DNA of 64,000 nt from Paucibacter sp. B2R-40 (GTDB lineage Bacteria > Pseudomonadota > Gammaproteobacteria > Burkholderiales > Burkholderiaceae_C). Below, in pieces: positions 1-64,000 of the stretch. Within the stretch, counting starts at the first letter, position 1; each line of letters opens with the position of its first letter. The stretch spans positions 620,001-684,000 of the forward strand of contig NZ_JAJIRP010000001.1 of NCBI RefSeq assembly GCF_025717555.1, in the 5' to 3' direction. The position numbers and the translations under genes were made by a program. The notes below the pieces were generated by a model. It saw only the letters and a list, made by a program, of their open reading frames with translations. It did not search any database and was not told the origin of the DNA.

Positions 1-2125
1 GCAGCGGCGCCTCGAAAAGCGCACGGTCTTCACTGACGACGACAGTCCAGTCATGTCCCTGCACTGGCGCAAAACCGGCAATCTCGGCGCGCTCACTGAG
101 GCCTCGGCTCAGCTCCACATGGCCCATCGTGCGCCCGGCAATGGCCTTTGCCAGCAAGGGCATGTCCAGGCTTTCAATGCGGTCGCGCCGGAAGCGCTGG
201 TCGGCCTGAATTTCGGCCAGCACGCCGGCGCTCAGCGGCTGCAGGCTGCGGTAAAGCAGCTCGGCGCGCGGGTGTTGGATCACGATGCCGTCGCCGTCTA
301 TCAGCATGCCGACGCGGCGCTCGCCGTCTTGCACCTCGGCGAGGATGCGGCCGAAGCTGGCGGCGTGCAGGCGCAGCACCACCACACCGATGACCTCGCG
401 GCTTTGATTGAACACCGGCTCGGCGTAGAACATGCCCGGCGCGCCCGCCGCCGCGCCAACCACGATGCCGGTCGCAAAAGGCTGGCCGCGCAGCGCCGAT
501 TTGAAATACTCACGGAATGCAAAGTTTCGCCCCGTCAGCAGCGGCTCACTGGTGACGCGCACGTCGCCTTGCTTGTCCAAGACCATGATCAGATGAATGT
601 CGCGGTTAGCCGCAGCCAACCGCCCCAGCTTGCGTGTCAGTGCTTGTTCTTGCTTGTCATCGGGTCTATTCAGAAAGCGCTCGAAATCCTCATCGGTGCC
701 GAGCGAGCGGGCCAAATGCTGGCTATCGCCTATCAGCTGCGCCATGCGCCCCGCCGTGCTGCGCGCGAGCAACTCCAGATTGCGCAGCTCGCTGGCGGAG
801 ACGGCGTCCAGACTGCTGTTCAGGTTGTAGAGGCCGGTGATCAACATCGGCGCCAAGGCCGTCACCACCATGGCCAGCGCAATTTTGACGGCCAGCGGCC
901 AAGCGGCGGGGTTGAGCAGGCGCTGCAGGCCGCGCCGCAAGCGCAACAGTCCCTGACGCGGGCCTTGAACCAAGGCCTGCGCGGCCTCCTTGCCGCCCTG
1001 CAAGACTTCCCCGGAGCGCAAGGCATCGCGCAAGCTGAGCGAATGCAACTCGCCGGCAAACAGCCTGGCCTGCCATTCGGCCACATCGCGCGGCCGGCCG
1101 TTCGGGTCCGGCGTCAGCGCCCAGTCCACCGCCTGCAAAAAACTCTCGCTGAAACGCCCGCGCCCAAGCTCCTCGGCCGATGGCATCAAAGGCCGGCCGC
1201 CCTTCAACTGCACCTGCGCCTGCGCCTGGACCCAGCGCTGCTCGGCATCCGGCGGCCGCTTGCCGCTGATCATCCAGTACAGCGTGGCGCCCAGCGCGTA
1301 GATATCGGTCCAAGGGCCTTGCTCGCCGAGGCCATATTGCTCGATCGGCGCATAGCCGGGCGTGACCACCACCGCGTCCTGATCCTTGAGCGTCAACGTG
1401 CGGCCCGCCGAGCCGAAGTCCAGCAGCACCAGGCGGCCGTCCGCCTTGCGCAATTGCAGGTTGTCGGGTTTGATATCACGGTGCAAAAAGCCGGCCGCGT
1501 GCACCACCGAGAGCCCGTCCAGCAAGGGCAGCAGCAGCCGCGCCAATTTGCGTTCACCCAGCGTCTGGTGGCGCGGCCACCAACTCTTCAACGACTCGCC
1601 GCGCTCGTACTCCAGCACCATATAGGCGGTGTCATGGGCCTCGAAAAAGCGTGCCACGCGCACGATATTCGGATGGCGAAAACTCGCCAGCGTGCGCGCC
1701 TCGACCAGAAAACTCTCCAACCCCTGTTGATAGCGCTCTCGGTGCACGCTGGCATTCGGCGAGACATGGCGGGTCGAAGAACGAAAGGCAATCTCCTCGG
1801 GCAGGTATTCCTTGACGGCGGTGAGCGCGTCCAGATGCACATCGGTGGCCAGATAGGTGATGCCGAAGCCGCCCTGACCGAGCACCGCGTCGATGCGGTA
1901 CTCATGCAAGCGAAAGCCGATCGGCAAGGCAATCGCGTGCCCTTTCGGCAGCGGCGGCAATCTGGGCGGGGCCGATGGCAGGCCCGCAGCAGGCTGAGGC
2001 GAGGGCGGGGGCCGGACCACGGTGGCGTCCGGGTCTGCCGCACCCAAGCCCGGCCGAATCACGGTGCGATCGTCGTCATCGTCGCCATCGTCGTGGGAAA
2101 GGCGGGAGCTTGGCTGTGCGCCCAT
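1..2125 (-). CDS. Ser/Thr protein kinase with membrane sensor domain (3' end outside window)
   Basis: The gene starts at ATG 2125 and runs off the left edge after about 708 codons. An acidic, proline-rich N-terminus precedes a protein kinase domain (about residues 80-340): glycine loop GQGGFGITYLA, catalytic lysine K105 (AVKEYLP), HRDIKPDN with D217, and DFG with D236. A transmembrane segment lies near residues 412-432, followed by an extracytoplasmic region resembling a double-Cache sensor, with phrases such as FREYFKSALRGQPFATG and VFNQSREVIGVV. The layout implies cytosolic phosphorylation controlled by a periplasmic ligand. The kinase assignment is secure. The Cache assignment is by sequence feel, and what follows beyond the edge is unknown. 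Confidence 0.9.
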   Translation of the reverse strand, partial: MGAQPSSRLSHDDGDDDDDRTVIRPGLGAADPDATVVRPPPSPQPAAGLPSAPPRLPPLPKGHAIALPIGFRLHEYRIDAVLGQGGFGITYLATDVHLDALTAVKEYLPEEIAFRSSTRHVSPNASVHRERYQQGLESFLVEARTLASFRHPNIVRVARFFEAHDTAYMVLEYERGESLKSWWPRHQTLGERKLARLLLPLLDGLSVVHAAGFLHRDIKPDNLQLRKADGRLVLLDFGSAGRTLTLKDQDAVVVTPGYAPIEQYGLGEQGPWTDIYALGATLYWMISGKRPPDAEQRWVQAQAQVQLKGGRPLMPSAEELGRGRFSESFLQAVDWALTPDPNGRPRDVAEWQARLFAGELHSLSLRDALRSGEVLQGGKEAAQALVQGPRQGLLRLRRGLQRLLNPAAWPLAVKIALAMVVTALAPMLITGLYNLNSSLDAVSASELRNLELLARSTAGRMAQLIGDSQHLARSLGTDEDFERFLNRPDDKQEQALTRKLGRLAAANRDIHLIMVLDKQGDVRVTSEPLLTGRNFAFREYFKSALRGQPFATGIVVGAAAGAPGMFYAEPVFNQSREVIGVVVLRLHAASFGRILAEVQDGERRVGMLIDGDGIVIQHPRAELLYRSLQPLSAGVLAEIQADQRFRRDRIESLDMPLLAKAIAGRTMGHVELSRGLSERAEIAGFAPVQGHDWTVVVSEDRALFEAPL

Positions 2126-2199
2126 GGCAGATTTTGATTGGTAGGCAAAAGATCCGAGCGAGGGGTCAAGTCTTGCTCGCCTATCTTAATGCCCGCCGT

Positions 2200-3570
2200 C
2201 TACAAAGCGCCGTCGCTCCAAAGCTCGATTCCCAAGACCTTGAACATGCCCGCATGATTGAGCCAGCGGCGCAGCTGCAGTTGCAGCAGGTCGCCTTCGA
2301 CCGTCAGGCGGGCATCGCGGGCTTGCAGCCAGTCGATACGGGCGATGCTGCCGACCTGCATGCGCAGCTCGGCTAACTGTTCGGCTTGGCGGGCTTCGCG
2401 CAGGCGCAGCTCGGTGGCGCGGTACTGCTGCTGCAGGCGCTCGCGTTCGATCAACTGAGATTCGACTTCGGTCAGACTCTTGTACAGCGTATCGCGCAGG
2501 CTCAGCGCGGCGATCTCCAGCTCGCTTTGGGCGCCGGCTTGGCTCAACTCTAGGCGCCGCCAGTCGATCAGGGGCACGGTCAGGCTGGCGGCCAGTGAGG
2601 CCACCGGCTGCTTGAGCCAGTCATACCATTCGCTGCCGCCGCCGCTGGAGGCCGTGGCGCTGAAGCTCAGGCGCGGATAGCGCTCGGCCTGCGCCACACG
2701 CAGCCGCGCCAACGCCGCGTCGACGGCCAGCCGGGCACGCTGCACATCGGGCCGGCCGGCCAGCAGCTTGGCCGGCGCGTCCAAGCGCCAGGCCGGCGGA
2801 GCCTGCGGCGGCACTTGCGGCTCTTGCAGCAGCGGGCCGGGCGGCGGCTGGTCCAGCAGCAGAGCCAGCTGCATGCTTTGCAGCTGGCGGTCGGCTTGCA
2901 AATCGCTGAGTCGCACTTGCGCCGCTTGCAGCGTCGCGGCCGCTTTGTCGACCTCGATCGGCAGCATCTTGCCTTCGCGCACTCGCAGGCTGGTGATTTG
3001 CAGTGCCTCCTCGGCATGGCGCGCCGCCTCTGCGATCAGCGGTTGTTGCGCGGCGTTGGCGGCCAAGGTCCAGTAGCGCTCGGCGACCTGGCTCAGTATC
3101 AGCGCCTTGGCGGCGGCGATGTCGGTGCGTGCGCTGTCGGCCTGCGCCAATTGGGCAGCGTCGGCATCGGCCAGCCGGCCCCAGAGGTCGACCTCATAGG
3201 CCACGCCGCCGGTCAGGCCGAAGCTGCGCTGCCAGTCGCTGCCGCGGTCCAGCGGCCGGCCGCTATTGCTGCTCAGGCTGAGGCTGGGTTGCAGGCGCAG
3301 ATCGGCCTGCGCGGCGTTCAGCTTGGCCTGCTGCCAGCGCAGCGCGGCCTTGGCGATATCGCGGTTGGCCACCAGCGCCTGCTGCTGCAGCGCGGTCAGC
3401 TCGGGCGCCAGCCAGGGCACGACGCTGAGGGCCAAATCGGCCTCGGCCGGAGCGGCCAACCAGCGGGTGGGCAGGTCGCTGACTTGGGCGGGCGGCTGTG
3501 GCGGCGTGCTGCAGCCGACCAAGGCCATCAAGATGGCGAGAACGGTCAAGCCCGGTTTATGGTTTTGCAT
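2200..3570 (-). CDS. RND/ABC efflux outer-membrane factor lipoprotein (NodT/TolC-like)
   Basis: A 456-residue protein with a lipoprotein signal peptide ending in the lipobox LVGC, then the long alpha-helical repeats of the outer membrane efflux family. An example is the two-fold repeat around AALRWQQAKLNAAQADLRL and the later AAQSELEIAAL-type segment. It should form the outer-membrane duct for the MacAB pump encoded just upstream. I chose ATG 3570, which begins 4 bp after the macB stop codon; an in-frame ATG at 3594 would overlap macB and add residues in front of an already complete signal peptide. Translational coupling with macB is likely. Substrate is not readable from the sequence. Confidence 0.9.
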   Translation of the reverse strand: MQNHKPGLTVLAILMALVGCSTPPQPPAQVSDLPTRWLAAPAEADLALSVVPWLAPELTALQQQALVANRDIAKAALRWQQAKLNAAQADLRLQPSLSLSSNSGRPLDRGSDWQRSFGLTGGVAYEVDLWGRLADADAAQLAQADSARTDIAAAKALILSQVAERYWTLAANAAQQPLIAEAARHAEEALQITSLRVREGKMLPIEVDKAAATLQAAQVRLSDLQADRQLQSMQLALLLDQPPPGPLLQEPQVPPQAPPAWRLDAPAKLLAGRPDVQRARLAVDAALARLRVAQAERYPRLSFSATASSGGGSEWYDWLKQPVASLAASLTVPLIDWRRLELSQAGAQSELEIAALSLRDTLYKSLTEVESQLIERERLQQQYRATELRLREARQAEQLAELRMQVGSIARIDWLQARDARLTVEGDLLQLQLRRWLNHAGMFKVLGIELWSDGAL

Positions 3571-3574
3571 TGAA

Positions 3575-5590
3575 TTACTCGCGGGCAAGGGCATCGACCG
3601 GGCTCAGGGCCGCGGCGCGGCGCGCCGGCAGGGTGCCGAAAAGGAGACCGACGGCGCTGGAGACGGCGAAGGCCACGGCCAAGGCCGTCCAACTCACCCG
3701 CACCTCCAGCTTCGCCTGGACGGCATTGATGCCTTGCGCGCCCAGCCAACTCAAGGCCACGCCGACGAGTCCGCCCAGGCAACACAGCACCACCGCTTCG
3801 ATCAAAAACTGCAGGCGCACATCGCTCTGGCGGGCACCGACGGCCATGCGGATGCCGATTTCGCGCGTGCGCTCCGACACCGACACCAGCATGATGTTCA
3901 TCACGCCGACCCCGCCGACCAGCAGCGCGATTGCGCCAACGCCGGCAAACAGCGCTGCCATCGCAGCGGTGACGTTCTGGATTTTTTGAAACTCCTCGTC
4001 GGCGTTCCAGCTGTCAAAGTCCTCCACCCCATGCAGTGCCTTCAAGCGGTGAATCACTTGCTCGCGCACTTGCGCCGGCGGCAGGCTGAAGTCCAGCATC
4101 ACGTTGAAGCTGTCGGTATCCAGCCGGGGGTCCAGTTTGCGCGTGAAGGTGCTCAGCGGCAGCAGCACCTGGCCGCCGGAAAAGTTCAGACTGATGCCGC
4201 CGCCGTCCGGCTCGACCACGCCGATGACGGTCATTGGCAGCGCCGCGCCGGCTGCCGCCGGCTGGCCGGGTACTTCAGCCGTTGCCGGCCCCGCAGCCGC
4301 CATCGGGCTCAGCAACAAGGTCTGGCCGAGCGCGGGTTGGCCCGGCTTGAACAGTGCCTTGCGGGCCTTGCCGTCTATCACCACGGTCTGAGTGCGGCTG
4401 ACCTGGTCGAGCTCATTGAAGTAGCGGCCCTCGACCAACTTGAGCTTGCGCGCCGCCAGCGATTGCGCATCGGCGCCGACCGCCGTAACGCCGACATCGC
4501 GCGCACGGTGGCGCGCGGTCAGCTCCATCTCGCGCACCACATTGACGGCCTTGACGCCGGGCAGTGCGCGGATTGCGTCCAGCTCAGACGGCCGAAACGA
4601 GCGCGCCACGGCGCCCGGCGGCAGGTTCGAGTTGCCGCGCCAGACCGGGATGCGGCCGGACAAAAAGCCGCGCACATCTTTCTCGATAGAACCGCGCGCC
4701 GCATCGGTCAGCGCCAGGATGCTGACCACCGAGGCAATGCCTATGCTGATGCCCAGCATGCTGAGCGCCGTGCGCAGCCGGTTGCCGCGCAGCGCCAACC
4801 AAGCCGTCAGAATCGCCTCGCGCCACTGCACTTGCAAGCGCCGCAAGCCGCTGGATTGCTCGGTGCCGGCCAGCTCGGCGGGCGCGTCGGCGGGCAAGCT
4901 GTGACCGGCGGGCGTGCCGCTGTCCTTCAGTACCCGGCCGTCTTTGAGCTCGATCACGCGCCGCGCATTGGCGGCGACGCTGGGGTCATGGGTCACCAGA
5001 ATGATGGTGTGGCCCTTTTGATTCAACTCGCCGAGCAGGCGCAGCATCTCGGCGCCGCTGGCCGAATCGAGCGCGCCGGTGGGCTCATCGGCCAGGATGA
5101 TCTGGCCGCCATTCATCAAGGCGCGCGCGATGCTGACGCGCTGCTGCTGGCCGCCGCTGAGCGCATTGGGGCGGTGGTGCAGGCGCTCGGCCAGGCCCAG
5201 CCGCGTCAGCAGCGCCTCGGCACGTTTGGATCTCGCGTTATTGCCCAGTCCGGCATAGACCGCCGGCAGCGCCGCGTTGCCGCGTGCGTCCAGATGCGGC
5301 AAGAGGTGGTAGCGCTGAAAGATGAAACCGAAGCGCTCGCGCCGCAGCGCTGCCAACTCATCGGCCCCAAGCTGGCTGGCGTCTTGGCCGCCGATATGAA
5401 AGCTGCCATGGGTCGGGTTGTCCAGGCAGCCCAGCACATTCATCAAGGTGCTTTTGCCAGAGCCCGACTGGCCGACGATGGCGACATATTCGCCCGCCTC
5501 TATGCTCAGATTGATGCCGTCCAGCGCCGGTACGTCGATGTCGCCATGCTGGTAGTGGCGGGCGACGCCGATCAGCTCGATCAGCGCCAT
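3575..5590 (-). CDS. macB: MacB-type ABC transporter (ATPase fused to permease)
   Basis: A 671-residue fusion typical of MacB. The N-terminal ATPase has Walker [10 protein letters not shown] (residues 40-48), the signature LSGGQQQR (from 144) and Walker B IILADEP (164-170). A first transmembrane helix lies near 280-300, then a large periplasmic MacB core domain (about 310-540), then three C-terminal helices (545-665). Members of this family drive tripartite export of macrolides, peptides or protoporphyrin through an OMF. The start ATG overlaps the macA stop by one base (TAATG), so the two are translationally coupled. The actual substrate here is not known. Confidence 0.95.
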
Positions 5591-6750
5591 TACTTAGACG
5601 CCGAGGCTGCACTGGCCGCCGAGGCTGCGGCTTCGGCCGAGGGCGGCGCCAGCAAGACTTTCTCGCCGAGCTTGAGCCCCTCCAGCACCTGCGCTCTGGC
5701 GCCATCTTGCAGGCCGATGCGCACCTGGCGCGGTGTCTGTTTGTTGGCGGCGTCCAGCACCTGGACGGCAAAGCGGCCATCATTGCCGCGCTCACCCAGC
5801 GCGACGATGGGCAGGGTCGGCACCTGCAGTGCCTTGCCGGTGACGATGTCGACCTGCACCGTCATGTCGGAGAACAGCTTGCGTTGCTGATTTTCGACCT
5901 CGAAAAGCACGTTGTAGAAGACCGCGTTGGCGGCCCGTTCGGGAATTGGCTGGATCACCCGTACCTTGCCTTCATAACGATGATCCTCACCGGCCAAGGT
6001 GGCGAAGCGTGCGGCCTGGCCGGCGCGTATCGATTGGATGTCGGACTCGGGTACGCGGGTGCGCACGGTAATGGTGTCCAGATTGGCCAGCGTCATCATC
6101 ACCGGCGGCACTTGGATCGCGATCACGGTCTGGCCCTCCTGGACCGGCAGATTCACCACCGTGCCGTCGATCGGCGCGGTGATGCGGGTATAGCCCAGCG
6201 CCACCTGCTTCTTGGCCAGATCGGCCTGCAAGCGTGCCAGGGTGGCGGTCTGGCCGCGCACATCGGCCTCCCACTTGGCCAGATCGGTGTCGGCCCGTTC
6301 AGCCTCGGTCGGCGCGGTGGCGCTGCCTTGCAGCAAGCGCTGCTGGCGCACGACCTCGCGGCGCGCGGCGGCCAGATCGATCAGCCGGCTGTCCAGCGCG
6401 GCCCGCTGCTGGGCCAAGGCCGCCTCGGCCTGCGCTACATCGCTGCGCGCCAACTCCGGGTCCAGGCTGACCAGTAGGTCCCCCTTGTGGACGTTCTGGC
6501 CCAATTCGACATGCAGTTTTTGCACCTGGCCGCTGACCTGTGCGCCAACATCCACCTTCAACTTGGCCTGCAGCACGCCGGCGGCTTGCACGGTTTGCGT
6601 GACATCGGCCAGCGTGACGGTGCCGGACGGCGGCGGCGCGGCTTCGGCCGTGGGGTGAGTCAGCTTCCAGCCGACAGCGGCAGCGGCGCAGAGCAGACCG
6701 GCCATCAGCCACGCGCGCCAACGGCGCAGCCATCCACCCATGGATCCCAT
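5590..6750 (-). CDS. macA: MacA-type periplasmic adaptor (HlyD/RND membrane-fusion family)
   Basis: About 386 residues: a short basic N-terminus, one membrane anchor (WRAWLMAGLLCAAAAVGW), a biotinyl-lipoyl half-motif (VDVGAQVSGQVQKLHVELGQ), a coiled-coil hairpin rich in Ala/Gln/Leu (about 110-190), then lipoyl and beta-barrel domains (YTRITAPIDGTVVNLPVQEG). It bridges MacB and the outer-membrane factor. It is the first gene of the three-gene operon. Start choice is uncertain: ATG 6750 is used here, while TTG 6777 and ATG 6741 are also in frame and none has a strong Shine-Dalgarno. Confidence 0.92.
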   Translation of the reverse strand: MGSMGGWLRRWRAWLMAGLLCAAAAVGWKLTHPTAEAAPPPSGTVTLADVTQTVQAAGVLQAKLKVDVGAQVSGQVQKLHVELGQNVHKGDLLVSLDPELARSDVAQAEAALAQQRAALDSRLIDLAAARREVVRQQRLLQGSATAPTEAERADTDLAKWEADVRGQTATLARLQADLAKKQVALGYTRITAPIDGTVVNLPVQEGQTVIAIQVPPVMMTLANLDTITVRTRVPESDIQSIRAGQAARFATLAGEDHRYEGKVRVIQPIPERAANAVFYNVLFEVENQQRKLFSDMTVQVDIVTGKALQVPTLPIVALGERGNDGRFAVQVLDAANKQTPRQVRIGLQDGARAQVLEGLKLGEKVLLAPPSAEAAASAASAASASK

Positions 6751-6852
6751 GGCGGCCTGTTGTTTTGTAATTTTCAAACGTTTGTCCCCGCCCGCCCAAC
6801 AAGAGCGTCGTGCAATATACCTAGTGCGGGCTGCTTGGCGGAGTGCGGGTCG

Positions 6853-7245
6853 TCATGGCACAGCGGCGGTTGGCGTGCCCTGGTGAAACATCATCTGCCA
6901 GCCCGCCGGCTCCAAGCGCCAGATCGATGCGCGGTGGGTGTGTTGCTCAAGCCTACCGTCCGCCGCCAGATGAGCCGATGAATAGCTGAGCAGATAGACT
7001 TTGGCGCCAAGTTCCATGAGCTTGAAATCCCAGGCCTGAACGGCGATGGGCTGTGTTTCGGCGGGCAGCTTGGCCAGCATTTCGGCCCTGCTGTAGCTTC
7101 GGCCGGAGCGGCCAAACTCACAAAATTCGGCGTGCAGCAAGGCCGCCAAGCGCCCGGCGTCGGCCCTGGCTTTGGGCTGATGCAGCTCGCATTCAAGCGC
7201 TTGCAGTGTTTGCAAAATGGAATCGAGGGGCAAGTTCGCTGGCAT
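6853..7245 (-). CDS. DUF4440 / NTF2-like small protein
   Basis: A 130-residue cytosolic protein of the SnoaL/NTF2-like DUF4440 type. Evidence is the N-terminal LQALECELHQPKARADAGRL helix, the FCEFGRSGRSYSRAEML segment, and the C-terminal YLLSYSSAHL...RASIWRLEPAGWQMMFHQGT strands ending in the family-typical HQGTP. Such proteins are found near toxin or stress genes, but no specific reaction can be assigned. ATG 7245 is preferred over an upstream in-frame TTG at 7299. It stands alone, with its 3' end close to the macA start. Confidence 0.75.
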   Translation of the reverse strand: MPANLPLDSILQTLQALECELHQPKARADAGRLAALLHAEFCEFGRSGRSYSRAEMLAKLPAETQPIAVQAWDFKLMELGAKVYLLSYSSAHLAADGRLEQHTHRASIWRLEPAGWQMMFHQGTPTAAVP

Positions 7246-7310
7246 ATGGGGCAGAGCATAGTCGGCGCCGACAGGTGTTCGCCACCAGCTTTTTAACAAT
7301 CCGTTTTCGG

Positions 7311-7334
7311 AAAAAAGCCCGCTTGAAGCGGGCT
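7311..7334 (-). terminator. Intrinsic terminator downstream of the hpf-like gene
   Basis: Read on the minus strand, an AGCCCGC/GCGGGCT hairpin is followed directly by a run of six T residues. It lies 12 bp past the stop codon of the ribosome hibernation factor gene. Confidence 0.85.
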
Positions 7335-7346
7335 GCTGCTTGTTGC

Positions 7347-7718
7347 TTAGGCGGATAAATCTTCGTCCGCTGCGGCCAGGGCCTCACCCGGTGTGCGGTG
7401 GCTGCGCGGCTCATGTTTTTCCAGCACGCCGGCTATCGCACGCTTGAGCTTGCGCATCGCGCCGTCAATGGCCTGGTGGGCACTGCCGGCGTTTTCTTTG
7501 ACGATCACCGGCTCCAGACCGGTCAAGCGGGCTTCGAGCGTGCAGTGGATGTCGTCGTCGGCGGTCTTGGCATGTCCGTTCACATCGGAGAGATGGGCTT
7601 CGACCCGCGTGATGCGCTCGCCGAAGCGGTCGAGCGCGTCTTTGGCAATGCTCTTGAGATGATCTGCCATTTGCTGGCTGGCTTCGATGTTCGAGTCGGT
7701 TTGGAGCAGAACTTGCAT
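7347..7718 (-). CDS. hpf: Ribosome hibernation promoting factor / RaiA family
   Basis: A 123-residue protein matching the short HPF/YfiA family: an N-terminal MQVLLQTDSNIEASQQM strand-helix start, the central ITRVEAHLSDVNG motif (family VEVHLSDEN), and IHCTLEARLTGLEPVIV strands followed by a basic helix (AMRKLKRAIAGVLEKHE). It binds the 30S subunit during stationary phase and either dimerises or silences ribosomes. ATG 7718 follows an AAGGGAAAG Shine-Dalgarno; an upstream in-frame extension to 7769 lacks family similarity. It is transcribed alone, with a strong terminator directly downstream. Confidence 0.9.
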   Translation of the reverse strand: MQVLLQTDSNIEASQQMADHLKSIAKDALDRFGERITRVEAHLSDVNGHAKTADDDIHCTLEARLTGLEPVIVKENAGSAHQAIDGAMRKLKRAIAGVLEKHEPRSHRTPGEALAAADEDLSA

Positions 7719-8056
7719 AAATGCTTTCCCTTTCAAATGAACGAGCGAGATACAGGGGCCATAGAGCATGTCACCGGTGGTGCCCTCCTCGCACCCGCCA
7801 TGGTTTGCATTTGCCCAGGCTCAGCCTAACAGAGCTTTGCGCCTCGGCCTTTGGCGCAGCCAAGCGGCTTGCTTTCTTCATCACTTGGAGCCGATCTGCG
7901 CGATTCCAAGGGCTGGGCTGGGCAGCTCCTTGAAGAGAGGGGTGCGCTACGCCGGTTCCGTCGCATGCCGCCGCAGGCAAGCTCAATAAGACGGCGGCTC
8001 GCAAACAAAAAAACCGGCCCTTGAGGCCGGTCTCTTGTTCAGCTCGCTTGGCGCAG
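7719..8056. other. Intergenic stretch with PEP-CTERM gene relic and hpf promoter region
   Basis: No intact gene. On the plus strand, 7954-7989 reads GSVACRRRQAQ-stop, closely matching the 3' end of the intact PEP-CTERM gene at 12126-12161 (FVARRRKQAQ-stop). A terminator hairpin of almost the same sequence follows. This looks like a decayed PEP-CTERM gene end. The promoter of the hpf-like gene must also lie here, but I cannot place its boxes. Confidence 0.5.
8006..8031 (-). terminator. Intrinsic terminator of PEP-CTERM gene (possibly bidirectional)
   Basis: ACCGGCC/GGCCGGT hairpin with a run of seven A on the plus-strand left flank. It therefore works as an intrinsic terminator for the minus-strand gene ending at 8057. 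Confidence 0.85.
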
Positions 8057-9073
8057 TCACTGCTTGCCAGCTTGTCGGCGCGAGCTCCAAGCCAGCAGAC
8101 CCAGGCCACCCAACATCAGCGCGTAAGTGCTCGGTTCAGGCACGGCAGCGGTGAAGTTCAGGGTGATGCCGCCATTATTGGGTTCGGGCTCGAAGTCGAT
8201 GCCAAAGGGGTCGTAGCCACCGGCCTGGGCGCAGGCGCCGCCGTAGCCGCCATAGCAATCGGAGCCGGAGTTGACGATGTAAGTGCCCTCAAAGCTGGCG
8301 GTCGCCTTCAAGGTGTAGGTCAGCTCCAAGGATTCGTTAGCGCCGATGGTTCCCAGGTTCAGCAAACCCTGGTAGTTGTCCGAGGTGACATAGGCGCCGC
8401 CAACCAGGCCGGTGTGTGGGCCCGGCAGGTAGGTGCCGGTGGCGGGGTCATACAGGTCGCCGTCGCCGGTCAGCTTGATGACGCCCGGCCCCGCCAAAGC
8501 GCCGACCGTGAAGCCACTGGCCGAGGCGCTGCTGCTGAGGCCGCTGTAGTTCAGGCTGCCGCCGCCGTTGGCGACGCTGCCGCTGCCGCTGACGCCGTAG
8601 CTGACGTTCCAGACGCTGGCGCCACCCCAGCTGATATCACCCATCAGGCTGGCCGCCGCACTGAAGCTGAGCAGATTGGGCGCGCTCGAATACTCGCTGC
8701 CGAGTGAGATCGAGGTGCGGCTGCGCGGGATATTGAAGCTGAAGGACACGTTCTGCGCGCTGGCATAGGGATTCACCACCGTCTGGTGGAAGGTCAGCAC
8801 GGTCTCGACCTCTTTGCGCAGTGGCTGGCCTGAGCTGGAGGCGTTGACGCGCGATTGGCCGTAATCGGCATAACCGGAGTAGCTCGACGAATAGTCGTAG
8901 CCGCTCACCTGGTTGCTGGGTGCCGAGCTGACTTGGGTGACGCCGTCGGCGATGATGGCGCCCTCAAAGGTCGCCGCCTGCGCCGGCGCGGCATGGAGCA
9001 GCCAAACCGCTGCCGCGATCAGGGTCAGGCGAAAGGCGGGCACACTCGGGCATTCGTCGCAGCTGGTTTTCAT
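8057..9073 (-). CDS. PEP-CTERM sorting domain protein (secreted, unknown function)
   Basis: A 338-residue exported protein. After MKTSCDECPSV a hydrophobic signal (LTLIAAAVWLLHAAPAQA) leads into a Ser/Tyr/Gly-rich beta body. The C-terminus (311-338) is a textbook PEP-CTERM signal: VPEPSTYALMLGGLGLLAW followed by SSRRQAGKQ. Such proteins are cut and anchored by exosortase, usually in exopolysaccharide-producing Gram-negatives. No exosortase is in this window. ATG 9073 is chosen because the signal peptide begins there; the longer upstream reading has no export signal. It is divergent from the glycosyltransferase at 9175. Confidence 0.85.
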   Translation of the reverse strand: MKTSCDECPSVPAFRLTLIAAAVWLLHAAPAQAATFEGAIIADGVTQVSSAPSNQVSGYDYSSSYSGYADYGQSRVNASSSGQPLRKEVETVLTFHQTVVNPYASAQNVSFSFNIPRSRTSISLGSEYSSAPNLLSFSAAASLMGDISWGGASVWNVSYGVSGSGSVANGGGSLNYSGLSSSASASGFTVGALAGPGVIKLTGDGDLYDPATGTYLPGPHTGLVGGAYVTSDNYQGLLNLGTIGANESLELTYTLKATASFEGTYIVNSGSDCYGGYGGACAQAGGYDPFGIDFEPEPNNGGITLNFTAAVPEPSTYALMLGGLGLLAWSSRRQAGKQ

Positions 9074-9174
9074 GGCGGTCTCGGTCGGTTGATTGAACTG
9101 GCGAGTTTCAAGCGGTGGCTTTGCCTTAGTCAACCCCGCGTTCGAGTGGCTGGCGCAGATAAGAAAGGTTTTGC

Positions 9175-10443
9175 ATGGCGCGCATCCTGATGGCTTGGGA
9201 GTTGGGCGGCGGTATGGGCCACGTGGTGCCGCTGTCACAGCTGGCGCAAGTCCTGATTGACCGGGGGCATCACATTGACTTTGTGCTGCGTGACTTGGCC
9301 GGCGCCTGCGATGGCCTGGGCCGATTGGCCAAACATCCGCAGGTGCGGCTTTGGCAGGCGCCGATCTGGACTGCTCAGCTGCAAGGGCAGGCGCCGCCGT
9401 GCTCCTACGCCGAGTTGTTGTTTCATGCCGGCTATCTGGACGACCGGCGCCTGCTCAGCCTGGTGCAGGCCTGGCGTAATTTGTTTGAGGCGATCAAGCC
9501 CCAGCTCTTGCTGGCGGACCACGCGCCGACTGCCATGTTGGCCGCCCGCACGCAGCGCGCCATAGCCACGGCGGTGATAGGCACCGGCTTTTTCATTCCG
9601 CCCGCTCTCGCGCCGATGCCGAGTTTTCGCGAGTGGGAGCGTGTCGACCCGGCACGGCTGGTGCAGACCGAGGCACGTGCGCTGGCGACCTGCAACGCGG
9701 TGCTGGCGCAGCTCGACGCGGCGCCGCTGCCGGCCTTGCATCAGCTGATCGCGGCCGACGAGCAGTTCTTGCTGACATGGCCAGAGCTGGATCATTACGG
9801 CAGCAGCCGCAATGGGAGTCCAGGGCAAGCAGTGGCTCGGTATTGGGGGGCCTTGCCCCCGGTCGATCAGGGCGGTGCAGCCGTCTGGCCTGATGTGGCT
9901 GCAGGCTCGTCAAGCTTGCCTGAGCCTGCCCAGCGCCCGCGCTTGTTCGCCTACCTGAAGGGCGAGTACGGCGGCGTCGAGCGGGTGTTGCAGTGCCTGC
10001 GAGATGGGCCGTGGCTCAGCCTGGTGCATGTCACCGGCCTGCGCCCGGACATGCTGCAGCGCTTCAGCCATGCCAATCTGGCCTTCAGCAAGGGCCCGGT
10101 GGCCATGGCGCAAGTCTTGGCCCAAGCTCAGGCGGTGCTGTGCCATGCCGGCTCGGGCACCGTTTGCACGGCCTTGCAGGGCGGTCTGCCGGTGGTGATG
10201 TTGCCCATGCATGCCGAGCAATTGCTGTTTGCCCGGCGGGTCAGCGAGGCGCAGGCGGGCCAATATGTATTAGAAAACGAACTGGGCCGACAGCTGCCTG
10301 CCGTATTGAGCCGTGCTCTTACGGCGGGCGAGCTGCGTGCCGGCGCACAGGCGCTGGCCGCTCGGCATGGAGCGACACCAGCCGGCGCTGTGGCCATGCA
10401 GGTGGCCCTGCGCTGCGAGGTTTTGATGGCGACGTCAGGCTGA
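9175..10443 (+). CDS. GT1-family (UGT/MGT-like) glycosyltransferase
   Basis: A 422-residue GT-B fold protein. The N-terminal ILMAWELGGGMGHVVPLSQLA has the GxGH acceptor-domain pattern. The C-terminal donor-site motif is CHAGSGTVCTALQGGLPVV (H324 onward), followed by MLPMHAEQLLFARRV, as in UDP-sugar-dependent glycosyltransferases of family GT1. It should transfer a sugar to a small or lipid acceptor, not determinable here. ATG 9175 follows an AAGAAAGG Shine-Dalgarno. It is transcribed alone, divergently from a PEP-CTERM gene. Confidence 0.85.
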   Translation: MARILMAWELGGGMGHVVPLSQLAQVLIDRGHHIDFVLRDLAGACDGLGRLAKHPQVRLWQAPIWTAQLQGQAPPCSYAELLFHAGYLDDRRLLSLVQAWRNLFEAIKPQLLLADHAPTAMLAARTQRAIATAVIGTGFFIPPALAPMPSFREWERVDPARLVQTEARALATCNAVLAQLDAAPLPALHQLIAADEQFLLTWPELDHYGSSRNGSPGQAVARYWGALPPVDQGGAAVWPDVAAGSSSLPEPAQRPRLFAYLKGEYGGVERVLQCLRDGPWLSLVHVTGLRPDMLQRFSHANLAFSKGPVAMAQVLAQAQAVLCHAGSGTVCTALQGGLPVVMLPMHAEQLLFARRVSEAQAGQYVLENELGRQLPAVLSRALTAGELRAGAQALAARHGATPAGAVAMQVALRCEVLMATSG

Positions 10444-10568
10444 TCCCTTCTGAGGGGCGCATGGCAGGACATTCGCGGACTTTGTACCGACCCTGCCGCC
10501 GCGGCATGAACTACAGTCCGGCGCAAGGATTTAACCGCCAGGCCTTTGCCTTTCACCCTTCGCCCGCC

Positions 10569-11297
10569 ATGCCAATTCCTGCTCCCGCCGCTTCGCCTGC
10601 ACCCAAGATCCCTGCCGCACGCCCCGGCAACACGCTGGCCGAACTCCTGATTGCCGTGCTGCTGCCATCCTTTGTGCTGATGTGGCTGAGCGGCCCGGAG
10701 TGGCTGGGCGATCTCGGCGCGCTGCTGCTGGCATTGGCGTTTCCGCTCGGCTGGGCCATTTATAGCGGCCTGCTTGAGCGCCGTTTCAGTGGCATGGCGG
10801 CCCTCGGGGTGATCAGTACTTTGTTGACCGGCGGCATCGCGCTGCTGGCGCTGGACACCCGCTGGCTGGCGATCAAGGAAGCGGCGGTGCCGGGCGTCAT
10901 TGCGATCGCGGTGCTGCTCTCGCTGCTGAGCAAGCGGCCCTTGGTGCGCTTGATGGTCTTCCACCCCACCATCATGAATGTGCCGCGCATCGAAGCGGCG
11001 CTGCTTGAGCGCGGCGAGACTGCCGCCTTTGAGCGACGCCTGCGCGTGGGCACGCTGATGCTGGCCGGCAGCTTCGCGTTCTCAAGCGTGATGAACTATG
11101 TCCTGGCGGTCTGGATCGTGCACAGCCCGGCCGGCAGCGAGCAGTTCAATGCCGAGCTGGGGCGCATGAATTTGCTCAGCTGGCCGATGATCGCCATCCC
11201 CTCGATGCTCTTGACCATGGGCGTGCTGTTCTATCTGGCCCGCGGCATCCGGCAGATGACGGGCTTGAGCCTGGAGGAGTGCTTGAATCCGCAGTGA
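10569..11297 (+). CDS. VC0807-like integral membrane protein
   Basis: About 242 residues with roughly six hydrophobic segments (for example TLAELLIAVLLPSFVLMWL, LGALLLALAFPLGWAIYSG, MLAGSFAFSSVMNYVLAVW, LSWPMIAIPSMLLTMGVLF). It resembles the VC0807 family of unknown inner-membrane proteins, including a conserved-looking RLMVFHPTIMN loop. Function is unknown. Start is uncertain: ATG 10569 gives a short proline-rich leader, ATG 10506 is also in frame, and neither has a good ribosome site. Confidence 0.7.
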   Translation: MPIPAPAASPAPKIPAARPGNTLAELLIAVLLPSFVLMWLSGPEWLGDLGALLLALAFPLGWAIYSGLLERRFSGMAALGVISTLLTGGIALLALDTRWLAIKEAAVPGVIAIAVLLSLLSKRPLVRLMVFHPTIMNVPRIEAALLERGETAAFERRLRVGTLMLAGSFAFSSVMNYVLAVWIVHSPAGSEQFNAELGRMNLLSWPMIAIPSMLLTMGVLFYLARGIRQMTGLSLEECLNPQ

Positions 11298-11546
11298 GCG
11301 CGCGGCGTTTTGCCTGGCGCAAGCCGGCAATGCGTCGATCTCAGCGCTGTGCAAGCGGGGTGAGTGGCGGTCTGGCACGCGCTTGAAATCAAACAGGCTT
11401 GAATTGATCAGGCGTTTGCGTGACCGGCTTCACGTATGCCGGTTCACACCATTGGGTTGCGGGGATGCGCAGCCCGAGCTCGGCCGGAACAATCCAATCC
11501 ATCGAATCGCAATCCGGCGGCTCAGCAAAAAACGAAAGATTCAGTC

Positions 11547-12161
11547 ATGAAAAAACTTCTCCTTGCCGCCCTGATCGCCGCACCCGCACTGAGCTTTGCC
11601 GCCGGCACCGAGCTGGTCGTCAACGGCAGCTTCGAACAATATAGCGGCACCTCCTTCAGTGGCTTTGCCAATATTGCGGCCGGTTCGAGCGTGCTGACCG
11701 GCTGGACCGTCGGCGCCACGTCGGTGGACATCATCAACAACGCCTACGGCGCGGTGAACGGCAACAGCATCGATATGCTGGGCACCCCAGGCCCGGGTTC
11801 GGTTTCGCAGCTCTTGAACACCGTGGCGGGCCAGACCTATTGGTTGCAGTTCGACCTGTCGTCCAACCGTGGCGGTGACAACAATGCCGCAGGCAAAGAG
11901 CTGACCGTGGCCGGTCTGGGTGGCGGCGCTGCATTGAGCTTCTCGGCGCTGACTGCCGGCGTTTCGCACCAGTCCTACACCTTCACGGCCGACTCGAGCT
12001 CTACGCTGTTGAAGTTCAGCAGCGGCCCGTCAGGCTACTCGGGTTCGGTGCTCGACAATGTCTCGGTCACAGCGGTGCCCGAGCCACAAACATATGCCTT
12101 GATGCTGGGTGGCTTGGCCGCCATCGGTTTCGTGGCGCGTCGCCGCAAGCAGGCTCAATAA
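11547..12161 (+). CDS. PEP-CTERM protein with DUF642/choice-of-anchor-C type domain
   Basis: A 204-residue secreted protein: signal peptide MKKLLLAALIAAPALSFA, then a jelly-roll domain of the DUF642 / choice-of-anchor C type. Evidence is ELVVNGSFEQYSG, GWTVGATSVDIIN, QLLNTVAGQTYWLQFDLS and the final SGSVLDNVSVTAVPEP. PEP-CTERM signal at 177-204 (VPEPQTYALMLGGLAAIGF, then ARRRKQAQ). The domain is carbohydrate-binding-like in plants, but its bacterial ligand is not known. ATG 11547 lies about 7 bp after GAAAG. It is followed by a strong terminator. Confidence 0.88.
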   Translation: MKKLLLAALIAAPALSFAAGTELVVNGSFEQYSGTSFSGFANIAAGSSVLTGWTVGATSVDIINNAYGAVNGNSIDMLGTPGPGSVSQLLNTVAGQTYWLQFDLSSNRGGDNNAAGKELTVAGLGGGAALSFSALTAGVSHQSYTFTADSSSTLLKFSSGPSGYSGSVLDNVSVTAVPEPQTYALMLGGLAAIGFVARRRKQAQ

Positions 12162-12180
12162 GCTTCCCTAGCAAACAGAG

Positions 12181-12203
12181 ACCGGCCCCTGAGGCCGGTT
12201 TTT
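12181..12203 (+). terminator. Intrinsic terminator of PEP-CTERM gene
   Basis: ACCGGCC/GGCCGGT stem with loop CCTGA, then five T residues. It is nearly identical to the hairpin at 8006-8031 behind another PEP-CTERM gene. Confidence 0.9.
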
Positions 12204-12324
12204 CGTTCAGCGAGCTTGACTCAGTGGCGGCTGATCGCGCCGAATCAATGCCCGCCCACGACACGGTACGCCGCATGGTTCAGGATTTGCAAGTCCTTGC
12301 CTGCCGGGCGCATGAGCCTATGAC

Positions 12325-12804
12325 ATGATGGCAACCATGTTGATGAAGACACTCAAAAACCTGCTGGACGGCCTGTTGCCGCCGCAGCCCGGCGCGGCCG
12401 ACGAAGAGCATGGCTTGCAGCTCGCTACCGCCGTGATGCTGGTCGAGGTCATGCGTGCCGATGCCAGCTTTCATGCGGCCGAGCGCGCGGCGGTGCTGGC
12501 AGCGCTGCGTGCCAAGTTCGGGCTGAGCGAGGACGAGGCGGCACGCCTGACCGAGCTGGCCGAAGCCGAGGCCAAGACCGCCAGCGACTGGTTCGCTTTC
12601 ACGTCCCGCATCAATGAGAATTTCGAAATGCCGCAAAAGTTGCGCATGATCGAATTCATGTGGGAAGTGGCCTATGCCGACGGCCACCTCAGCGAACATG
12701 AGCGCCATGTCATGTGGCGTATTGCTGACCTGCTGCATATTCCGCAGGGAGCTTATGTTCATGCGCGAATGCGGGCGCAGGCCGCCGCTGGTTTGAAAGA
12801 TTAG
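12325..12804 (+). CDS. TerB-like (tellurite-resistance TerB fold) protein
   Basis: A 159-residue helical cytosolic protein with TerB-family features. These are the acidic metal-binding-like stretch VMLVEVMRADASFHAAERAAVL, the second LRMIEFMWEVAYADGHLSEHE repeat (consensus ADG.....E) and the terminal VMWRIADLLHIPQG helix. Bacterial TerB-like proteins bind divalent metal and often associate with membrane stress systems. No other ter genes are nearby, so a role in tellurite resistance is not implied. Start at the first of several closely spaced ATGs; 12328, 12337 and 12343 are alternatives. Confidence 0.8.
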   Translation: MMATMLMKTLKNLLDGLLPPQPGAADEEHGLQLATAVMLVEVMRADASFHAAERAAVLAALRAKFGLSEDEAARLTELAEAEAKTASDWFAFTSRINENFEMPQKLRMIEFMWEVAYADGHLSEHERHVMWRIADLLHIPQGAYVHARMRAQAAAGLKD

Positions 12805-13401
12805 CTAGCTGCTCACCTCAGGCCGGTCGCGGGCAACCAAGGCCAGGTACTCCTGCTGTGTCGCGCCGGCCAGCGGCTTCAACATCACACGCAGGCTGTT
12901 CAAACGCGGCCCGGTCGCCACACCATGCCGCTGGCGCAGTTCGACAAAGCCTTGGCTGGCCCAGAAACGTTCGGCTTTTGCGTTGCCGACCACCACGCTC
13001 AGGCGCAGCCAGCGCACCCCCTGGCTCAGTGCCCAGCGCTCGATGCTCGCAAACAAGGCTTGCGCATCACCCTGACCATGGCGCGCCGTGGCAACAATAA
13101 AGAGCCCGATATGGCAAACCCCATCGGCCATCAGATCACGGGTGATCTGGGTGATGGCTCGCCAGGGCTCCCCGCCCGAGCTCGGCACAAAGGCGAGGTA
13201 GTGAGTGCGCGAATAGCTGAGCTCGGCCGGCGGCAACTCATGGAACTCTTCGTTCGCCAAATTCGGCCCGGCGGGCTCGCCCCCGACGGCTAGAAAGTAC
13301 GCCGGATTGGCGTCGAAGAAGACTTGCAAGCTCGGGATGTCTTCTTTCTGCAATTCCATGCAGTGCAGATCGGGCGGGCAGGGCAGGTCGAAAGGGCGCA
13401 T
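12805..13401 (-). CDS. GNAT-family N-acetyltransferase
   Basis: A 198-residue acetyltransferase of GNAT fold. It shows strand beta-4 (HIGLFIVATARHGQGDAQAL), which contains the acetyl-CoA pyrophosphate loop in R-H-G-Q-G-D form, and the C-terminal LRLSVVVGNAKAERFWASQGF block typical of the family. The substrate is unknown. Its stop codon directly abuts the convergent TerB-like gene, with zero spacing. Confidence 0.85.
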   Translation of the reverse strand: MRPFDLPCPPDLHCMELQKEDIPSLQVFFDANPAYFLAVGGEPAGPNLANEEFHELPPAELSYSRTHYLAFVPSSGGEPWRAITQITRDLMADGVCHIGLFIVATARHGQGDAQALFASIERWALSQGVRWLRLSVVVGNAKAERFWASQGFVELRQRHGVATGPRLNSLRVMLKPLAGATQQEYLALVARDRPEVSS

Positions 13402-13484
13402 GAGTCAGAGGGCGGCGGCGAGAAAAGCAGATTGTCCGTGGTTTACGATGCCGCTGGCTCCCCGCTCAAAACCCGGTACCCGTC

Positions 13485-14135
13485 ATGATGCAACTCCATT
13501 ACTTCCCCGGCAACGCCAGCATGGCGCCGCATCTCCTGCTGGAAGAAATTGGCCAGCCCTTCGAGCTCAAGCAGGTGGACCGAGCGAACAACGCTCACAA
13601 GTCGGCCGAGTACCTCAAGCTCAATCCCAATGGCTTGATTCCGGTGCTGGTGGACGGCGAGACGGTGCTCTACGAGGCGGCCGCCATCCTGCTGCACTTG
13701 GCTGACACCCATCCCGCCGCCGCGCTGCTGCCCGCGCTGGGCACAGCTGACCGCGCGCAAGCCTATAAATGGCTGATCTGGCTGACCAATACCTTGCAGC
13801 CGGCTTTGTTGGCCTACTTCTACCCCGAGCGCTGGGTCAAGGACGGCAACACCGAAGGCGCGGCCGAGGTGCAGGCCAGGGCCGAGGCGAAAGTGGTCGA
13901 GCTGCTGGCCCAGGTCGAGGCGCAACTGGCCTTGCATGGCGGCCCATGGCTGCTCGGCACCGACTACAGCGCGGTCGACGCGATGGCTTTCATGTTGTGC
14001 CGCTGGACCCGTGGTTTCGCCAGCCGCCCGGCGCGCGACTTCCCGCTGATCGGTGCCTATCTGCAGCGCATGCTGGCGCGCCCGGCGCTGCAGCGCATGC
14101 TGGCGACTGAAGTCTTGCCTCAGCCTTGGGTTTGA
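13485..14135 (+). CDS. Glutathione S-transferase family protein
   Basis: A 216-residue two-domain GST. The thioredoxin-fold N-terminus starts MMQLHYFPGNASMAPHLLLEE, with LNPNGLIPVLVDGETVLYEAAAILLHLAD carrying the cis-Pro and the E-(A/S) glutathione gamma-glutamyl site. The all-helical C-terminal domain contains GPWLLGTDYSAVDAM, the N-capping box. The catalytic residue is probably the early Tyr/Ser (Y6 or S11). Substrate unknown. The last 16 bp overlap the 3' end of the convergent GNAT gene. Confidence 0.9.
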   Translation: MMQLHYFPGNASMAPHLLLEEIGQPFELKQVDRANNAHKSAEYLKLNPNGLIPVLVDGETVLYEAAAILLHLADTHPAAALLPALGTADRAQAYKWLIWLTNTLQPALLAYFYPERWVKDGNTEGAAEVQARAEAKVVELLAQVEAQLALHGGPWLLGTDYSAVDAMAFMLCRWTRGFASRPARDFPLIGAYLQRMLARPALQRMLATEVLPQPWV

Positions 14136-14563
14136 GCCAGACGCTTGTAAATATCCGGCTCTAGCCGCTCCATGAAGCCCTGCGGCTTGGCCGCAGGGCA
14201 GAAGCCGAACTGCGCATAGAGCTGCGGCGCGGTGCTGGTGACCAGCAAGAAGCGCCTTAGGTCTTGCAAGTCGGGATGCGCCATCACCGCTTCCATCAAG
14301 CGCTTGCTGTAACCGCGGCCCTGATGTTCGGGCAGCACGAACACATCGCCAAGATAGGCAAAGGTGGCGCCGTCGGTGATGACGCGCGCAAAGCCGATTT
14401 GCGCGCCGTCCAGGTAAGCGCCAAAACACAGGGAAGCCTCAAGCGCGCGCTGCACGGTTGCGAAGGGGATGCCGAGCGCCCAAGTGGATTGCTCGCTCAA
14501 GAAGCGGTGAATCAGGGCCAAATCCAACTTGCGCTTGTCGGTGCTGATATCGATACGGTTCAT
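14120..14563 (-). CDS. GNAT-family N-acetyltransferase
   Basis: A 147-residue compact GNAT. FAYLGDVFVLPEHQGRGYSKRLMEAV supplies the Q-x-x-G-x-G/A type acetyl-CoA loop (HQGRGYSKRL), and LLVTSTAPQLYAQFGF gives the C-terminal substrate-side motif. It resembles the YhbS/arginine-acetyltransferase-like group with the SEQSTWALGIPF start. ATG 14563 gives the domain's natural beginning (MNRIDISTDK). It overlaps the GST gene tail on the opposite strand. Confidence 0.85.
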   Translation of the reverse strand: MNRIDISTDKRKLDLALIHRFLSEQSTWALGIPFATVQRALEASLCFGAYLDGAQIGFARVITDGATFAYLGDVFVLPEHQGRGYSKRLMEAVMAHPDLQDLRRFLLVTSTAPQLYAQFGFCPAAKPQGFMERLEPDIYKRLAQTQG

Positions 14564-14734
14564 GGACGCGGTGGAAAAAAGTGACGATCGGCATCCTATG
14601 CGATGACATTCATCGCAGCGGCTTGCCATTCGTCGCAAGCGGGCGCTGCGAGAGCTGAGCCGCTCTAAAGTGCCGGCAGTGCATTGGCATTCTGTCCTTG
14701 CTGCTCATCACCGATTCACTGGAACCTTGACACC

Positions 14735-15079
14735 ATGTTCGCATCCATTTCACCCGGCCTTGCCTGGGGCTTGCTCTTCATCGCCGGATTGCTCGAAGTC
14801 GTTTGGGTCAGCGCCATGAAAGCCTCGGAGGGCTTTACTCGCCACCAATACACGGCCATCACCGTTGGCGCCGCTTGGGCGAGCTTCTGGTTGCTCGGGC
14901 TGGCGCTGAGGGCCTTGCCGGTGGGCACGGCCTATGCCGTTTGGACGGGCATAGGCGCGGTCGGCGCGGCAGCCTTGGGCATGCTCATTTTCAAGGAACC
15001 CGTGACGCTGGCCCGTATCGGCTGCATCAGCTTGATCGTCGTCGGCATCTTGGGCCTGAAGCTGCTCAGCGCCGAATAG
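14735..15079 (+). CDS. sugE: SMR-family guanidinium/quaternary-ammonium exporter (SugE-like)
   Basis: A 114-residue four-helix membrane protein of the small multidrug resistance family. The essential membrane glutamate is E21 in FIAGLLEVVW. WVSAMKASEGF and the TAYAVWTGIGAVGAA loop (helix 3) place it in the SugE/GdnC branch, which exports guanidinium with proton antiport. ATG 14735 follows a weak ribosome site. I looked for a ykkC-type guanidine riboswitch upstream and did not find one. It is divergent from the GNAT at 14563. Confidence 0.88.
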   Translation: MFASISPGLAWGLLFIAGLLEVVWVSAMKASEGFTRHQYTAITVGAAWASFWLLGLALRALPVGTAYAVWTGIGAVGAAALGMLIFKEPVTLARIGCISLIVVGILGLKLLSAE

Positions 15080-15098
15080 GCCAAAACCCGCCCTGCGC

Positions 15099-15932
15099 TC
15101 AGGGCAGCACCGGCAGCGCCTTCAGATAGGCATGCAGTTTGGCGGCGATCGCCTCGCGTTCTGCCTGCGGCATGGCCTCGGGCAGCGCGGGCATGCTCGT
15201 TCCCGGCTTGAACGCCTGCGGGGTCAGCAACCAGACGCGCCAGGTGCGTTCATCCAACAGCTTGGCACGAACGGCCAAATTGAGCGGCATCTTGTCGCCG
15301 CCGAAGCCATTGACCTGATGGCAGCTGAGACAGAATTTCTGCGCCAAGGCGGCATGCTCAGCCCATTGCTCGCTACTGATGCCGGGCGGCAGCAAGGCCG
15401 GCGGGCTGGCTTGGCGCAAGCTGATTTGCGCCACTTGATAAGGCCACTGCGCGCCGCCCTCGGCCAGCAGCTCGGGTGCGGCGAGATTGTCCCAGACCAG
15501 GTAGTAGGGGCCCAGCGGCACGTCTTTTTCGCCCTGCGCTTTGTTGTCCACGCTGAAGGGCGCTTTGGCGTCGGCCAAGCCGAACACCAGATGGGCGCGG
15601 TATTTGGCGAAGCGCTCGACCGGGATGCGGGCCACAAAGCCGTCGAGCGCGCGAAATTCGATCTCGCTATTCGATGCCCTGTTCCAGTCGGCACCGAGCA
15701 ATTGACGCAATACTTGTGCGGCCGGGTAGCCCAGGTAAGCGCGCCGCACCGGCGGCTCGCCCTTGACACTCAGGTGCGGCTCGATCACGGTGACGACTGC
15801 GGGCGGTGTGGCCATTTGCGTTTGCAGCAGCGCGGGCGCTGGCAGTGCTTCGGCGCCCGCGCTTGGGCTGCCGCACAGCGCGAGGCTCAGCAGCAGCAAC
15901 GCTGGCAGGTTTGCACAATGAATGATGCTCAT
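15099..15932 (-). CDS. Periplasmic c-type cytochrome domain protein
   Basis: A 277-residue secreted protein with a signal peptide (LLLLSLALCGSPSAGA). A large N-terminal domain of unknown type (about 40-190) is followed by a single-haem cytochrome c domain: CLSCH at 201-205 and the likely axial methionine M247 in GTSMPAL. The N-terminal region (RRAYLGYPAAQVL, FRALDGFVARIPVERF) looks like a sulfite-oxidase or molybdopterin-accessory substrate segment, but I cannot name it. A redox partner role in the periplasm is inferred. The gene is transcribed alone. Confidence 0.75.
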   Translation of the reverse strand: MSIIHCANLPALLLLSLALCGSPSAGAEALPAPALLQTQMATPPAVVTVIEPHLSVKGEPPVRRAYLGYPAAQVLRQLLGADWNRASNSEIEFRALDGFVARIPVERFAKYRAHLVFGLADAKAPFSVDNKAQGEKDVPLGPYYLVWDNLAAPELLAEGGAQWPYQVAQISLRQASPPALLPPGISSEQWAEHAALAQKFCLSCHQVNGFGGDKMPLNLAVRAKLLDERTWRVWLLTPQAFKPGTSMPALPEAMPQAEREAIAAKLHAYLKALPVLP

Positions 15933-15978
15933 GACCTAGGCCCCGTGATGGATAAAACCGAATCGGCAGCCGATTGAA

Positions 15979-16635
15979 TCACAGCTTTCCTTGCAGGCCG
16001 CTAAAGGCCAGCTTCAGCGCAAGCACATCGCCGCCGGTAATCAAGCCCAGATTCGCTGTGATGGCCTCCAGCGGCCAATCCCACCAGGCCATGTGCTGCA
16101 GCTCAGCGGCGACCGCATCCTCAAAGCGTTGCTTGATCACCCGCGCCGGATTGCCGCCCACCACCGCATAAGCAGGCACATCGCTGACCACGACAGCGCG
16201 CGATGAAATGATCGCGCCGTCGCCAATCTTGACGCCGGGCATGATCAAGGCCTCATAGCCGATCCAGACATCGTTGCCGATCACGGTGTCGCCCTTGTAG
16301 GGCAAATCACCGGGCTGCGGCGCAGCCTTCTCCCAACCATGGCCAAAGATGAAGAAGGGGTAGGTCGAGACGCCCGAGGTCTTGTGGTTGGCGCCGTTCA
16401 TGATGAACTTCACTCCGCGCGCGATGGCGCAGAACTTGCCAATGATCAGCTTGTCGCCCATGAAGGGGAAGTGGTAAAGCACATTGCGCTCGAAGTTCTC
16501 CACGCCCTCCGGATCGTCGTAGTAGCTGTAGTCCCCGACGCAGATATTGGGATTGCCTTCGAGCGCGGGCTTCAGAAAGGCGACTTGCGGGAAACCCTCC
16601 ACGGGAAGCAAGGTGGCGGGGCTGGGGCCATGCAT
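15979..16635 (-). CDS. Left-handed beta-helix acyltransferase (Vat/CatB xenobiotic acetyltransferase-like)
   Basis: A 218-residue hexapeptide-repeat transferase. It contains the CatB/Vat signature region [22 protein letters not shown] in pieces, [20 protein letters not shown] with the catalytic His of the family, and the repeats [21 protein letters not shown] and [11 protein letters not shown]. Relatives acetylate streptogramin A or chloramphenicol, and many are housekeeping enzymes of unknown substrate. ATG 16635 has an AGGAA Shine-Dalgarno 8 bp upstream. Downstream of, and same strand as, the MBL-fold gene (32 bp), so possibly co-transcribed under its MerR-type promoter. Confidence 0.85.
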
Positions 16636-16667
16636 AGAGTCAATTCCTTGTGTGCTGTGATGGCGCA

Positions 16668-17588
16668 CTACTTTACCCACTGCGGAAAATAGCCCAGCCG
16701 GTCTTGCGTGGCGCTGTCATGCGCCGGCAGCAGCACCAGCGCCGGGTCTTTGCCCATCATGGCGCGCAGCTGCTCGACGCTGCTTTGCGTCTGCTCGGCA
16801 TGACCGTCCACCAGCGCGGCTGCGGCCCAGAACTTAGGCGCGCCGGCCTTGATCGCGTCGACCGTCCAGGCCACGTCCCCGATGAAGAAATAGACCTGCC
16901 CGCTGTCGACCTTCAAGAACATCCCCGTTGAACCCGGCGTATGGCCGGGCATGGGCACCAGCACGACGCTGCCGTCGCCAAACAGGTCCAGGCTTTGCGC
17001 ATAGCCGCGATAGGGCTGCGGCTTGAAGTCCAGGCTCTCCCACTGGATAGACTTGGCTGCGATCTGCGATGCCCAGGTCCCGCCGGGTCCGCTTGTCGGG
17101 TGGCGGATCAATTCCATCTCGGCGGCCGCCACGCCTATCTTCGCCTCGGGAAAGTCCAAAACGCCACCGGCATGATCCCAATGGCTATGGCTGAGAATGA
17201 CACGGGTCAGCGGCGGGATGCCGGCGCGGTCCAGTTGCTCGCGGGCCGGCAGCACCGGGGCCTCGTATTTGAAAAACGGCCGCCACCACAGCGGCATGTC
17301 CGCACGGTACTGGCCGTCGATTTGCCGCCCCATGCCGGTGTCAAACAAGAAGTACTCGTTCCGGTGCTTGATCAAAAAGGCCGAGAAGTTGGAGTCGATC
17401 TGTTTGCTGAAACTGCCGCCCGGCACCAAGAGCCCCTCCATCACCGCGACACGCGAGGTCTTGATGATGGCGAAGCCGATGTCGGGAAGCTGTGGCGCCT
17501 GGGGTGCTTGGCTTTGCGCCGCGCCGGCCGGGCCGAGCAGCAGGGCGGCCATCAAAAACGGCAAGAAGAGATGGAGAAATATGCGCAT
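16668..17588 (-). CDS. Secreted metallo-beta-lactamase-fold hydrolase
   Basis: A 306-residue exported protein: signal peptide [23 protein letters not shown], then an MBL fold with the zinc motif [10 protein letters not shown] (HxHxDH), a downstream MPGHTPGS histidine, and FFIGDVAW for the bridging aspartate. A final histidine lies in LLPAHDSA. The organisation resembles AHL-lactonase or secreted MBL-fold hydrolases; the substrate is not determinable. It is divergent from a MerR-family gene, with a MerR-type promoter and operator directly upstream, so induction by the MerR effector is likely. Confidence 0.87.
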
Positions 17589-17630
17589 GGGCAAGGCCGC
17601 TTGAGAGCTGTTGGAGGAGATGAGAACCAA

Positions 17631-17661
17631 GCTTAAAGATTGGTCTATGCTCCAAGGTCAA
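17631..17661 (-). promoter_or_regulatory. MerR-type promoter with operator dyad
   Basis: On the minus strand a perfect -35 box TTGACC (17656-17661) is separated by an over-long 18-19 bp spacer from a weak -10 (TTTAAG/TTAAGC, near 17631-17637). Inside the spacer lies the dyad TTGG-N8-CCAA (17640-17655). Over-long spacers with a dyad are the hallmark of promoters activated by MerR-family proteins. It points to the MBL-fold gene, with the MerR gene on the other side. Confidence 0.7.
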
Positions 17662-17694
17662 GCCCCACTCACGTCTTTTTTGTTCGATGCCGCA

Positions 17695-18150
17695 ATGAAC
17701 ATCAGCCAACTCGCCAATGCCTGCGGCATCTCGGCCGACACCGTTCGTTATTACGAAAAGCAAGGCCTGCTGGCGGCGCCCGCTCGGCTGGAGAACGGCT
17801 ACCGCAGCTATGAGCCGGCCCAGGTCGAGCAGCTGCGCTTTATACGCGGTGCGCAGGCGCTGGGCTTTTCGCTGCAGGAGATCCGCGCCATCCTGCCGCT
17901 GTTGGTTCAGGGTAAATTTGGTCGGCCCCAGATTGAGCAGCAGTTACAGACCAAGATGGCGCAGATCGACGCGCATATCGCGCAGCTGCAGCAATTGAAG
18001 ACCGAATTGGCGGCCACCTTCGCGGCGCTGAAATGCGCGCCAGAGAGCACATTGGCGACCGACGACGCCGTCGCGCCCGACAGCGGCAGCGGTGCGGGTG
18101 CAGCGGTGCTCAAGCGCAGCTTTCGGCCGCCCCGGTCGACAAAAGCTTAG
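17695..18150 (+). CDS. MerR-family transcriptional regulator
   Basis: A 151-residue regulator: winged-helix N-terminus MNISQLANACGISADTVRYYEKQGLL with the R-Y-Y-E-x-x-G-L signature, then GYRSYEPAQVEQLRFI, and a C-terminal coiled-coil dimerisation helix. The effector region is short, with only one cysteine (ALKCAPES), unlike typical metal sensors with paired cysteines. I therefore cannot call it a Cu, Zn or Hg sensor. ATG 17695 matches the family start exactly. It probably controls the divergent MBL-fold gene, and its stop overlaps the convergent cytochrome stop by 4 bp. Confidence 0.9.
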   Translation: MNISQLANACGISADTVRYYEKQGLLAAPARLENGYRSYEPAQVEQLRFIRGAQALGFSLQEIRAILPLLVQGKFGRPQIEQQLQTKMAQIDAHIAQLQQLKTELAATFAALKCAPESTLATDDAVAPDSGSGAGAAVLKRSFRPPRSTKA

Positions 18151-20507
18151 CGCCCCTTCAAGCGTGCAATGAACTGCTCCAGCTGAGGGTCCGGAGCCCC
18201 TGGCCGGCGCATCTTCTCGGCCCATTGGAGCGCCTGGGCCTGCTGCCCGCCTTGCGCATAGAAGACCGCCAAGGCATAAGCCATGGACGGATCTGCAGGC
18301 TCCAGCTTTTGCGCCGTCAGCAAGGCACTTTCAGCCTGCTTGCGCTGGCCCAGGCCTTGATGGACGAGGCCGAGGTTGTAGTGCACCTTGGCGCGAGTGG
18401 GCAGCAGCTTGGCGGCGCGTGTGAGTGCGGCGGCGGATTCGGGCATGCGTTTCTCTTCGGCCAGCAGCAAGCCGAGCGAGTATTGCAACTCGCCCAGCTC
18501 AGGCATGCGCTTGAGCCCCTCGGTCAAAACGCTTTCGGCCTGCGGGTTGCGGCCGGTCGCGCTGTAGAGCTGGCTCAGATTGGCACGCGCCGGTGTGAAG
18601 TCGGGGTCTATCTTCAGGGCGTTCAAGTAATGCTGCTCGGCCAAATCGTTGGCCCCCAGGTTTTGCTGGATCACCGCCAGATTCAAATGCGCGCCTGGCA
18701 TGTCGAGCGAGACGTTCTGGGTCGCGATGTATTCGGCCAGCGCGGCATCGAAGGCGGGTTTCAGGCTGATGCCGATCTGCCCGGCGGGCAAGCTGGACAA
18801 GCTGCGCGCGGCGGCGATGCGCACCGCCCGGACAGGGTCGCTGAGCAAGGGGCCGAGTGCCGCCAAGCGCTGCGCAGCAGGTGCCGCCTCCAGGCTGTCG
18901 GCAGCGGCGGCGCGAAGCTCAGGGTTCTTGTCGCGCGTGGCGTCCATCTTGGTGTCCAAGCCAACTTCGGCAGCGTAGCGCAACTCGGCCAAGGCGGTGG
19001 CGCGCACGATGGACGGCTGGCTCAGGTTCGCGGCCAGCTCGATCAAGCCGGGCGTGGCCTCGGTCTTGCCGGCGCGCGCAGCGGCCAAGGTCTCGGCGAA
19101 ATGCGGTCGTTGTTTGGGTCCGTACCACTTCAGCACCCAATCAGCCGCCCATTGTGCCGGCTTGTCCGCATGGCATTGGGTACAGGCGTTAGGCGTGCCG
19201 AGCTTGACGCTGAGATCGGGGCGCGGGATGCGCAGGCTGTGGTCGGGCCGCGCCTGGATCTGCATGAACTTGGTGGCCGGCATATGGCAGGCCACGCATT
19301 GCGCACCGGCTGAGCCTTGCTTGTGGAAGTGATGGGCCGGGCCGTCGTATTCGCCGGCCGCGCTGGTGAAGCTCTGGTTCGGCGCGCTTCTTGGCGTGGC
19401 CGCCGGCGCATGGCATTGCAAGCACAGCTCATTGCCCGGCAGCTTGACTTTGCCGGTATGGGCGTTGTGGCAGTTGATGCAGGTGACGCCCTTCTGATGC
19501 ATCTTGCTTTGTCGGAAGGAACCGTCGACAAAGACCTCGTCTTGCTGCTGGCCGTCGGCGTGATACAGGCCGCTGGTCAGCAGCGTAGGAAGGACGTTGT
19601 CCAGCAGCGGCTGGCCAGCAAAAGGCTTGCCGTCCAGCTCGGTGCGGCGGGCATGGCAGCTGGTGCAGACCTCACCCTGCTTGGCGGCGTCCTTGACCTT
19701 CACATCGACATTGAGCCCATAGTTGGCTACGGCGGTTGGCGCCTTGCCTCCCGCCTTCAGCGCTGCCCATTCCACATGCGGCTTGCCCGGCCCATGGCAG
19801 GCCTGGCAACTCACATTCGGCTCGCTCCAGCGCGAAGCAAAGCTGTCGGTCTTGGCGTCGTAGTTCTTTTCAAAATTGGTCGTGTGGCAGCCAATGCACA
19901 TGGTGTTGGCGGTCTGGTAGCGGCCGGTCCAGTGCAGCACGTCGCCGGCAGGTGACTTCTCCTTGGGCAGCAGATGGAACCATTGCTTTTTGGGCTCGTC
20001 CCAGGCGATTTGCAGCGGCTGCAGGCGCCCGCCGGGCATCTCAATCAGGTATTGCTGCAGCGGATCGTGGCCGAAGGCGTACTTGATTTCAAAATCAGCC
20101 AACTTGCCGTCCGGCCCATCGGTATTGACGAAGAATTTACCCTCGCGCATGAAGAAGCGCGTCTTGATGCCCTGGTGCTTGAATTCGGCGTTATTGAAGT
20201 CGCCGCGCACCGTGTCCGGGCCGGCTGCCGCCATCGCCTTGGCGTGGTGCGAGCCCTGCCACTGCTTTGCCTGATCCGTATGGCAGCTCAAGCATTGCTT
20301 GTTGTCCACATAGGCGGCGTGGCCGACCGGCATGCTGGCGACCGCTGCCGCAGTTTGCGACAACTGAGCCGGCTGGCGGCTGGGTGCACTCAGCCACCAC
20401 CATGCCGCGAGTCCCAGCATGCTCGCAAGGACCATCGTGCCGATGATCCAGGCTCGTTTGTGGGAGCGGGGTGGGGCGGTCGGGCTGGCTGCGGTTTTCA
20501 TGCTCAT
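18147..20507 (-). CDS. Octahaem cytochrome c with HEAT-like and TPR repeats
   Basis: A 786-residue protein with an N-terminal membrane anchor or uncleaved signal (WIIGTMVLASMLGLAAWWWL). It has eight CxxCH haem sites in order: CLSCH, CIGCH, CQACH, CTSCH, CINCH, CLQCH, CVACH, CTQCH. These fill the first ~460 residues. HEAT-like helices follow (NPELRAAAADSLEA, DPVRAVRIAAARSL), then at least four TPR units (ALKIDPDFTPARANLSQLYS, AKVHYNLGLVHQGLGQ). Such multihaem-TPR proteins are usually annotated as cytochrome c552-like. Electron transfer on the periplasmic face is inferred, the partner unknown. It lies 77 bp below the HAD hydrolase gene and may share its transcript. Confidence 0.88.
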   Translation of the reverse strand: MSMKTAASPTAPPRSHKRAWIIGTMVLASMLGLAAWWWLSAPSRQPAQLSQTAAAVASMPVGHAAYVDNKQCLSCHTDQAKQWQGSHHAKAMAAAGPDTVRGDFNNAEFKHQGIKTRFFMREGKFFVNTDGPDGKLADFEIKYAFGHDPLQQYLIEMPGGRLQPLQIAWDEPKKQWFHLLPKEKSPAGDVLHWTGRYQTANTMCIGCHTTNFEKNYDAKTDSFASRWSEPNVSCQACHGPGKPHVEWAALKAGGKAPTAVANYGLNVDVKVKDAAKQGEVCTSCHARRTELDGKPFAGQPLLDNVLPTLLTSGLYHADGQQQDEVFVDGSFRQSKMHQKGVTCINCHNAHTGKVKLPGNELCLQCHAPAATPRSAPNQSFTSAAGEYDGPAHHFHKQGSAGAQCVACHMPATKFMQIQARPDHSLRIPRPDLSVKLGTPNACTQCHADKPAQWAADWVLKWYGPKQRPHFAETLAAARAGKTEATPGLIELAANLSQPSIVRATALAELRYAAEVGLDTKMDATRDKNPELRAAAADSLEAAPAAQRLAALGPLLSDPVRAVRIAAARSLSSLPAGQIGISLKPAFDAALAEYIATQNVSLDMPGAHLNLAVIQQNLGANDLAEQHYLNALKIDPDFTPARANLSQLYSATGRNPQAESVLTEGLKRMPELGELQYSLGLLLAEEKRMPESAAALTRAAKLLPTRAKVHYNLGLVHQGLGQRKQAESALLTAQKLEPADPSMAYALAVFYAQGGQQAQALQWAEKMRRPGAPDPQLEQFIARLKGR

Positions 20508-20584
20508 CTTCTTCTATCGATCAAACGCCAGCTTCGATTCAAGGGCTGGGTGCAGCGCGCACTGTACCCAGCTTTGGCGGCAAT

Positions 20585-21670
20585 TCAGGGCGCGGGAGCG
20601 AACACCTGTGTCCAATCCGACTTCATGCTGACCACCGTCCAGCCGCGTGCGCCGGCCTCATCCAGGCCGCGCTCCAGGCGGCCGATCTTGGAGCCGCGGT
20701 CATAGGCGTATTCGCGCTCGGCGTCGTCATGGTGGATGATGGCCGAAAGGCGCGCGCCGGGGCCGGCACTGGTCCACTCCAACATCTGAAAGTCGCCGTC
20801 GGAGTTGCCGAAGGCCATGATGGGGCGGCGCCCAATCGCCTTGTGGATGCCGACTGGCTTGCCGGCCTTGTCGTCATTGAAGGCGATCTTGGCTTGTTGC
20901 ACCAAGACCGGCTTGCCAGCCCGCAACTCGTACTTCAACTCCAGACTGGAGCCGACGACCTGCTGCGGCGGCACGCCGTAGACTTGTTCCGCAAACACGC
21001 GCATGAATTCGATGCCGCCGCCCGAGACGATCCAGGTCTGGAAACCGTTGGCGCGCAAGTAACTGAGCAGTTCCAGCATCGGAGCGTAAACCAGCTCGCT
21101 GAAGGGGCGCTTGAAGCGCGGGTGCTTGGCCGTCGCCAGCCAGTCGCGCACAGCGGCGGCGAACTCCTCGGTGGTGGCGCCGGCATGGGCCGCACCCAGC
21201 AACTCCAGCAAGGCTTTCTCGCCGCCGGCCGCGACGGCCTTCATGTCGCCATTCAGCAAATCCTTGAAGGGCGGCTTGTTCTTCCACTCGGGGTGGCTAG
21301 GCGCCAGCGCTTTGACGCGGTCGAGCGCAAAGCTAAGCTGAAAGTAGATCGGCTGCTCGCCCCACAGCGTGCCGTCGTTGTCGAATACGGCGATGCGTTC
21401 GGCTGGTGGCACATAGTCCGGCCCGCCGGATTCGGTCACGGCGGCCACAAAAGCGAGGATGCGTGCCTTGGCAGGGCCGGCGTTCCAACTTGGCAGCGGG
21501 TCGGTGGCTTGTGCAAAGCCCAAGTGCGGTGCCAGCGCGGTCAAGCCGACGGCAGCCGCGCACAGGAAGGCGCGGCGCTGCAGGCTGCCAGCAGATTTCG
21601 GCATCGAACGCTGCTTGGTGGTATCTCGATTTGATGCAGCAAGCGCTACTGATTGAGATTTTGGTTTCAT
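20585..21670 (-). CDS. Tat-exported HAD-family phosphatase-like hydrolase
   Basis: A 361-residue HAD superfamily hydrolase. The N-terminus has a twin-arginine signal (QRRAFLCAAAVGLTALAPHLGFA). Motif I is FDNDGTLW with the nucleophile and acid Asp pair, a motif II-like serine is in WIVSGGG, and MAFGNSDGDF gives motif IV acids. A GNSDGD ending is typical of phosphoserine-phosphatase-like HADs. ATG 21670 follows an ideal GGAGGG Shine-Dalgarno. Encoded between an arylsulfatase and a multihaem cytochrome; HAD-arylsulfatase pairs recur in proteobacteria, although the joint pathway is not established. Confidence 0.87.
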   Translation of the reverse strand: MKPKSQSVALAASNRDTTKQRSMPKSAGSLQRRAFLCAAAVGLTALAPHLGFAQATDPLPSWNAGPAKARILAFVAAVTESGGPDYVPPAERIAVFDNDGTLWGEQPIYFQLSFALDRVKALAPSHPEWKNKPPFKDLLNGDMKAVAAGGEKALLELLGAAHAGATTEEFAAAVRDWLATAKHPRFKRPFSELVYAPMLELLSYLRANGFQTWIVSGGGIEFMRVFAEQVYGVPPQQVVGSSLELKYELRAGKPVLVQQAKIAFNDDKAGKPVGIHKAIGRRPIMAFGNSDGDFQMLEWTSAGPGARLSAIIHHDDAEREYAYDRGSKIGRLERGLDEAGARGWTVVSMKSDWTQVFAPAP

Positions 21671-21726
21671 TTTTGGTCCCTCCGGTTTAACCGGGCCAAA
21701 GGCCAACAGGCCTGATCCCCAAACAA

Positions 21727-21754
21727 AAGAACCGCAGCCTGGTCGGGCTGCGGT
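21727..21754 (-). terminator. Intrinsic terminator behind the arylsulfatase gene
   Basis: ACCGCAGCC/GGCTGCGGT hairpin (21731-21754) followed on the minus strand by CTTTTG. It separates the arylsulfatase from the HAD hydrolase gene, so they are probably separate transcripts or partly attenuated. Confidence 0.8.
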
Positions 21755-21807
21755 TCAGCAACTGGCGGCAAGATTGCAAGAGCAATTGCTGCTCTTGCAC
21801 GCGTCCG

Positions 21808-23358
21808 TCAGTTGTGTTGCGGCTTGGTCAAAGACTCCATCACGCGGTCCAGGTTGAAGCTGCCTGGTTTTTGGCGCGGCGGAAATTCGCGGAAGCTTTG
21901 CAGCCAATTGCCGACATAGGCGGCGGCCGGCGCGATCAGGAACATGCGGTCGGCGAACCACTGGTTGTAGCCCATGCCTTCATACTCGGCCCGCTCGAAG
22001 GGGTCGGTACGCAGATTGCCCAGCATCGGCGCACGCAAAGGCACGAAAGGCATCTGCCAGACCGCCATGCCGTGGGCTTCTTGCTTCAGGAAGGTGGCCT
22101 TGAAGTTGTCATAACGGATCGCCGCAACGCTGCCGTCATCGGTCCAGTAGATGAAGGAGTGACGCGGCCAAGCGGCTTCGCCCTTCAAGGCCGGCATCAG
22201 GTTGTAGCCGTCCAGATGGACCTTGTAGTTCATGTCGCCGACCTTGCGGCCCTTCAGCAAGTCTTCGGTGACGGTGGTGTCGCCGGCAGCGGCCAGCAGG
22301 GTGGCCATCATGTCTTCATGCGCGCCAATTTCGTTGTTGACGGTGCCGGGCTGGATCACGCCGGGCCACTTGATCATGGTCGGCACGCGGTAGCCGCCTT
22401 CCCAGTTGGTGTTTTTCTCGCCGCGGAACATGGTGGTGCCGCCATCGGGCCAGCTCATCGACTCCGCACCGTTGTCGGTGGAATACATGATGATGGTGTT
22501 GTCGTCCAGGCCCAATTCCTTGAGTTTGGCCAGAATTTCACCGACATGGCCGTCATGCTCGACCATGCCGTCCGGGTAGACGCCCAGGCCGGTCTTGCCG
22601 ACCGACTCCGGCTTCAAATGCGTGTTGATGTGCATGCGGGTGGAGTTCCACCACAGGAAGAAAGGCTTGTCGGCCTTCTTGGCGCGCTCCATGAAGTCCA
22701 GCGCCTTGGCATTGACCTCCATGTCGATGGTTTCCATGCGCTTCCTGGTCAGCGGGCCGGTGTCGGTGATGGTGCCCCCGGCATAGCTGTGGATCACACC
22801 GCGTGGGCCAAAGCGCTTTCTGAATTCTGGGCTCTTGGGGTAGTCGACGTTCTCGGGCTCTTCCTCGGCGTTCAGGTGATAGAGGTTGCCGAAGAATTCG
22901 TCAAAGCCATGGGCGGTGGGCAGCATCTCGTCGCGGTCGCCGAGGTGGTTCTTGCCGAACTGGCCTGTCATATAGCCGCGAGCGCGCAGCAGCGTGGCGA
23001 TGGTCGGGTCTTCCTTCTTCATGCCTTCGGGCGCGCCGGGCAGGCCGACCTTGGTCAGGCCGGTGCGGATGGGCGCTTGGCCCGTGATGAAGGCGGCGCG
23101 GCCAGCGGTACAGCTTTGCTGACCGTACCAGTCGGTGAACATCGCGCCTTGCTTGGCAATGCTGTCGATATTGGGCGTTTTGTAACCCATCACACCCAGG
23201 TTATAGGCGCTGATATTGAAGCCACCCACATCGTCACCCCAGAGGATCAGGATGTTGGGCTTTTTCTTCGTGGTCGGCGCAGTGTTGGCCGGCTGGGCCA
23301 GCGTAGCGGCGCTGGCCACCAGGCTCGCGGCCAGCAAGAGAACGGTCTTCCATTTCAT
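21808..23358 (-). CDS. Secreted arylsulfatase (type I, formylglycine-dependent)
   Basis: A 516-residue protein with signal peptide MKWKTVLLLAASLVASAATLA. Type I sulfatase features: metal ligands DD at 42-43 in LILWGDDVGG, the active-site signature C83-TAGR (Cys converted to formylglycine) in SCTAGRAAFITGQ, GKNHLGD, and the second metal site DNG in YSTDNGAES. It hydrolyses sulfate esters in the periplasm. A formylglycine-generating enzyme is required but not in this window. ATG 23358 has a GAAGGAG ribosome site. A dedicated terminator follows. Confidence 0.95.
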   Translation of the reverse strand: MKWKTVLLLAASLVASAATLAQPANTAPTTKKKPNILILWGDDVGGFNISAYNLGVMGYKTPNIDSIAKQGAMFTDWYGQQSCTAGRAAFITGQAPIRTGLTKVGLPGAPEGMKKEDPTIATLLRARGYMTGQFGKNHLGDRDEMLPTAHGFDEFFGNLYHLNAEEEPENVDYPKSPEFRKRFGPRGVIHSYAGGTITDTGPLTRKRMETIDMEVNAKALDFMERAKKADKPFFLWWNSTRMHINTHLKPESVGKTGLGVYPDGMVEHDGHVGEILAKLKELGLDDNTIIMYSTDNGAESMSWPDGGTTMFRGEKNTNWEGGYRVPTMIKWPGVIQPGTVNNEIGAHEDMMATLLAAAGDTTVTEDLLKGRKVGDMNYKVHLDGYNLMPALKGEAAWPRHSFIYWTDDGSVAAIRYDNFKATFLKQEAHGMAVWQMPFVPLRAPMLGNLRTDPFERAEYEGMGYNQWFADRMFLIAPAAAYVGNWLQSFREFPPRQKPGSFNLDRVMESLTKPQHN

Positions 23359-23660
23359 CGTCTCAGCTCCTTCAGGGTTTTCGCATCAGCGCACTGAGTG
23401 CTGCTCACACCCAAGGCGTTTTCTGCGGGGAAATAAACCTGTAAAAAACTATCCGCTGTGTCTGCTGTGCCCAGACATCGGCAGGATTGACCCGCGCGAA
23501 AATGCGACGAAGGAGAGACTTCCCATCGGGGCACTCAAGTAACGCTTGAAGGCCTATCAAATTGAAGGGCAGCATAACGCAAGCTGGTGACGGTGCAACT
23601 CGAAAAAATCAAACAAAGCTTCCACGGGAACATGTGATTCGCGACCAGGTAACTCGCGAC
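23359..23660. other. Intergenic region upstream of arylsulfatase
   Basis: Upstream of the minus-strand sulfatase gene. Contains the sulfatase promoter region, which I cannot define by boxes. I see no gene or clear hairpin. Confidence 0.4.
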
Positions 23661-23924
23661 TTAGCGCTCCGGCTGCAAGCTCAGCTTGCTGCGCGTGTGC
23701 ATCGCCACATCGGCCTCGGCCAGACGCTGGCTGCGGTGGTGACCTTGCGCATGCAGTTCGGCTTGATCGGCGCAATGCCAGTCGCCCCAGAAGCCACTTT
23801 GCCCCATCGGGTAGAAGCCCAGGGACTTGGTTGGTTTGGCCAGATCAATGAGGCCTCGGCGACTATCTCGGCCTGCGTCTCCACCGCCCTGGTGTCGCGC
23901 TTGCCCCACCAGGGTGATTGGTCA
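23661..23924 (-). pseudogene. Frameshifted gene remnant downstream of DUF2950
   Basis: Directly after the DUF2950 stop codons the minus strand carries coding-like sequence split over two frames. One frame gives SPWWGKRDTRAVETQAEIV and AEASLI; a second gives DLAKPTKSLGFYPMGQ and SGFWGDWHCADQAELHAQG, ending LSLQPER-stop at 23661. Both halves have the high GC third positions of the neighbours and join smoothly by one shift near position 23850. No ATG gives a full reading. I do not recognise the family. A sequencing error or a real decayed gene would look the same. Confidence 0.45.
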
Positions 23925-24824
23925 TCAAGGCTGCGCCACCGCCTGCCATCCCGGGCCAGGATTGAAGCTCGTGATTGCCGCCGCAGCCTTGGCCGAATTC
24001 GGGCCCAGATCGGCCTCGAACACCTGACCGTCCTGGTTGACCATGAAACTCATCACGCCGCTATCGCCATACTTCAGCGGCCAAGCCAGCATCGCAAAGC
24101 CGGTCTCCATGCGCTTGCCGATCAGGTAGCTACGCACGCCATCCTTGGCTGCGTCGCCCTGGGCCGTTAGTAGCTTGAAGCGGTAGCCGTGGTAGCCCTC
24201 GCCGGCTTTCTTGGGCAGAAAGCCTTCGCCCAAAGGGCTTTCATCGCCCAAGCTGGCGGGCCAGATCAGACCGTCCCGTTTGCCGTCGCTGCTGATGATG
24301 CGCTGTGCATACTCGAGCACCCCGTCGCCATTGCGGTCGACCGATGCATATTCGCGCTGAGCGTCGACCGAGGCCAACAAGGCCTGGATGGTGGCGTGCT
24401 CATTGGCGCCAATGCGCCGCTCCAGCACATTGAGTTTGCCGCCCGTCAGATCAAAGCGCCACTGGCCGTCTTTGCCCTGCAGCAGCGGAATCGGCAGCGC
24501 CCAAGGGTCGGTGCCGACCAGCATCTCGCCCAGGCCTTGCTTGACCGTGACCGAGCGGGCTTGATGGGCTTTTTCCAAAAACGTGTAGCGATCGTCGGCC
24601 GACACTTCGCCCAGTGGCATCAGCTTGGCCCAGTCTTTGCCCAAGACCCGTTTGAGCGCGACGGGGTCACTGCTCGCGACCGCATCGATGAAGGCATCGG
24701 CTGCCGCCTCCGGCTTGGCGAAGGCGGCCTGTGCATGTGCCGCACCGCTCAGCAACAGACCAGCAGCCAAGGCCAGGTAGCGGAGCTTGAACAGGGGCTT
24801 GAGGGATGTTGTTCTGAAATTCAT
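23925..24824 (-). CDS. DUF2950 family secreted protein
   Basis: A 299-residue exported protein. A signal peptide (LALAAGLLLSGAAHA) is followed by the DUF2950 pattern: FAKPEAAADAFIDAVASSD, GKDGQWRFDLTGGKLNVLERRIGANE, YASVDRNGDGVLEYAQRIISS and the terminal GWPLKYGDSGVMSFMVN-like block (here AWPLKYGDSGVMSFMVN). Function is unknown. It sits 32 bp after DUF3300 on the same strand; these two families are recurrent neighbours, so a shared envelope role is likely. Confidence 0.9.
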   Translation of the reverse strand: MNFRTTSLKPLFKLRYLALAAGLLLSGAAHAQAAFAKPEAAADAFIDAVASSDPVALKRVLGKDWAKLMPLGEVSADDRYTFLEKAHQARSVTVKQGLGEMLVGTDPWALPIPLLQGKDGQWRFDLTGGKLNVLERRIGANEHATIQALLASVDAQREYASVDRNGDGVLEYAQRIISSDGKRDGLIWPASLGDESPLGEGFLPKKAGEGYHGYRFKLLTAQGDAAKDGVRSYLIGKRMETGFAMLAWPLKYGDSGVMSFMVNQDGQVFEADLGPNSAKAAAAITSFNPGPGWQAVAQP

Positions 24825-24856
24825 GGCTTTTCCTTTTGCTTTTCTGTGGCCTGTAC

Positions 24857-26194
24857 TCAGCGCTGGCGCCCGCCGCCGCCGGCACGTCCGCCGCCGCCAC
24901 CGGCCGGCTTTGCGCCACCCCCCGAATGCTGGCTCATGGAGCCTCGGCTGGCTTGGCCGCGCGATGCATTGGCTCGCGAGGCACCGCTGTCATGCACACC
25001 CGACAGCGCACCGCTATGGCTATTGCCACTGCTACCGCTGGCGCGGTTGGCCGACCGATTCGAGGCCGATGCGTCCCGGTCAGCTCCCCGGTCACCGCCA
25101 CGGTCCGCCCTGTTGACGGCCTGATTGGCCTTGTCACGGTCGGCACCTTGCAGCTTCTCGCGCCCGGCGACCGGATCGGCACCACGTTCCTTCAAGGTGT
25201 CAGCAGCACGCGCGCGGTCCGCATCCCGTTGGCCGTCCTTGCCCTTGAAGGCATCGCGGTCCTTGGCGTTAGCTGCCGCCTGCTGCTTGTTGCCATATTG
25301 CTCGCGGCTCTTGGCATCCCGGTAGGGCACATCTTTGCGCCGCTCGGGGTTGTGCTTGAAGCTGTTGTTATTGTTCGTGATCTGGCGGTTGCTGACGTTG
25401 ATATTGTTGTAACGATTGACGTTGATATCGACGCTGTTGTGGCCCCAGTTATAGCCACCCCACAAGGAATTGTGAATGCCGACAATGGCCGCACCCCACA
25501 CCACGCCCGCAACGAATGCGCCGCCTGGATAGTAGTAAGGGGGCGGCGCCCAGTAGTAAGGCGGGTAGGTCGGATACCACCAGCTGCCGTACACAACCGT
25601 CGGCTGATAGACCGGCACATAAACCGTCTGCGGCTGCGTCGGCTCGATGATGATGACTTGCTTGTTGTTCTCGGTCTGGGTCGTGACCTTTTGCTGTTCA
25701 TTCGCTTTCAGGTTGCCGGCTTCTTGCGCCTTCTTGCGCATGAACTGCACCCGGTCCATCAAATGAGCAGGGTCGGCCAAGAAGGCGTCGCCCAGGCGCT
25801 GCACATCGCCGGGGTTGGCGTCCATCATCGCCAAGACCTGCGGGAAGGCGACCAGCGATTGCACCGCAGGCTCCCAGGGCTTGGTCTCGATCTGCTTGAC
25901 CGCCGCGTCACCTTTTTCATCCGGATGGGCTTTGGACCAGGCGGCGGCTTCTTTGACGTCGCTGGGGTAGGTCGAGGCCATCAAGATCTGCGACAGCAGC
26001 GAGTCCGGATAGAGCGCAATCGGCGCCAACATCTGGTCCAGTTCTTCATCCTTGAAAGTCGCATCGGCGGCGCGCGCGGCGCCCATCATGCCAATGGCAC
26101 ACAAAGTTAGCAGCAGCAGGGCGCGCAACAAGCGCCCCCAACTCGCGCCCCAATTTGGGCCTGCGGCGGTTCGATGAGAGGCAGCAGTCGTCAT
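24857..26194 (-). CDS. DUF3300 family secreted protein
   Basis: A 445-residue exported protein. The signal peptide is LLRALLLLTLCAIGMMGAARA. The conserved DUF3300 domain (about 45-260) has LDQMLAPIALYPDSLLSQIL and STYPSDVKEAAAWSK. A striking Tyr/Pro/Trp-rich segment follows (WYPTYPPYYWAPPPYYYPGG), then an Asn-rich stretch, and then a charged Ala/Asp/Arg low-complexity tail ending in Gly/Arg (GGGGGRAGGGGRQR). The tail looks disordered. First gene of the DUF3300-DUF2950 pair. Function unknown. Confidence 0.92.
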   Translation of the reverse strand: MTTAASHRTAAGPNWGASWGRLLRALLLLTLCAIGMMGAARAADATFKDEELDQMLAPIALYPDSLLSQILMASTYPSDVKEAAAWSKAHPDEKGDAAVKQIETKPWEPAVQSLVAFPQVLAMMDANPGDVQRLGDAFLADPAHLMDRVQFMRKKAQEAGNLKANEQQKVTTQTENNKQVIIIEPTQPQTVYVPVYQPTVVYGSWWYPTYPPYYWAPPPYYYPGGAFVAGVVWGAAIVGIHNSLWGGYNWGHNSVDINVNRYNNINVSNRQITNNNNSFKHNPERRKDVPYRDAKSREQYGNKQQAAANAKDRDAFKGKDGQRDADRARAADTLKERGADPVAGREKLQGADRDKANQAVNRADRGGDRGADRDASASNRSANRASGSSGNSHSGALSGVHDSGASRANASRGQASRGSMSQHSGGGAKPAGGGGGRAGGGGRQR

Positions 26195-26360
26195 ATTCCG
26201 TTCCTTCGAAGAGCAATCGTTGGCACACCGATGATGTTAAACGCGCATTCAAGCCATGGCGGGCCGCTATGTCCAATTACAAATGCGAATGCCGCCAATG
26301 ATGTTCAGACATGTCATCAGTGCGTCATGGGCAGGTAGCACGGCTAGATTGGCGTCCTGT

Positions 26361-28088
26361 TCATGCGCGCGCCTCCAGCAAACTGCCCCAGTTGCGCCGC
26401 GCCAGCAGCATCAGCAGCGCCGCCGCCAGCAGGGGCACGACATAGATCAAAGCTTGGGCCAAGCCGAGCAGCAGCGGCGGGGCTGCTGCCGCCAAGTTGT
26501 TCAGATAGTGGCGCAAATACAGCGCCAGCAGCAGCGGGGCGAGCCAGACGCAAGCACTGCGCAAGGACTTGCTCGCGCCGGCGCCCAGCACCTCGCGCCC
26601 GGCCAGCATGAACAGCGCCGCCACCACAAACACCAGGGTAAAAAAGGTATTGAAGATCGCCTCGGCTGCGCCGGTCTGGCCCCTGAAAAGCCAGAACGGC
26701 AGCCAGGCCAGGCACAGCAGGCCCAGGCCGAAGGCGCAGCGGCCGGCGCGTTTGGCGGCGTGGGCATCACCCATTTGCTCGGCCTCGGACTGGGCCTTCT
26801 TCATCAGCGGCATCAAGGCCAGGCTGCCCAGACCCAGGGCCGCGTCCGCAGCCAAGGTGATCGGATAACCCCAAGCCTCGATGGCCAGGCCTTGCCAGGT
26901 GGCGGTATAGGCAATCGCCAGATTGCTCAGCGCCATATAGGCGGTGAACTGGGTGGCGGCCACGCGTGGGTTGGTCACGTCCATGAACAAGGCCGTGCGC
27001 ACGCCGTAGCCCAGGCCCATGAAGATATTGAAGGCGATGGTGGAGGCCCACAGCGCGGACACCAAGGCTGGCGGCACCGCCGCGAGCGCGCCGGCGCTGC
27101 CCGGCTCGCGCGGCATCACATAACCATGCTGCTGCAAGACCCACATCAGATACAGCACCGGCAAGCTCGTCAGCAGGGTGCACACGGTCAGCACGCGCCG
27201 CCGGCCCAGGTGATCCGACAGAAAGCCGCCGATCACCATGGCGACGGCGCTGGCGACGGTGGAGAACAGTTGCAGCCAGGCGACTTGGTCATCGTCCAGC
27301 CCCAGCTCGACCGACAGATTCGACTGCAGCGCCAGGCTCAAAGACATGGCCCCGGCCGGCAGCAAGGCGTAGAACACGCCGGCAAAAGCACCCTTGGTGC
27401 CGAGGAAGGACCGGAAGGCGGCCATCGCAAAGTCGCGCATCTCGCCGGCCGCGTGGCGCAGGCCCGAGCCTGTCTTGGCCGTCGCTTGCACCAGCGCCTC
27501 CTTCATCGGCAGCACCACCAGGCCCGTCACGGCCAGAATGCACAGGGCGACGAAGATGAAGCTGGACTGGAAGCCAATGTAGGACATCAGGAACAGCACG
27601 CCGCTGCCGCCGACCGCTTGGCCAATGGCCGCGCCGCCAAACATCAGGCCGTTGGCCAGGCCGCGCTCGTCTTCTTGCAGCACATTGCAGGCCAGCGAAT
27701 CGATCGCCACATCTTGCATCGCCGCGAACGTGTTGTGTACCAGCAGGATCAGCGTGAATAGCGGCAGTTGCTCGGGCAGCTTGAGGAAGATCAGCACGGC
27801 CAAGGTAGCGGCCATCATCAACTGCGTGCCGATGATCCAGGCACGGCGGTGGCCAAAGCGTTCGGAGCGGAACACATCGATCAGCGGGCCGAATGCCCAC
27901 TTGAAGGCCCAGGGTAGATAAAAAGCCGCCACAAAAGCGCCGATCTCGGCGGGGCCCACGCCCATGCGGCGCAGTTGCGTGGCCACGGCCGTAGCGGCGA
28001 AACCGAGCGGTATGCCCTCGGTCATGTACAAAAAGAAAAAGGCCGCTAGACGGCCGTTCTTGGTGCCCAGCAGATTGGGGAGTCTCAT
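26361..28088 (-). CDS. AmpG/PAT-like MFS transporter
   Basis: A 575-residue polytopic membrane protein with about 12-14 hydrophobic segments. The N-terminus FFFLYMTEGIPLGFAATAVATQLR and the motif YLPWAFKWAFGPLIDVF (family YxPWxFKxxxGP) match AmpG/peptide-acetyl-CoA transporters of the MFS. Other markers are AAMQDVAIDSLACNVL and GLGYGVRTALFMDVTN. AmpG relatives import anhydromuropeptides; others carry acetyl-CoA, so the substrate remains open. ATG 28088 is preferred over an upstream extension because it starts the family-typical MRLPNLLGT. Confidence 0.87.
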   Translation of the reverse strand: MRLPNLLGTKNGRLAAFFFLYMTEGIPLGFAATAVATQLRRMGVGPAEIGAFVAAFYLPWAFKWAFGPLIDVFRSERFGHRRAWIIGTQLMMAATLAVLIFLKLPEQLPLFTLILLVHNTFAAMQDVAIDSLACNVLQEDERGLANGLMFGGAAIGQAVGGSGVLFLMSYIGFQSSFIFVALCILAVTGLVVLPMKEALVQATAKTGSGLRHAAGEMRDFAMAAFRSFLGTKGAFAGVFYALLPAGAMSLSLALQSNLSVELGLDDDQVAWLQLFSTVASAVAMVIGGFLSDHLGRRRVLTVCTLLTSLPVLYLMWVLQQHGYVMPREPGSAGALAAVPPALVSALWASTIAFNIFMGLGYGVRTALFMDVTNPRVAATQFTAYMALSNLAIAYTATWQGLAIEAWGYPITLAADAALGLGSLALMPLMKKAQSEAEQMGDAHAAKRAGRCAFGLGLLCLAWLPFWLFRGQTGAAEAIFNTFFTLVFVVAALFMLAGREVLGAGASKSLRSACVWLAPLLLALYLRHYLNNLAAAAPPLLLGLAQALIYVVPLLAAALLMLLARRNWGSLLEARA

Positions 28089-28124
28089 TCTTGGTCGGCG
28101 CTGATCTGCGCCCCTGGCAATCAA

Positions 28125-28669
28125 AGTGGGCGGATTATCGGTGCCGGGCTTGCAACAGAAAGGCGGTTTACCCGGCCAGGGCGCCGGTTTTGGGCTGCGG
28201 CGATTTCGCCCATCGGGCGCCGAGTTTGTCGGGCCAGGCCAGCGGCGCGCGAGGGCGCGGTGTTGTGGGTCGCAGCCGCATCCTTGCCGGGCATTCGGAC
28301 TGTTTCAATCGACGGGGCAGCCCGTGACGCGCAGCCAACCAAGGAAACTTAGACACCCGTACATCCCATCTGCAAATCGGATTGGGACAAGGCAGGTCTA
28401 GCGCCCGATGTTGCCGCCTCGCAAGACAGCGCTTGCGGTCGCGGAGACGGTCATTCTGAAAAGCTCTTGGGTACGCCGAAAGACCCGCATCAAAAGCAGG
28501 AACTGCAGCGCCGCCTGGAAGAGTTGGAGCAGTCTGCCGCGGCCCCGGCTGCTGCCAAGTAGACTGCTAAGCGTTCATCGCCCCGGCTATGTGCCAGTTC
28601 GTACGCATGCGTATGGCTTCGCACAAGCCAGGCCGGTGGAATTCACGCAATCATTCTCTCTAGGCCGCA
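28125..28669. other. Intergenic region with an orphan coding-like tail
   Basis: No complete gene. The plus-strand frame 28353-28562 is open for about 69 codons and ends LGTPKDPHQKQELQRRLEEL, then EQSAAAPAAAK-stop, a helix-like and coding-like C-terminus. There is no start codon and a stop lies immediately upstream, suggesting a truncated or decayed gene. The family is unknown to me. The remaining DNA shows no clear signal. Confidence 0.4.
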
Positions 28670-29149
28670 ATGAGCCCCAATGCCTTGGCGACGATCCAGA
28701 TCCGCCCCTATCTCGCTTCAGATCGGCAAGCATGTCTTGCGATCTTTCGCAGCAATATGCCGCGCTATTTCGACAGCTCAGAGTTGCCGGAGTTCGATGC
28801 TTTTCTTGAGCAACCCAGCGGGGACTACTTCGTCGTCGAGCAGGGCAGTGCCGTCGTGGGCTGCGGCGGTTGCTATATTCGTGAGGGCAAGGGCCGTCTC
28901 AGCTGGGGCATGGTTGCGCGGGATTGTCACGGCGCTGCTCTTGGAGCCAGCCTGCTTGCCTGGCGCGTCAATCACCTGTTCTTGCGGCCCGAAACTGCCG
29001 AGATCACGATCGACACCAGCCAACACACCGCGGGCTTCTTCGCGCGCTATGGCTTTCGAACGACTCAGCAGATCAGCGATGGCTTTGGCCCGGGCATCGA
29101 CCAGATCTCTATGTCTTTGCAACGTGACGACTGGCAGCCGGAGAACTGA
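28670..29149 (+). CDS. GNAT-family N-acetyltransferase
   Basis: A 159-residue acetyltransferase: IQIRPYLASDRQACLAIFRSNMPRYF start, GCGGCYIREGKGRLSWGMV central strands, and a degenerate acetyl-CoA loop region (RDCHGAALGASLL). The C-terminal ITIDTSQHTAGFFARYGF is the usual GNAT substrate-side block. Substrate unknown. Start at ATG 28670. Its neighbours are unrelated. Confidence 0.85.
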   Translation: MSPNALATIQIRPYLASDRQACLAIFRSNMPRYFDSSELPEFDAFLEQPSGDYFVVEQGSAVVGCGGCYIREGKGRLSWGMVARDCHGAALGASLLAWRVNHLFLRPETAEITIDTSQHTAGFFARYGFRTTQQISDGFGPGIDQISMSLQRDDWQPEN

Positions 29150-29194
29150 GGGCACTGCAAGCCGCCCGCATTGGACGGCAAGCGAACCGTGTGC

Positions 29195-29752
29195 TCAGAC
29201 CTTGCGCGCCGCCGGCCGCATATTGGCCAGCGTTTCCACGCGCTTGAGCAACTCGCGGTCATTCCAGGGCTTCTTGAAGATGCCGTACAGGCCTTGCACC
29301 TGGTGCACGCGGGCCTGCATTTCGTCATGGCCGGTGATGGCGATGATAGGTAAATCCTCGGTATCCAGATTGCCTTGCACGGCGGCGATCAACTCGAAGC
29401 CGTCTTTGTTGGGCATCTCCAGATCGGTGATCAAGACGGCAAAGGGCTGCTCGGCCAAACGCTCCAGCGCCTCGACACCGTCTTTGGCCAAGGTAACGCG
29501 GTAGCCGGCGGTCTGGAAGAGCTTGCCAAGCTTGGCGCGCGCCACGGCTGAATCATCCACCAGGAGCAAGGAGGCGGGCTCGGCAGGAGCGGCCGGCGCA
29601 GCTTGAGCGGTCGCTAGCGGCGCGGCCGAATTTGCGGCGGGGCCGTCATCGCCCCTGCGGCTGCTGATGATGAAGACCACGATGGCCAAGGGCACCGCGA
29701 TCAAGAGTGGCAGCAAATACGGGCCCAGCAGGTCCGGCAGGTCAAACGGCAT
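29195..29752 (-). CDS. Membrane-tethered receiver-domain protein (no output domain)
   Basis: A 185-residue protein: MPFDLPDLLGPYLLPLLIAVPLAIVVFIISS gives a single N-terminal membrane segment, an Ala/Pro-rich linker (about 35-70) follows, and then a CheY-like receiver. The receiver shows the acidic pair LLVDDS, the phospho-acceptor in VLITDLEMPNKDGFEL, the conserved Thr/Ser in IIAITGHDE, and the Lys in GIFKKPWN. There is no DNA-binding or enzymatic output domain. It must act on a partner at the membrane, but no histidine kinase is encoded next to it. ATG 29752 chosen. Confidence 0.88.
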   Translation of the reverse strand: MPFDLPDLLGPYLLPLLIAVPLAIVVFIISSRRGDDGPAANSAAPLATAQAAPAAPAEPASLLLVDDSAVARAKLGKLFQTAGYRVTLAKDGVEALERLAEQPFAVLITDLEMPNKDGFELIAAVQGNLDTEDLPIIAITGHDEMQARVHQVQGLYGIFKKPWNDRELLKRVETLANMRPAARKV

Positions 29753-29823
29753 GGTGATAGGTCTCCGAAGCTCGGCTGAGTGAAGCATGCCAATCTAACA
29801 CTTGGCGCCTAGAGGCAAGCGTG

Positions 29824-29847
29824 AAAAAGCCGGCACTAGGCCGGCTT
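29824..29847 (-). terminator. Intrinsic terminator of aqpZ
   Basis: AAGCCGGC/GCCGGCTT hairpin, loop CTAGT on the minus strand, with a short T run in that direction. Lies about 20 bp past the aqpZ stop. Confidence 0.85.
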
Positions 29848-29867
29848 CAATTGGGATCAGTGCGGGA

Positions 29868-30557
29868 TCAGCGCTTGTCGCTGCCCACCAGCTTATAGAT
29901 CGTGGCGCCCAGGACTGCACCGGCAATCGGAGCGACCCAGAACAACCACAGCTGCTCAACCGCCCAGCCGCCAACGTACAAGGCGACGGCCGTGCTGCGG
30001 GCCGGGTTGACCGAGGTGTTGGTGACGGGAATGCTGATCAGGTGAATCAGCGTCAAACCCAGGCCGATCGCGATGGGGGCGAAGCCGGCCGGCGCGCGCT
30101 TGTCGGTCGCGCCCAGGATGATGATCAGGAAGAAGGCGGTCAACACCACTTCGGCGATCAACGCGGCCTGCATATTGAACTTGCCCGGGGAATGCTCGCC
30201 GAAGCCGTTCGAAGCGAAGCCGCCGGCCAGATCAAAGCCGGCCTTGCCACTGGCGATCAGGTAAAGCACGCCGCCCGCTGCCAAGCCACCCAGCACTTGC
30301 GAGACGATGTAGGGCAGCAGTTTGCCGACCGGGAAGCGCCCGCCGACAAACAGGCCGATCGACACGGCCGGGTTGAAATGCCCGCCCGAGATATGGCCGA
30401 CGGCATAAGCCATGGTCAGCACCGTCAGACCGAAGGCGAGCGACACGCCGACGAAGCCAATGCCCAACTCCGGAAACGCAGCCGCCAAAACGGCGCTGCC
30501 GCAACCACCAAACACCAACCAGAACGTACCCAGAAATTCTGCGCCGTAAGCTTTCAT
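29868..30557 (-). CDS. aqpZ: Aquaporin Z
   Basis: A 229-residue six-helix channel. It has the two NPA boxes, [15 protein letters not shown] and [13 protein letters not shown], plus the [25 protein letters not shown] start typical of AqpZ. R in NPARS and the H in ...[11 protein letters not shown] form the water-selective filter, so water rather than glycerol is predicted. ATG 30557 follows GAGGGAAA. Followed by a terminator; two hairpins lie in the upstream 295 bp. Confidence 0.96.
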
Positions 30558-30633
30558 ATTGTTTCCCTCAAAAAGTGCCAAGAAATGCCGGACCCTGTTT
30601 TTTCGTGGATCCGGCGGCGCGCCATGATGCCGC

Positions 30634-30656
30634 AAAAACCGTGACATTCGTCACGG
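30634..30656 (-). terminator. Hairpin with T run upstream of aqpZ (candidate attenuator/sRNA terminator)
   Basis: Perfect CCGTGAC-N4-GTCACGG inverted repeat (30639-30656) followed on the minus strand by TTTTT. It is in the aqpZ leader region rather than after a gene. It could be an attenuator, an sRNA end, or simply an operator dyad. Confidence 0.5.
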
Positions 30657-30713
30657 GCTGACCCTTAGTTGCGGTTTGTGCGCGCAGAAAAACTCCAGAA
30701 AGCGGCGTTGTTT

Positions 30714-30733
30714 GCACCTTGCAGGTGCATTTT
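30714..30733 (+). terminator. Orphan plus-strand terminator-like hairpin
   Basis: GCACCT-TGC-AGGTGC hairpin followed by ATTTTT. No plus-strand gene ends upstream, so it would end an unannotated transcript or lie in the leader of the lipoprotein gene at 30853. Confidence 0.5.
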
Positions 30734-30852
30734 TCGATACTTGAGCGCAGCCCTTTTGTCCCCAGTTGGGCTTCTGGCAAACTGCGCCGGCGGTGAAAAC
30801 AGGGTGATCAGCCAGGCATCGCGGCCTATCAATTAATCAGGGGGTAGACAGC

Positions 30853-31752
30853 ATGTTCCATCGGCAAACACTTTTTTCGCACTCACAAGGTGACTCTGCA
30901 GGGGCTTCAGCGCCGGTTTCGACCAGGATGTACAGCGCGGTCAGCATCGCCGCGTTGATGAGCACGCTGTTGCTCACCGCTTGCGGGGGCAGCCTCGTCG
31001 ACGCCATCGTCGATGACCTGACCTGCGCCGTCACCAACTGCAAAGATTCCGCGACGCTGAACGTCGATGACATCAGCCCCAAGTTTACGGTCACGCAGGA
31101 CAAGGGGCAGGTCAGGGTTGAGGGCCGCCTAGGCTACAGCGCCAACTTGATCACTGTGGTGCATCCCAGTGGCAACGACCATATGTCGGCCAGCGTTGGC
31201 AATCAGCGCCGCGATCTTGAAGATGAGGACGGCAAACGCACGAACTACAGCGTGTTCTTGGCCGACGCCAGCGAGCAACCGATAGTGACGGCCAACTTTG
31301 TGCGCGGCAGCGAACTGCACGGCAGCACCGTCACCATGCCCAAGGCCTTCAGCGTTGTCGCACCCACGGGGTCGCCGATGATTGGCCGCTCGAGCGGCAA
31401 GTTTTTGGTGCAATTGAGCCAGCCCTATTCCGACCAAATGTCACTCAGCGTCAGCATGGTGTGCAAGCGCGCCGATGGCAGCAGCTTTGACAGCAAGGGT
31501 GAGCCTTTGGCGAGCGCGCCTGAAGCCAATGCCTACCGCATCAGCACATTGGAGTTGGACACCGCCTTGAACCGGGCCAGCTACAACTACAACACCCAGA
31601 GCCCCAATAGCTCGCTGGTGCAGACTTGCGAGCTGAGCTTCCAGTGGGTGTTGCGCCAGACCGGCACGGTGGCCTCGACGCTCAACCGGCACAGCAGCAT
31701 CGTGGCCGAGCGCAGGGCGCAAAACACGGCGAACTACGACGCCCGACTCTGA
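30853..31752 (+). CDS. Lipoprotein of unknown function
   Basis: A 299-residue protein. An unusually long 25-residue hydrophilic leader precedes the hydrophobic core and lipobox LLTAC (C45). The mature part is beta-rich and has a few spaced Cys (CAVTNC, VCKRADGSS, TCELSFQW). I do not recognise the family. ATG 30853 is supported by an AGGGGG Shine-Dalgarno; ATG 30928 would remove the long leader but lacks spacing for its AGG. Its tail overlaps the bufC tail by 19 bp on the opposite strand. Confidence 0.7.
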   Translation: MFHRQTLFSHSQGDSAGASAPVSTRMYSAVSIAALMSTLLLTACGGSLVDAIVDDLTCAVTNCKDSATLNVDDISPKFTVTQDKGQVRVEGRLGYSANLITVVHPSGNDHMSASVGNQRRDLEDEDGKRTNYSVFLADASEQPIVTANFVRGSELHGSTVTMPKAFSVVAPTGSPMIGRSSGKFLVQLSQPYSDQMSLSVSMVCKRADGSSFDSKGEPLASAPEANAYRISTLELDTALNRASYNYNTQSPNSSLVQTCELSFQWVLRQTGTVASTLNRHSSIVAERRAQNTANYDARL

Positions 31753-32537
31753 ACATCGCTCAGCAGACCCCGCGCCAGCCAGCCTTGCAGCGCCTGCACG
31801 ACCGCAGCGGCGGCTTGATCCGCCCCGACTGTCAGCGCGGCTTGCTGGCAAATTGCCTCAAAGTTTTGACCGGCCGCCAGCGCCTGCAGCAACTGCGCCT
31901 CCAACGGCTCGAGCGAGCGCCAATAGGTCTCCAGGCCTTCGCGCCAGACCAGCAAATGATGATCCAAGGCGGCCGGCTCGCTCAAGACCGGCCCAGCTTC
32001 ATCTGAGCCCGGTTCATGGGCGCGCAGGGCGCTCCAGGCCGGCTCGATGGCCCAGTTCATTGCCAGCAAATGCACGCTGGGCTGCAAGCTGAAGACGAGC
32101 GCGGGCCAGTCTTCGGTGGCCGTGGCTGCCACTTGCTCAAAGCGCAAGACCGGCGCATCGGCGCTGTCAAAAGCGGCCCGCAGCGCCCAGTCCATGCGCG
32201 CAAATTCGACCATGCAGGGGTGCGTCAACTGATCCGCATACTGATCCGCCATGAAGGCAGCGAGGTCGGCGCCAAACCAGCGTATCGAAGGCTGGCGTGA
32301 CGGCCGCGCCTGAATATAGGCCAGGCCCAGCGCATCGAAATCCGCGTCACCGAGCGCGCGTTGCAGCACGGTGAAGTTGTCGCGCAGCGCGGCCAGCAAG
32401 CGAGCGCTATAGGCCTCGCGGTAGATCGCCAAACCCGTCGCGGGCTCTTGCAGCAGCGCCTCAGGTTCGGTCGGGTCGGCCCGCGCGCATACCGCCTCCT
32501 GCATCGCCTGCTGCTGAATTTTCAAGGCCGCGCTCAT
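31734..32537 (-). CDS. bufC: BufC/HvfC-like protein (DUF2063), partner of the MNIO enzyme
   Basis: A 267-residue protein of the DUF2063 type. The early segment EPATGLAIYREAYSARLLAALRDNFTVLQRALGD is the family hallmark (YR..Y..RL..AL...FP). The helical C-terminus runs from about 160. In bufferin biosynthesis BufC recruits the precursor to the DUF692 MNIO enzyme BufB, forming a complex. The ATGA overlap with bufB (4 bp) shows coupling. It is the last gene of the operon. Family assignment follows published bufferin work; the modification in this organism is inferred. Confidence 0.85.
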   Translation of the reverse strand: MSAALKIQQQAMQEAVCARADPTEPEALLQEPATGLAIYREAYSARLLAALRDNFTVLQRALGDADFDALGLAYIQARPSRQPSIRWFGADLAAFMADQYADQLTHPCMVEFARMDWALRAAFDSADAPVLRFEQVAATATEDWPALVFSLQPSVHLLAMNWAIEPAWSALRAHEPGSDEAGPVLSEPAALDHHLLVWREGLETYWRSLEPLEAQLLQALAAGQNFEAICQQAALTVGADQAAAAVVQALQGWLARGLLSDVQSRAS

Positions 32538-33409
32538 GCCGGCACCGCGTGTAGCGCTCTGCGCGGGCTGCGGCAGACGGTCTGCGCCAGCTGCCGGGCC
32601 TGGTCAAGCTCCAGCAAGAGTTCGGCCAAGGGCGGGATGCTGTCATCACGCTCAATCATGGTCGGGCGCGCGCCGATGCGCAGCAGCGTGTAGCAATAGA
32701 GCTGCCAGACCGCATCGCTTACCGGGTGGTCATGGGTGTCGACGAGGATGTCGCCACGGTCTTCATGGCCTGCCAGGTGGATTTGCACCACTTGTTCTGC
32801 CGGCATCAGATCGACATAGGCGCGCGCATCAAAGCCGTGGTTGCGGCTGGAGACATAGACGTTGTTGATGTCCAGCAGCAGCTTGGCGCCGCTGCGGCGC
32901 AGCAACTCGGCCACAAACTCGGCCTCGCTCATTTCGTCAGCGGCGAAACGCACATAGCTGGACACGTTCTCAAGCACCAAGGGCCGCTGCAGCAGGTCCT
33001 GCACTTGCGCGATGCGCGGGCTCAGGTGTTGCAGCGCCGCCTCGGTATAGGGCATGGGCAAGAGATCGTGCAGGTTGCGATGGTCAACGCCGGTCCAGCA
33101 CAGATGATCCGAAATCCAGGCCGGCTCGACGCGCGCGGCCAGCGCCTTCAAGTCACGCAGGTAGTCCAGATTCAAAGGGTCGGCGCTGCCGATCGACAGA
33201 GACACGCCGTGCATCACCACGGGAAAATCGCGCCGGATGCGGTCCAGGTGATGCAGCGGCTTGCCACCGGGCACCATGTAATTCTCGGAGATGATCTCCA
33301 GCCAATCGGGCTTCAGCGCTGGCGGCAGCGGCGCCTCGGGGTTGGCAAAGTCGGCATAGTGTTCGGTCCTGAGTCCGAGGCCGAAACCCTGCAAGCGGCT
33401 GACTGACAT
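32534..33409 (-). CDS. bufB: BufB/HvfB-like MNIO enzyme (DUF692)
   Basis: A 291-residue DUF692 protein, a multinuclear non-haem iron-dependent oxidase with a TIM-barrel fold. Family markers: FGLGLRTEHY start, WLEIISENYM, VVMHGVSLSIGSADPLN with a metal-binding His, WISDHLCWTG, LVLENVSSYV, LLLDINNVYVSS and VQIHLAGHEDRG. These His/Asp/Glu clusters ligate two or three irons. MNIOs of this group convert precursor cysteines into 5-thiooxazole rings. ATG 33409 follows GGAG. It lies between bufA2 and bufC and overlaps bufC. Confidence 0.92.
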   Translation of the reverse strand: MSVSRLQGFGLGLRTEHYADFANPEAPLPPALKPDWLEIISENYMVPGGKPLHHLDRIRRDFPVVMHGVSLSIGSADPLNLDYLRDLKALAARVEPAWISDHLCWTGVDHRNLHDLLPMPYTEAALQHLSPRIAQVQDLLQRPLVLENVSSYVRFAADEMSEAEFVAELLRRSGAKLLLDINNVYVSSRNHGFDARAYVDLMPAEQVVQIHLAGHEDRGDILVDTHDHPVSDAVWQLYCYTLLRIGARPTMIERDDSIPPLAELLLELDQARQLAQTVCRSPRRALHAVPA

Positions 33410-33428
33410 TGAGTGCTCCAAATGAATC

Positions 33429-33459
33429 AGGGCAAGGCAGGATTGAGCCGCCTTGCCCT
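33429..33459 (-). other. Stem-loop between bufA2 and bufB
   Basis: AGGGCAAGGC/GCCTTGCCCT, a perfect 10-bp inverted repeat with an 11-nt loop, in the bufA2-bufB gap. There is no T run after it in the transcript direction. It may set higher precursor than enzyme dosage by partial termination or mRNA stabilisation. Confidence 0.65.
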
Positions 33460-33492
33460 TCGATGCTCTAGCTACAGAGCTTGTTAGAGGGC

Positions 33493-33753
33493 TTAGCCGA
33501 CAACCTTGCCGCCGGCCTTGGTGCACTCCTCGGCCGACTTCTTGCTGTTCCAGCCCTGGCCCTTGCAGCTGTTGTGGCCCTTGCATTCGCTCTTGGCGGT
33601 CTTGCAGTCTGACGAGCCTTTGCAGCTGTTGATGCCGGAGCACTTGACCATGCCCTCATCGGCGGCGTGGGCAACGGTGGTGAAACCGGCGGTGGCGAAC
33701 AGGGCTGCGGCTGCTGCAGCGATGCTCAGGCCGGTTTTGATGGATGCTTGCAT
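33493..33753 (-). CDS. bufA: BufA2-type bufferin precursor peptide
   Basis: An 86-residue RiPP precursor: cleavable Sec-type signal (SIAAAAAALFATAGFTTVAHA), then a small mature part with six cysteines at residues 38, 44, 50, 57, 63 and 77. The spacing follows the BufA2 pattern C-x-G-x-N-x-C-K-G, C-K-T, C-K-G-x-N-x-C-K-G, and a final E-C-x-x-A-G-G. Bufferins are exported copper-binding metallophores modified by the DUF692 enzyme. ATG 33753 has a GGAG ribosome site. First gene of the operon, followed by a hairpin that may favour its abundance. Confidence 0.88.
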   Translation of the reverse strand: MQASIKTGLSIAAAAAALFATAGFTTVAHAADEGMVKCSGINSCKGSSDCKTAKSECKGHNSCKGQGWNSKKSAEECTKAGGKVVG

Positions 33754-33921
33754 GTGTATCTCCAGATGGGTCAATGATGAAGGGGTGGTGAACATAGACT
33801 TAGATCAGCACGCTTGGCATTGGCGCCAACTTGCGTACCCATCTGGGTCGTGATGCTGCGCTCTTTCCTTACGACGCGAGCAAAATATTTTCGAAAACAA
33901 GCTCAAGCTACAGTGCAGCCC

Positions 33922-35304
33922 ATGCCCGAGAACCGCACTTTGAACTCCGACCGCAGACCCTGGTCCTGGATCCCCACGCTCTATTTTGGCCAGGGCCTGC
34001 CCTATGTGGTGGTGATGACGCTGTCGGTCATCATGTACAAGAACCTCGGCCTGTCTAACACCGAGATCGCGCTGTACACGAGCTGGCTCTACCTGCCCTG
34101 GGTGATCAAGCCGCTGTGGTCTCCGCTGATAGAACTGTTGGGCCTCAAGCGCGGTTGGATCGTTGCGCTGCAGTTCGTCATTGGCGCAGCGCTGGCGCTG
34201 GTCGCCTTGAGCATCCCAAGTTCGCGCAGCGTGCAGTTGACGCTGGCGATGTTCTGGCTGATGGCTTTCGCCTCGGCCTCGCATGACATCGCCGCCGACG
34301 GTTTCTATATGTTGGCGCTGAGCCAGCGCCGTCAGTCCGCTTTTGTGGGCGTGCGCTCAACCTTCTACCGCCTGGCCAATATTGGCGGTCAAGGCGGCCT
34401 GGTCTATCTGGCCGGCGAGTTGCAAGAGCGCACCGGCAGCATGACGCAGGCCTGGAGCGCGGTGTTCTTTCTGCTGGCCGGCATTTTTGTGCTGCTGGGG
34501 GGCTATCACCAGTGGATGCTGCCGCGCCCGGCCAGCGATGTGAGTGGCCAGGCCGGGCGCAGCGGCCATCAGCTGCGGCGCGACTTTGTTACCGTCTTTG
34601 CAGAATTTTTCCGCAAGCCCGGCATCGGAGTGATCATCGGCTTCTTGCTGCTCTATCGCTTTCCTGAAGCGCAGTTGCTCAAGCTGGCCACGCCCTTTTT
34701 GCTTGACCCGAGCAGCGCCGGTGGCCTGGGTCTGACGACCAAGCAGGTCGGCATTGCCTACGGCACGGTCGGCTTGTGCGCGCTGACGCTGGGCGGCCTG
34801 CTGGGCGGCTGGGTGATCTCACGCATCGGGCTCAAGCGGGCGCTGTGGCCGCTGATTCTGGCCATGCATGTGCCGAACGTCATGTTCTTGCTGATGGCGC
34901 TCAGCATGCCGCACAACTTGGTCGTCATCAGCACGGCGCTGGCCGTCGAGCAATTTGGCTATGGCCTGGGTTTCACTGCTTATCTGATGTTCATGATCTT
35001 GGTTGCGGAGGGGGATGCCGTGGCAACGCCGGGCCGCCCCAAGTTGCCACAGCCCCCTCGGGGGGGGGGCGCAGCGAAGCCAGCACTTGGGGGCTCATAC
35101 AAGACGGCGCACTACGCGATCTGCACCGGCTTTATGGCGCTGGGCATGATGATTCCCGGCATGTGGAGCGGCTGGCTGCAGCAGCAAATGGGCTATGTGC
35201 TGTTTTTCGCCTGGGTGCTGGTGGCGACACTGCCGTCCTTCGGCCTGGCCGCGCTGATCAAGATCCCGGCTGACTTTGGCAAGAAGGTGGAGCAGGACGC
35301 ATGA
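33922..35304 (+). CDS. AmpG-like MFS permease carrying an in-frame repeat insertion
   Basis: A 460-residue MFS protein of about 12 helices: YFGQGLPYVVVMTLSVIMYK, LYLPWVIKPLWSPLIELLG (family PWxxKPLW), ASASHDIAADGFYM and YKTAHYAICTGFMALGMM. Residues 365-392 (28 codons, 35014-35097) are Pro/Gly/Lys-rich and interrupt the conserved VAEG-YKTAHYA loop; they look translated from an inserted repeat. The reading frame is kept. ATGA overlap (35301-35304) couples it to the next gene, a DigH-like peptidoglycan glycosidase, so a muropeptide role is suggested. Whether the insertion is tolerated is unknown. Confidence 0.87.
   Translation: MPENRTLNSDRRPWSWIPTLYFGQGLPYVVVMTLSVIMYKNLGLSNTEIALYTSWLYLPWVIKPLWSPLIELLGLKRGWIVALQFVIGAALALVALSIPSSRSVQLTLAMFWLMAFASASHDIAADGFYMLALSQRRQSAFVGVRSTFYRLANIGGQGGLVYLAGELQERTGSMTQAWSAVFFLLAGIFVLLGGYHQWMLPRPASDVSGQAGRSGHQLRRDFVTVFAEFFRKPGIGVIIGFLLLYRFPEAQLLKLATPFLLDPSSAGGLGLTTKQVGIAYGTVGLCALTLGGLLGGWVISRIGLKRALWPLILAMHVPNVMFLLMALSMPHNLVVISTALAVEQFGYGLGFTAYLMFMILVAEGDAVATPGRPKLPQPPRGGGAAKPALGGSYKTAHYAICTGFMALGMMIPGMWSGWLQQQMGYVLFFAWVLVATLPSFGLAALIKIPADFGKKVEQDA
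35014..35097 (+). repeat. Palindromic repeat-like 84-bp insertion inside the MFS gene
   Basis: Begins directly after the conserved VAEG codons and ends before YKTAHYA. It has a C-rich/G-rich dyad: AGCCCCC near 35050 and GGGGGCT near 35089, with a run of ten G between. The composition matches intergenic palindromic repeats seen in Burkholderiales (from memory). It is 84 bp, a multiple of three. I found no other copy in this window. Confidence 0.6.
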
Positions 35305-36827
35305 GTTTGCGCCGCCGCGCTTTTGTGTTGGCCAGTGCCGGCTTGACGGCCTGCGCACCTTTGCCCATCCAGGGCCCTGACGCCGACCCCAAACTGATCC
35401 CGGCGCCGGACCTTGCCGAACTTGCCCCGCCCGCGCCACGCGAGTTCCGCGCCGCCTGGGTGGCCACCGTGGCCAATATCGACTGGCCCAGCCGCAAAGG
35501 TCTGAGCAGCGCCGAGCAGCAGGCGGAAGTGCTCACCTTGCTGGACAAGGCGGCGGCGCTCAAGCTCAACGCCATCATCTTGCAGGTGCGCAGCAGCGCC
35601 GACGCGCTCTATGCCTCCGAGCTGGAGCCCTGGAGCGAATACCTGAGCGGCAGCCAGGGCCAGGCGCCCGAGCCCTTTTATGATCCGCTGCAGTTCTGGG
35701 TCAGCGAGGCGCACAGTCGAGGCATCGAACTGCATGCCTGGTTCAACCCCTTTCGGGCCCGCCAGAGCGGCGCCAAATCGGCCGCTGCGCCGCTGCATCT
35801 GAGTCGCAGCCGGCCTGACTGGGTCAAGACCTATGGCGATCAGCAGTGGATAGACCCGGGCGAGCCGGGTGCGGCCGCCCACACGCTGGCCGTCATCAAT
35901 GATGTCTTGCAGCGCTATGACATCGATGCCGTTCATATAGACGATTACTTCTACCCCTATCCGGTGCTTGACGCCAACAGCAAGCAGGAGCTTGATTTCC
36001 CCGACGAGCCGGCCTGGCGGCGCTACGCCCGAGCTGGCGGCAGCTTGGATCGGGCCCAATGGCGGCGCAGCAATGTCGACAACTTGGTGCAAGACATCTA
36101 TCAACTGCTGCGCCGGACCAAGCCTTGGGTGCGCTTCGGCATCAGCCCGTTTGGCCTGCCCAAGCCCGCGCTGCGCCCGCTGGGCATTGCCGGCTTCAGC
36201 CAGTTCGACAAACTCTATGCCGATGTGGAGCGCTGGCTGAGCGAAGGCTGGCTGGACTATCTGGCGCCGCAGCTGTATTGGCCGATTGCACAAAAAGCGC
36301 AGGCCTTTGGCGTGCTGCTGGACGCCTGGCATGGGCAGAACCCGCAGGAGCGCCATATCTGGCCCGGCCTGTTCACCAGCAAGATCACCGACAAGGCCGA
36401 CAGCTGGCCGGTGCAAGAAATCTTGCAGCAGATCGCCTTGCTGCGCCAGCAGCGCCCCGGCAGCGGCCACGCGCATTTCAGCATGGTGGCCTTGCTGCAA
36501 AACCGCCGCGGCCTGGCCGACGCCTTGGCTGCGGGCCCCTATGCCGAGGCCGCGCTGGTGCCGGCGACGCCTTGGTTGGCCGACGCTGACTCGGCCGCCA
36601 GCGCCTTGCCTGAACTTCGCGTCAAGAGGGTCGGCGAGCAGCAATTGCAGGTTCTGCTCGGCGCCGACCAGCGCCACGCGGTCTGGCTACTCTATGACGA
36701 GCGCTGGAGCTTGCGCCTGACCGGCGAAAGCCTGACGGTGGCGGCGCCCGGCTTGAGCGCCGTGGTGGTGTCGGCGCTCAGCCGCAAGGGCCAGGAAGGG
36801 CCTCGCCTGGGCTGGCGCCTGCAGTAG
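35301..36827 (+). CDS. digH: DigH/YddW-like peptidoglycan glycosidase (GHL10/DUF187)
   Basis: A 508-residue lipoprotein: RRRAFVLASAGLTAC gives a lipobox with C18. It is followed by the GHL10 catalytic domain: REFRAAWVATVANIDWPS, LNAIILQVRSSADALY, ELHAWFNPFRA and VHIDDYFYPYP (catalytic acids). The C-terminus has IgG-like strands. E. coli DigH cleaves denuded glycan in peptidoglycan at the septum. The ATGA overlap with the AmpG-like permease gene suggests release and uptake or recycling of cell-wall sugars by one unit. Confidence 0.88.
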   Translation: MSLRRRAFVLASAGLTACAPLPIQGPDADPKLIPAPDLAELAPPAPREFRAAWVATVANIDWPSRKGLSSAEQQAEVLTLLDKAAALKLNAIILQVRSSADALYASELEPWSEYLSGSQGQAPEPFYDPLQFWVSEAHSRGIELHAWFNPFRARQSGAKSAAAPLHLSRSRPDWVKTYGDQQWIDPGEPGAAAHTLAVINDVLQRYDIDAVHIDDYFYPYPVLDANSKQELDFPDEPAWRRYARAGGSLDRAQWRRSNVDNLVQDIYQLLRRTKPWVRFGISPFGLPKPALRPLGIAGFSQFDKLYADVERWLSEGWLDYLAPQLYWPIAQKAQAFGVLLDAWHGQNPQERHIWPGLFTSKITDKADSWPVQEILQQIALLRQQRPGSGHAHFSMVALLQNRRGLADALAAGPYAEAALVPATPWLADADSAASALPELRVKRVGEQQLQVLLGADQRHAVWLLYDERWSLRLTGESLTVAAPGLSAVVVSALSRKGQEGPRLGWRLQ

Positions 36828-37057
36828 AGCAGGGCTAGCCTTGCGGATCGCGGGCAAATCGGCAGCAAGTCATCAACAGAGCGCCCGCAGTTCGTCGCTG
36901 ATTCCCGCTGTCTACCCCGCCAAATCAGACGCTCGTCATTTGGCGCTGGGAAGCGGCCATCTGGGCCACTATTCTGAACCCAGATCAGCAGCTGTTGAGC
37001 GCAACAAACAAAGCGCTGGCGGTCGCGTCTAGCCCCGATGAACACAAGGAGTAACTC

Positions 37058-37504
37058 ATGAAATACACGTCATCTATCAAGGCCGCCTGCGTACTCGCAA
37101 TTTCCATGACTTTCGGCACTGCCATGGCCGCCTCAAATGCGCCGGTCGAGATGCAGCGGGTCGAAGTGGCTGGCCAAAAAGCGGCCGACCTTGCTCGCTT
37201 TGATGTGCAAGCCGCTTGCCCAAACATCACGCAGGAAATGAAGAACACCTTGACCAAGGCTTTTGATCGCTACCAAGCCACCGGTGTGGTCAAGGTGGAG
37301 TTCCGCGTGCAGGGCAATCAGATCAATTCGGTCGCCGCCACGGGTGGCCCGAACGAATACCGTCACCCGGTCCGGCAGGCGGTACGCCAGTTGGCCTGCG
37401 CCGACAACAGCGGCGGCAATCAGCTTTATGCCTTCGAGCTGAGCTTCACGCAGCCGAAGGACGGCAAGTCTGGCGATCAAGTTGTCGCCATGCTGACGCG
37501 CTGA
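37058..37504 (+). CDS. Secreted protein of unknown function, TonB-C-like
   Basis: A 148-residue exported protein: signal peptide up to GTAMAA, then one domain with VVKVEFRVQGNQINSVAATGG, and RHPVRQAVRQLACAD, a strand-helix pattern like TonB C-terminal domains but without a TonB anchor. ATG 37058 follows AAGGAG. It is a free-standing gene ending before a strong 12-bp hairpin. Function not recognised. Confidence 0.75.
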   Translation: MKYTSSIKAACVLAISMTFGTAMAASNAPVEMQRVEVAGQKAADLARFDVQAACPNITQEMKNTLTKAFDRYQATGVVKVEFRVQGNQINSVAATGGPNEYRHPVRQAVRQLACADNSGGNQLYAFELSFTQPKDGKSGDQVVAMLTR

Positions 37505-37519
37505 GTGGGCGTCTAGGGG

Positions 37520-37548
37520 CTCTGAGCGCGCCTGCGGCGCGCTCAGAG
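37520..37548. terminator. Perfect 12-bp hairpin between convergent genes
   Basis: CTCTGAGCGCGC-CTGCG-GCGCGCTCAGAG. Its right arm overlaps the stop codon of the minus-strand histidine kinase gene (37543-37545). There is no T run on either side, so it is a strong but non-canonical bidirectional terminator candidate or an mRNA 3' stabiliser. Confidence 0.65.
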
Positions 37549-39864
37549 ATCTGTCAGCAAGATGGTCTCGTTATCCGCGCCGCTGGGCGCCACCAGCGGC
37601 AGCTCGATCAAAAAGCAGGTACCGTTGGCCGAGCTGCTGTGCAGGCTGATCGTGCCGCACAGCACATTGCTGATCAGGTTGTGGCTGATATTGAGCCCCA
37701 GCCCGGTGCCGCCGCGGCCCATGCGGGTGGTGAAAAAGGGGTCGAAGACGCGCGCCTGAATGTCGGCGGGAATACCTGCCCCATCGTCGCTGACGCTCAG
37801 CTCCACCCTATCGGACGGGCCGGTCGGGTCAGCAAGCCGGCGGGCATGAATGGCTATGTGCCCTTGGGTGCGGCCTTCGAGCCCATGCAGCAAGGCGTTG
37901 CTGATCAGATTGGTCAAGACCTGCCCTAGTGCGCCGGGATAACTGTCCATTTCCAGGCCTGCAGGTATATCGACCGAGACCTCCACCGGCAGGCGCTTGA
38001 GGGTCGGGTCCATGCTCATCAATATTTCCCGCACCAGCTGCGCCAGCTCAAACTGACGCCGCTGCGCGCTGCTGCTGTCCACCGCTACTTGCTTGAAGCT
38101 CAGTAGCAGCTCGCTGACACGTTCGATATTGGCCTGCAAGATAAGCGAGCCGCTGCCGACGCGTCTGACGAAGCCCTCCAGCTCCGAGCGGCGCATGCCT
38201 TGCTCAAGCGCCAGCACCATCGCCTCGGCCTCGGCGCTCAAAGTAGTGGCGGCCAGCCGGGCATTGCCGACCGGCGTGCCCATCTCATGCGCGACGCCGG
38301 CCACCAGGCGGCCCAGGCTGGCCAGCTTTTCGGCCCGCATCAGGCTGCTTTGCGTCTGGCTCAGATTGAGCAGGGTTTGCGACAGCTCGGTATTGCTGGC
38401 ATGCAAGGCGGCGGTGCGTTCTTCCACCCTCGATTCCAGCAGCGCACGGCCCTGCTCCAGCTCGCTGGCATCTTTTTTCAAGCGCGCTTCCCGGCGCGCC
38501 AACTCCTCACCCATATGCACAAAGGCGTCGCCCAACTGGCCCAGTTCGTCGGCACGCTGGGTGGGCAGGGTGATGTCGAAGTGACCATCCGACACACCCT
38601 GCACCGCGCTTTGCAAGGCCGTGATCGGGCGGCTGATCTGGCGCCGCACGATCCAGCCCAGCAAGCTGATCAAGACCAGCCACACCACCGCGCCGGCCAG
38701 CAGGATGTTCGCGGCGATTTTGTCGGCCTCGGCCTCCAGCAGCGCGTTCGGGTAGACCGACACGAACAGCCAGTCCGGGCCGGGGATGCGCGCCAGCCCC
38801 AACATATAGCGGCCGTCGCGGCTGGCGCTGACGATGGCTTCGCCGGCTTCGGGCAGGCCCAGGGCGGCGATCTCGTCGAGCAAGGGATCGCCCAAGCTGG
38901 CCAAGGCCAGATTGCCCTGCGCCGCTTCGATTTTGGCCTTCAGATTGGGGTGTGCGATCAGGTGCTTGTCGCGGCTGATGATCATGTTGTAGCCGCCCGG
39001 CAGCGCCTCGCCGAGCGTGCGCTTGAGCAAGCTGTCCACCGCCACATCCTGCGACACGCAGGCGATCCATTGCCCGCCATAGTCGATCGGCGTGACCGTC
39101 GAGACCATATAGATGCGCGCCTTGTCGTCGTAGTAGACCGGTGTCCATTGGTTGCGGCGCTGCGGGTTCTTGTCGGGTGCCGCGCCCGCCACCGGCGGGT
39201 AGTCGAAGTTGTTGGTCTGCGCGTTGGCCTCTGCGGCCCAGTTGACCGAGGGCGAGAACATGATCAAGCCCTTGGCCGGCAGGTCGAAATAGGCCGAGTA
39301 ATAGCGCGCCGTCATCGGCGGCCCCCATTCGCGCAGCAGGCCGAAGGCCACTTGCGTCTGCCACATCAGCTCATCGTCCAGCGGCAGCTGGGGGCGCAGA
39401 TAGACACTGGGCAAGTGGCGGTGGTCATCCAGTTCGGGGCGCACCCGCAAGAGTTGATCAGGCCAGCGGGCAAACCATTTTGAAAACTGTGCCCGCCAAT
39501 CCTGCGGCTTTGGAGCGGCCAGGCGGCGCAGGTATTCGTCGCGCAGCATCTCGGTATTGGCTTGCGCGATGGCAAAGTCTGCGCCGCCGGCGCGGGCGCG
39601 CTCGGCCACGTCCATGCGCAATTCTTCCAGCGATTTGGCGCGCAACTCGCGGCTGCTCACCGCATGCACCAGCCAGGCCAGCAGGCCGATGCTGAGCAGC
39701 AGTGCCAGGCTCAGCCGCCACAAGAGCCCCCGCGCCAGCGTCGCGTCGGCCTTTGAGTGCAGGCCTGCCAGCAGCCGGCCCAAATGATGGGCTTGTCGAG
39801 GCATTGCCTCGGGCGGACTCAGCGGCCCGTCTTCTTGCTTGTGCGCCCCCCGATCCTGACTCAT
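37543..39864 (-). CDS. Two-transmembrane sensor histidine kinase with large periplasmic Cache-type sensor
   Basis: A 773-residue kinase. TM1 is near residues 37-55 (LLWRLSLALLLSIGLLAWLV). A periplasmic sensor of about 320 residues follows, with PTPGxx-like phrases such as YYDDKARIYMVSTVTPIDYGG, typical of dCache. TM2 (LLAGAVVWLVLISLLGWIV) leads to a HAMP domain, a coiled coil (about 460-510), and the dimerisation/phospho-acceptor H526 in LVAGVAHEMGTPVGNA. The C-terminal HATPase has N box NLISNALLHG, G1 DDGAGIP and GTGLGL. No response regulator is encoded beside it. Confidence 0.9.
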   Translation of the reverse strand: MSQDRGAHKQEDGPLSPPEAMPRQAHHLGRLLAGLHSKADATLARGLLWRLSLALLLSIGLLAWLVHAVSSRELRAKSLEELRMDVAERARAGGADFAIAQANTEMLRDEYLRRLAAPKPQDWRAQFSKWFARWPDQLLRVRPELDDHRHLPSVYLRPQLPLDDELMWQTQVAFGLLREWGPPMTARYYSAYFDLPAKGLIMFSPSVNWAAEANAQTNNFDYPPVAGAAPDKNPQRRNQWTPVYYDDKARIYMVSTVTPIDYGGQWIACVSQDVAVDSLLKRTLGEALPGGYNMIISRDKHLIAHPNLKAKIEAAQGNLALASLGDPLLDEIAALGLPEAGEAIVSASRDGRYMLGLARIPGPDWLFVSVYPNALLEAEADKIAANILLAGAVVWLVLISLLGWIVRRQISRPITALQSAVQGVSDGHFDITLPTQRADELGQLGDAFVHMGEELARREARLKKDASELEQGRALLESRVEERTAALHASNTELSQTLLNLSQTQSSLMRAEKLASLGRLVAGVAHEMGTPVGNARLAATTLSAEAEAMVLALEQGMRRSELEGFVRRVGSGSLILQANIERVSELLLSFKQVAVDSSSAQRRQFELAQLVREILMSMDPTLKRLPVEVSVDIPAGLEMDSYPGALGQVLTNLISNALLHGLEGRTQGHIAIHARRLADPTGPSDRVELSVSDDGAGIPADIQARVFDPFFTTRMGRGGTGLGLNISHNLISNVLCGTISLHSSSANGTCFLIELPLVAPSGADNETILLTDL

Positions 39865-39957
39865 CCGTCCGACCTGTTTTGCGTTGCAGACGCGAGCATC
39901 ATGCCGCAAAGCAAGCCGGGCGCGGTGTCACTTTCGGTTCAGTGGCGTATCGGCGAG

Positions 39958-41073
39958 TCAGCGAGTCAGCGTTTCAGCGCACCATTGCAGCCAAGCACCA
40001 TGCGGATGCGACCAGGCCAGGGCAAGGTTGGTTTGCACTTCTCGCTCGACCCATTGCAGCGTCCACAAGGTCGAGGCGCTGGCGCCGGCCGCCAAGGGCG
40101 GCAGCGCCAGGCCGTCTGGCCGCAGCCCGGGCGCTTCGGCGCTGAGCCAGATCAAGCCATGCCGGCGCTGCAGTTGCGCCAGCTGTTGGCGGAACTTGGT
40201 CAGGGCGGCGGCTTCAAAGTAGGCCAGCACCCAACTGTTGAACAGCACCGGCTGCACCTGCGGTGGCAAGTGCGTCAACCAATCCGCCAGCACGGCCAGG
40301 CAGTCATCCGCCCGGCGCACTTCATGCCTGGCCTTGCGCGCCTGCTTGAGGGCCAGTTGCAATCGCTGTGCGCGCACGCGGTCATGGGGCCACAGGCAAG
40401 CGGCCAGCCAGCGCGTGGCCGCCGCGTCATTGACATCGATCGGCGCCGGGTCGGCGCCGAGGCGATGGCTCAAGCGCCAGGGGCGAGTCGCTGGCGGTGC
40501 TAACTCGCCCAGCCAGCGGCAATCGATCGCGGCCTGGCCCGTCCTGGCCGGCGCGCCCAGGCTGAAGCCACCGGCGTCCAACAGATAGTTGTAGCGATAG
40601 TCGTCGACCCCCAGGTTCAGCCCGGCGCTGCAGCCGAAGTCGAACAGGGCCAGGTCTTGCCGGCCGGTCAGCTGGGCGATCTGCTGCAAGGCCGGCCAGA
40701 GCACGGCGCAGCGGCCGATCTCGTTGGTTTGGGTGCTGCGGCTTCGCAGCAGGGCCGTCAATTCGGCGCTTTGGCTGCGGGCGAAGTCCAGCAGTAGGGC
40801 CGGCAGTGCCGCGTCCGGCAAACGCGTGCCGCCAACGCTGGGGTAATAGGCCGCGAGCGGGTGCTTGACGCCTGCCAGCACTCGCTCGTGCAGCGCCGCC
40901 AGCAGCAGATTGGGCCTGGCCTGCGTGCTCGGCGCGTGTTGCAGCAGCGCCAGCAGCTGGGGCTGCTCGGCCACGGCCAGGCAGATCGCCACGTAAAGCG
41001 GGTCTTGCGGGCATTCGACGGCGGCGAAATGCAAGAACTTGTCGGCCATGCCGGCTTGTGTGTGGGGTTCCAT
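39958..41073 (-). CDS. DUF2332 family protein
   Basis: A 371-residue cytosolic protein of DUF2332: DKFLHFAAVECPQDPLYVAI start, AAYYPSVGGTR, TQTNEIGRCAVLWPAL and LALFDFGCSAGLNLGVDDY (a SAM-like glycine loop DFGCSAGLNL), VLFNSWVLAYF. The loop hints at a methyltransferase-like fold, but no reaction is assigned. ATG 41073 is chosen; it lies 72 bp from the divergent Crp/Fnr regulator gene, with an operator-like palindrome between them. Confidence 0.85.
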   Translation of the reverse strand: MEPHTQAGMADKFLHFAAVECPQDPLYVAICLAVAEQPQLLALLQHAPSTQARPNLLLAALHERVLAGVKHPLAAYYPSVGGTRLPDAALPALLLDFARSQSAELTALLRSRSTQTNEIGRCAVLWPALQQIAQLTGRQDLALFDFGCSAGLNLGVDDYRYNYLLDAGGFSLGAPARTGQAAIDCRWLGELAPPATRPWRLSHRLGADPAPIDVNDAAATRWLAACLWPHDRVRAQRLQLALKQARKARHEVRRADDCLAVLADWLTHLPPQVQPVLFNSWVLAYFEAAALTKFRQQLAQLQRRHGLIWLSAEAPGLRPDGLALPPLAAGASASTLWTLQWVEREVQTNLALAWSHPHGAWLQWCAETLTR

Positions 41074-41106
41074 GGGCCCAGTGTGGCAACAAGACTGGCG
41101 GCAGAA

Positions 41107-41122
41107 TGTCGGATGCCCGACA
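41107..41122. promoter_or_regulatory. Crp/Fnr-type palindromic operator TGTCGG-N4-CCGACA
   Basis: A perfect 16-bp inverted repeat with 4-bp centre, the spacing used by Crp/Fnr dimers, in the gap between the divergent DUF2332 and Crp/Fnr genes. Its location inside the possible longer N-terminus favours the downstream ATG (41145) of the regulator. Confidence 0.55.
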
Positions 41123-41144
41123 AACTCCGTGTTTTTTTGCCCGC

Positions 41145-41816
41145 ATGTTGCTTGAAGATCTGAGTGCGCTGCTGCGCGGCAATTTCCCCGACCTGTCGCT
41201 GCCTGTGCCGCAGTTGCAGGCTTTGGCGTCCTTGGTCGGCACACGCAAGCTGGCGCGGGGCCGCAGCCTGTTCTTGCAAGGCCAGCCGACGCAAGCCTTC
41301 TACGCGGTCTTGAGCGGCGAGATCGAAGCGCGCTTTTGTGGTTTGGGCGGCGATGTCTCGGTCTTGGAGCATGTGCAGCCGCCGCGCTTGTTCGGCCTGG
41401 CGGCTTTTGCTGCCGGCCAGCCCAGCAGTTATGAGGCGGTGGCGCGCCAGACTACGCAGTTGCTGGTCTTTGGCCCGGCCGCTTACGAACTTCTGATGGA
41501 CCACGTGCCAGGTTTTGCGCGCGCGCTGTTGGCCGAGTTTGCCCAGCGCTATGACGGCACCTTGCGTCTGCTGGAGGCCTCGCGACACCGGCCGGCGGCA
41601 GAGCGCTTTCAGCTCGCCTTGAACCAGCTGACGCGTGAGCGTGGCCGTGGCCCCCTCGACGCTGAAGGCCGCTTGGGCGTCAAGGCCAGCCAGGCCGAGT
41701 TGGCGGCCTTGGCCAATTTGTCGCGCCAGACCGTCAACCAGTTGCTGGCCCAGGCGGTGGCGCGCGGCGAGCTGAGCTGCGGCTACCGCACCTTGTGGGT
41801 CAGGCAGCACGGATAG
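41145..41816 (+). CDS. Crp/Fnr-family transcriptional regulator
   Basis: A 223-residue regulator. A cNMP-binding-type beta-roll (TRKLARGRSLFLQGQPTQAFYAVLSGEIEARF, then PPRLFGLAAFAAGQPSSYEAVARQ) precedes a dimer helix and a winged helix whose recognition region is ASQAELAALANLSRQTVNQLL. No Fe-S cysteines of Fnr are present, so an oxygen sensor of the classical type is unlikely. ATG 41145 is chosen because the palindrome at 41107-41122 lies just upstream. Its 3' end overlaps the sterol-desaturase gene end by 17 bp. Confidence 0.9.
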   Translation: MLLEDLSALLRGNFPDLSLPVPQLQALASLVGTRKLARGRSLFLQGQPTQAFYAVLSGEIEARFCGLGGDVSVLEHVQPPRLFGLAAFAAGQPSSYEAVARQTTQLLVFGPAAYELLMDHVPGFARALLAEFAQRYDGTLRLLEASRHRPAAERFQLALNQLTRERGRGPLDAEGRLGVKASQAELAALANLSRQTVNQLLAQAVARGELSCGYRTLWVRQHG

Positions 41817-42627
41817 CCGACCGGTCGTCCTGCGGCTCATACAGCCCGAGCAGCGCGGGTTCCTTGCCGGGCCGGCGGATGTAGCTGCCGAAGAGCTGGT
41901 CCCACAGCGGGATCGCGGTGCCATAGTTTTGCGCCTCGCTTTCGATCACGCTGTGATGCCAGCGGTGCAGCTCGGCGCTGCCGATGAGCCGGTCCAGCGG
42001 CCCTATGCTGCCGCGAATATTGGCGTGCACGGCGGCCCCTTGCACCTGTATGAACAAGGCCGCCCACAACATCACCTGCGGCTCAAAACCCAAGAGCAGC
42101 CATGGAAAAACCCGCGCCAGCTTGTTCCAGATCACATTGAGCGGATGAGCCAGCACGCTGTTGGCGGCATTGAGCTTGGCCGGGTGGTGATGCAGCGAAT
42201 GGATGCGCCACAGCCAAGGCCGGCGATGGGCCAGTCGGTGCAGGGCAAACGGCCCCAGCTCGCCCAGAGCTATGGCCAAGGGCAGGGCCAGCAGCGGCGG
42301 TAGCTCAGCGGCCCAGCCAGGCTCGGCGTGGTAGCTCGCCCAGTAGATGCCCAAGCCCATCAGCAGCGCGCCGGCCAAGGCATCGGCCACGGCATTGATG
42401 CCGAGAAACGCCCCGTCGCGGGTCAGCTCGGCCGGCCGTGCCTGCCAGGGCCGATGCTGCGGTAGCCGCCGCTCCCACAGCATCAGCCAGAGCAGCGTGC
42501 CCAGCGTGCCGGCGCCGAGCACGGCGTCGGCCGACCAGCCGGCAGCGGCGGTCAGCGCCGCGTAGGGCCACAGCGCCAGCAGCAGCAGCAAGTGGGGCCA
42601 GTTGAAGGAGCGAGGTGGAGTCTGCAT
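41800..42627 (-). CDS. Sterol desaturase / fatty acid hydroxylase family protein
   Basis: A 275-residue membrane di-iron enzyme. The eight-histidine signature appears as HRLAHRR, HSLHHHP and HRWHHS, spaced among several transmembrane helices (LLLLLALWPYAALTAAAGW, ALLMGLGIYWASY). Members hydroxylate or desaturate sterols, carotenoids or fatty-acyl groups; the substrate here is unknown. ATG 42627 is used because the upstream extension begins with TTG. It is divergent from a second Crp/Fnr gene. Confidence 0.88.
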   Translation of the reverse strand: MQTPPRSFNWPHLLLLLALWPYAALTAAAGWSADAVLGAGTLGTLLWLMLWERRLPQHRPWQARPAELTRDGAFLGINAVADALAGALLMGLGIYWASYHAEPGWAAELPPLLALPLAIALGELGPFALHRLAHRRPWLWRIHSLHHHPAKLNAANSVLAHPLNVIWNKLARVFPWLLLGFEPQVMLWAALFIQVQGAAVHANIRGSIGPLDRLIGSAELHRWHHSVIESEAQNYGTAIPLWDQLFGSYIRRPGKEPALLGLYEPQDDRSAIRAA

Positions 42628-42704
42628 GGGTCTTGGGCACAAGTAAGTGATGGGCGAGGCCGCATGCTCGGCGCAAATCGAGTGCCATGCATTAACCTCG
42701 GTTC

Positions 42705-43292
42705 ATGAACTCAACTTGCCCCGCTTGCGGCCCCGAACTACTCGCCTTCTTGCAACAGTCGCCCGAACGGCTGCAGCGCTGGCAGGCCCTGCCACGCCGC
42801 CAACTCAAGCGTGGCGAATGCTTGCTGCGCGCCGGTGAGGTGGCGCCGGCCTTGTGGCTGGTGGAGGCGGGTTTGCTGCGTGGCCACTTTCTCGACGCCG
42901 ACGGGCGCGAGCGCATTCATGCCTTCTACCCCGAGCTGCAATGGCTGGGCCTGCCCGGTGCAGCGCAGCCCAGCCCCTACACGCTGGAGGCGCTGGAGCG
43001 CAGCCAGTTGGTCGTCTTGACCCTTGCCGAGCTGCGCGACTGGCAGCTGCTTTGGCCCGGCATTGGCGAGCTGCTGTGGCAGGCCTTGGCGGTGCAGGTG
43101 CTCCGCTTGACCGAGCGCCAGCAGCAATGGCTGATGCTGGACGCGAGCGCGCGCTACCTGGCTTTTCTGCGCGACGAGCCAGCGCTGGCCCAGCGCCTCA
43201 AGCTCAAAGATGTGGCCAGCTATTTGGGCCTGACGAATGTGGCGCTGTCACGCATTCGCCGGCGTTTAGGCGCCGAGCAACTTGGCGCTTAG
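42705..43292 (+). CDS. Crp/Fnr-family transcriptional regulator (second copy)
   Basis: A 195-residue regulator with a reduced N-terminal beta-roll (RRQLKRGECLLRAGEVAPALWLVEAGLLRGHFL) and a C-terminal winged helix ending in DVASYLGLTNVALSRIRRRLG, a clean Crp-type recognition helix. An N-terminal pair of Cys (TCPACG) is notable but lacks the rest of an Fnr-type cluster. ATG 42705 sits 78 bp from the divergent sterol-desaturase gene, which it probably controls. Confidence 0.88.
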   Translation: MNSTCPACGPELLAFLQQSPERLQRWQALPRRQLKRGECLLRAGEVAPALWLVEAGLLRGHFLDADGRERIHAFYPELQWLGLPGAAQPSPYTLEALERSQLVVLTLAELRDWQLLWPGIGELLWQALAVQVLRLTERQQQWLMLDASARYLAFLRDEPALAQRLKLKDVASYLGLTNVALSRIRRRLGAEQLGA

Positions 43293-43298
43293 AGGTGA

Positions 43299-43814
43299 TT
43301 AGTCCTCCAGCAGCGCCGCCTCGATATCCTCGCGCAGCGACTCCGGCGTGTCATTCGGCGCATAGCGCTTGAGCACCTGGCCATGCCGGCCGACCAGGAA
43401 CTTGGTGAAGTTCCATTTGATCGCCTTCAGCCCCAGGATGCCGGGCTTCTCGGCCTGCAGCCATTGCCACAGCGGGTGCGCGTCGGCGCCATTGACCTTG
43501 ACCTTGGCCATCATCGGGAATGACACGCCGTAGTTGAGCTCGCAAAAGGAGGCGATCTCTTCGTTGGCGCCCGGATCCTGGCCGCCGAACTCATTGCTGG
43601 GGAAGCCCACCACCACCAGGCCGCGCGCCGCATAGTCTTCCCAGAGCTTTTCCAGGCCCTTGAACTGCGGCGTGAAGCCGCAGGCGCTGGCGGTGTTGAC
43701 GATCAACAAAACCCGGCCGCGCTGGCTGGCCAAGTCGGCCGGCTTGCCGTCGATCGACACGGCCTGGAAGTCATAAATGCTTTTGTTGCCGCTGTCATGC
43801 TTGCTGCTACTCAT
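43299..43814 (-). CDS. Glutathione peroxidase (cysteine form)
   Basis: A 171-residue peroxidase: C45 in NTASACGFTPQF is the peroxidatic cysteine, Q79 in SNEFGGQDPGANEEI and W134-N135 in KWNFTKFLV complete the catalytic tetrad. A second cysteine (C91, SFCELNYG) may act as resolving residue, as in thioredoxin-dependent peroxidases. Cytosolic, detoxifies hydroperoxides. Its stop lies 7 bp from the Crp/Fnr stop on the other strand. Confidence 0.95.
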   Translation of the reverse strand: MSSSKHDSGNKSIYDFQAVSIDGKPADLASQRGRVLLIVNTASACGFTPQFKGLEKLWEDYAARGLVVVGFPSNEFGGQDPGANEEIASFCELNYGVSFPMMAKVKVNGADAHPLWQWLQAEKPGILGLKAIKWNFTKFLVGRHGQVLKRYAPNDTPESLREDIEAALLED

Positions 43815-44139
43815 GATGTTCCTTCGCTGCTTTTGTCAGTCAGGCGTGAATGGTAGCGCCGCCGGGCGCATGCTGCCGGCGTGAACCCTGCGCACTGCAG
43901 TGTGATGACATCAAGCGTTACGCGCGGCCGTAGCGTCCGTAGGCCGATCGGGCGGGGGGTGGCGATTTTTGGCCCAAGCTTCTGACCAAACCAAGGGTTT
44001 ATAGCATGGCAAATTCGGCAAAAATGTCCATGCAATCGCCTAAGCTACGCCTGCGTTGCGTACTGCGCGCGCATCAGTTCGAAAACTCGTGGCGAACTTG
44101 TATTTCCTTTCGCAACGCTGAACACTGGAGTGCCTTCTC
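43815..44139. other. Intergenic region between divergent GPx and SGNH genes
   Basis: No gene seen. Holds the promoters of the glutathione peroxidase and the SGNH hydrolase genes. I saw no unambiguous operator or hairpin. Confidence 0.4.
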
Positions 44140-45090
44140 TTGGATCATTTGGCCTGCTTTACCCCGAAGGACCTGACGGCAACAGCCTCAGCGCCCGACC
44201 TGGCTGCTTACCGCTGGCGTTTGCTGGCGCAGGGCGATTCCTGGTTCTCCACCGCCACCGCCAAGCTCGATGCGCATGCCAATCTGCTGCAGGAGATGTA
44301 CTTCAAGCAGCCCACCTGCGCGGTCAACTGCGCCGGCTCCGGCGAGGCGCTCAGCCATATGGTGGACCTGGAATCGGCGCCCGACTTTGTGCGCCTGCTC
44401 AGCAGCCCGGATGCCCCGGTCTGGGACGGCGTGCTGCTCTCGGTCGGCGGCAATGATCTGATCTCCGCCGCGCAGACCCCGGCCCACACGCCCGACGGCG
44501 CCGACGTGCCGCTGCATCTGCGCCTGCTGCGCCGCCAAACCGAATGGGGCCCGCCGTCAGCCGGCGTAGCGCGTTACTTTTCTGAGCCCGGCTGGGCCAC
44601 CTACAGCGAGTACCTGCGCACCAATGTGCGCCATCTGCTGACGCTGCGCGACCAGGGGCCCTCAAGCGGCAAGCCGGTCTTCATGCATTGCTACGCGGTG
44701 CCCATGCCCCGTCCTGCTGGCGCCGAAGCCAATGCCAATTCGGAGTTAGGCGCGTCCGGCCCCTGGCTGTATCCGGCGCTGAAGGCCTGCGCCTTGCCGA
44801 GCGCCGACTGGGCGGCGGTCAGCCGTTTGATGGTGTTCCACCTGGCGCTGCTGCTGAAAAGCATGGCGGCGGACAAGGAGCAATTCCCGGGGCTGCATGT
44901 GTTCGACTCGACCGCCGTGCCCTTGGCCCCGGCGACGGCCGGCAGCAGCGGCAGCAGCGGCGACTGGCATAACGAGATCCACCTCAACCACAGCGGCTGC
45001 CTCAAGATTGCCCGCGCCTGGTCCGAGAGCATTGAGCGGGTGCTCAGCGGCGAGGTTCTGGTGGTGCCGGGGGGGAAGAGGCGGTCTTGA
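44140..45090 (+). CDS. SGNH/GDSL hydrolase
   Basis: A 316-residue esterase-like protein. Block I LLAQGDSWFST supplies the catalytic serine, block III LSVGGNDLISA the Asn, and block V GDWHNEIHLNHSG the Asp-x-x-His pair. The start is an unusual TTG at 44140, preceded by CTGGAG, because the reading frame has no ATG until residue 54, which is past block I. There is no signal peptide. The convergent gene at 45139 belongs to the ECF-kinase operon, and this family may be a target. Confidence 0.87.
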   Translation: MDHLACFTPKDLTATASAPDLAAYRWRLLAQGDSWFSTATAKLDAHANLLQEMYFKQPTCAVNCAGSGEALSHMVDLESAPDFVRLLSSPDAPVWDGVLLSVGGNDLISAAQTPAHTPDGADVPLHLRLLRRQTEWGPPSAGVARYFSEPGWATYSEYLRTNVRHLLTLRDQGPSSGKPVFMHCYAVPMPRPAGAEANANSELGASGPWLYPALKACALPSADWAAVSRLMVFHLALLLKSMAADKEQFPGLHVFDSTAVPLAPATAGSSGSSGDWHNEIHLNHSGCLKIARAWSESIERVLSGEVLVVPGGKRRS

Positions 45091-45138
45091 GAGATGGCCT
45101 TGCACCGGATCTCAGATAGAGATACGGTGTCTTGAGCA

Positions 45139-45528
45139 TTACTCCTCGGTGTTCTTTATGACGGGATCATCGCTGGGGTACAGGCTTTCGACCGCGCCGC
45201 CGCTGTTGGAGAACATCAGCACCACGCCCTTGCTGACGATCTTGTCGGTCGGCATCCGGACTTCGACGCTGTTGTCATTGCTGGCGGGCTGAAAATTGCC
45301 GGCGGTCAAAACCGGCTCATTGCCCAAGGTCTTGTAGACCACGCCGATCAGCAGCAGCTCGGGCGATTGGATCAGGTTGACGGTGCAACTGGGTGCGGTC
45401 TTGGAAATGGTCAAGGCCTCGCCATCGGGCACCGGGTCGGTGCCGTCCGCGTTCTTGAAGTATTGGCAGACGGCAAATTTTTGCGCCGCGTCGAGTGAGG
45501 CTTTGACGTAATAAGTGGTGCTGGCCAT
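45139..45528 (-). CDS. Small protein of unknown function (DP-EP-like)
   Basis: A 129-residue protein without signal peptide: MASTTYYVKASLDAAQKFAVC start, beta-rich body, and a C-terminus LYPSDDPVIKN that resembles what I remember of the DP-EP family; treat that name as tentative. ATG 45528 has GAGGAAGGG about 11 bp upstream. It lies 64 bp past the end of the TPR kinase gene, so it is probably the third gene of the ECF-kinase operon. Confidence 0.6.
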   Translation of the reverse strand: MASTTYYVKASLDAAQKFAVCQYFKNADGTDPVPDGEALTISKTAPSCTVNLIQSPELLLIGVVYKTLGNEPVLTAGNFQPASNDNSVEVRMPTDKIVSKGVVLMFSNSGGAVESLYPSDDPVIKNTEE

Positions 45529-45592
45529 GGTGTGCGGTATCCCTTCCTCGTTGGAGGTCTGTGTTGTGCTCGATAGGTAGAAGGTTGGGCCT

Positions 45593-48316
45593 TCAGGTGC
45601 CGAGCTTGCTGCGCAACCAATCCTGCTCCGCTTGCACGGCCTCCTGGCGACCCAGGCAGGAATGTGCTTGAACCCAGACCTCGGTGATCTCGTAATGAAG
45701 CTGCAAAAGCCGGCGCTGTCCTTGTAGTTCGTCAATTAGCGTGACGCATTGCGCATGTGCCGCTGCCTCGTCCCCGTGCTGCTTGGCCAGCGCTGCCAGA
45801 TCCAGGCGAAGTTTGGCATTGGCGATATGAAAGAGGAGATTGTCGGGTTGCTTGCTCAGCGCTTGGGCAAAGCTTGGCAGCATGTTGGTCAGCAAGGCCT
45901 GGGCCGCATCGCCCTGCTGTTGAGCTTGCAAGTCCTTGGCCAAGGCGAGGCTGGCCTGGGTGCGCAGCGGCAGGCGCCGCAAACTGGTCGCGGCGCCGGT
46001 GCCCTGATCCATCGCGATCAATTGCTCGATAGAGGCCTTGGCCAGAGAAGCGTCAGCGTTTGTGGGAGAGGCCTCCGCCAGAGTCAGCTTTGTGCGAATC
46101 AAGGCCTGTCGCCATGTGCGCCGTGCAGGCTCTGTTTGCAACAAGTCCTGAAATTGGCCGTGCGCTTGCTGCAATGTTGTGAGGCCCAGCCGGCTGTCTT
46201 TCAGGCGCAGTAAAACGCGGCCGAGATGAAGACGCATCGTCGCCTCGCGCTCGATCCAATCGAGGTCATGCGGCGCCAAGGTTCGAGCCTTGGCAATCTG
46301 TTCGAGGCCGGCTTCAAAGCTGCGCCTGCCGGCCATGAAGTCTCCCTGCGTCACCAAGGCCGAACCCAACCAACTGAAGCCCTCGGCAAAGTCGCCTCGC
46401 AAAGACAGGTCCTGCGGCATCAGGACTACAGCCTGCTGCTTCATCGCTTGTGAGTCCTGAAACTGCCCAACCGCGCTGCTGATTTCACCGCGCTCAAGTG
46501 CCAGTACGCCCAAATTGGTCAGGGCGTACGCCAGCTCGCGCAAGGGCTCAAACTGCCCCGGCGCGTCCCGCAGCCAGGCCTCGCTGCCCAGGCGATAGTC
46601 TTCCCAGGCCAGCTTGGCCGGCGCCAATTGCCGCTTGGTGTAGTACACATGACCGAGCCAAAACGCGGCCGTGCCCTGCGCTTTGCGCCAGTCATTGGCC
46701 AAGCCGGGCTCGGGGCTGGCGCCGGCCAGCAGCTTGCGGGCGGCTAGCAGCGGCTCGACTGCGGCGTCCAGTTCGCGCTTGTTGACGCTGACCTCGCCCA
46801 GCACTGTCAGCGCCTTGGCGCGCTGCAAGATGCTGTTCGGGGTCATGGTGGGGCCGGCCGCCTGGGTGGCCTCGACCGCGTTCGCGAGCTTCAGATGAGC
46901 CAGCGCCTTCGCGCCGACATCATTGAGCAGCTCCATGCGGCCGATGGGTCGTAATTTGTCGGCAAACTCACCAAGCATGTAACCGAGCAGATCATCGGCT
47001 TCGGCGCTGCGCTGCAGCGCCAGTTTTTCGGCCCGCTCGGCGCGCCAGGCCTGGGCGACGCTCAGCGTCGTCAGCGCGGCCAGGGCCAGCACGCCCGCTG
47101 TGCCGGCCGCCACCGCCGCCCGGTGCCGGCGTATGAATTTGCTCAGCACATAGGCGCGGCTGTCCGGCCGGGCGGCAATTGGCTCATCGCTGAGCCAGCG
47201 GCGCAGGTCTTCGGCCAGCTCGGCAGCATTGGTGTAGCGCTCGGCGGGCAGCTTTTTCAGCGCCTTGGCGACGATGGTGTCCAGGTCACCGCGCAGCTCG
47301 CGCGCCTGGGCCCTATCAGGCACCTGGTCCGACAGCTTCTTGGGCGCCACCTCGACGAGTGTGCGCATGCGCTCCAGCGGTGTGGTGCGCTCCTCTATGC
47401 CGGGCGTCGTCGGGTGCTGGCCGCACAGCAATAGATACAGCAGCACGCCCAGCGCGTAGACATCGGTGGCGGTGCTGACCTCGCCGCCTTGCACCTGCTC
47501 GGGTGCGGCGTAACGTGGGGTGTAGGCGCGGCCCGCCAGAGCGGTCAACTCGGTCGCGGCGGCGTTCGATGCACCATTTTCTTCATGCAGCAGCTTGGCA
47601 ATGCCGAAGTCCAGCAGTTTCACTTCGCCGGCAGCCGTCACCAGGATATTGGACGGTTTCAGGTCGCGGTGCAGGATCAGCCGGGTGTGCGCATGCGCCA
47701 CCGCCGCGAGTACGTCCTGGAACAAGGTCACGCGTTCGCGAGCCGTCAGCGCCTTGCTCTCGCAATACTGGTCCAGTGGCAGGCCGTCAACATATTCCAG
47801 CACCAGATAGGGCTGCTCACCGCTGTCGCTGATGCCGGCATCGATCAGGCGGGCGATATGCGGGTGCGCCAGCCGGGCGAGGATCTGGCCCTCGCGGGCA
47901 AAGCGGCCGGCGTCGCCGCGGCCGAGCAGGCCGGCATTGAGGAACTTGATCGCGGCCAGGCCGTCAAAGCGCCCATCGGTGCGGCGCGCCAGCCAGACCG
48001 TGCCCATGCCGCCCTGGCCGATCTCGCGCTCCAGCGTGTAGGCGCCGAGTTGCTGGCCGGCGCTGTTGTTGGCTTTGCTTGGCTGCTGCGCCTCCATCGT
48101 CTGCAGCGCGGGCGTGGCCAGATACTGGGCGGCGTCCATCGCTTCCTGGCGCCACAGCAGCTCGCGCAGGTCGGCGGCCAGCTCTTGGTCTTGGGCCTCC
48201 AGCGCTTGCAAACGGGCCGGGCGCTGCTCGGGGGGCAGGTCCAGCAGCTCGTCCAGCAGCGGGCTCAGGCGTGGCCAGCGGGACTTGTCAATATGGCGGC
48301 GTGTCGTCTCGTTCAT
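45593..48316 (-). CDS. Ser/Thr protein kinase with TPR-rich C-terminus
   Basis: A 907-residue protein: N-terminal helical segment (about 1-85), then kinase domain (about 90-370) with REIGQGGMGTVWLARR, AAIKFLNAG (catalytic Lys), ILHRDLKPSNILV and LLDFGIAK. A single transmembrane helix (HRAAVAAGTAGVLALAALTTLSVA) follows at about 400-425, and then a long TPR-like extracytoplasmic region of over 450 residues. It is downstream of an ECF sigma gene by 25 bp. Kinases like this phosphorylate an ECF factor lacking the acidic polymerase-contact residues (PknT-EcfP model); direct evidence here is operon context only. Confidence 0.92.
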   Translation of the reverse strand: MNETTRRHIDKSRWPRLSPLLDELLDLPPEQRPARLQALEAQDQELAADLRELLWRQEAMDAAQYLATPALQTMEAQQPSKANNSAGQQLGAYTLEREIGQGGMGTVWLARRTDGRFDGLAAIKFLNAGLLGRGDAGRFAREGQILARLAHPHIARLIDAGISDSGEQPYLVLEYVDGLPLDQYCESKALTARERVTLFQDVLAAVAHAHTRLILHRDLKPSNILVTAAGEVKLLDFGIAKLLHEENGASNAAATELTALAGRAYTPRYAAPEQVQGGEVSTATDVYALGVLLYLLLCGQHPTTPGIEERTTPLERMRTLVEVAPKKLSDQVPDRAQARELRGDLDTIVAKALKKLPAERYTNAAELAEDLRRWLSDEPIAARPDSRAYVLSKFIRRHRAAVAAGTAGVLALAALTTLSVAQAWRAERAEKLALQRSAEADDLLGYMLGEFADKLRPIGRMELLNDVGAKALAHLKLANAVEATQAAGPTMTPNSILQRAKALTVLGEVSVNKRELDAAVEPLLAARKLLAGASPEPGLANDWRKAQGTAAFWLGHVYYTKRQLAPAKLAWEDYRLGSEAWLRDAPGQFEPLRELAYALTNLGVLALERGEISSAVGQFQDSQAMKQQAVVLMPQDLSLRGDFAEGFSWLGSALVTQGDFMAGRRSFEAGLEQIAKARTLAPHDLDWIEREATMRLHLGRVLLRLKDSRLGLTTLQQAHGQFQDLLQTEPARRTWRQALIRTKLTLAEASPTNADASLAKASIEQLIAMDQGTGAATSLRRLPLRTQASLALAKDLQAQQQGDAAQALLTNMLPSFAQALSKQPDNLLFHIANAKLRLDLAALAKQHGDEAAAHAQCVTLIDELQGQRRLLQLHYEITEVWVQAHSCLGRQEAVQAEQDWLRSKLGT

Positions 48317-48340
48317 GCGGGCTTGTTCATGCCGACTTGT

Positions 48341-48916
48341 CTAGGATTTAAGCGCCATCGACAAAAACAGCCGCGCCTTTTGCCAATCGCGCTGCACGGT
48401 GCGTTCGGTCACGCCCAGCGCCGCTGCAATTTCGGTCTCGGTGAGTCCGCCGAAGTAACGCATTTCCACCACTTGCGCCAAGCGCGGGTCCATCTCCGCC
48501 AGCTCGGCCAGCGCCTCGTGCACGCGCAGGATTTCGTCGTCGCCTTGCGGCGGCAGCTCGGCCACCGCCGTGTTCAGCGTCACATGGGCAAACTCGCCGC
48601 CGTGGCGCGCCGCTTGGCGGGTCCGTACCATATCGATCACGATGCTGTGCATCACCCGCGAGGCATAGGCCAGGAAATGCTTGCGGTCAGGGAAGTCTTG
48701 CCCTTGCTCCCCTTCGGCTTTTTGCAGCCGGGCGAAAAGGCGTAAATAGGATTCGTGCACCAGGCCGGTCGCATCCAACAGGGTCAGGTGGCCCGTTTGG
48801 CGCATGCGGCTGTGCGCCAACTTTTGCAAGTCGGCATAAAGCAAGGCCACCACGGCTTCAACAGCGGCGGCGTCGCCTTGGCCGGCGGCACGAAGCAAAA
48901 CAGTGATGTCGCTCAT
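48341..48916 (-). CDS. ECF-family RNA polymerase sigma factor (TIGR02999-like)
   Basis: A 191-residue sigma factor of the ECF subfamily that pairs with Ser/Thr kinases. Region 2 has LVHESYLRLFA and HFLAYASRVMHSIVIDMVR, region 4 has GGLTETEIAAALGVTERTVQRDWQKARLFL. No anti-sigma factor is next to it. First gene of the kinase operon, with 24 bp to the next start. Control by phosphorylation is likely from family knowledge. Confidence 0.92.
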   Translation of the reverse strand: MSDITVLLRAAGQGDAAAVEAVVALLYADLQKLAHSRMRQTGHLTLLDATGLVHESYLRLFARLQKAEGEQGQDFPDRKHFLAYASRVMHSIVIDMVRTRQAARHGGEFAHVTLNTAVAELPPQGDDEILRVHEALAELAEMDPRLAQVVEMRYFGGLTETEIAAALGVTERTVQRDWQKARLFLSMALKS

Positions 48917-49165
48917 CTGGCTCAGGTGAATAGGCAGGTTTCAAGCCATACGGCAGCCCGCACTCTAGCGGCTGGCTGATTCAGCTTTCGCCGCACGCTT
49001 AAATTATTTTTGGGGCGATGTCGGGTTAGGCGGATGGATCTCGTTCTAGCAAGAGAGGACATGAACGCTTGTTGATGACAGGGAGGCCAAATATATGGGC
49101 TGTCGCCGAGCGTTCGTGATCCTCACCTCGCCCGTTATCTTTGGCGCCAACACCTCCAAATTCCC

Positions 49166-49759
49166 GTGCAAAACACAGCGACCGCCGACTTTTCCCAGTT
49201 CACCGAGCGCAACGCCATTGAGTTGGCGGGCTTGCCCGCCATGATTCAGCTGCCTAGCTTGCAAGGCTTTGCCAAGCTGGTGGGGCGCGAGTTGAACCAG
49301 GCGCGCCGCTACGGCACGCGGCCGGCGGTACTCTTGATCGATGTCGAGGTGCGCGAACCCTTGGGCCTGCTGGTGCAGCAGCACCAGCCGCAAACCGCGA
49401 GCTTGCTGGATGCCTTGGGTGCGCGGCTGCGCAGCCGGGTGCGTGGCACGGATGTGGTGGCCCGCATTGGTGAGCGGCGCTTCGGCGTGGTGCTGCAAAA
49501 CGTCGAGCGCGCCAATGTGCATGTGATCCAGGAGCGCTTGCAGCAGGTCTTGAGCGGCGCCTATGAACTGAGCCCACAGCCGCTGTATGCCAGCCTGGTG
49601 AGCGGTATTGCCAAATGCGACTGCCCACGCATCAATGCCTCTGACCTGACCCGGGCCGCCGAAGTGGCCCTGAGCCATGCCATGCCCGCTTTCGCCAAGC
49701 AAGTGGCGGCACCTCGCATGGCTGTGCGGCTCAGCGGGCCGGCGCCTCAGCCGGCCTGA
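49166..49759 (+). CDS. GGDEF-like domain protein with lost catalytic motif
   Basis: A 197-residue protein reading from GTG 49166. A GGDEF fold is visible (FAKLVGRELNQARRYGTRPAVLLIDVE, then RVRGTDVVARIGERRFGVVLQNV), but the catalytic GGDEF is replaced by IGERRF (101-106), so diguanylate cyclase activity is not expected. It may bind c-di-GMP or act as a scaffold. No long N-terminal sensor. An alternative ATG is 49241. The stop codon (49757-49759) lies inside the left arm of the palindrome. Confidence 0.7.
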   Translation: MQNTATADFSQFTERNAIELAGLPAMIQLPSLQGFAKLVGRELNQARRYGTRPAVLLIDVEVREPLGLLVQQHQPQTASLLDALGARLRSRVRGTDVVARIGERRFGVVLQNVERANVHVIQERLQQVLSGAYELSPQPLYASLVSGIAKCDCPRINASDLTRAAEVALSHAMPAFAKQVAAPRMAVRLSGPAPQPA

Positions 49760-49903
49760 GAGGCTGAGAACTTTTTACTGCGCGACCGCCATGCGTCGTT
49801 GGCCGGATGCTCGAAATCCTCACGTACAAGGCGTACGTTCCGGTTTCTGTGCTCCGTCCGCCTAGCCTTGCGGCCGCTCGCTACAAAAGTTCTCAGCCTC
49901 TGA
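49757..49903. repeat. Imperfect ~147-bp palindromic element between convergent genes
   Basis: The ends are a perfect 17-bp inverted repeat, AGAGGCTGAGAACTTTT (49759-49775) and its complement at 49885-49901. A central dyad ACGTAC-AAGGC-GTACGT sits midway, and much of the arm between aligns with its reverse complement with mismatches. One RNA hairpin of about 70-bp arms would form. The sequence resembles a repeat I recall from Burkholderiales genomes. It probably acts as a bidirectional terminator for the two convergent genes. Confidence 0.7.
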
Positions 49904-49909
49904 GTCAAC

Positions 49910-50902
49910 TCACATTACTTTGAACGGCGCCGCACGGCGCCGCACGGCGCCCAGCAAGCCTAAGCCGGCCAGCAGCAAGGCGTAGCTTTGCGGCTCTGGC
50001 ACCGTGGCGGCGAGTTGGTAGTGGTAGAGATTGACGTGCAGGTTCTGATTCGTCAGCGACTGGTCGCTGCGGTCCGGGTCCACGATCAGCTCCACATACA
50101 TGTCCAGCGCGCCGTTGGCGTTTTGGCGCATCGCGATGCCTTCGATCTCCAGATCACCGTCGGGCTTGGGGATGCGCAGCACTTCCTCGAGATGGCCGGT
50201 CAGCAGATTGCTGCGGTAGATGCCTTGATCGGCATTGTCGGAGGCCATATAGAGCCAGTCGCCCACCACCTTGGCGCCTTGAATGTTCTTGAGCGAACTG
50301 TCCATCTGGATGGTGTGGCTGAAGCTCCAATCGCTCAAGTTGTAAACGTTGAGCGTGTTGCCATTGCGCCATTCCTTGCCATAACCATAGCCCCGTGCGG
50401 CATCTACGGCGACCCAGCTGGCGAGGTCGCCATTGGGGTTGGCGGGGGTGCCGGCCAGCGTGAAGCTCTTGCCGGTGTAGCTGAGGTCCGCCGCATTGAA
50501 CAGCGCCACATGGGGCTGTTTGTAGCCATTGGTGCTGTCCAGCGAGGCATAGATGATGCCGCCTTGGACGTCGATGTCGCCGATATGGTTGAGGCCTTGG
50601 GCAAACAAGTCGCTCGGGATGCCCGGCGTCAGGCCGCCGCTGCCGATATTGGAGTTGCGCTGCAGCGAATTGAAGTTGGCGTCGGTACGCTCCAGTCCAT
50701 ATTGCCAGGAGAACACAAACTCATTGCCGTTGACCGCGATCCCTTGGCTACGGTAGATGCCGGTGAAGCTGCCCGGGGGCTGATGCAGATAGAAGGCCTG
50801 CACATCGGCCAGCTGCCAGTCTTGGGCGGCGATTGCCGGGCTCAAGGCGGTGGTGAGAGCCAAGCCGAGGGCGGCACGTTTGAATAGATGAGTGGTTTGC
50901 AT
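49910..50902 (-). CDS. PEP-CTERM protein (predicted beta-propeller-like)
   Basis: A 330-residue secreted protein. The signal peptide is AALGLALTTALSPAIAA, the body is repetitive and Asn/Asp-rich (IYRSQGIAVNGNEFVFSW, GDIDVQGGIIYASLDSTNGYKQ, GDWLYMASDNADQGIYRSN), which suggests a propeller. The end, VPEPQSYALLLAGLGLLGAV followed by RRRAAPFKVM, is a PEP-CTERM signal (301-330). It lies 138 bp below the chitinase operon on the same strand. Export and anchoring by an exosortase outside the window is predicted. Confidence 0.85.
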   Translation of the reverse strand: MQTTHLFKRAALGLALTTALSPAIAAQDWQLADVQAFYLHQPPGSFTGIYRSQGIAVNGNEFVFSWQYGLERTDANFNSLQRNSNIGSGGLTPGIPSDLFAQGLNHIGDIDVQGGIIYASLDSTNGYKQPHVALFNAADLSYTGKSFTLAGTPANPNGDLASWVAVDAARGYGYGKEWRNGNTLNVYNLSDWSFSHTIQMDSSLKNIQGAKVVGDWLYMASDNADQGIYRSNLLTGHLEEVLRIPKPDGDLEIEGIAMRQNANGALDMYVELIVDPDRSDQSLTNQNLHVNLYHYQLAATVPEPQSYALLLAGLGLLGAVRRRAAPFKVM

Positions 50903-51040
50903 GGAAAGAATCCGGTTGAATGCTCAGTCAGCATTCGCACCGTAAACCCTGCAAATGACGATGCCGAGCCTGTCCAAGCGCTCGTCATAGTTCTTGTGGC
51001 TCAGACCGGGCGCATAGCGACCGGCCTGTTGCTCACCGGC

Positions 51041-53080
51041 TCACTTCAGGCCGTCGCTGATCGCCTTCAGCAGCGTGGAGTTGGCGTCGTCACCGCTGAA
51101 CTCCCAGAAGAAGGCGCCGCCCAGGTTCTTGCTCTTCAGATAGTTCATCTTCTCGGTGATCTGCACCGGGGTGTCAAAACTCCAGAAGGTGGTGCCGTTG
51201 TAGATCCACTGCGCACGCGAGGCCGCGTCGACGAAGCTCGGGTAGCCCAAGGTCTTGAGGATGCGGTAGTCCTCGATGCCTTTCTCGTACTTGCCCGGCG
51301 CGCCGACGCCCGGCTGGTAGAGGCCGTTGCCGACATTGGGCACATTGGTCCAGCCGCGACCGTAGAAACCGATGCCCAGATTGAGCTTTTTGGCCGGCAC
51401 GCCGCGGTCCAGGAAGGCCTGGATCGCGTCATTGCTGTTGTACAGGCGCACATCGCCGGTCGAAGGGTCGGCCGGCGAGGCGTAAAGCGGCGAATGGAAA
51501 CCGGTCGTGGGCTCGAACGCACCGTGGAAGTCATAGGTCATCACATTGATGAAATCCAGCGAGGGATGGAACGCTGCGGGGTCCATCACGCGGATCTTGT
51601 CGATGCCGGCCGGTGCGGCAATCGTCAAGAGCAGGCCAGGCTTGGCGGCGTCGAGTTGCTTGCGGAATTCGGCCAGCAAGGCGGTGAAATTGGCCTTGTC
51701 CTCGGGCGCGCCGCAGCTCAGGCCGCAGGCGACCGGGTATTCCCAGTCGATGTCGATGCCGTCGAATACACCGGTCGCCGCGCCCGGGCCGCCGGCGTAA
51801 TCCGTTACCGGCAAGTCACCCTTGATGTAGGCATCAACGCAAGACTTGACGAAAGCGACGCGGTTCTCGGGCCGCGCTGCGCTGGAGAAGCCGCGCGAAT
51901 AGGTCCAGCCACCCAGCGAGATCAAGACCTTGAGCTTCGGGTATTTGGCCTTGAGCTTCTTGATTTGCCCCCAGCTGCCGCGCAGCTTCTGGTCCCACAG
52001 ATCGGCCACGCCGTCGACGCTTTGCGCCGCTTGAATCGACTTGGTGTAGTCGGCAAAGGCGTCGCCGCCGACGCCGGTGCTCTCGTTGACCGGCACCGTC
52101 AAGCCGACCTCGCAGCGGTTATTGCGCACATTGCCGAAGGCGTAGTTGATATGCGTCAGCCTTGCCGCAGCACCGCCGGCGTCAATGTCTTTGACATTGA
52201 AGTTACGGTCGTAAATACCCCATTGCGCAAAATAGCCCAGCACGTTCTTGGCGCCGCTCACATCCGCCTTGGCGGTGCGCACGCTCAACACGGGCGATGC
52301 GGGCGAGGCGCCGGCCTGGTTGAAGGCGACGACACTGAAGTTGTAGGCGGTGTCGGCCGCGAGGCTGTTGACGGTGGCGCTGGTGCTGCTGGTCTGCGCG
52401 ACCTGTGTGGCCGCTTGCTGCACACGGTATTGCACCGTGCAGTTGGGCGCTGCGGCGGATGCCGTCCAGCTCAGGGCGACGCTGGCGCTGGTCTGCGAGG
52501 GGGATGTGAGGCCGGTCGGTGCGGCCGGCGCCGAGGCGCAGGCGCCGCTGGCGGTGCTGGTCAGCAAAGCGCTGCTGGCGGCCGACACATTGCCGGCCTT
52601 GTCACGTGCCCGCACTGCATAGCTGTAGGCGGTGCCGGCGGTCAGGCCGCTGTCCACCAGGCTGGTGGCGGTGGGCGAAGCGACCACGCTGCCGCCGCGC
52701 AGCACGTCGTAGCCGGCCACGCCGCTGCCGGCGTCGGTCGAGGCGCTCCAGCTCAGCGTGATGCTGCTGGTGGTGGCGCCGCTAGCGCTCAGGCCGGCGG
52801 GCACCGTGGGCGGCGTGGTGTCGACCTGCACGCCATCGCAGGCGCCCAGCGGCTTCCAGACATCCCATTGGCCGGCATTGCTCGCCGGCGTGTTGTTCTG
52901 CGTCCACCATTTGGCCTGGAAGGCCTGTTTGGATTGCTGCACGTTCTGGCCGCCGGTGTAGACGCCTTGGGCGGTCCATTCCGGCAAGCCGCTGCAGTCA
53001 AAAGCGTAGGCGACGGGGCTGGCCAAACCGGCCGCGATCACGGCGGCGAGGCTGAGCAGGCTGCGTTGAGGTGTTTTCAT
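51041..53080 (-). CDS. GH18 chitinase with CBM5/12 and two FN3 domains
   Basis: A 679-residue exported enzyme. Signal peptide to about A25, then a CBM5/12 chitin-binding domain (CSGLPEW, VYTGGQNVQ, KWWTQNN, WDVWKPLGAC). Two fibronectin III domains follow (about 85-265: PAGLSASGATTSSITLSW, PTGLTSPSQTSASVALSW), then a GH18 barrel with the catalytic motif DGIDIDWE (D440-E447, proton donor E447). It hydrolyses chitin with retention. ATG 53080 follows AGGAGA. It starts 31 bp after the next GH18 gene and is in one operon. Confidence 0.95.
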   Translation of the reverse strand: MKTPQRSLLSLAAVIAAGLASPVAYAFDCSGLPEWTAQGVYTGGQNVQQSKQAFQAKWWTQNNTPASNAGQWDVWKPLGACDGVQVDTTPPTVPAGLSASGATTSSITLSWSASTDAGSGVAGYDVLRGGSVVASPTATSLVDSGLTAGTAYSYAVRARDKAGNVSAASSALLTSTASGACASAPAAPTGLTSPSQTSASVALSWTASAAAPNCTVQYRVQQAATQVAQTSSTSATVNSLAADTAYNFSVVAFNQAGASPASPVLSVRTAKADVSGAKNVLGYFAQWGIYDRNFNVKDIDAGGAAARLTHINYAFGNVRNNRCEVGLTVPVNESTGVGGDAFADYTKSIQAAQSVDGVADLWDQKLRGSWGQIKKLKAKYPKLKVLISLGGWTYSRGFSSAARPENRVAFVKSCVDAYIKGDLPVTDYAGGPGAATGVFDGIDIDWEYPVACGLSCGAPEDKANFTALLAEFRKQLDAAKPGLLLTIAAPAGIDKIRVMDPAAFHPSLDFINVMTYDFHGAFEPTTGFHSPLYASPADPSTGDVRLYNSNDAIQAFLDRGVPAKKLNLGIGFYGRGWTNVPNVGNGLYQPGVGAPGKYEKGIEDYRILKTLGYPSFVDAASRAQWIYNGTTFWSFDTPVQITEKMNYLKSKNLGGAFFWEFSGDDANSTLLKAISDGLK

Positions 53081-53111
53081 CTGAGTTCTCCTGTGTGCAT
53101 CTAGTTGAGGT

Positions 53112-56009
53112 TCAGTTCTTGCGCAGCGCTGTTGGCGCGGCCTTGGCGGCTGCGGCTGCCGCCGCTGCGACGGGCGCCAAGTCGGCGCGCCGCGCTTCTT
53201 GCTTGAGGCTGTAGGACTTGCCACCAAAGCTGACGATCCAGTTGCTGGGCATGGGCATAGGCAGGTAGTAGTTCAGCGTGATCGTGACGCTCTGGCCCGG
53301 TGCCAGGGTCTGCCAGGCCGGCAGCTTGAAGGCGGCGCGGTGGAACTCGTTGGTGAGGCCGCCGATGTTGTTGCCCGCCGTGTTGGCGCCGCTTTGAATC
53401 ACCTTGAGGCCAAAGCCGGTCTGGTCGGTCAGCGTGGCGGGAATGGCGGTCGGGATATCAAAGCTGAAGTCTGTACCGCCGGGCAGGGTCTGGCTGCTGG
53501 TATTGGTCAGCGTCAGCTTGGGGTTGATCGGGTAGTTGGCGTCACCGAGCGCGAAGCCGGCGATGCTGAAGCCAATGTCCAGGCTCTCGGCCGGCAGCGC
53601 CGCGTTGCTCAAGCGGTTGCCATAGGCGCTGGCGGTCTTGAACTTGTTGTACAGCAGCGAGGTCAGGGTATTGCCCATGAAATACTCGCCGCGCGCAGCG
53701 TCCCAGCCATAGTCGCCGGCCAGCTCCCAGAACATCACGCCGCCAATGCCGCGCTCGGCCGCGTACTGGGCCTTGAGCGCCAGGCTTTGCTCGGTCTCGG
53801 TGGAGAGGAAGACGCGTTTTTGCGCGTTCCACAACCAGGGCGCCACCAGCTTGGCATCGAAGAAGCTGGCATAGCTGCCGGTCAGCTGATCGGCCGTGTT
53901 AGTGGCCGGGTTCAGACCGTAGGCGGCGAGGTAGCTGCCGGGGCGGCCCGCCGCCAGATTCATCGTGTGCCAGAGCGGGTTGGAGCCGGCCGGGACTTCC
54001 TTGCTTGATACGTCCAGGTCATGCCAGAGGTTGTCGATGCCGATCGCGCCGGCGCCGCATTTCTGAACCGTGCCGCCGCCGGTGCCGGCTGGGCACTTGG
54101 TCTGGTCGGCTTGCGCGGCTTGGCCCCACAGGCCGTTGGTGCCGCCCACCACGTCCTTGAAGCCACGGGTGTAATAAGGCACGCCGATATTGATACGGCC
54201 GGCCGGCATAGACCCACGGAAGTAGTGATAAGCCCAATCGGTGTTCAGGTAGCCGATATTGGCGTACTGGGCGCTGGTGTAGTAGCTCCAGGCGGCCAAT
54301 TCGGCGTCCTTGCCGTCGTCAAACAGCGCGGCGTTCGGCCCGACGAACTGGTTCCAGGCGCCGTGCAGGTCATAACTCATGATGTTGACGTAGTCCAGGT
54401 ACTGGGTGACCTGGTAGTTCTCCATGCCGCGCAACAAATAGGCGGAAGAAGGCGCGGCCACCGTCAGCAGGTAATGGCGTGCGTCGGCCTGGCCGGCGGC
54501 ATCGAGCTTGGCGCGCAGCGTTTGCATCAGCACGGCAAAGTTCTTGGTCAGCGTGGCGCGGCGGGCGTTGGAGATCGCGAAGTCATCCGGGTTGCCGGCG
54601 TCCTTCATGCTGGTGGCGTATTCGTAGTCGATGTCCACGCCGTTGAAGCCGTATTGGCGCAGGAAGGCGACGGCCGAGTCGGCAAAGGTGTTGATGCCGG
54701 CGACATTGGCGCTGCCGTCGGCATTGGTCGTCATGGTGTAGAAGCCGCCATTGGCGACGCGCTTGCCGGCGTCGTCAAAATAGCCGCCGGTCTCGGCCCA
54801 GCCACCGATAGACACCATGGTCTTGACCTGTGGATAGAGCTTTTTGTACTTGTTCAGCAGGTTGAAGTGGCCTTTGTAAGGCAGGGCCGGGTCCAGCTCG
54901 GCGCCGGCTACACCGGGCCAGCTGATGCCGGTGGCCGGGTTGTTCGGGTCGGCGGCGTTGCCGATCGAGACCTTGTTGGCGCCGTCGATATGGGCAAAGG
55001 CATAGTTGATGTGGGTCAGCTGCGCCCAGGGGATCTGGCTGGCGAGGTAGGCCGGCTGGCCGTTCTTGCCGGTGCGCCAGCTGGTGAAGTAACCGATGAT
55101 GCGGCGCGGTTTGTCGCTGCCCATGATCTCGCGGCCTTGGCTGTCATAGACCTTGCAATAGGCGGGTGCGGTGCCGGGGCTGGTGATCAAGCCCTCGGGG
55201 CGGCAGCGCTCGTCGCCGGCCGGCGGCAGGCCGCTGACGGTCACGCGCACGGCGGCGCTGTCGGTGCTGGCGCCCTTGTCATCGGTGGCGCGGGCGACGA
55301 TGTCGTTGACGCCGGCGCGGGCCGTCCAGCTTAAAGAATAGGGGGCGGTGCTGTCTTCGCCGACCAGCGCGCCGTTGACGAAGAAGGCGACCTTGGCGAC
55401 GCTGCCATCGCTATCGGCCGCATTGGCACTGAGCGTGACGGCGTCGCCGGCGGCCGGGGTAGCGCTGGCGCCGGGCGCGGTCAGCGCGATGGTGGGCGGC
55501 TTGTTGGTGGACGTGGCGCTGACGGTCACTTGAGCTGTCTTGCTGGCGGTGGCACCCTTGTTGTCGGTAACCGTCAAGCTAATCGTGTAGGTCCCCGCAG
55601 CCGCGTAAGTGCGGCTGGCGCTGACGCCGCTGGCAGAAGAGCCGTCGCCGAAGTTCCAGGCGTAGGTGGCGATGCTGCCGTCGGGGTCGCTGGAACCGGC
55701 ACCGTTGACGCTGGCGGTCAGCGCGCTGACGCTGCTGCTGAAGGCGGCCACCGGCGGCTGGTTGACGACCGCGCCGTCACAGGCGCCGAGCGGCTTCCAG
55801 ACATCCCATTGGCCTGAGTTGGTCGCGGGCGTATTGTTCTGCGTCCACCATTTGGCCTGGTAGGCCTGTTTGTTTTGTTGGACGATGCCGCCGCCCACAT
55901 AGGCGGTGGCGGCCGACCATTCGGTCACGCCGGCGCAGTTATAGGCCAGCGCGGGGTTGCCGGCGGCCATGGCGCCAAGCGCCAGGCTGATTGAGAGGGA
56001 GAGTCTCAT
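53112..56009 (-). CDS. GH18 chitinase with CBM5/12, PKD and Ig-like domains
   Basis: A 965-residue exported enzyme: signal peptide, CBM5/12 (VYVGGGIVQ-like start, KWWTQNN, GQWDVWKPLGAC), a PKD domain (about 75-160, YAWNFGDGSSASGVSASRTY), an Ig-like Big-type domain (PTIALTAPGASATPAAGD). The GH18 barrel has GVDIDYE with catalytic E463. The C-terminus (about 810-965) is a further beta-sandwich with NPKLTLTNTSSQTLPGGTDF, probably a second carbohydrate binder. Chitin is the likely substrate. ATG 56009 follows AAGGA. The CBM is nearly identical to its neighbour's. Confidence 0.95.
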   Translation of the reverse strand: MRLSLSISLALGAMAAGNPALAYNCAGVTEWSAATAYVGGGIVQQNKQAYQAKWWTQNNTPATNSGQWDVWKPLGACDGAVVNQPPVAAFSSSVSALTASVNGAGSSDPDGSIATYAWNFGDGSSASGVSASRTYAAAGTYTISLTVTDNKGATASKTAQVTVSATSTNKPPTIALTAPGASATPAAGDAVTLSANAADSDGSVAKVAFFVNGALVGEDSTAPYSLSWTARAGVNDIVARATDDKGASTDSAAVRVTVSGLPPAGDERCRPEGLITSPGTAPAYCKVYDSQGREIMGSDKPRRIIGYFTSWRTGKNGQPAYLASQIPWAQLTHINYAFAHIDGANKVSIGNAADPNNPATGISWPGVAGAELDPALPYKGHFNLLNKYKKLYPQVKTMVSIGGWAETGGYFDDAGKRVANGGFYTMTTNADGSANVAGINTFADSAVAFLRQYGFNGVDIDYEYATSMKDAGNPDDFAISNARRATLTKNFAVLMQTLRAKLDAAGQADARHYLLTVAAPSSAYLLRGMENYQVTQYLDYVNIMSYDLHGAWNQFVGPNAALFDDGKDAELAAWSYYTSAQYANIGYLNTDWAYHYFRGSMPAGRINIGVPYYTRGFKDVVGGTNGLWGQAAQADQTKCPAGTGGGTVQKCGAGAIGIDNLWHDLDVSSKEVPAGSNPLWHTMNLAAGRPGSYLAAYGLNPATNTADQLTGSYASFFDAKLVAPWLWNAQKRVFLSTETEQSLALKAQYAAERGIGGVMFWELAGDYGWDAARGEYFMGNTLTSLLYNKFKTASAYGNRLSNAALPAESLDIGFSIAGFALGDANYPINPKLTLTNTSSQTLPGGTDFSFDIPTAIPATLTDQTGFGLKVIQSGANTAGNNIGGLTNEFHRAAFKLPAWQTLAPGQSVTITLNYYLPMPMPSNWIVSFGGKSYSLKQEARRADLAPVAAAAAAAAKAAPTALRKN

Positions 56010-56122
56010 GGTGTAAATCCTTGATCTTGAAAAGGAGCAGGGTGCACAAAGCCAGACCCTGCGCTTGCGCGCGGGCCAGGGAGGGGATTGCGGGAGGTTT
56101 TGGTGAGCGCTAGCGCTTGGGC

Positions 56123-57844
56123 CTAGGGTTTGATCACGACGTCAAAGTACTTCTGCACGCAGCTTTGGTAATCGCCGCTCTTGAGGGCCGAGTAGGCGGT
56201 CTGGTAGCCGACCAATTTGCAAGCAAAGGCCTTGCCCTCGGGCATGTCCGGGTAGTAGGCCCAGTCTTGATCCCAGTAGATATCTAGTGCGCCGGCGCCG
56301 CCGACGACGAACTGTTTCTGGTTGCCGCAGCCCAGCTCTTCGTTGGCGCCAATCGGCACGCCCAAGGCTGCAGCATGCTGGCGGTAGTAGGCGATGCGGT
56401 TGACCGATTGCGGCTTCTCTGCCCCCTGGCCGCATTCGATGCCGCCGTTGATGACGTTGGTGGTGGCGCCAAAGCCGGGCTTGATGCCGGCGGCGGTGTC
56501 CACCGCATTGGGCTTCCAGCTGCCGTCCACCACATGCAGCATGCTGGGCTTGGGCGAGGCGGGGTAGGCAAAAAAGAACACGGCGGAGGCGAGGTTCAGC
56601 CAGGTATCGGCCACTTGTTCGGGCTTGTCAAGAAGAGTCCGCACATCGCCGAACATCGCGTCGGAGAACGGGCCGTAGTTGAAGCTATAGGACAGCTGCT
56701 TGGCGCCGCGGCCGAAGTACTGCTTGTAGCGGCCCTGTGCGTCTTTGCCGCAGGGCCAGACCTGGCCCTGCCAAGTCGTGGGCAGGCATTCATTGTTGTA
56801 AGGGCAGCCATAGCTGTCTTCGCTGCAGCCGGCTTCGCGCACGAAGTAGAGCGCCTGGCGCCATTCAGGCGTGGCGTTATTGCGATCGTGTGCGCCGGTC
56901 TCCTGGGTGAAGTGCGCGAACATCGTGGCCAGGGTTTTGCGACAGATCGCCTCGGCATCACGGCCGTCGCTGTAGTCTGCGCAAACGCCGGAGAACTTGG
57001 CGATCGCCTGCAGCAGTCCGGTATAGGTGTAGCTCGGGTTGCGCAGCGGGAACAGATACTCCCACTGGCTGGCCGGCAAAATGCGCTCAACCCGTTTGAC
57101 ATTGGGCGGGTTGGCCGTGGCACCCGGTGCCACGGCCGTGACGACGCTATTGGGCCGGGTGGCAATCGAGGCCTTGACCGAGGCGAACAAGGGCGTATTG
57201 GTCAGATTGGCTTCGGCGGCCAGCACATCGGCCTGGCGCAACAGGTATTTGCCGGTGGCGGGATCTTTGACCACAGCGACCAGGCTCACGCTTTGCGCCT
57301 TGGCGCTGGTGGCGCCCTTGTTGTCGGTGACCGTCAAGGTAACGGCATAGGTACCTGGTTTGGCATAGCTGTGGCTGAGCTTGGACCCTGTGCCGCTGCT
57401 GGCGTCGCCGAAGTCCCAGCGCCAGGCGCTCACCTGCCCGTCCGGGTCGCTGGAGGCGGAGCCGTCAAACGCGACGCTGAGGCGATCTGCCGTGCTGCTG
57501 AATGCGGCCAGCGGGGCTTTGTTGCCGGCCGTCCCGCCACCTGTGCCGCCGCCTGCGTCGCAGGCGCCGAGCGACTTCCAGACTCCTCCTGGTGCGGAGT
57601 TAGTAGCCGGCGGCTGCGCTTGTGTCCACCAATTGGCGCTATAGGCCTGACCTGCGTCTTGCACCTGCTTGCCGCCGGTGTAGACGCTGCTGGCCGCCCA
57701 AGGCGGCAGCGTGCTGCAGTCGACGGCCCAGGCCGGTGCGCTAGCAGCCGCCATCAGGAGCAGGGCCGCCAAACTCTTGTTGCCGTCGCCCCAAGGCTTG
57801 CGGCCCAAGCCTGCGGGACGGTGTGTACTTTTTTGCTTGATCAT
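56123..57844 (-). CDS. GH19 chitinase with CBM5/12 and PKD domains
   Basis: A 573-residue exported enzyme. The N-terminus has a long leader, then LAALLLMAAASAPAWA as signal. A CBM5/12 follows (VYTGGKQVQ, NWWTQAQPP, WKSLGACD) and a PKD domain (WRWDFGDASSGTGSKLSHSY). The GH19 domain (about 205-560) has FAHFTQETGAHD with the catalytic acid E315, YFGRGAKQLSYSFNYGPFS and ATNVINGGIECG. Family GH19 cleaves chitin with inversion, complementing GH18. ATG 57844 follows TGGAG. It is the first gene of the chitinase operon. Confidence 0.95.
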   Translation of the reverse strand: MIKQKSTHRPAGLGRKPWGDGNKSLAALLLMAAASAPAWAVDCSTLPPWAASSVYTGGKQVQDAGQAYSANWWTQAQPPATNSAPGGVWKSLGACDAGGGTGGGTAGNKAPLAAFSSTADRLSVAFDGSASSDPDGQVSAWRWDFGDASSGTGSKLSHSYAKPGTYAVTLTVTDNKGATSAKAQSVSLVAVVKDPATGKYLLRQADVLAAEANLTNTPLFASVKASIATRPNSVVTAVAPGATANPPNVKRVERILPASQWEYLFPLRNPSYTYTGLLQAIAKFSGVCADYSDGRDAEAICRKTLATMFAHFTQETGAHDRNNATPEWRQALYFVREAGCSEDSYGCPYNNECLPTTWQGQVWPCGKDAQGRYKQYFGRGAKQLSYSFNYGPFSDAMFGDVRTLLDKPEQVADTWLNLASAVFFFAYPASPKPSMLHVVDGSWKPNAVDTAAGIKPGFGATTNVINGGIECGQGAEKPQSVNRIAYYRQHAAALGVPIGANEELGCGNQKQFVVGGAGALDIYWDQDWAYYPDMPEGKAFACKLVGYQTAYSALKSGDYQSCVQKYFDVVIKP

Positions 57845-58725
57845 GAGTTCAACTCCAGGGCTGAATCGGTACGACGCCTCAGGCGCCTGTGGGGTTCACA
57901 AAACTGCCCCGTTTGGACTGCGACCGGGGCCGGGCGGCAAGCGGTACTAATTCACAAACGACCGCTTATGGGCTCGTAATGTAGATACCAATTAGTCAAC
58001 AGGTATGGATGTAAACCCCTATAGAGCCGGTAACGGTCTGTAAGTGGTGATACCAGTTCAAGGCCTGTTTGGCGCATATGGGTTTCCCGCTTCGGTCGAA
58101 ATTTGGTCGGTCCTGGACCGCGAATAAACCCGTTTTGTTTGCGATCAAATCGCGAATTAGCGGCGCATCAAGAAGGACCCGTTTGGCGCAGATGCTAGGC
58201 AGGCCCAAGGGGTGCCGCCATGTCCGCTGCGGCCACCGATTTGACATTTGCGGACAAACAGAAAATTGGCGCGGATGCTAGGTGTGATGGGCTTTCTGGC
58301 GCTGCTGAACGGTTGGCAAGCTGCTGCAGGCTGCGCCTGCCAGCACGCGCCGGTGGCAATGGAATACAGCGTTAGTCAAAGAGGGTAGTCCGGCAACTTC
58401 CTGCGGCCCGATCGGCCGGCAATGGCGTCTTGATCGAACCCAGCCGGCGCAACAAATTCGCTGGAAAAAGCTAACGTTTTATTCAGATGGATTTGGCGAT
58501 TGATCCGCTGCCTGTCGGGGCAAACCCACCCTGTAAGGTCTTACAGGATGGGAAATTGCGCATGGTGGCGCGCCCGATTCGGCCTGATCATTCGCCCCTT
58601 TCAATGAGTACGAATGCTTGCGGTTCGTCCGGGCTTGGCTGGCCGGGGTGGAGCAGGACATTCGCAAAGCGCTGAGACCGGCCCTCGGGAGCTGTGAGTA
58701 CGGCGCACTAGAACAGGGATGGGAC
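57845..58725. other. Divergent control region between chitinase operon and lipoprotein gene
   Basis: No convincing gene in 881 bp. It carries several dyads and repeats: AAGCGGT...ACCGCTT (57939-57967), direct repeats GATACCARTT (57984-57993 and 58049-58058), the palindrome CGGTCC-T-GGACCG (58108-58120), and three copies of TTGGCGCRKATG (58069, 58183, 58266; the last two extend to GCTAGG). GATACCAATT inverted is a half-site reminiscent of GntR-type GlcNAc regulators. A tiny frame 58275-58388 gives a hydrophobic 37-residue peptide; I do not call it a gene. Confidence 0.5.
58108..58120. promoter_or_regulatory. Perfect 13-bp palindrome CGGTCC-T-GGACCG
   Basis: A 6-1-6 perfect inverted repeat in the divergent region, about 265 bp upstream of the GH19 gene and 600 bp upstream of the lipoprotein gene. 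Operator candidate only; no matching regulator is encoded nearby. Confidence 0.4.
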
Positions 58726-60372
58726 ATGCACAAGGTAGTCGGCTGCGCGAGGCGTCGGGGCTCGCGACTGCCCTTTTCGCGGTTTTGGATGGTGATGCTG
58801 CTCGCCACTTTGTTGAGTGCATGCGGCGGTGGCGGTGGGGCGAGTGGCGGCACAGATGCGTCGCCGACGGCGCCTTCAACGCCGCAGCCGCCGTCGGCCC
58901 CCGTTCCGCCCCTGAGCGCTGCGTCTGCTGTCACGCCGACCAACGCATCCGGTCAGGCCTTGATCAGCCTGAGCAGCGATGGTGACGATTGGATTGGGGG
59001 CGGCGCCAACTACAGCTACGACAGCAGCAACGCTGCGATTCGTGTCGGCGTCAACGGCACGCATTTGAGCATCCAAGTTGACGGCAAAGAGAGTTGGCAC
59101 GCGGACTTTCAATTGCCTCGTGCATTGGGTCAGTTGCAAACAGGGACTTACAACGGTTTGCCAAGGTATGCCTTGCGGACCGATGAGGGCGGCGGGCTGG
59201 AATGGATCGGGCAGGGGCGAGCCTGCAGTGTGTTCAATGGCAATGTGGTCGTCGAGGCAGTGAGCTACCTGGCGGGCGTACTCACATCCATCGATTTGAG
59301 ATTCGAGCAGTACTGCAACTCATCGAACGCGGCCTTGCGGGGCCAGATTCATATCGGCCCGCAGGCAATGGCGCGTGTCGCTGTGCCCCAGAATCCGATG
59401 CCCGAGCAGCCGGTGGTCGCTTTGAAGAGCGATATCGCCGACCCCATCGGTGGAGGGCTTGTGTATGGCTATGACAGCAGCAACGCCGTGATCAAGATCA
59501 GCGCTGTAGGCGCAAAGCTCAGCGTCAGTGTCAATGGCGATCAGCAATGGAGTGGCGATTTTCAACTTCCCGGCGAGGGCGAGGTGCTGGCGGTGGGAAG
59601 TTACGCTGGCTTGAGCCGCTATCCGTTTCAGGCTGATGCTGCGGGCGCGATGTCTTGGTTTGGGGAGGGCCGTGGCTGCAACACCATCGCCGCCAGCATG
59701 GTGGTGCACAGCGTTCTCTATGAGGCCGGCGTGCTGAAGGCGGTGGACATGAGCTTCGAGCAGCATTGCGACGGCATGCCTGCAGCGCTCAAGGGAGAGA
59801 TCCACTGGGACAGCAGCAAGACGACGGTGCCGGCTGGGCCAGCGACACAAATGCCGGCGGGCCTGTGGACCGCGCCGGCTGATGCCATGCCAGCGACAGG
59901 CAATGCGATCTACCTGTTCAGCGAGCCCGGCGACTATGTCGGCAAAGGCTGGACTTGGCTGGTCGGGGCGGCCGTCGGTGACAGCGGCGGCGGAGGGGGA
60001 GGCGGAGGCTCAAGTTCCGGTACGGCGAAGGTGTCTATTTCGGAGTCAAAGGGTCTGCTGCAGATCGCGCTGACGGGTGATGTGAGCTGGACCGGGGAGT
60101 TCAAGGCGATGAATGGGGTCAGCCACCTGCAGCCGGGCTATTACGGCATTCTCAAACGTTACCCTTTCCACAATCCCAGCAGAGGCGGCCTGGATTGGAA
60201 TATGGACGGCCACGGCTGCGGTGCTTTGAATGGCTGGTTCGCGGTAGATGCCATCAGCTATTCAGGGGAGCAACTGGAGTCGATCGACATGCGCTTCACC
60301 CAGTACTGTGATGGCTCTATCGCGCCGCTGCGCGGACGCATTCGCTGGAGCCAGGGAAAGCCCACACTTTGA
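58726..60372 (+). CDS. Triple-repeat lipoprotein, apparently undescribed domain
   Basis: A 548-residue lipoprotein: basic N-terminus, hydrophobic core and lipobox LLSAC (C33), then a Gly/Pro/Ser linker. Three tandem repeats follow at residues 79-210, 230-361 and 395-541, each reading S-D, G-x-G, YDSSNA (first two), W...F-x-L, G-x-Y-x-G-L/I-x-R-Y, G-x-G-x-x-C, and ID/VDMxFxQYC. The two cysteines of each repeat are exactly 30 residues apart (167/197, 318/348, 498/528). The third repeat carries a poly-Gly insertion. ATG 58726 follows AGGGATGG. I know no name for the domain. Confidence 0.85.
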   Translation: MHKVVGCARRRGSRLPFSRFWMVMLLATLLSACGGGGGASGGTDASPTAPSTPQPPSAPVPPLSAASAVTPTNASGQALISLSSDGDDWIGGGANYSYDSSNAAIRVGVNGTHLSIQVDGKESWHADFQLPRALGQLQTGTYNGLPRYALRTDEGGGLEWIGQGRACSVFNGNVVVEAVSYLAGVLTSIDLRFEQYCNSSNAALRGQIHIGPQAMARVAVPQNPMPEQPVVALKSDIADPIGGGLVYGYDSSNAVIKISAVGAKLSVSVNGDQQWSGDFQLPGEGEVLAVGSYAGLSRYPFQADAAGAMSWFGEGRGCNTIAASMVVHSVLYEAGVLKAVDMSFEQHCDGMPAALKGEIHWDSSKTTVPAGPATQMPAGLWTAPADAMPATGNAIYLFSEPGDYVGKGWTWLVGAAVGDSGGGGGGGGSSSGTAKVSISESKGLLQIALTGDVSWTGEFKAMNGVSHLQPGYYGILKRYPFHNPSRGGLDWNMDGHGCGALNGWFAVDAISYSGEQLESIDMRFTQYCDGSIAPLRGRIRWSQGKPTL

Positions 60373-61026
60373 GCTTGTCAACGGCCTGCCGCGACGGATG
60401 ACGCTGGACGCCGATGGGCTCGTCCGTCAACTTGACGGCCTGGGCGCCCACAGGCCGGGCTTCGATCACTTCACCGACAACAATGTCTGGCGCATCAATG
60501 ATCCGGTCTAGGGGCGCTCTGCACAAAGCAGGCCGGTCCGTGCTCGCGCGGTCTCGGGCCGCCTGTTGCGCCGCAGCTTTCTTCAAGGCTCAAGGCGCTT
60601 GGCTTCAAGCTGCACCTTGCATCCCTTCCCGATCCGAACTACAGACCTTGCCCCAATATCTGCAGGTCGCCCCCTGGCAAGCGCGGGTTCAACCTGATTT
60701 TCCGGGGCATGGACCCGCCACACACTAACGAGCAATTCAAATGACTGCGAAAGGCAGGCTCGGTACTTGTGTCACATGGATCCCGACAGGCCAGTGGGCT
60801 GAATCTTGAGCGAAATGCGCGGCGCGATGTGCCGGCGGTTGGTTTGACGCTGCACTCCAGGCATGGCGAACGTGCCGGAGTCAGGTCGCTTTGGCCGCAG
60901 CGCTTAGCCTGATGGCGCGCGAAACTTGCTCAAGGCTGCTTGATGGAGGTCCGCGACGGCTCGCCCAGCGTGCATACTTGGCTCCGGCTGATCCAGCAAG
61001 GCTTGGCTGAGACAAGGGCGCAGCAG
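60373..61026. other. Intergenic region with an orphan coding-like fragment
   Basis: Directly at the stop of the lipoprotein gene, frame 60361-60511 reads as a credible protein end: HFELVNGLPRRMTLDADGLV, then FDHFTDNNVWRINDPV-stop. It has no own start and looks like a remnant of another gene, perhaps of an Rhs-like or YD-repeat type. The rest (60512-61026) shows no gene to me; it should hold the promoter of the propeller sensor. Confidence 0.4.
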
Positions 61027-64000
61027 ATGGTCGTCTGTATCCGGTGGTGTTTGCCTTCACTGAATTTCATCCGCAGCGGCTGGGTGTGGCTTGGCCCGTT
61101 TGGTATTTTTGGCAGATTTGGCCTTGCCTTGCTCCCGATGGGCCTGCTGGCCTCTTGCCTTCTCTTGGTTGCCCCGCCGTCTGTCGCGCAGGCGCTCAAC
61201 CGGCTGCACTTCACGCAGCTGGGTCTGGATGAGGGCTTGCCCAGCCCCTATGTGCTGAGCAGCTTGCAAGACAGCCAGGGGCTGATTTGGCTCGGCACGA
61301 CCAACGGTTTGGCCCGTTATGACGGTCGCTTGGTGAGAAGCTTCCCGAGCGACCCGCTGCGCGCCAATACGCTCAGCAGCCCGGTGATTCAGGTCCTGCT
61401 GGAGGATAGGCAGCGCAAGCTCATCTGGGTCGGCAGCCACGCCGGCATGGACAGGCTGGATTTGCGCACCGAGCTGGTCAAGCGCCTGCGCGTGCCGTCC
61501 GAACTGAATCAAAGAGAGCGGCGGGTGCGTGCCATCACGCCGGCGGCGGGCGGGCGCTTGTGGGTCGCTTTTTTGGGCGGGCTTTATTTGTTCGACCCCG
61601 ATACGGAACAGTTCACGGTGTGGCCGATTGAGCCGCTGGCGCCGGCAAAGTCCGCGGATGGCAGCGGACGCGTCAGCACGGCCATCAATGTGATGATTTC
61701 CGATGGCCGGGAAGGTGTGTGGGTGTCGCGCGCCGACAAGGTCGTGCATATCGCTGCCAATTCCAAGGGGAAGGGCAAGGGCAAGGGCAAGGCCCAGGGC
61801 GAAGGCTATGCCATAGAGCACAGCTTCAGCAGCACGCAGGCCCCACGGCCCGGCCCGCTCAGCGCTGAAGGGGCAGCGGTCAGTCAGCTGGCGTTTGACG
61901 CCAGCGGGCGCTTGTGGGTGGGCTTGACTGGCGGGCTGCAGACCTGGCAGGTGGAGCCGGGCGCGGTGCGCCCCGATCCCCTCGCGCAATCGCTGCAACT
62001 GCCACTGCAATCGGTACACGCGCTGCTCTTGGCGCAGGACAAATCGATGTGGATAGGGATGGGGGACATCGCTGTGCTGCACCGCTGGCGCGAAGGCGCC
62101 TCAGGGGTGGAGTCGTTCCGGCGCTTGCCGGGTGTCGGCGGCAGCTTGTCGAGCGACACCATTGCCTCCTTGATGCAGGACCGCGCGGGCGTTTTATGGG
62201 TCGGCTCCACCGATGTGGGCGTGAACCTGGTGGACCTGAACAGGCAAGGCTTCAGCAATTACCTGAGCATTCCGGGTGATTCGCAAAGCTTGTCATCGCC
62301 GGTGGTGATGGCGACGCTGCTCGATGGCGCCGAGCATGCTTGGGTGGGCACTTACGGCGGCGGGCTGAACCATTTGCATCTGGCCAGCGGCAAGGTGCGA
62401 CAGATTGCGCTGAAGGACATGCCGATCAGCCATGTCAAGGCCTTGGCGCCGGCGGCGAAAGGCAAGATCTGGGTCGGCGGGGACCGCGGCCTGGTGCTGT
62501 TCGATCCCGCGCTTGGGCGCAGCCAGCGGGTCGACTTTGAGAATTTGGGCGGCAATCGGGTGTCGGTCAGTGCCTTGCTGCCTGACGAAGCTCGTGACGG
62601 CGCCAGCAACGGCGGGCTGTGGATCAGCACTGCGGTCGGCCTGTACCGCATGAATGCTGATTTAGGCTTGCGACGCTATCAAGCCGACGGCAAGCAGGCC
62701 GGTTCGTTGGTCCACTCGGTCCTGGACAGCTTGCTGCGTGATCGTGATGGGCGTCTATGGGTCGGCAGCAAGGCCGGTTTGCAGTATTGGGATGCCGCCA
62801 GCGACAGCTTTTCAGCTCCCATCTTGGTGGAGAACGCCGTGCCGGGGCAGGTCAGGCCGTCCGTGCATGGCATGCGCCAGGATGCGCAAGGCCGTATCTG
62901 GCTGGCCACCGATCAAGGGCTGTTTGAATTGCTCTCGGCCCAGGCCGGCAAGACCTGGATGCTGAAATCATGGCGCGCCATCCCCGGCATGCCGGCCGGC
63001 AGATTCGATGCCATCCAAGATGCCAACAACGGCGAGATCTGGTTGGGCAGTGAGCAAGGCTTGACGCGGGTGCGGCCGGCGCAGCAGCAGGCCCGGTTTT
63101 TCGGCGGGCGAGGCACTTTTGAGCGGGGCTTCAATTTTGGCGCGGCCACGCGTGGCCCCGATGGCAGCCTGTTCTTCGGCGGCCCCGGCCTGCTGCGATT
63201 CAAGCCCGAGCAGCTGCGTGACAACCCGACCGCGCCGACCGTGGTCTTGAGTGATTTGCTGGTGCTCAATCGCTCCTTGTTGAACGATGGCGGCGCAACA
63301 TCGGGCACCTTGCCGGGCATGCCCGCCAGCAGCTCGGCCAGCACGGTGAGCCTGAGTTTGGCGGACCTGGGTATTGACGGGCCGCTGCATCTGGCTAAAT
63401 CCATCACCCTGAGCCCGCGCGAAACGATGGTGAGTTTTGAGTTGGCGGCGCTGCATTTTGATCGCGTCAAGCTGAATCGTTATGCATGGATGCTGGAGGG
63501 CTTTGATCGCGATTGGATTTACGGCCAGGGGGCGCTGGGTTTGGCCACTTACACCAATCTGGATGCCGGCCATTACCGGCTGCGCGTCAAGGCCGCCAAC
63601 CCGGACGGTATCTGGAGCGAGCCGGCGACGCTGCTGGATGTCGAGGTCTTGCCGCCGTTCTGGCGCACCTGGTGGTGGCGTTCGGGCGTGGCGCTGCTGG
63701 CTGCCTTGGCCTTGCTGGGAGCCTTCCGGCTGCGCACGCGCAGCTTGCAGCAGACCCAGCAAGCGCTCGAGCAAGAGGTGGCAACGCGCACGCGCCAATT
63801 GGCCGAAGAAAAGCAAGTTGCCCTGGGCCAGCGCGAGGTGGCCGAGAAAGCCCGGCGCGATATCGGGCTGCTCGGCGAGATCGGCCGACAGATCACCGCC
63901 TCTTTGGATATAGAGGCGATTCAGCAAACGCTCTACAAACATGTGCAAGACCTGGTCGATGCCTCGGTATTTGGTGTCGGTCTGCTCGACAAGCGCGAAC
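61027..64000 (+). CDS. Beta-propeller two-component-type sensor with Y_Y_Y and GAF domains (3' end outside window)
   Basis: Over 990 residues within the window. A signal/anchor region is followed by many regulator-propeller blades of form DSQGLIWLGTTNGL, DGRLWVGSKAGL, AQGRIWLATDQGL. A Y_Y_Y domain (NRYAWMLEGFDRDWIYG, GHYRLRVKAANPDG) precedes a transmembrane segment (WRSGVALLAALALLGAFRL) and a coiled coil. A GAF domain begins (GLLGEIGRQITASLDIEAI) at the window end. An HK or GGDEF output is expected after it. ATG 61027 is chosen with AAGG upstream; ATG 61138 is the alternative. A (GGCAAG)n tract at about 61764-61792 codes a Gly-Lys repeat. Confidence 0.88.
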   Translation, partial: MVVCIRWCLPSLNFIRSGWVWLGPFGIFGRFGLALLPMGLLASCLLLVAPPSVAQALNRLHFTQLGLDEGLPSPYVLSSLQDSQGLIWLGTTNGLARYDGRLVRSFPSDPLRANTLSSPVIQVLLEDRQRKLIWVGSHAGMDRLDLRTELVKRLRVPSELNQRERRVRAITPAAGGRLWVAFLGGLYLFDPDTEQFTVWPIEPLAPAKSADGSGRVSTAINVMISDGREGVWVSRADKVVHIAANSKGKGKGKGKAQGEGYAIEHSFSSTQAPRPGPLSAEGAAVSQLAFDASGRLWVGLTGGLQTWQVEPGAVRPDPLAQSLQLPLQSVHALLLAQDKSMWIGMGDIAVLHRWREGASGVESFRRLPGVGGSLSSDTIASLMQDRAGVLWVGSTDVGVNLVDLNRQGFSNYLSIPGDSQSLSSPVVMATLLDGAEHAWVGTYGGGLNHLHLASGKVRQIALKDMPISHVKALAPAAKGKIWVGGDRGLVLFDPALGRSQRVDFENLGGNRVSVSALLPDEARDGASNGGLWISTAVGLYRMNADLGLRRYQADGKQAGSLVHSVLDSLLRDRDGRLWVGSKAGLQYWDAASDSFSAPILVENAVPGQVRPSVHGMRQDAQGRIWLATDQGLFELLSAQAGKTWMLKSWRAIPGMPAGRFDAIQDANNGEIWLGSEQGLTRVRPAQQQARFFGGRGTFERGFNFGAATRGPDGSLFFGGPGLLRFKPEQLRDNPTAPTVVLSDLLVLNRSLLNDGGATSGTLPGMPASSSASTVSLSLADLGIDGPLHLAKSITLSPRETMVSFELAALHFDRVKLNRYAWMLEGFDRDWIYGQGALGLATYTNLDAGHYRLRVKAANPDGIWSEPATLLDVEVLPPFWRTWWWRSGVALLAALALLGAFRLRTRSLQQTQQALEQEVATRTRQLAEEKQVALGQREVAEKARRDIGLLGEIGRQITASLDIEAIQQTLYKHVQDLVDASVFGVGLLDKRE

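Follow-up and report, generated by a model that had tools for sequence, protein, structure and literature searches.

Related systems and layout of the protein

Several described groups of proteins resemble the lipoprotein considered here in part. TbpB-type outer-membrane surface lipoproteins are lipidated and carry beta-rich lobes on a flexible anchor, a plan that recalls the present protein. However, the structures of this type that were matched (9clm_B and 9nhq_B) reach TM scores of at most 0.14 and identities of at most 9%, and so show no homology. Lipocalin and calycin barrels are small secreted proteins made of sequential beta-strands, and no other kind was as common as these meander barrels in the 50 PDB matches that were listed for the model of the single domain. 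Carbohydrate-binding module (CBM) families, such as the CBM5/12 of a neighboring chitinase, comprise small secreted beta modules that often stand in tandem beside other domains. Small disulfide-stabilized beta domains on lipoproteins can also serve as inhibitors or decoys.

The window is a 64,000-nucleotide stretch of the genome of Paucibacter sp. B2R-40. The lipoprotein gene and its parts are as follows:

58726..60372, + strand: lipoprotein gene including its stop codon; 548 aa, three copies of the domain (ORF reading)
58726..58821, + strand: signal peptide, residues 1-32, whose last residues are the lipobox LSA (read from the translation)
58822..58824, + strand: lipobox Cys 33, followed by Gly (read from the translation)
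58825..58962, + strand: stalk rich in Gly, Ser, Pro, and Thr, residues 34-79 (translation)
58963..59355, + strand: domain copy r1, Cys codons at 59224-59226 and 59314-59316 (E 2.7e-40, with a profile that contains the three window copies themselves)
59416..59811, + strand: domain copy r2, Cys codons at 59677-59679 and 59767-59769 (E 1.1e-43, same profile; AlphaFold pLDDT 94.8)
59812..59904, + strand: linker between r2 and r3, type GP..P.GLW.AP..A.PA.GN (sequence and three-copy model)
59905..60351, + strand: domain copy r3, Cys codons at 60217-60219 and 60307-60309 (E 4.1e-41, same profile)
59977..60018, + strand: r3 insert rich in Gly and Ser that follows predicted strand 2 and precedes strand 3; disorder predicted (three-copy model)

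The protein has cysteines at residues 7, 33, 167, 197, 318, 348, 498, and 528. Direct reading of the sequence agrees with the initial annotation that it is a lipoprotein, as the lipobox LSAC ends in Cys 33 (by eye, LLSAC followed by GGGGG). A residue other than Asp directly after the lipidated cysteine points to the outer membrane. In the modeled part of the stalk, residues 67-73 have a pLDDT below 50. The two linkers differ. The one between r1 and r2 is without the LW part and is predicted to be disordered, whereas the r2-r3 linker is of a type common to other tandem arrays and is perhaps packed, with a pLDDT of about 78-91 in the three-copy model.

The repeated domain and its cysteine pair

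The initial annotation described one unit occurring three times, r1 and r2 being the closest, with a poly-Gly insert in r3, and all of this is borne out. Smith-Waterman local alignment gave scores of 327 (r1/r2), 217 (r1/r3), and 224 (r2/r3), whereas 500 shuffles per pair averaged 30-34 and never exceeded 63. Identity is 46% between r1 and r2, which both contain YDSSNA, and 42% and 34% for the other two pairs. The insert in r3 is present and predicted to be disordered. All three copies span the full domain of about 135 aa with its conserved elements (GD.IG.G, W, Y, GRGCN, and F.Q.C). Because the window copies sit in their own profile, independent support for the family comes from other genomes, which were matched both by the protein and by profiles.

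Each window pair of cysteines is exactly 30 residues apart, as had been noted. The strictness claimed for this spacing does not hold for the family, in which it ranges from 28 to 34, with 141 of the 150 two-cysteine copies at 30 (54 copies) or 31 (87). The further proposal of one disulfide per module gains support from the way in which the cysteines are lost. In a recount that took in all domain loci and merged identical cores, 166 distinct copies spanned both sites: 159 have both cysteines, seven have neither, and none has a single one. Seven incomplete rows (L078, which ends at a contig edge, five rows of one broken gene in G090, and L170) were kept out of the 166. The first count, of 158 unique copies, gave 150 with both, six with neither, two truncated, and none with one; a third cysteine in the aligned columns was absent from 146 of these 150 two-cysteine copies and present in four. 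As the motifs of the pattern scan contained Cys, the copies derived from it carry the cysteines partly by construction, and the loci found by the genome-wide profile alone therefore form a fairer subset, with 47 copies having both, five neither, and none one.

The copies without both cysteines are the third copy of an array in G283 (L040), the second copies of L122 and L084, two L042 genes, L031, and L164, and represent about six separate loss events. Had the copies been independent, the probability of six such losses coinciding by chance in the first count would be about 6e-11, but independence does not hold. This joint retention or loss of the two cysteines speaks strongly for a single disulfide in each copy. 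In the single-domain model, Cys 92 lies three residues before the strand 95-107 and Cys 122 ends the strand 110-122. Since a two-residue turn joins these strands, the strand positions make it likely that the two cysteines come close together where the hairpin is open.

Distribution and architectures of the family

The unit is a real and widespread domain of about 135 aa that belongs to putatively secreted proteins. A first search used the full protein against 59 genomes, its own included, and matched 22 of them, mostly through the signal and stalk. Two clear matches to the repeat region were found in other genomes, G057 (35% identity) and G050 (31%), and both proteins contain the domain. The matches in congeners were rejected as homologues: they extend over no more than residues 5-138, which take in the signal, the Gly stalk, and at best the beginning of r1, and the domain profile has no match in those genomes. 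In the protein's own genome the profile finds the three window copies alone, and a second match of the full protein (query 23-78) covers signal and stalk only.

A profile built on the three window copies and those of G057 and G050, five in all, had matches in 10 of the 300 order genomes and in 3 of 299 in a phylum sample, the own genome being included in both. A pattern-plus-tblastn scan, in which each species was represented by one genome, yielded 145 stretches with the pattern; 126 of them encode relatives. The best 80 of these 126 were retained as 80 loci, including L049, from which the first query row was taken (100% identity), and hold 82 ORFs with 131 domain matches. Twelve phylum labels are represented, most often Actinomycetota (36) and Pseudomonadota (23), with one locus unlabeled; phyla with a single locus may reflect misbinned contigs, many sources being metagenome-assembled genomes. 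With a larger profile of 98 copies (A6), matches were found in 15 of 399 order, 12 of 299 family, and 1 of 18 genus genomes, own genome included, several of the family and order matches being partial or marginal (e.g., G298, E 6.3e-4).

One consensus-like copy used as query matched 5 of 72,556 plasmid records and 1 of 50,697 phage records. The four annotated plasmid matches are each called 'hypothetical protein'. The phage record (L181; MT837699.1, 1440-1838, 41% identity) is an unverified 6.4-kb 'Bacteriophage sp.' scaffold from human feces, which may be a bacterial fragment. In viral contigs, 22 pattern matches yielded no relatives.

The copy number in the 81 proteins is one in 52, two in 16, three in eight, four in three, and five in two, so that 29 have 2-5 copies, L088 being counted through a doubtful second match. 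Some single-copy proteins are small (L074, 184 aa; L100, 167 aa). Partner domains include DUF11, fn3, PKD, Calx-beta, BACON, FG-GAP, and M13 peptidase, and partners of this sort are extracellular types. Individual loci combine the domain with a beta-helix and Ig/cadherin (L127), fn3 and BACON (L102), FG-GAP (L049), DUF5018/DUF6242 (L098), fn3 (L110), PEP-CTERM (L042), DUF11 (L117), or DUF11 with M13 peptidase (L122). By crude patterns, L068 has a PEP-CTERM-like tail and L099 an LPXTG-like motif.

Three loci show unusual arrangements. In a Methylococcaceae protein (L122:1454-5713), the M13 peptidase is fused to three domain copies, the second of which is without cysteines. L042, in G283, consists of two neighboring PEP-CTERM genes whose domains are without both cysteines, and the same genome encodes a five-copy protein. 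The gene L036/L149 of G090 is broken by an in-frame TGA and is probably a decayed copy.

Domain libraries and predicted fold

The domain is apparently unnamed in the libraries searched, in line with the initial annotation, and a strong match to a named family, which would have spoken against that view, did not appear. The window protein matched no Pfam family at E of 10 or below, and no curated Pfam or NCBIfam cut-off was reached over the domain. At E of 1 or below, the 98 single copies matched 12 Pfam families, with a best E of 0.043; only one family was matched by more than a single copy, namely by three, and it reached 0.12. For the 81 full proteins no Pfam family occurs in more than five and the leaders are partner domains (25 of 43 families listed), and no NCBIfam family occurs in more than four (25 of 26 listed). 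The closest orthologue found, from G802, has no Pfam match at E 0.01, and neither Pfam nor NCBIfam has a family over the domain stretch of the G057 and G050 proteins. In PHROGs, 11 families were each matched by 1 of the 98 copies, the best being an unnamed family with unknown function (E 8.8e-4). A PDB profile search gave a best E of 0.3, Rfam gave nothing at gathering score within 50000-64000, and PADLOC gave nothing for the window protein and one weak match for L126. In the open-access literature, text searches by motif returned papers judged unrelated, and a search by topic returned none.

Some apparent matches were discarded. The NCBIfam matches of the window protein are all weak, and the two best, 'fusolisin' and 'invert_tail', cover the signal and stalk alone. 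Among the 60 of 122 PDB sequence matches listed, those to scFv align query residues of about 392-456, a segment that contains the Gly-rich insert, with the Gly/Ser linkers of scFv.

AlphaFold predicted r2 (98 sequences) with a mean pLDDT of 94.8 and a pTM of 0.89 as a domain of ten beta-strands. The three-copy model (18 sequences; pLDDT 83.4, pTM 0.58) has ten strands in every copy, and the relative arrangement of r1-r3 in it is uncertain. Foldseek returned 1278 PDB matches for the single domain at E of 10 or below and none at 0.001. The top-ranked match listed is an adenovirus fiber domain solved with N-acetylglucosamine (E 0.015, TM 0.18). A shared lipocalin fold would be expected above a TM of about 0.5, but the highest TM among the 50 of 1278 matches listed was 0.41; lipocalins appear at E 0.077 or worse and the calycin-like Ycf58 at 0.033, with identities of at most 14%. 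Three-copy matches below E 0.001 (the sliding clamps 3k4x and 6fvn_C) are artefacts, with TM of 0.09-0.12 and an rmsd above 20 A, and BFVD gave nothing at E 0.001. The structural check proposed in the initial annotation thus came out in part: a confident all-beta fold is predicted, but no carbohydrate-binding fold was matched at a meaningful score among the matches listed.

A family with 12 phylum labels that is absent from Pfam, NCBIfam, and PHROGs, and whose confidently predicted structure has no good PDB match among those listed, represents a real annotation gap. As the domain occurs in peptidase, PEP-CTERM, and FG-GAP proteins as well as in lipoproteins, a single solved structure with a single ligand would shed light on many of them.

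The tandem-array lipoproteins

The window protein belongs to a subfamily of tandem-array lipoproteins with linkers of the type GPVNPPPAGLW.P..GATP.SGNYVYL. Its closest orthologue found, G802 (L177:5431-7044, 537 aa), has three copies and 51% identity over 472 columns. Like the window protein, this orthologue and the arrays L070, L116, L126, L120, L114, L117, L098, and L121 have a lipobox-like site, 2-5 copies, and linkers of the P..LW.P..GATP.SGNYVYL type. These eight arrays are from Massilia, Pseudoduganella, Variovorax, Undibacterium, Rhizobacter, Scleromatobacter, a Nitrospirae MAG, and a Gemmatimonadaceae MAG. A crude lipobox pattern is present in 13 of 13 tandem-array relatives, which were chosen by linker type, and in 22 of the 81 proteins overall, some surely by chance. 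The arrays differ in copy number, and some have added N-terminal parts (DUF11 in L117, DUF5018/DUF6242 in L098). The window protein is set apart from the others by its short r1-r2 linker and the Gly insert in r3, and its gene by the chitinase neighbors, which the relatives are without.

A tree of 67 copies has 64 inner branches, 26 of them open, and its bootstrap had not yet converged. In it, r3 of the window protein and the third copy of the G802 orthologue form a pair (100/99). Window r1 and r2 fall together with the first two copies of this orthologue at 87/89, below the program's mark, and the group stands at an open fork near the first-position copies of other arrays.

Proposed role and alternatives

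We regard it as reasonably probable that the protein is a lipoprotein of the outer membrane on which an unclassified domain, ligand-binding or adhesive, is displayed as a tandem array. A lipidated N-terminal cysteine would hold it in what is presumably the outer membrane, and a flexible Gly/Pro-rich stalk would carry the three copies of about 135 residues. Each copy would be an independently folded, ten-strand all-beta domain in which one disulfide brackets the long C-terminal hairpin, and the copies would stand in a row, r1 and r2 joined flexibly and r2 and r3 by a linker that may pack. An up-and-down strand order would bring the GDYIGxG, GxGRGCNT, and CEG loops and the disulfide to one end of the domain. 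This conserved end may be a recognition surface, and tandem copies could provide higher avidity to a binding or adhesion module displayed at the surface or in the periplasm.

Conservation gives this proposal a possible location. If strict strand alternation is presumed, loops 10-19, 36-37, 55-64, 88-94, and 123-127 of the single-domain model lie at one end, and their mean information is 2.35 bits, against 1.70 for the loops of the other end and 2.07 for the strands; loop 88-94 (GxGRGCNT) is the highest at 3.63. This modest gap points to a functional end without proving one, and the conserved Gly-rich loops may be structural, the strands being nearly as conserved. A more general picture, which we offer only tentatively, is of an unclassified beta fold present across a dozen phyla, whose disulfide end binds one ligand class and which Burkholderiales would use in outer-membrane avidity arrays of 2-5 copies.

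The copies may instead be structural spacers, that is, stalk segments that project something else or a surface layer and have no ligand of their own. Arrays in which regular linkers join 2-5 copies in tandem, and the many Gly among the conserved residues, would suit such a function. We consider it unlikely, as copies reach the C-terminus in the arrays listed (L070, L116, L126, L117, L110, L105, L119, and L121, with at most nine residues after the last copy), more than half of the proteins (52 of 81) have a single copy, small ones among them, and polar D, R, N, and Q are among the most conserved residues.

Somewhat less likely again is the role suggested in the initial annotation, a surface lipoprotein that handles chitin or oligosaccharides in partnership with the adjacent chitinases. 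Upstream, on the - strand, lie three chitinase genes (fn3+GH18, CBM5/12+PKD+GH18+ChiC, and PKD+GH19), from which the lipoprotein gene is divergent, and a Reg_prop/Y_Y_Y sensor gene lies on its other side, downstream on the + strand. Tandem beta modules on a stalk may also resemble binding arrays, and the fiber domain with N-acetylglucosamine at Foldseek rank 1 would fit, yet its scores are too weak. However, the adjacency is not conserved in the orthologue, in related loci, or in the genus. The G802 gene sits downstream of ligA (NAD-dependent DNA ligase). Against 87 related loci (1.26 Mb, with flanks of up to 8 kb that are shorter on short contigs), tblastn with the three chitinases detected no convincing chitinase and gave one weak match (E 4e-4), in which query residues 111-197 are the PKD region. 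No chitin-binding CBM was matched by sequence or fold, and none of the 98 copies has a Pfam CBM match.

The genus gives a similar result. The GH19 protein is retained in congeners G001, G003, G008, and G011 with 82-92% identity, whereas the domain occurs in 1 of 18 genus genomes, the window's own; the profile search found it in none of the 17 congeners, of which G002 and G014 are less than 80% complete. In G001 the site is empty, GH19 and the sensor gene being direct neighbors with no gene of the lipoprotein kind between them, and in G003 a kinase-AAA-GAF-GGDEF gene stands there. The slot therefore varies within the genus, with the lipoprotein gene as one accessory occupant of it. The chitinase adjacency looks like a local accident and not a functional clue, and function should not be read from one neighboring operon.

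An inhibitor or decoy lipoprotein (for lysozyme, a protease, or a toxin), with one target molecule bound per copy, is improbable. Lipoprotein-borne inhibitors of this build exist, and 1 of the 98 copies matches a chagasin-like Pfam inhibitor family, but at chance level (E 0.043), and no inhibitor family among those listed was matched significantly. Moreover, a neighbor search at 19 loci (ORFs of at least 110 aa, E 1e-12, clusters in at least three loci) gave no conserved family beyond the domain genes as target or partner, except by eye a LysR-like cluster in three loci. Two of its three clusters (13 and 6 loci) were rejected, as they overlap domain genes in other frames. An enzymatic domain is very improbable: the conserved polar set D, R, N, and Q/H lies mostly near one end, but the window copies vary there (RACS and QYCN in r1, GHGCG and QYCD in r3), and the listed fold matches include none to an enzyme with a meaningful score.

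The variable slot and the upstream DNA

Two features outside the coding sequence belong to the slot:

58560..60677, no strand: stretch missing from congener G001, approximate (BLAST and weaker gapped alignments)
58530..58547, no strand: 18-nt near-palindrome CCTGTAAGGTCTTACAGG at the left edge of the G001 gap, with a counterpart in the G001 intergenic region

BLAST matches to G001 stop at 58072 and restart at 61185, which places the gap within 58073-61184. Gapped local alignments extend the matches to about 58560 and 60678, with a slight overlap in G001; the left edge scores 73 against a shuffle maximum of 50 and the right edge 87 against 72 (200 shuffles). In G003 (L204:4396-9531), the gene between GH19 and the sensor gene encodes a 1711-aa Pkinase-AAA-GAF-GGDEF protein. 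The sensor gene itself (60913-64000) is open at the window end and has a 1412-aa frame in the genome; it adjoins GH19 in G001 and is about 6 kb away from it in G003.

The region between the divergent genes had been called repeat-rich. The divergent arrangement is as described, but the region has no tandem array, just three imperfect repeat pairs of 17-18 nt. Outside its two local copies, the upstream repeat TTTGGCGCRNATGCTAGG has no occurrence in the genome with fewer than two mismatches. Within 58064-58282, TTGGCGCAGATGCTAGG occurs twice in near-identical form at a distance of 83 nt, with a partial third copy, and the rest of the genome has none as good. The sole exact match of CCTGTNAGNNCTNACAGG in the genome is the CCTGTAAGGTCTTACAGG site, and four other congeners besides G001 have one site each. 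The CCTGTAAGGTCTTACAGG near-palindrome is a possible operator.
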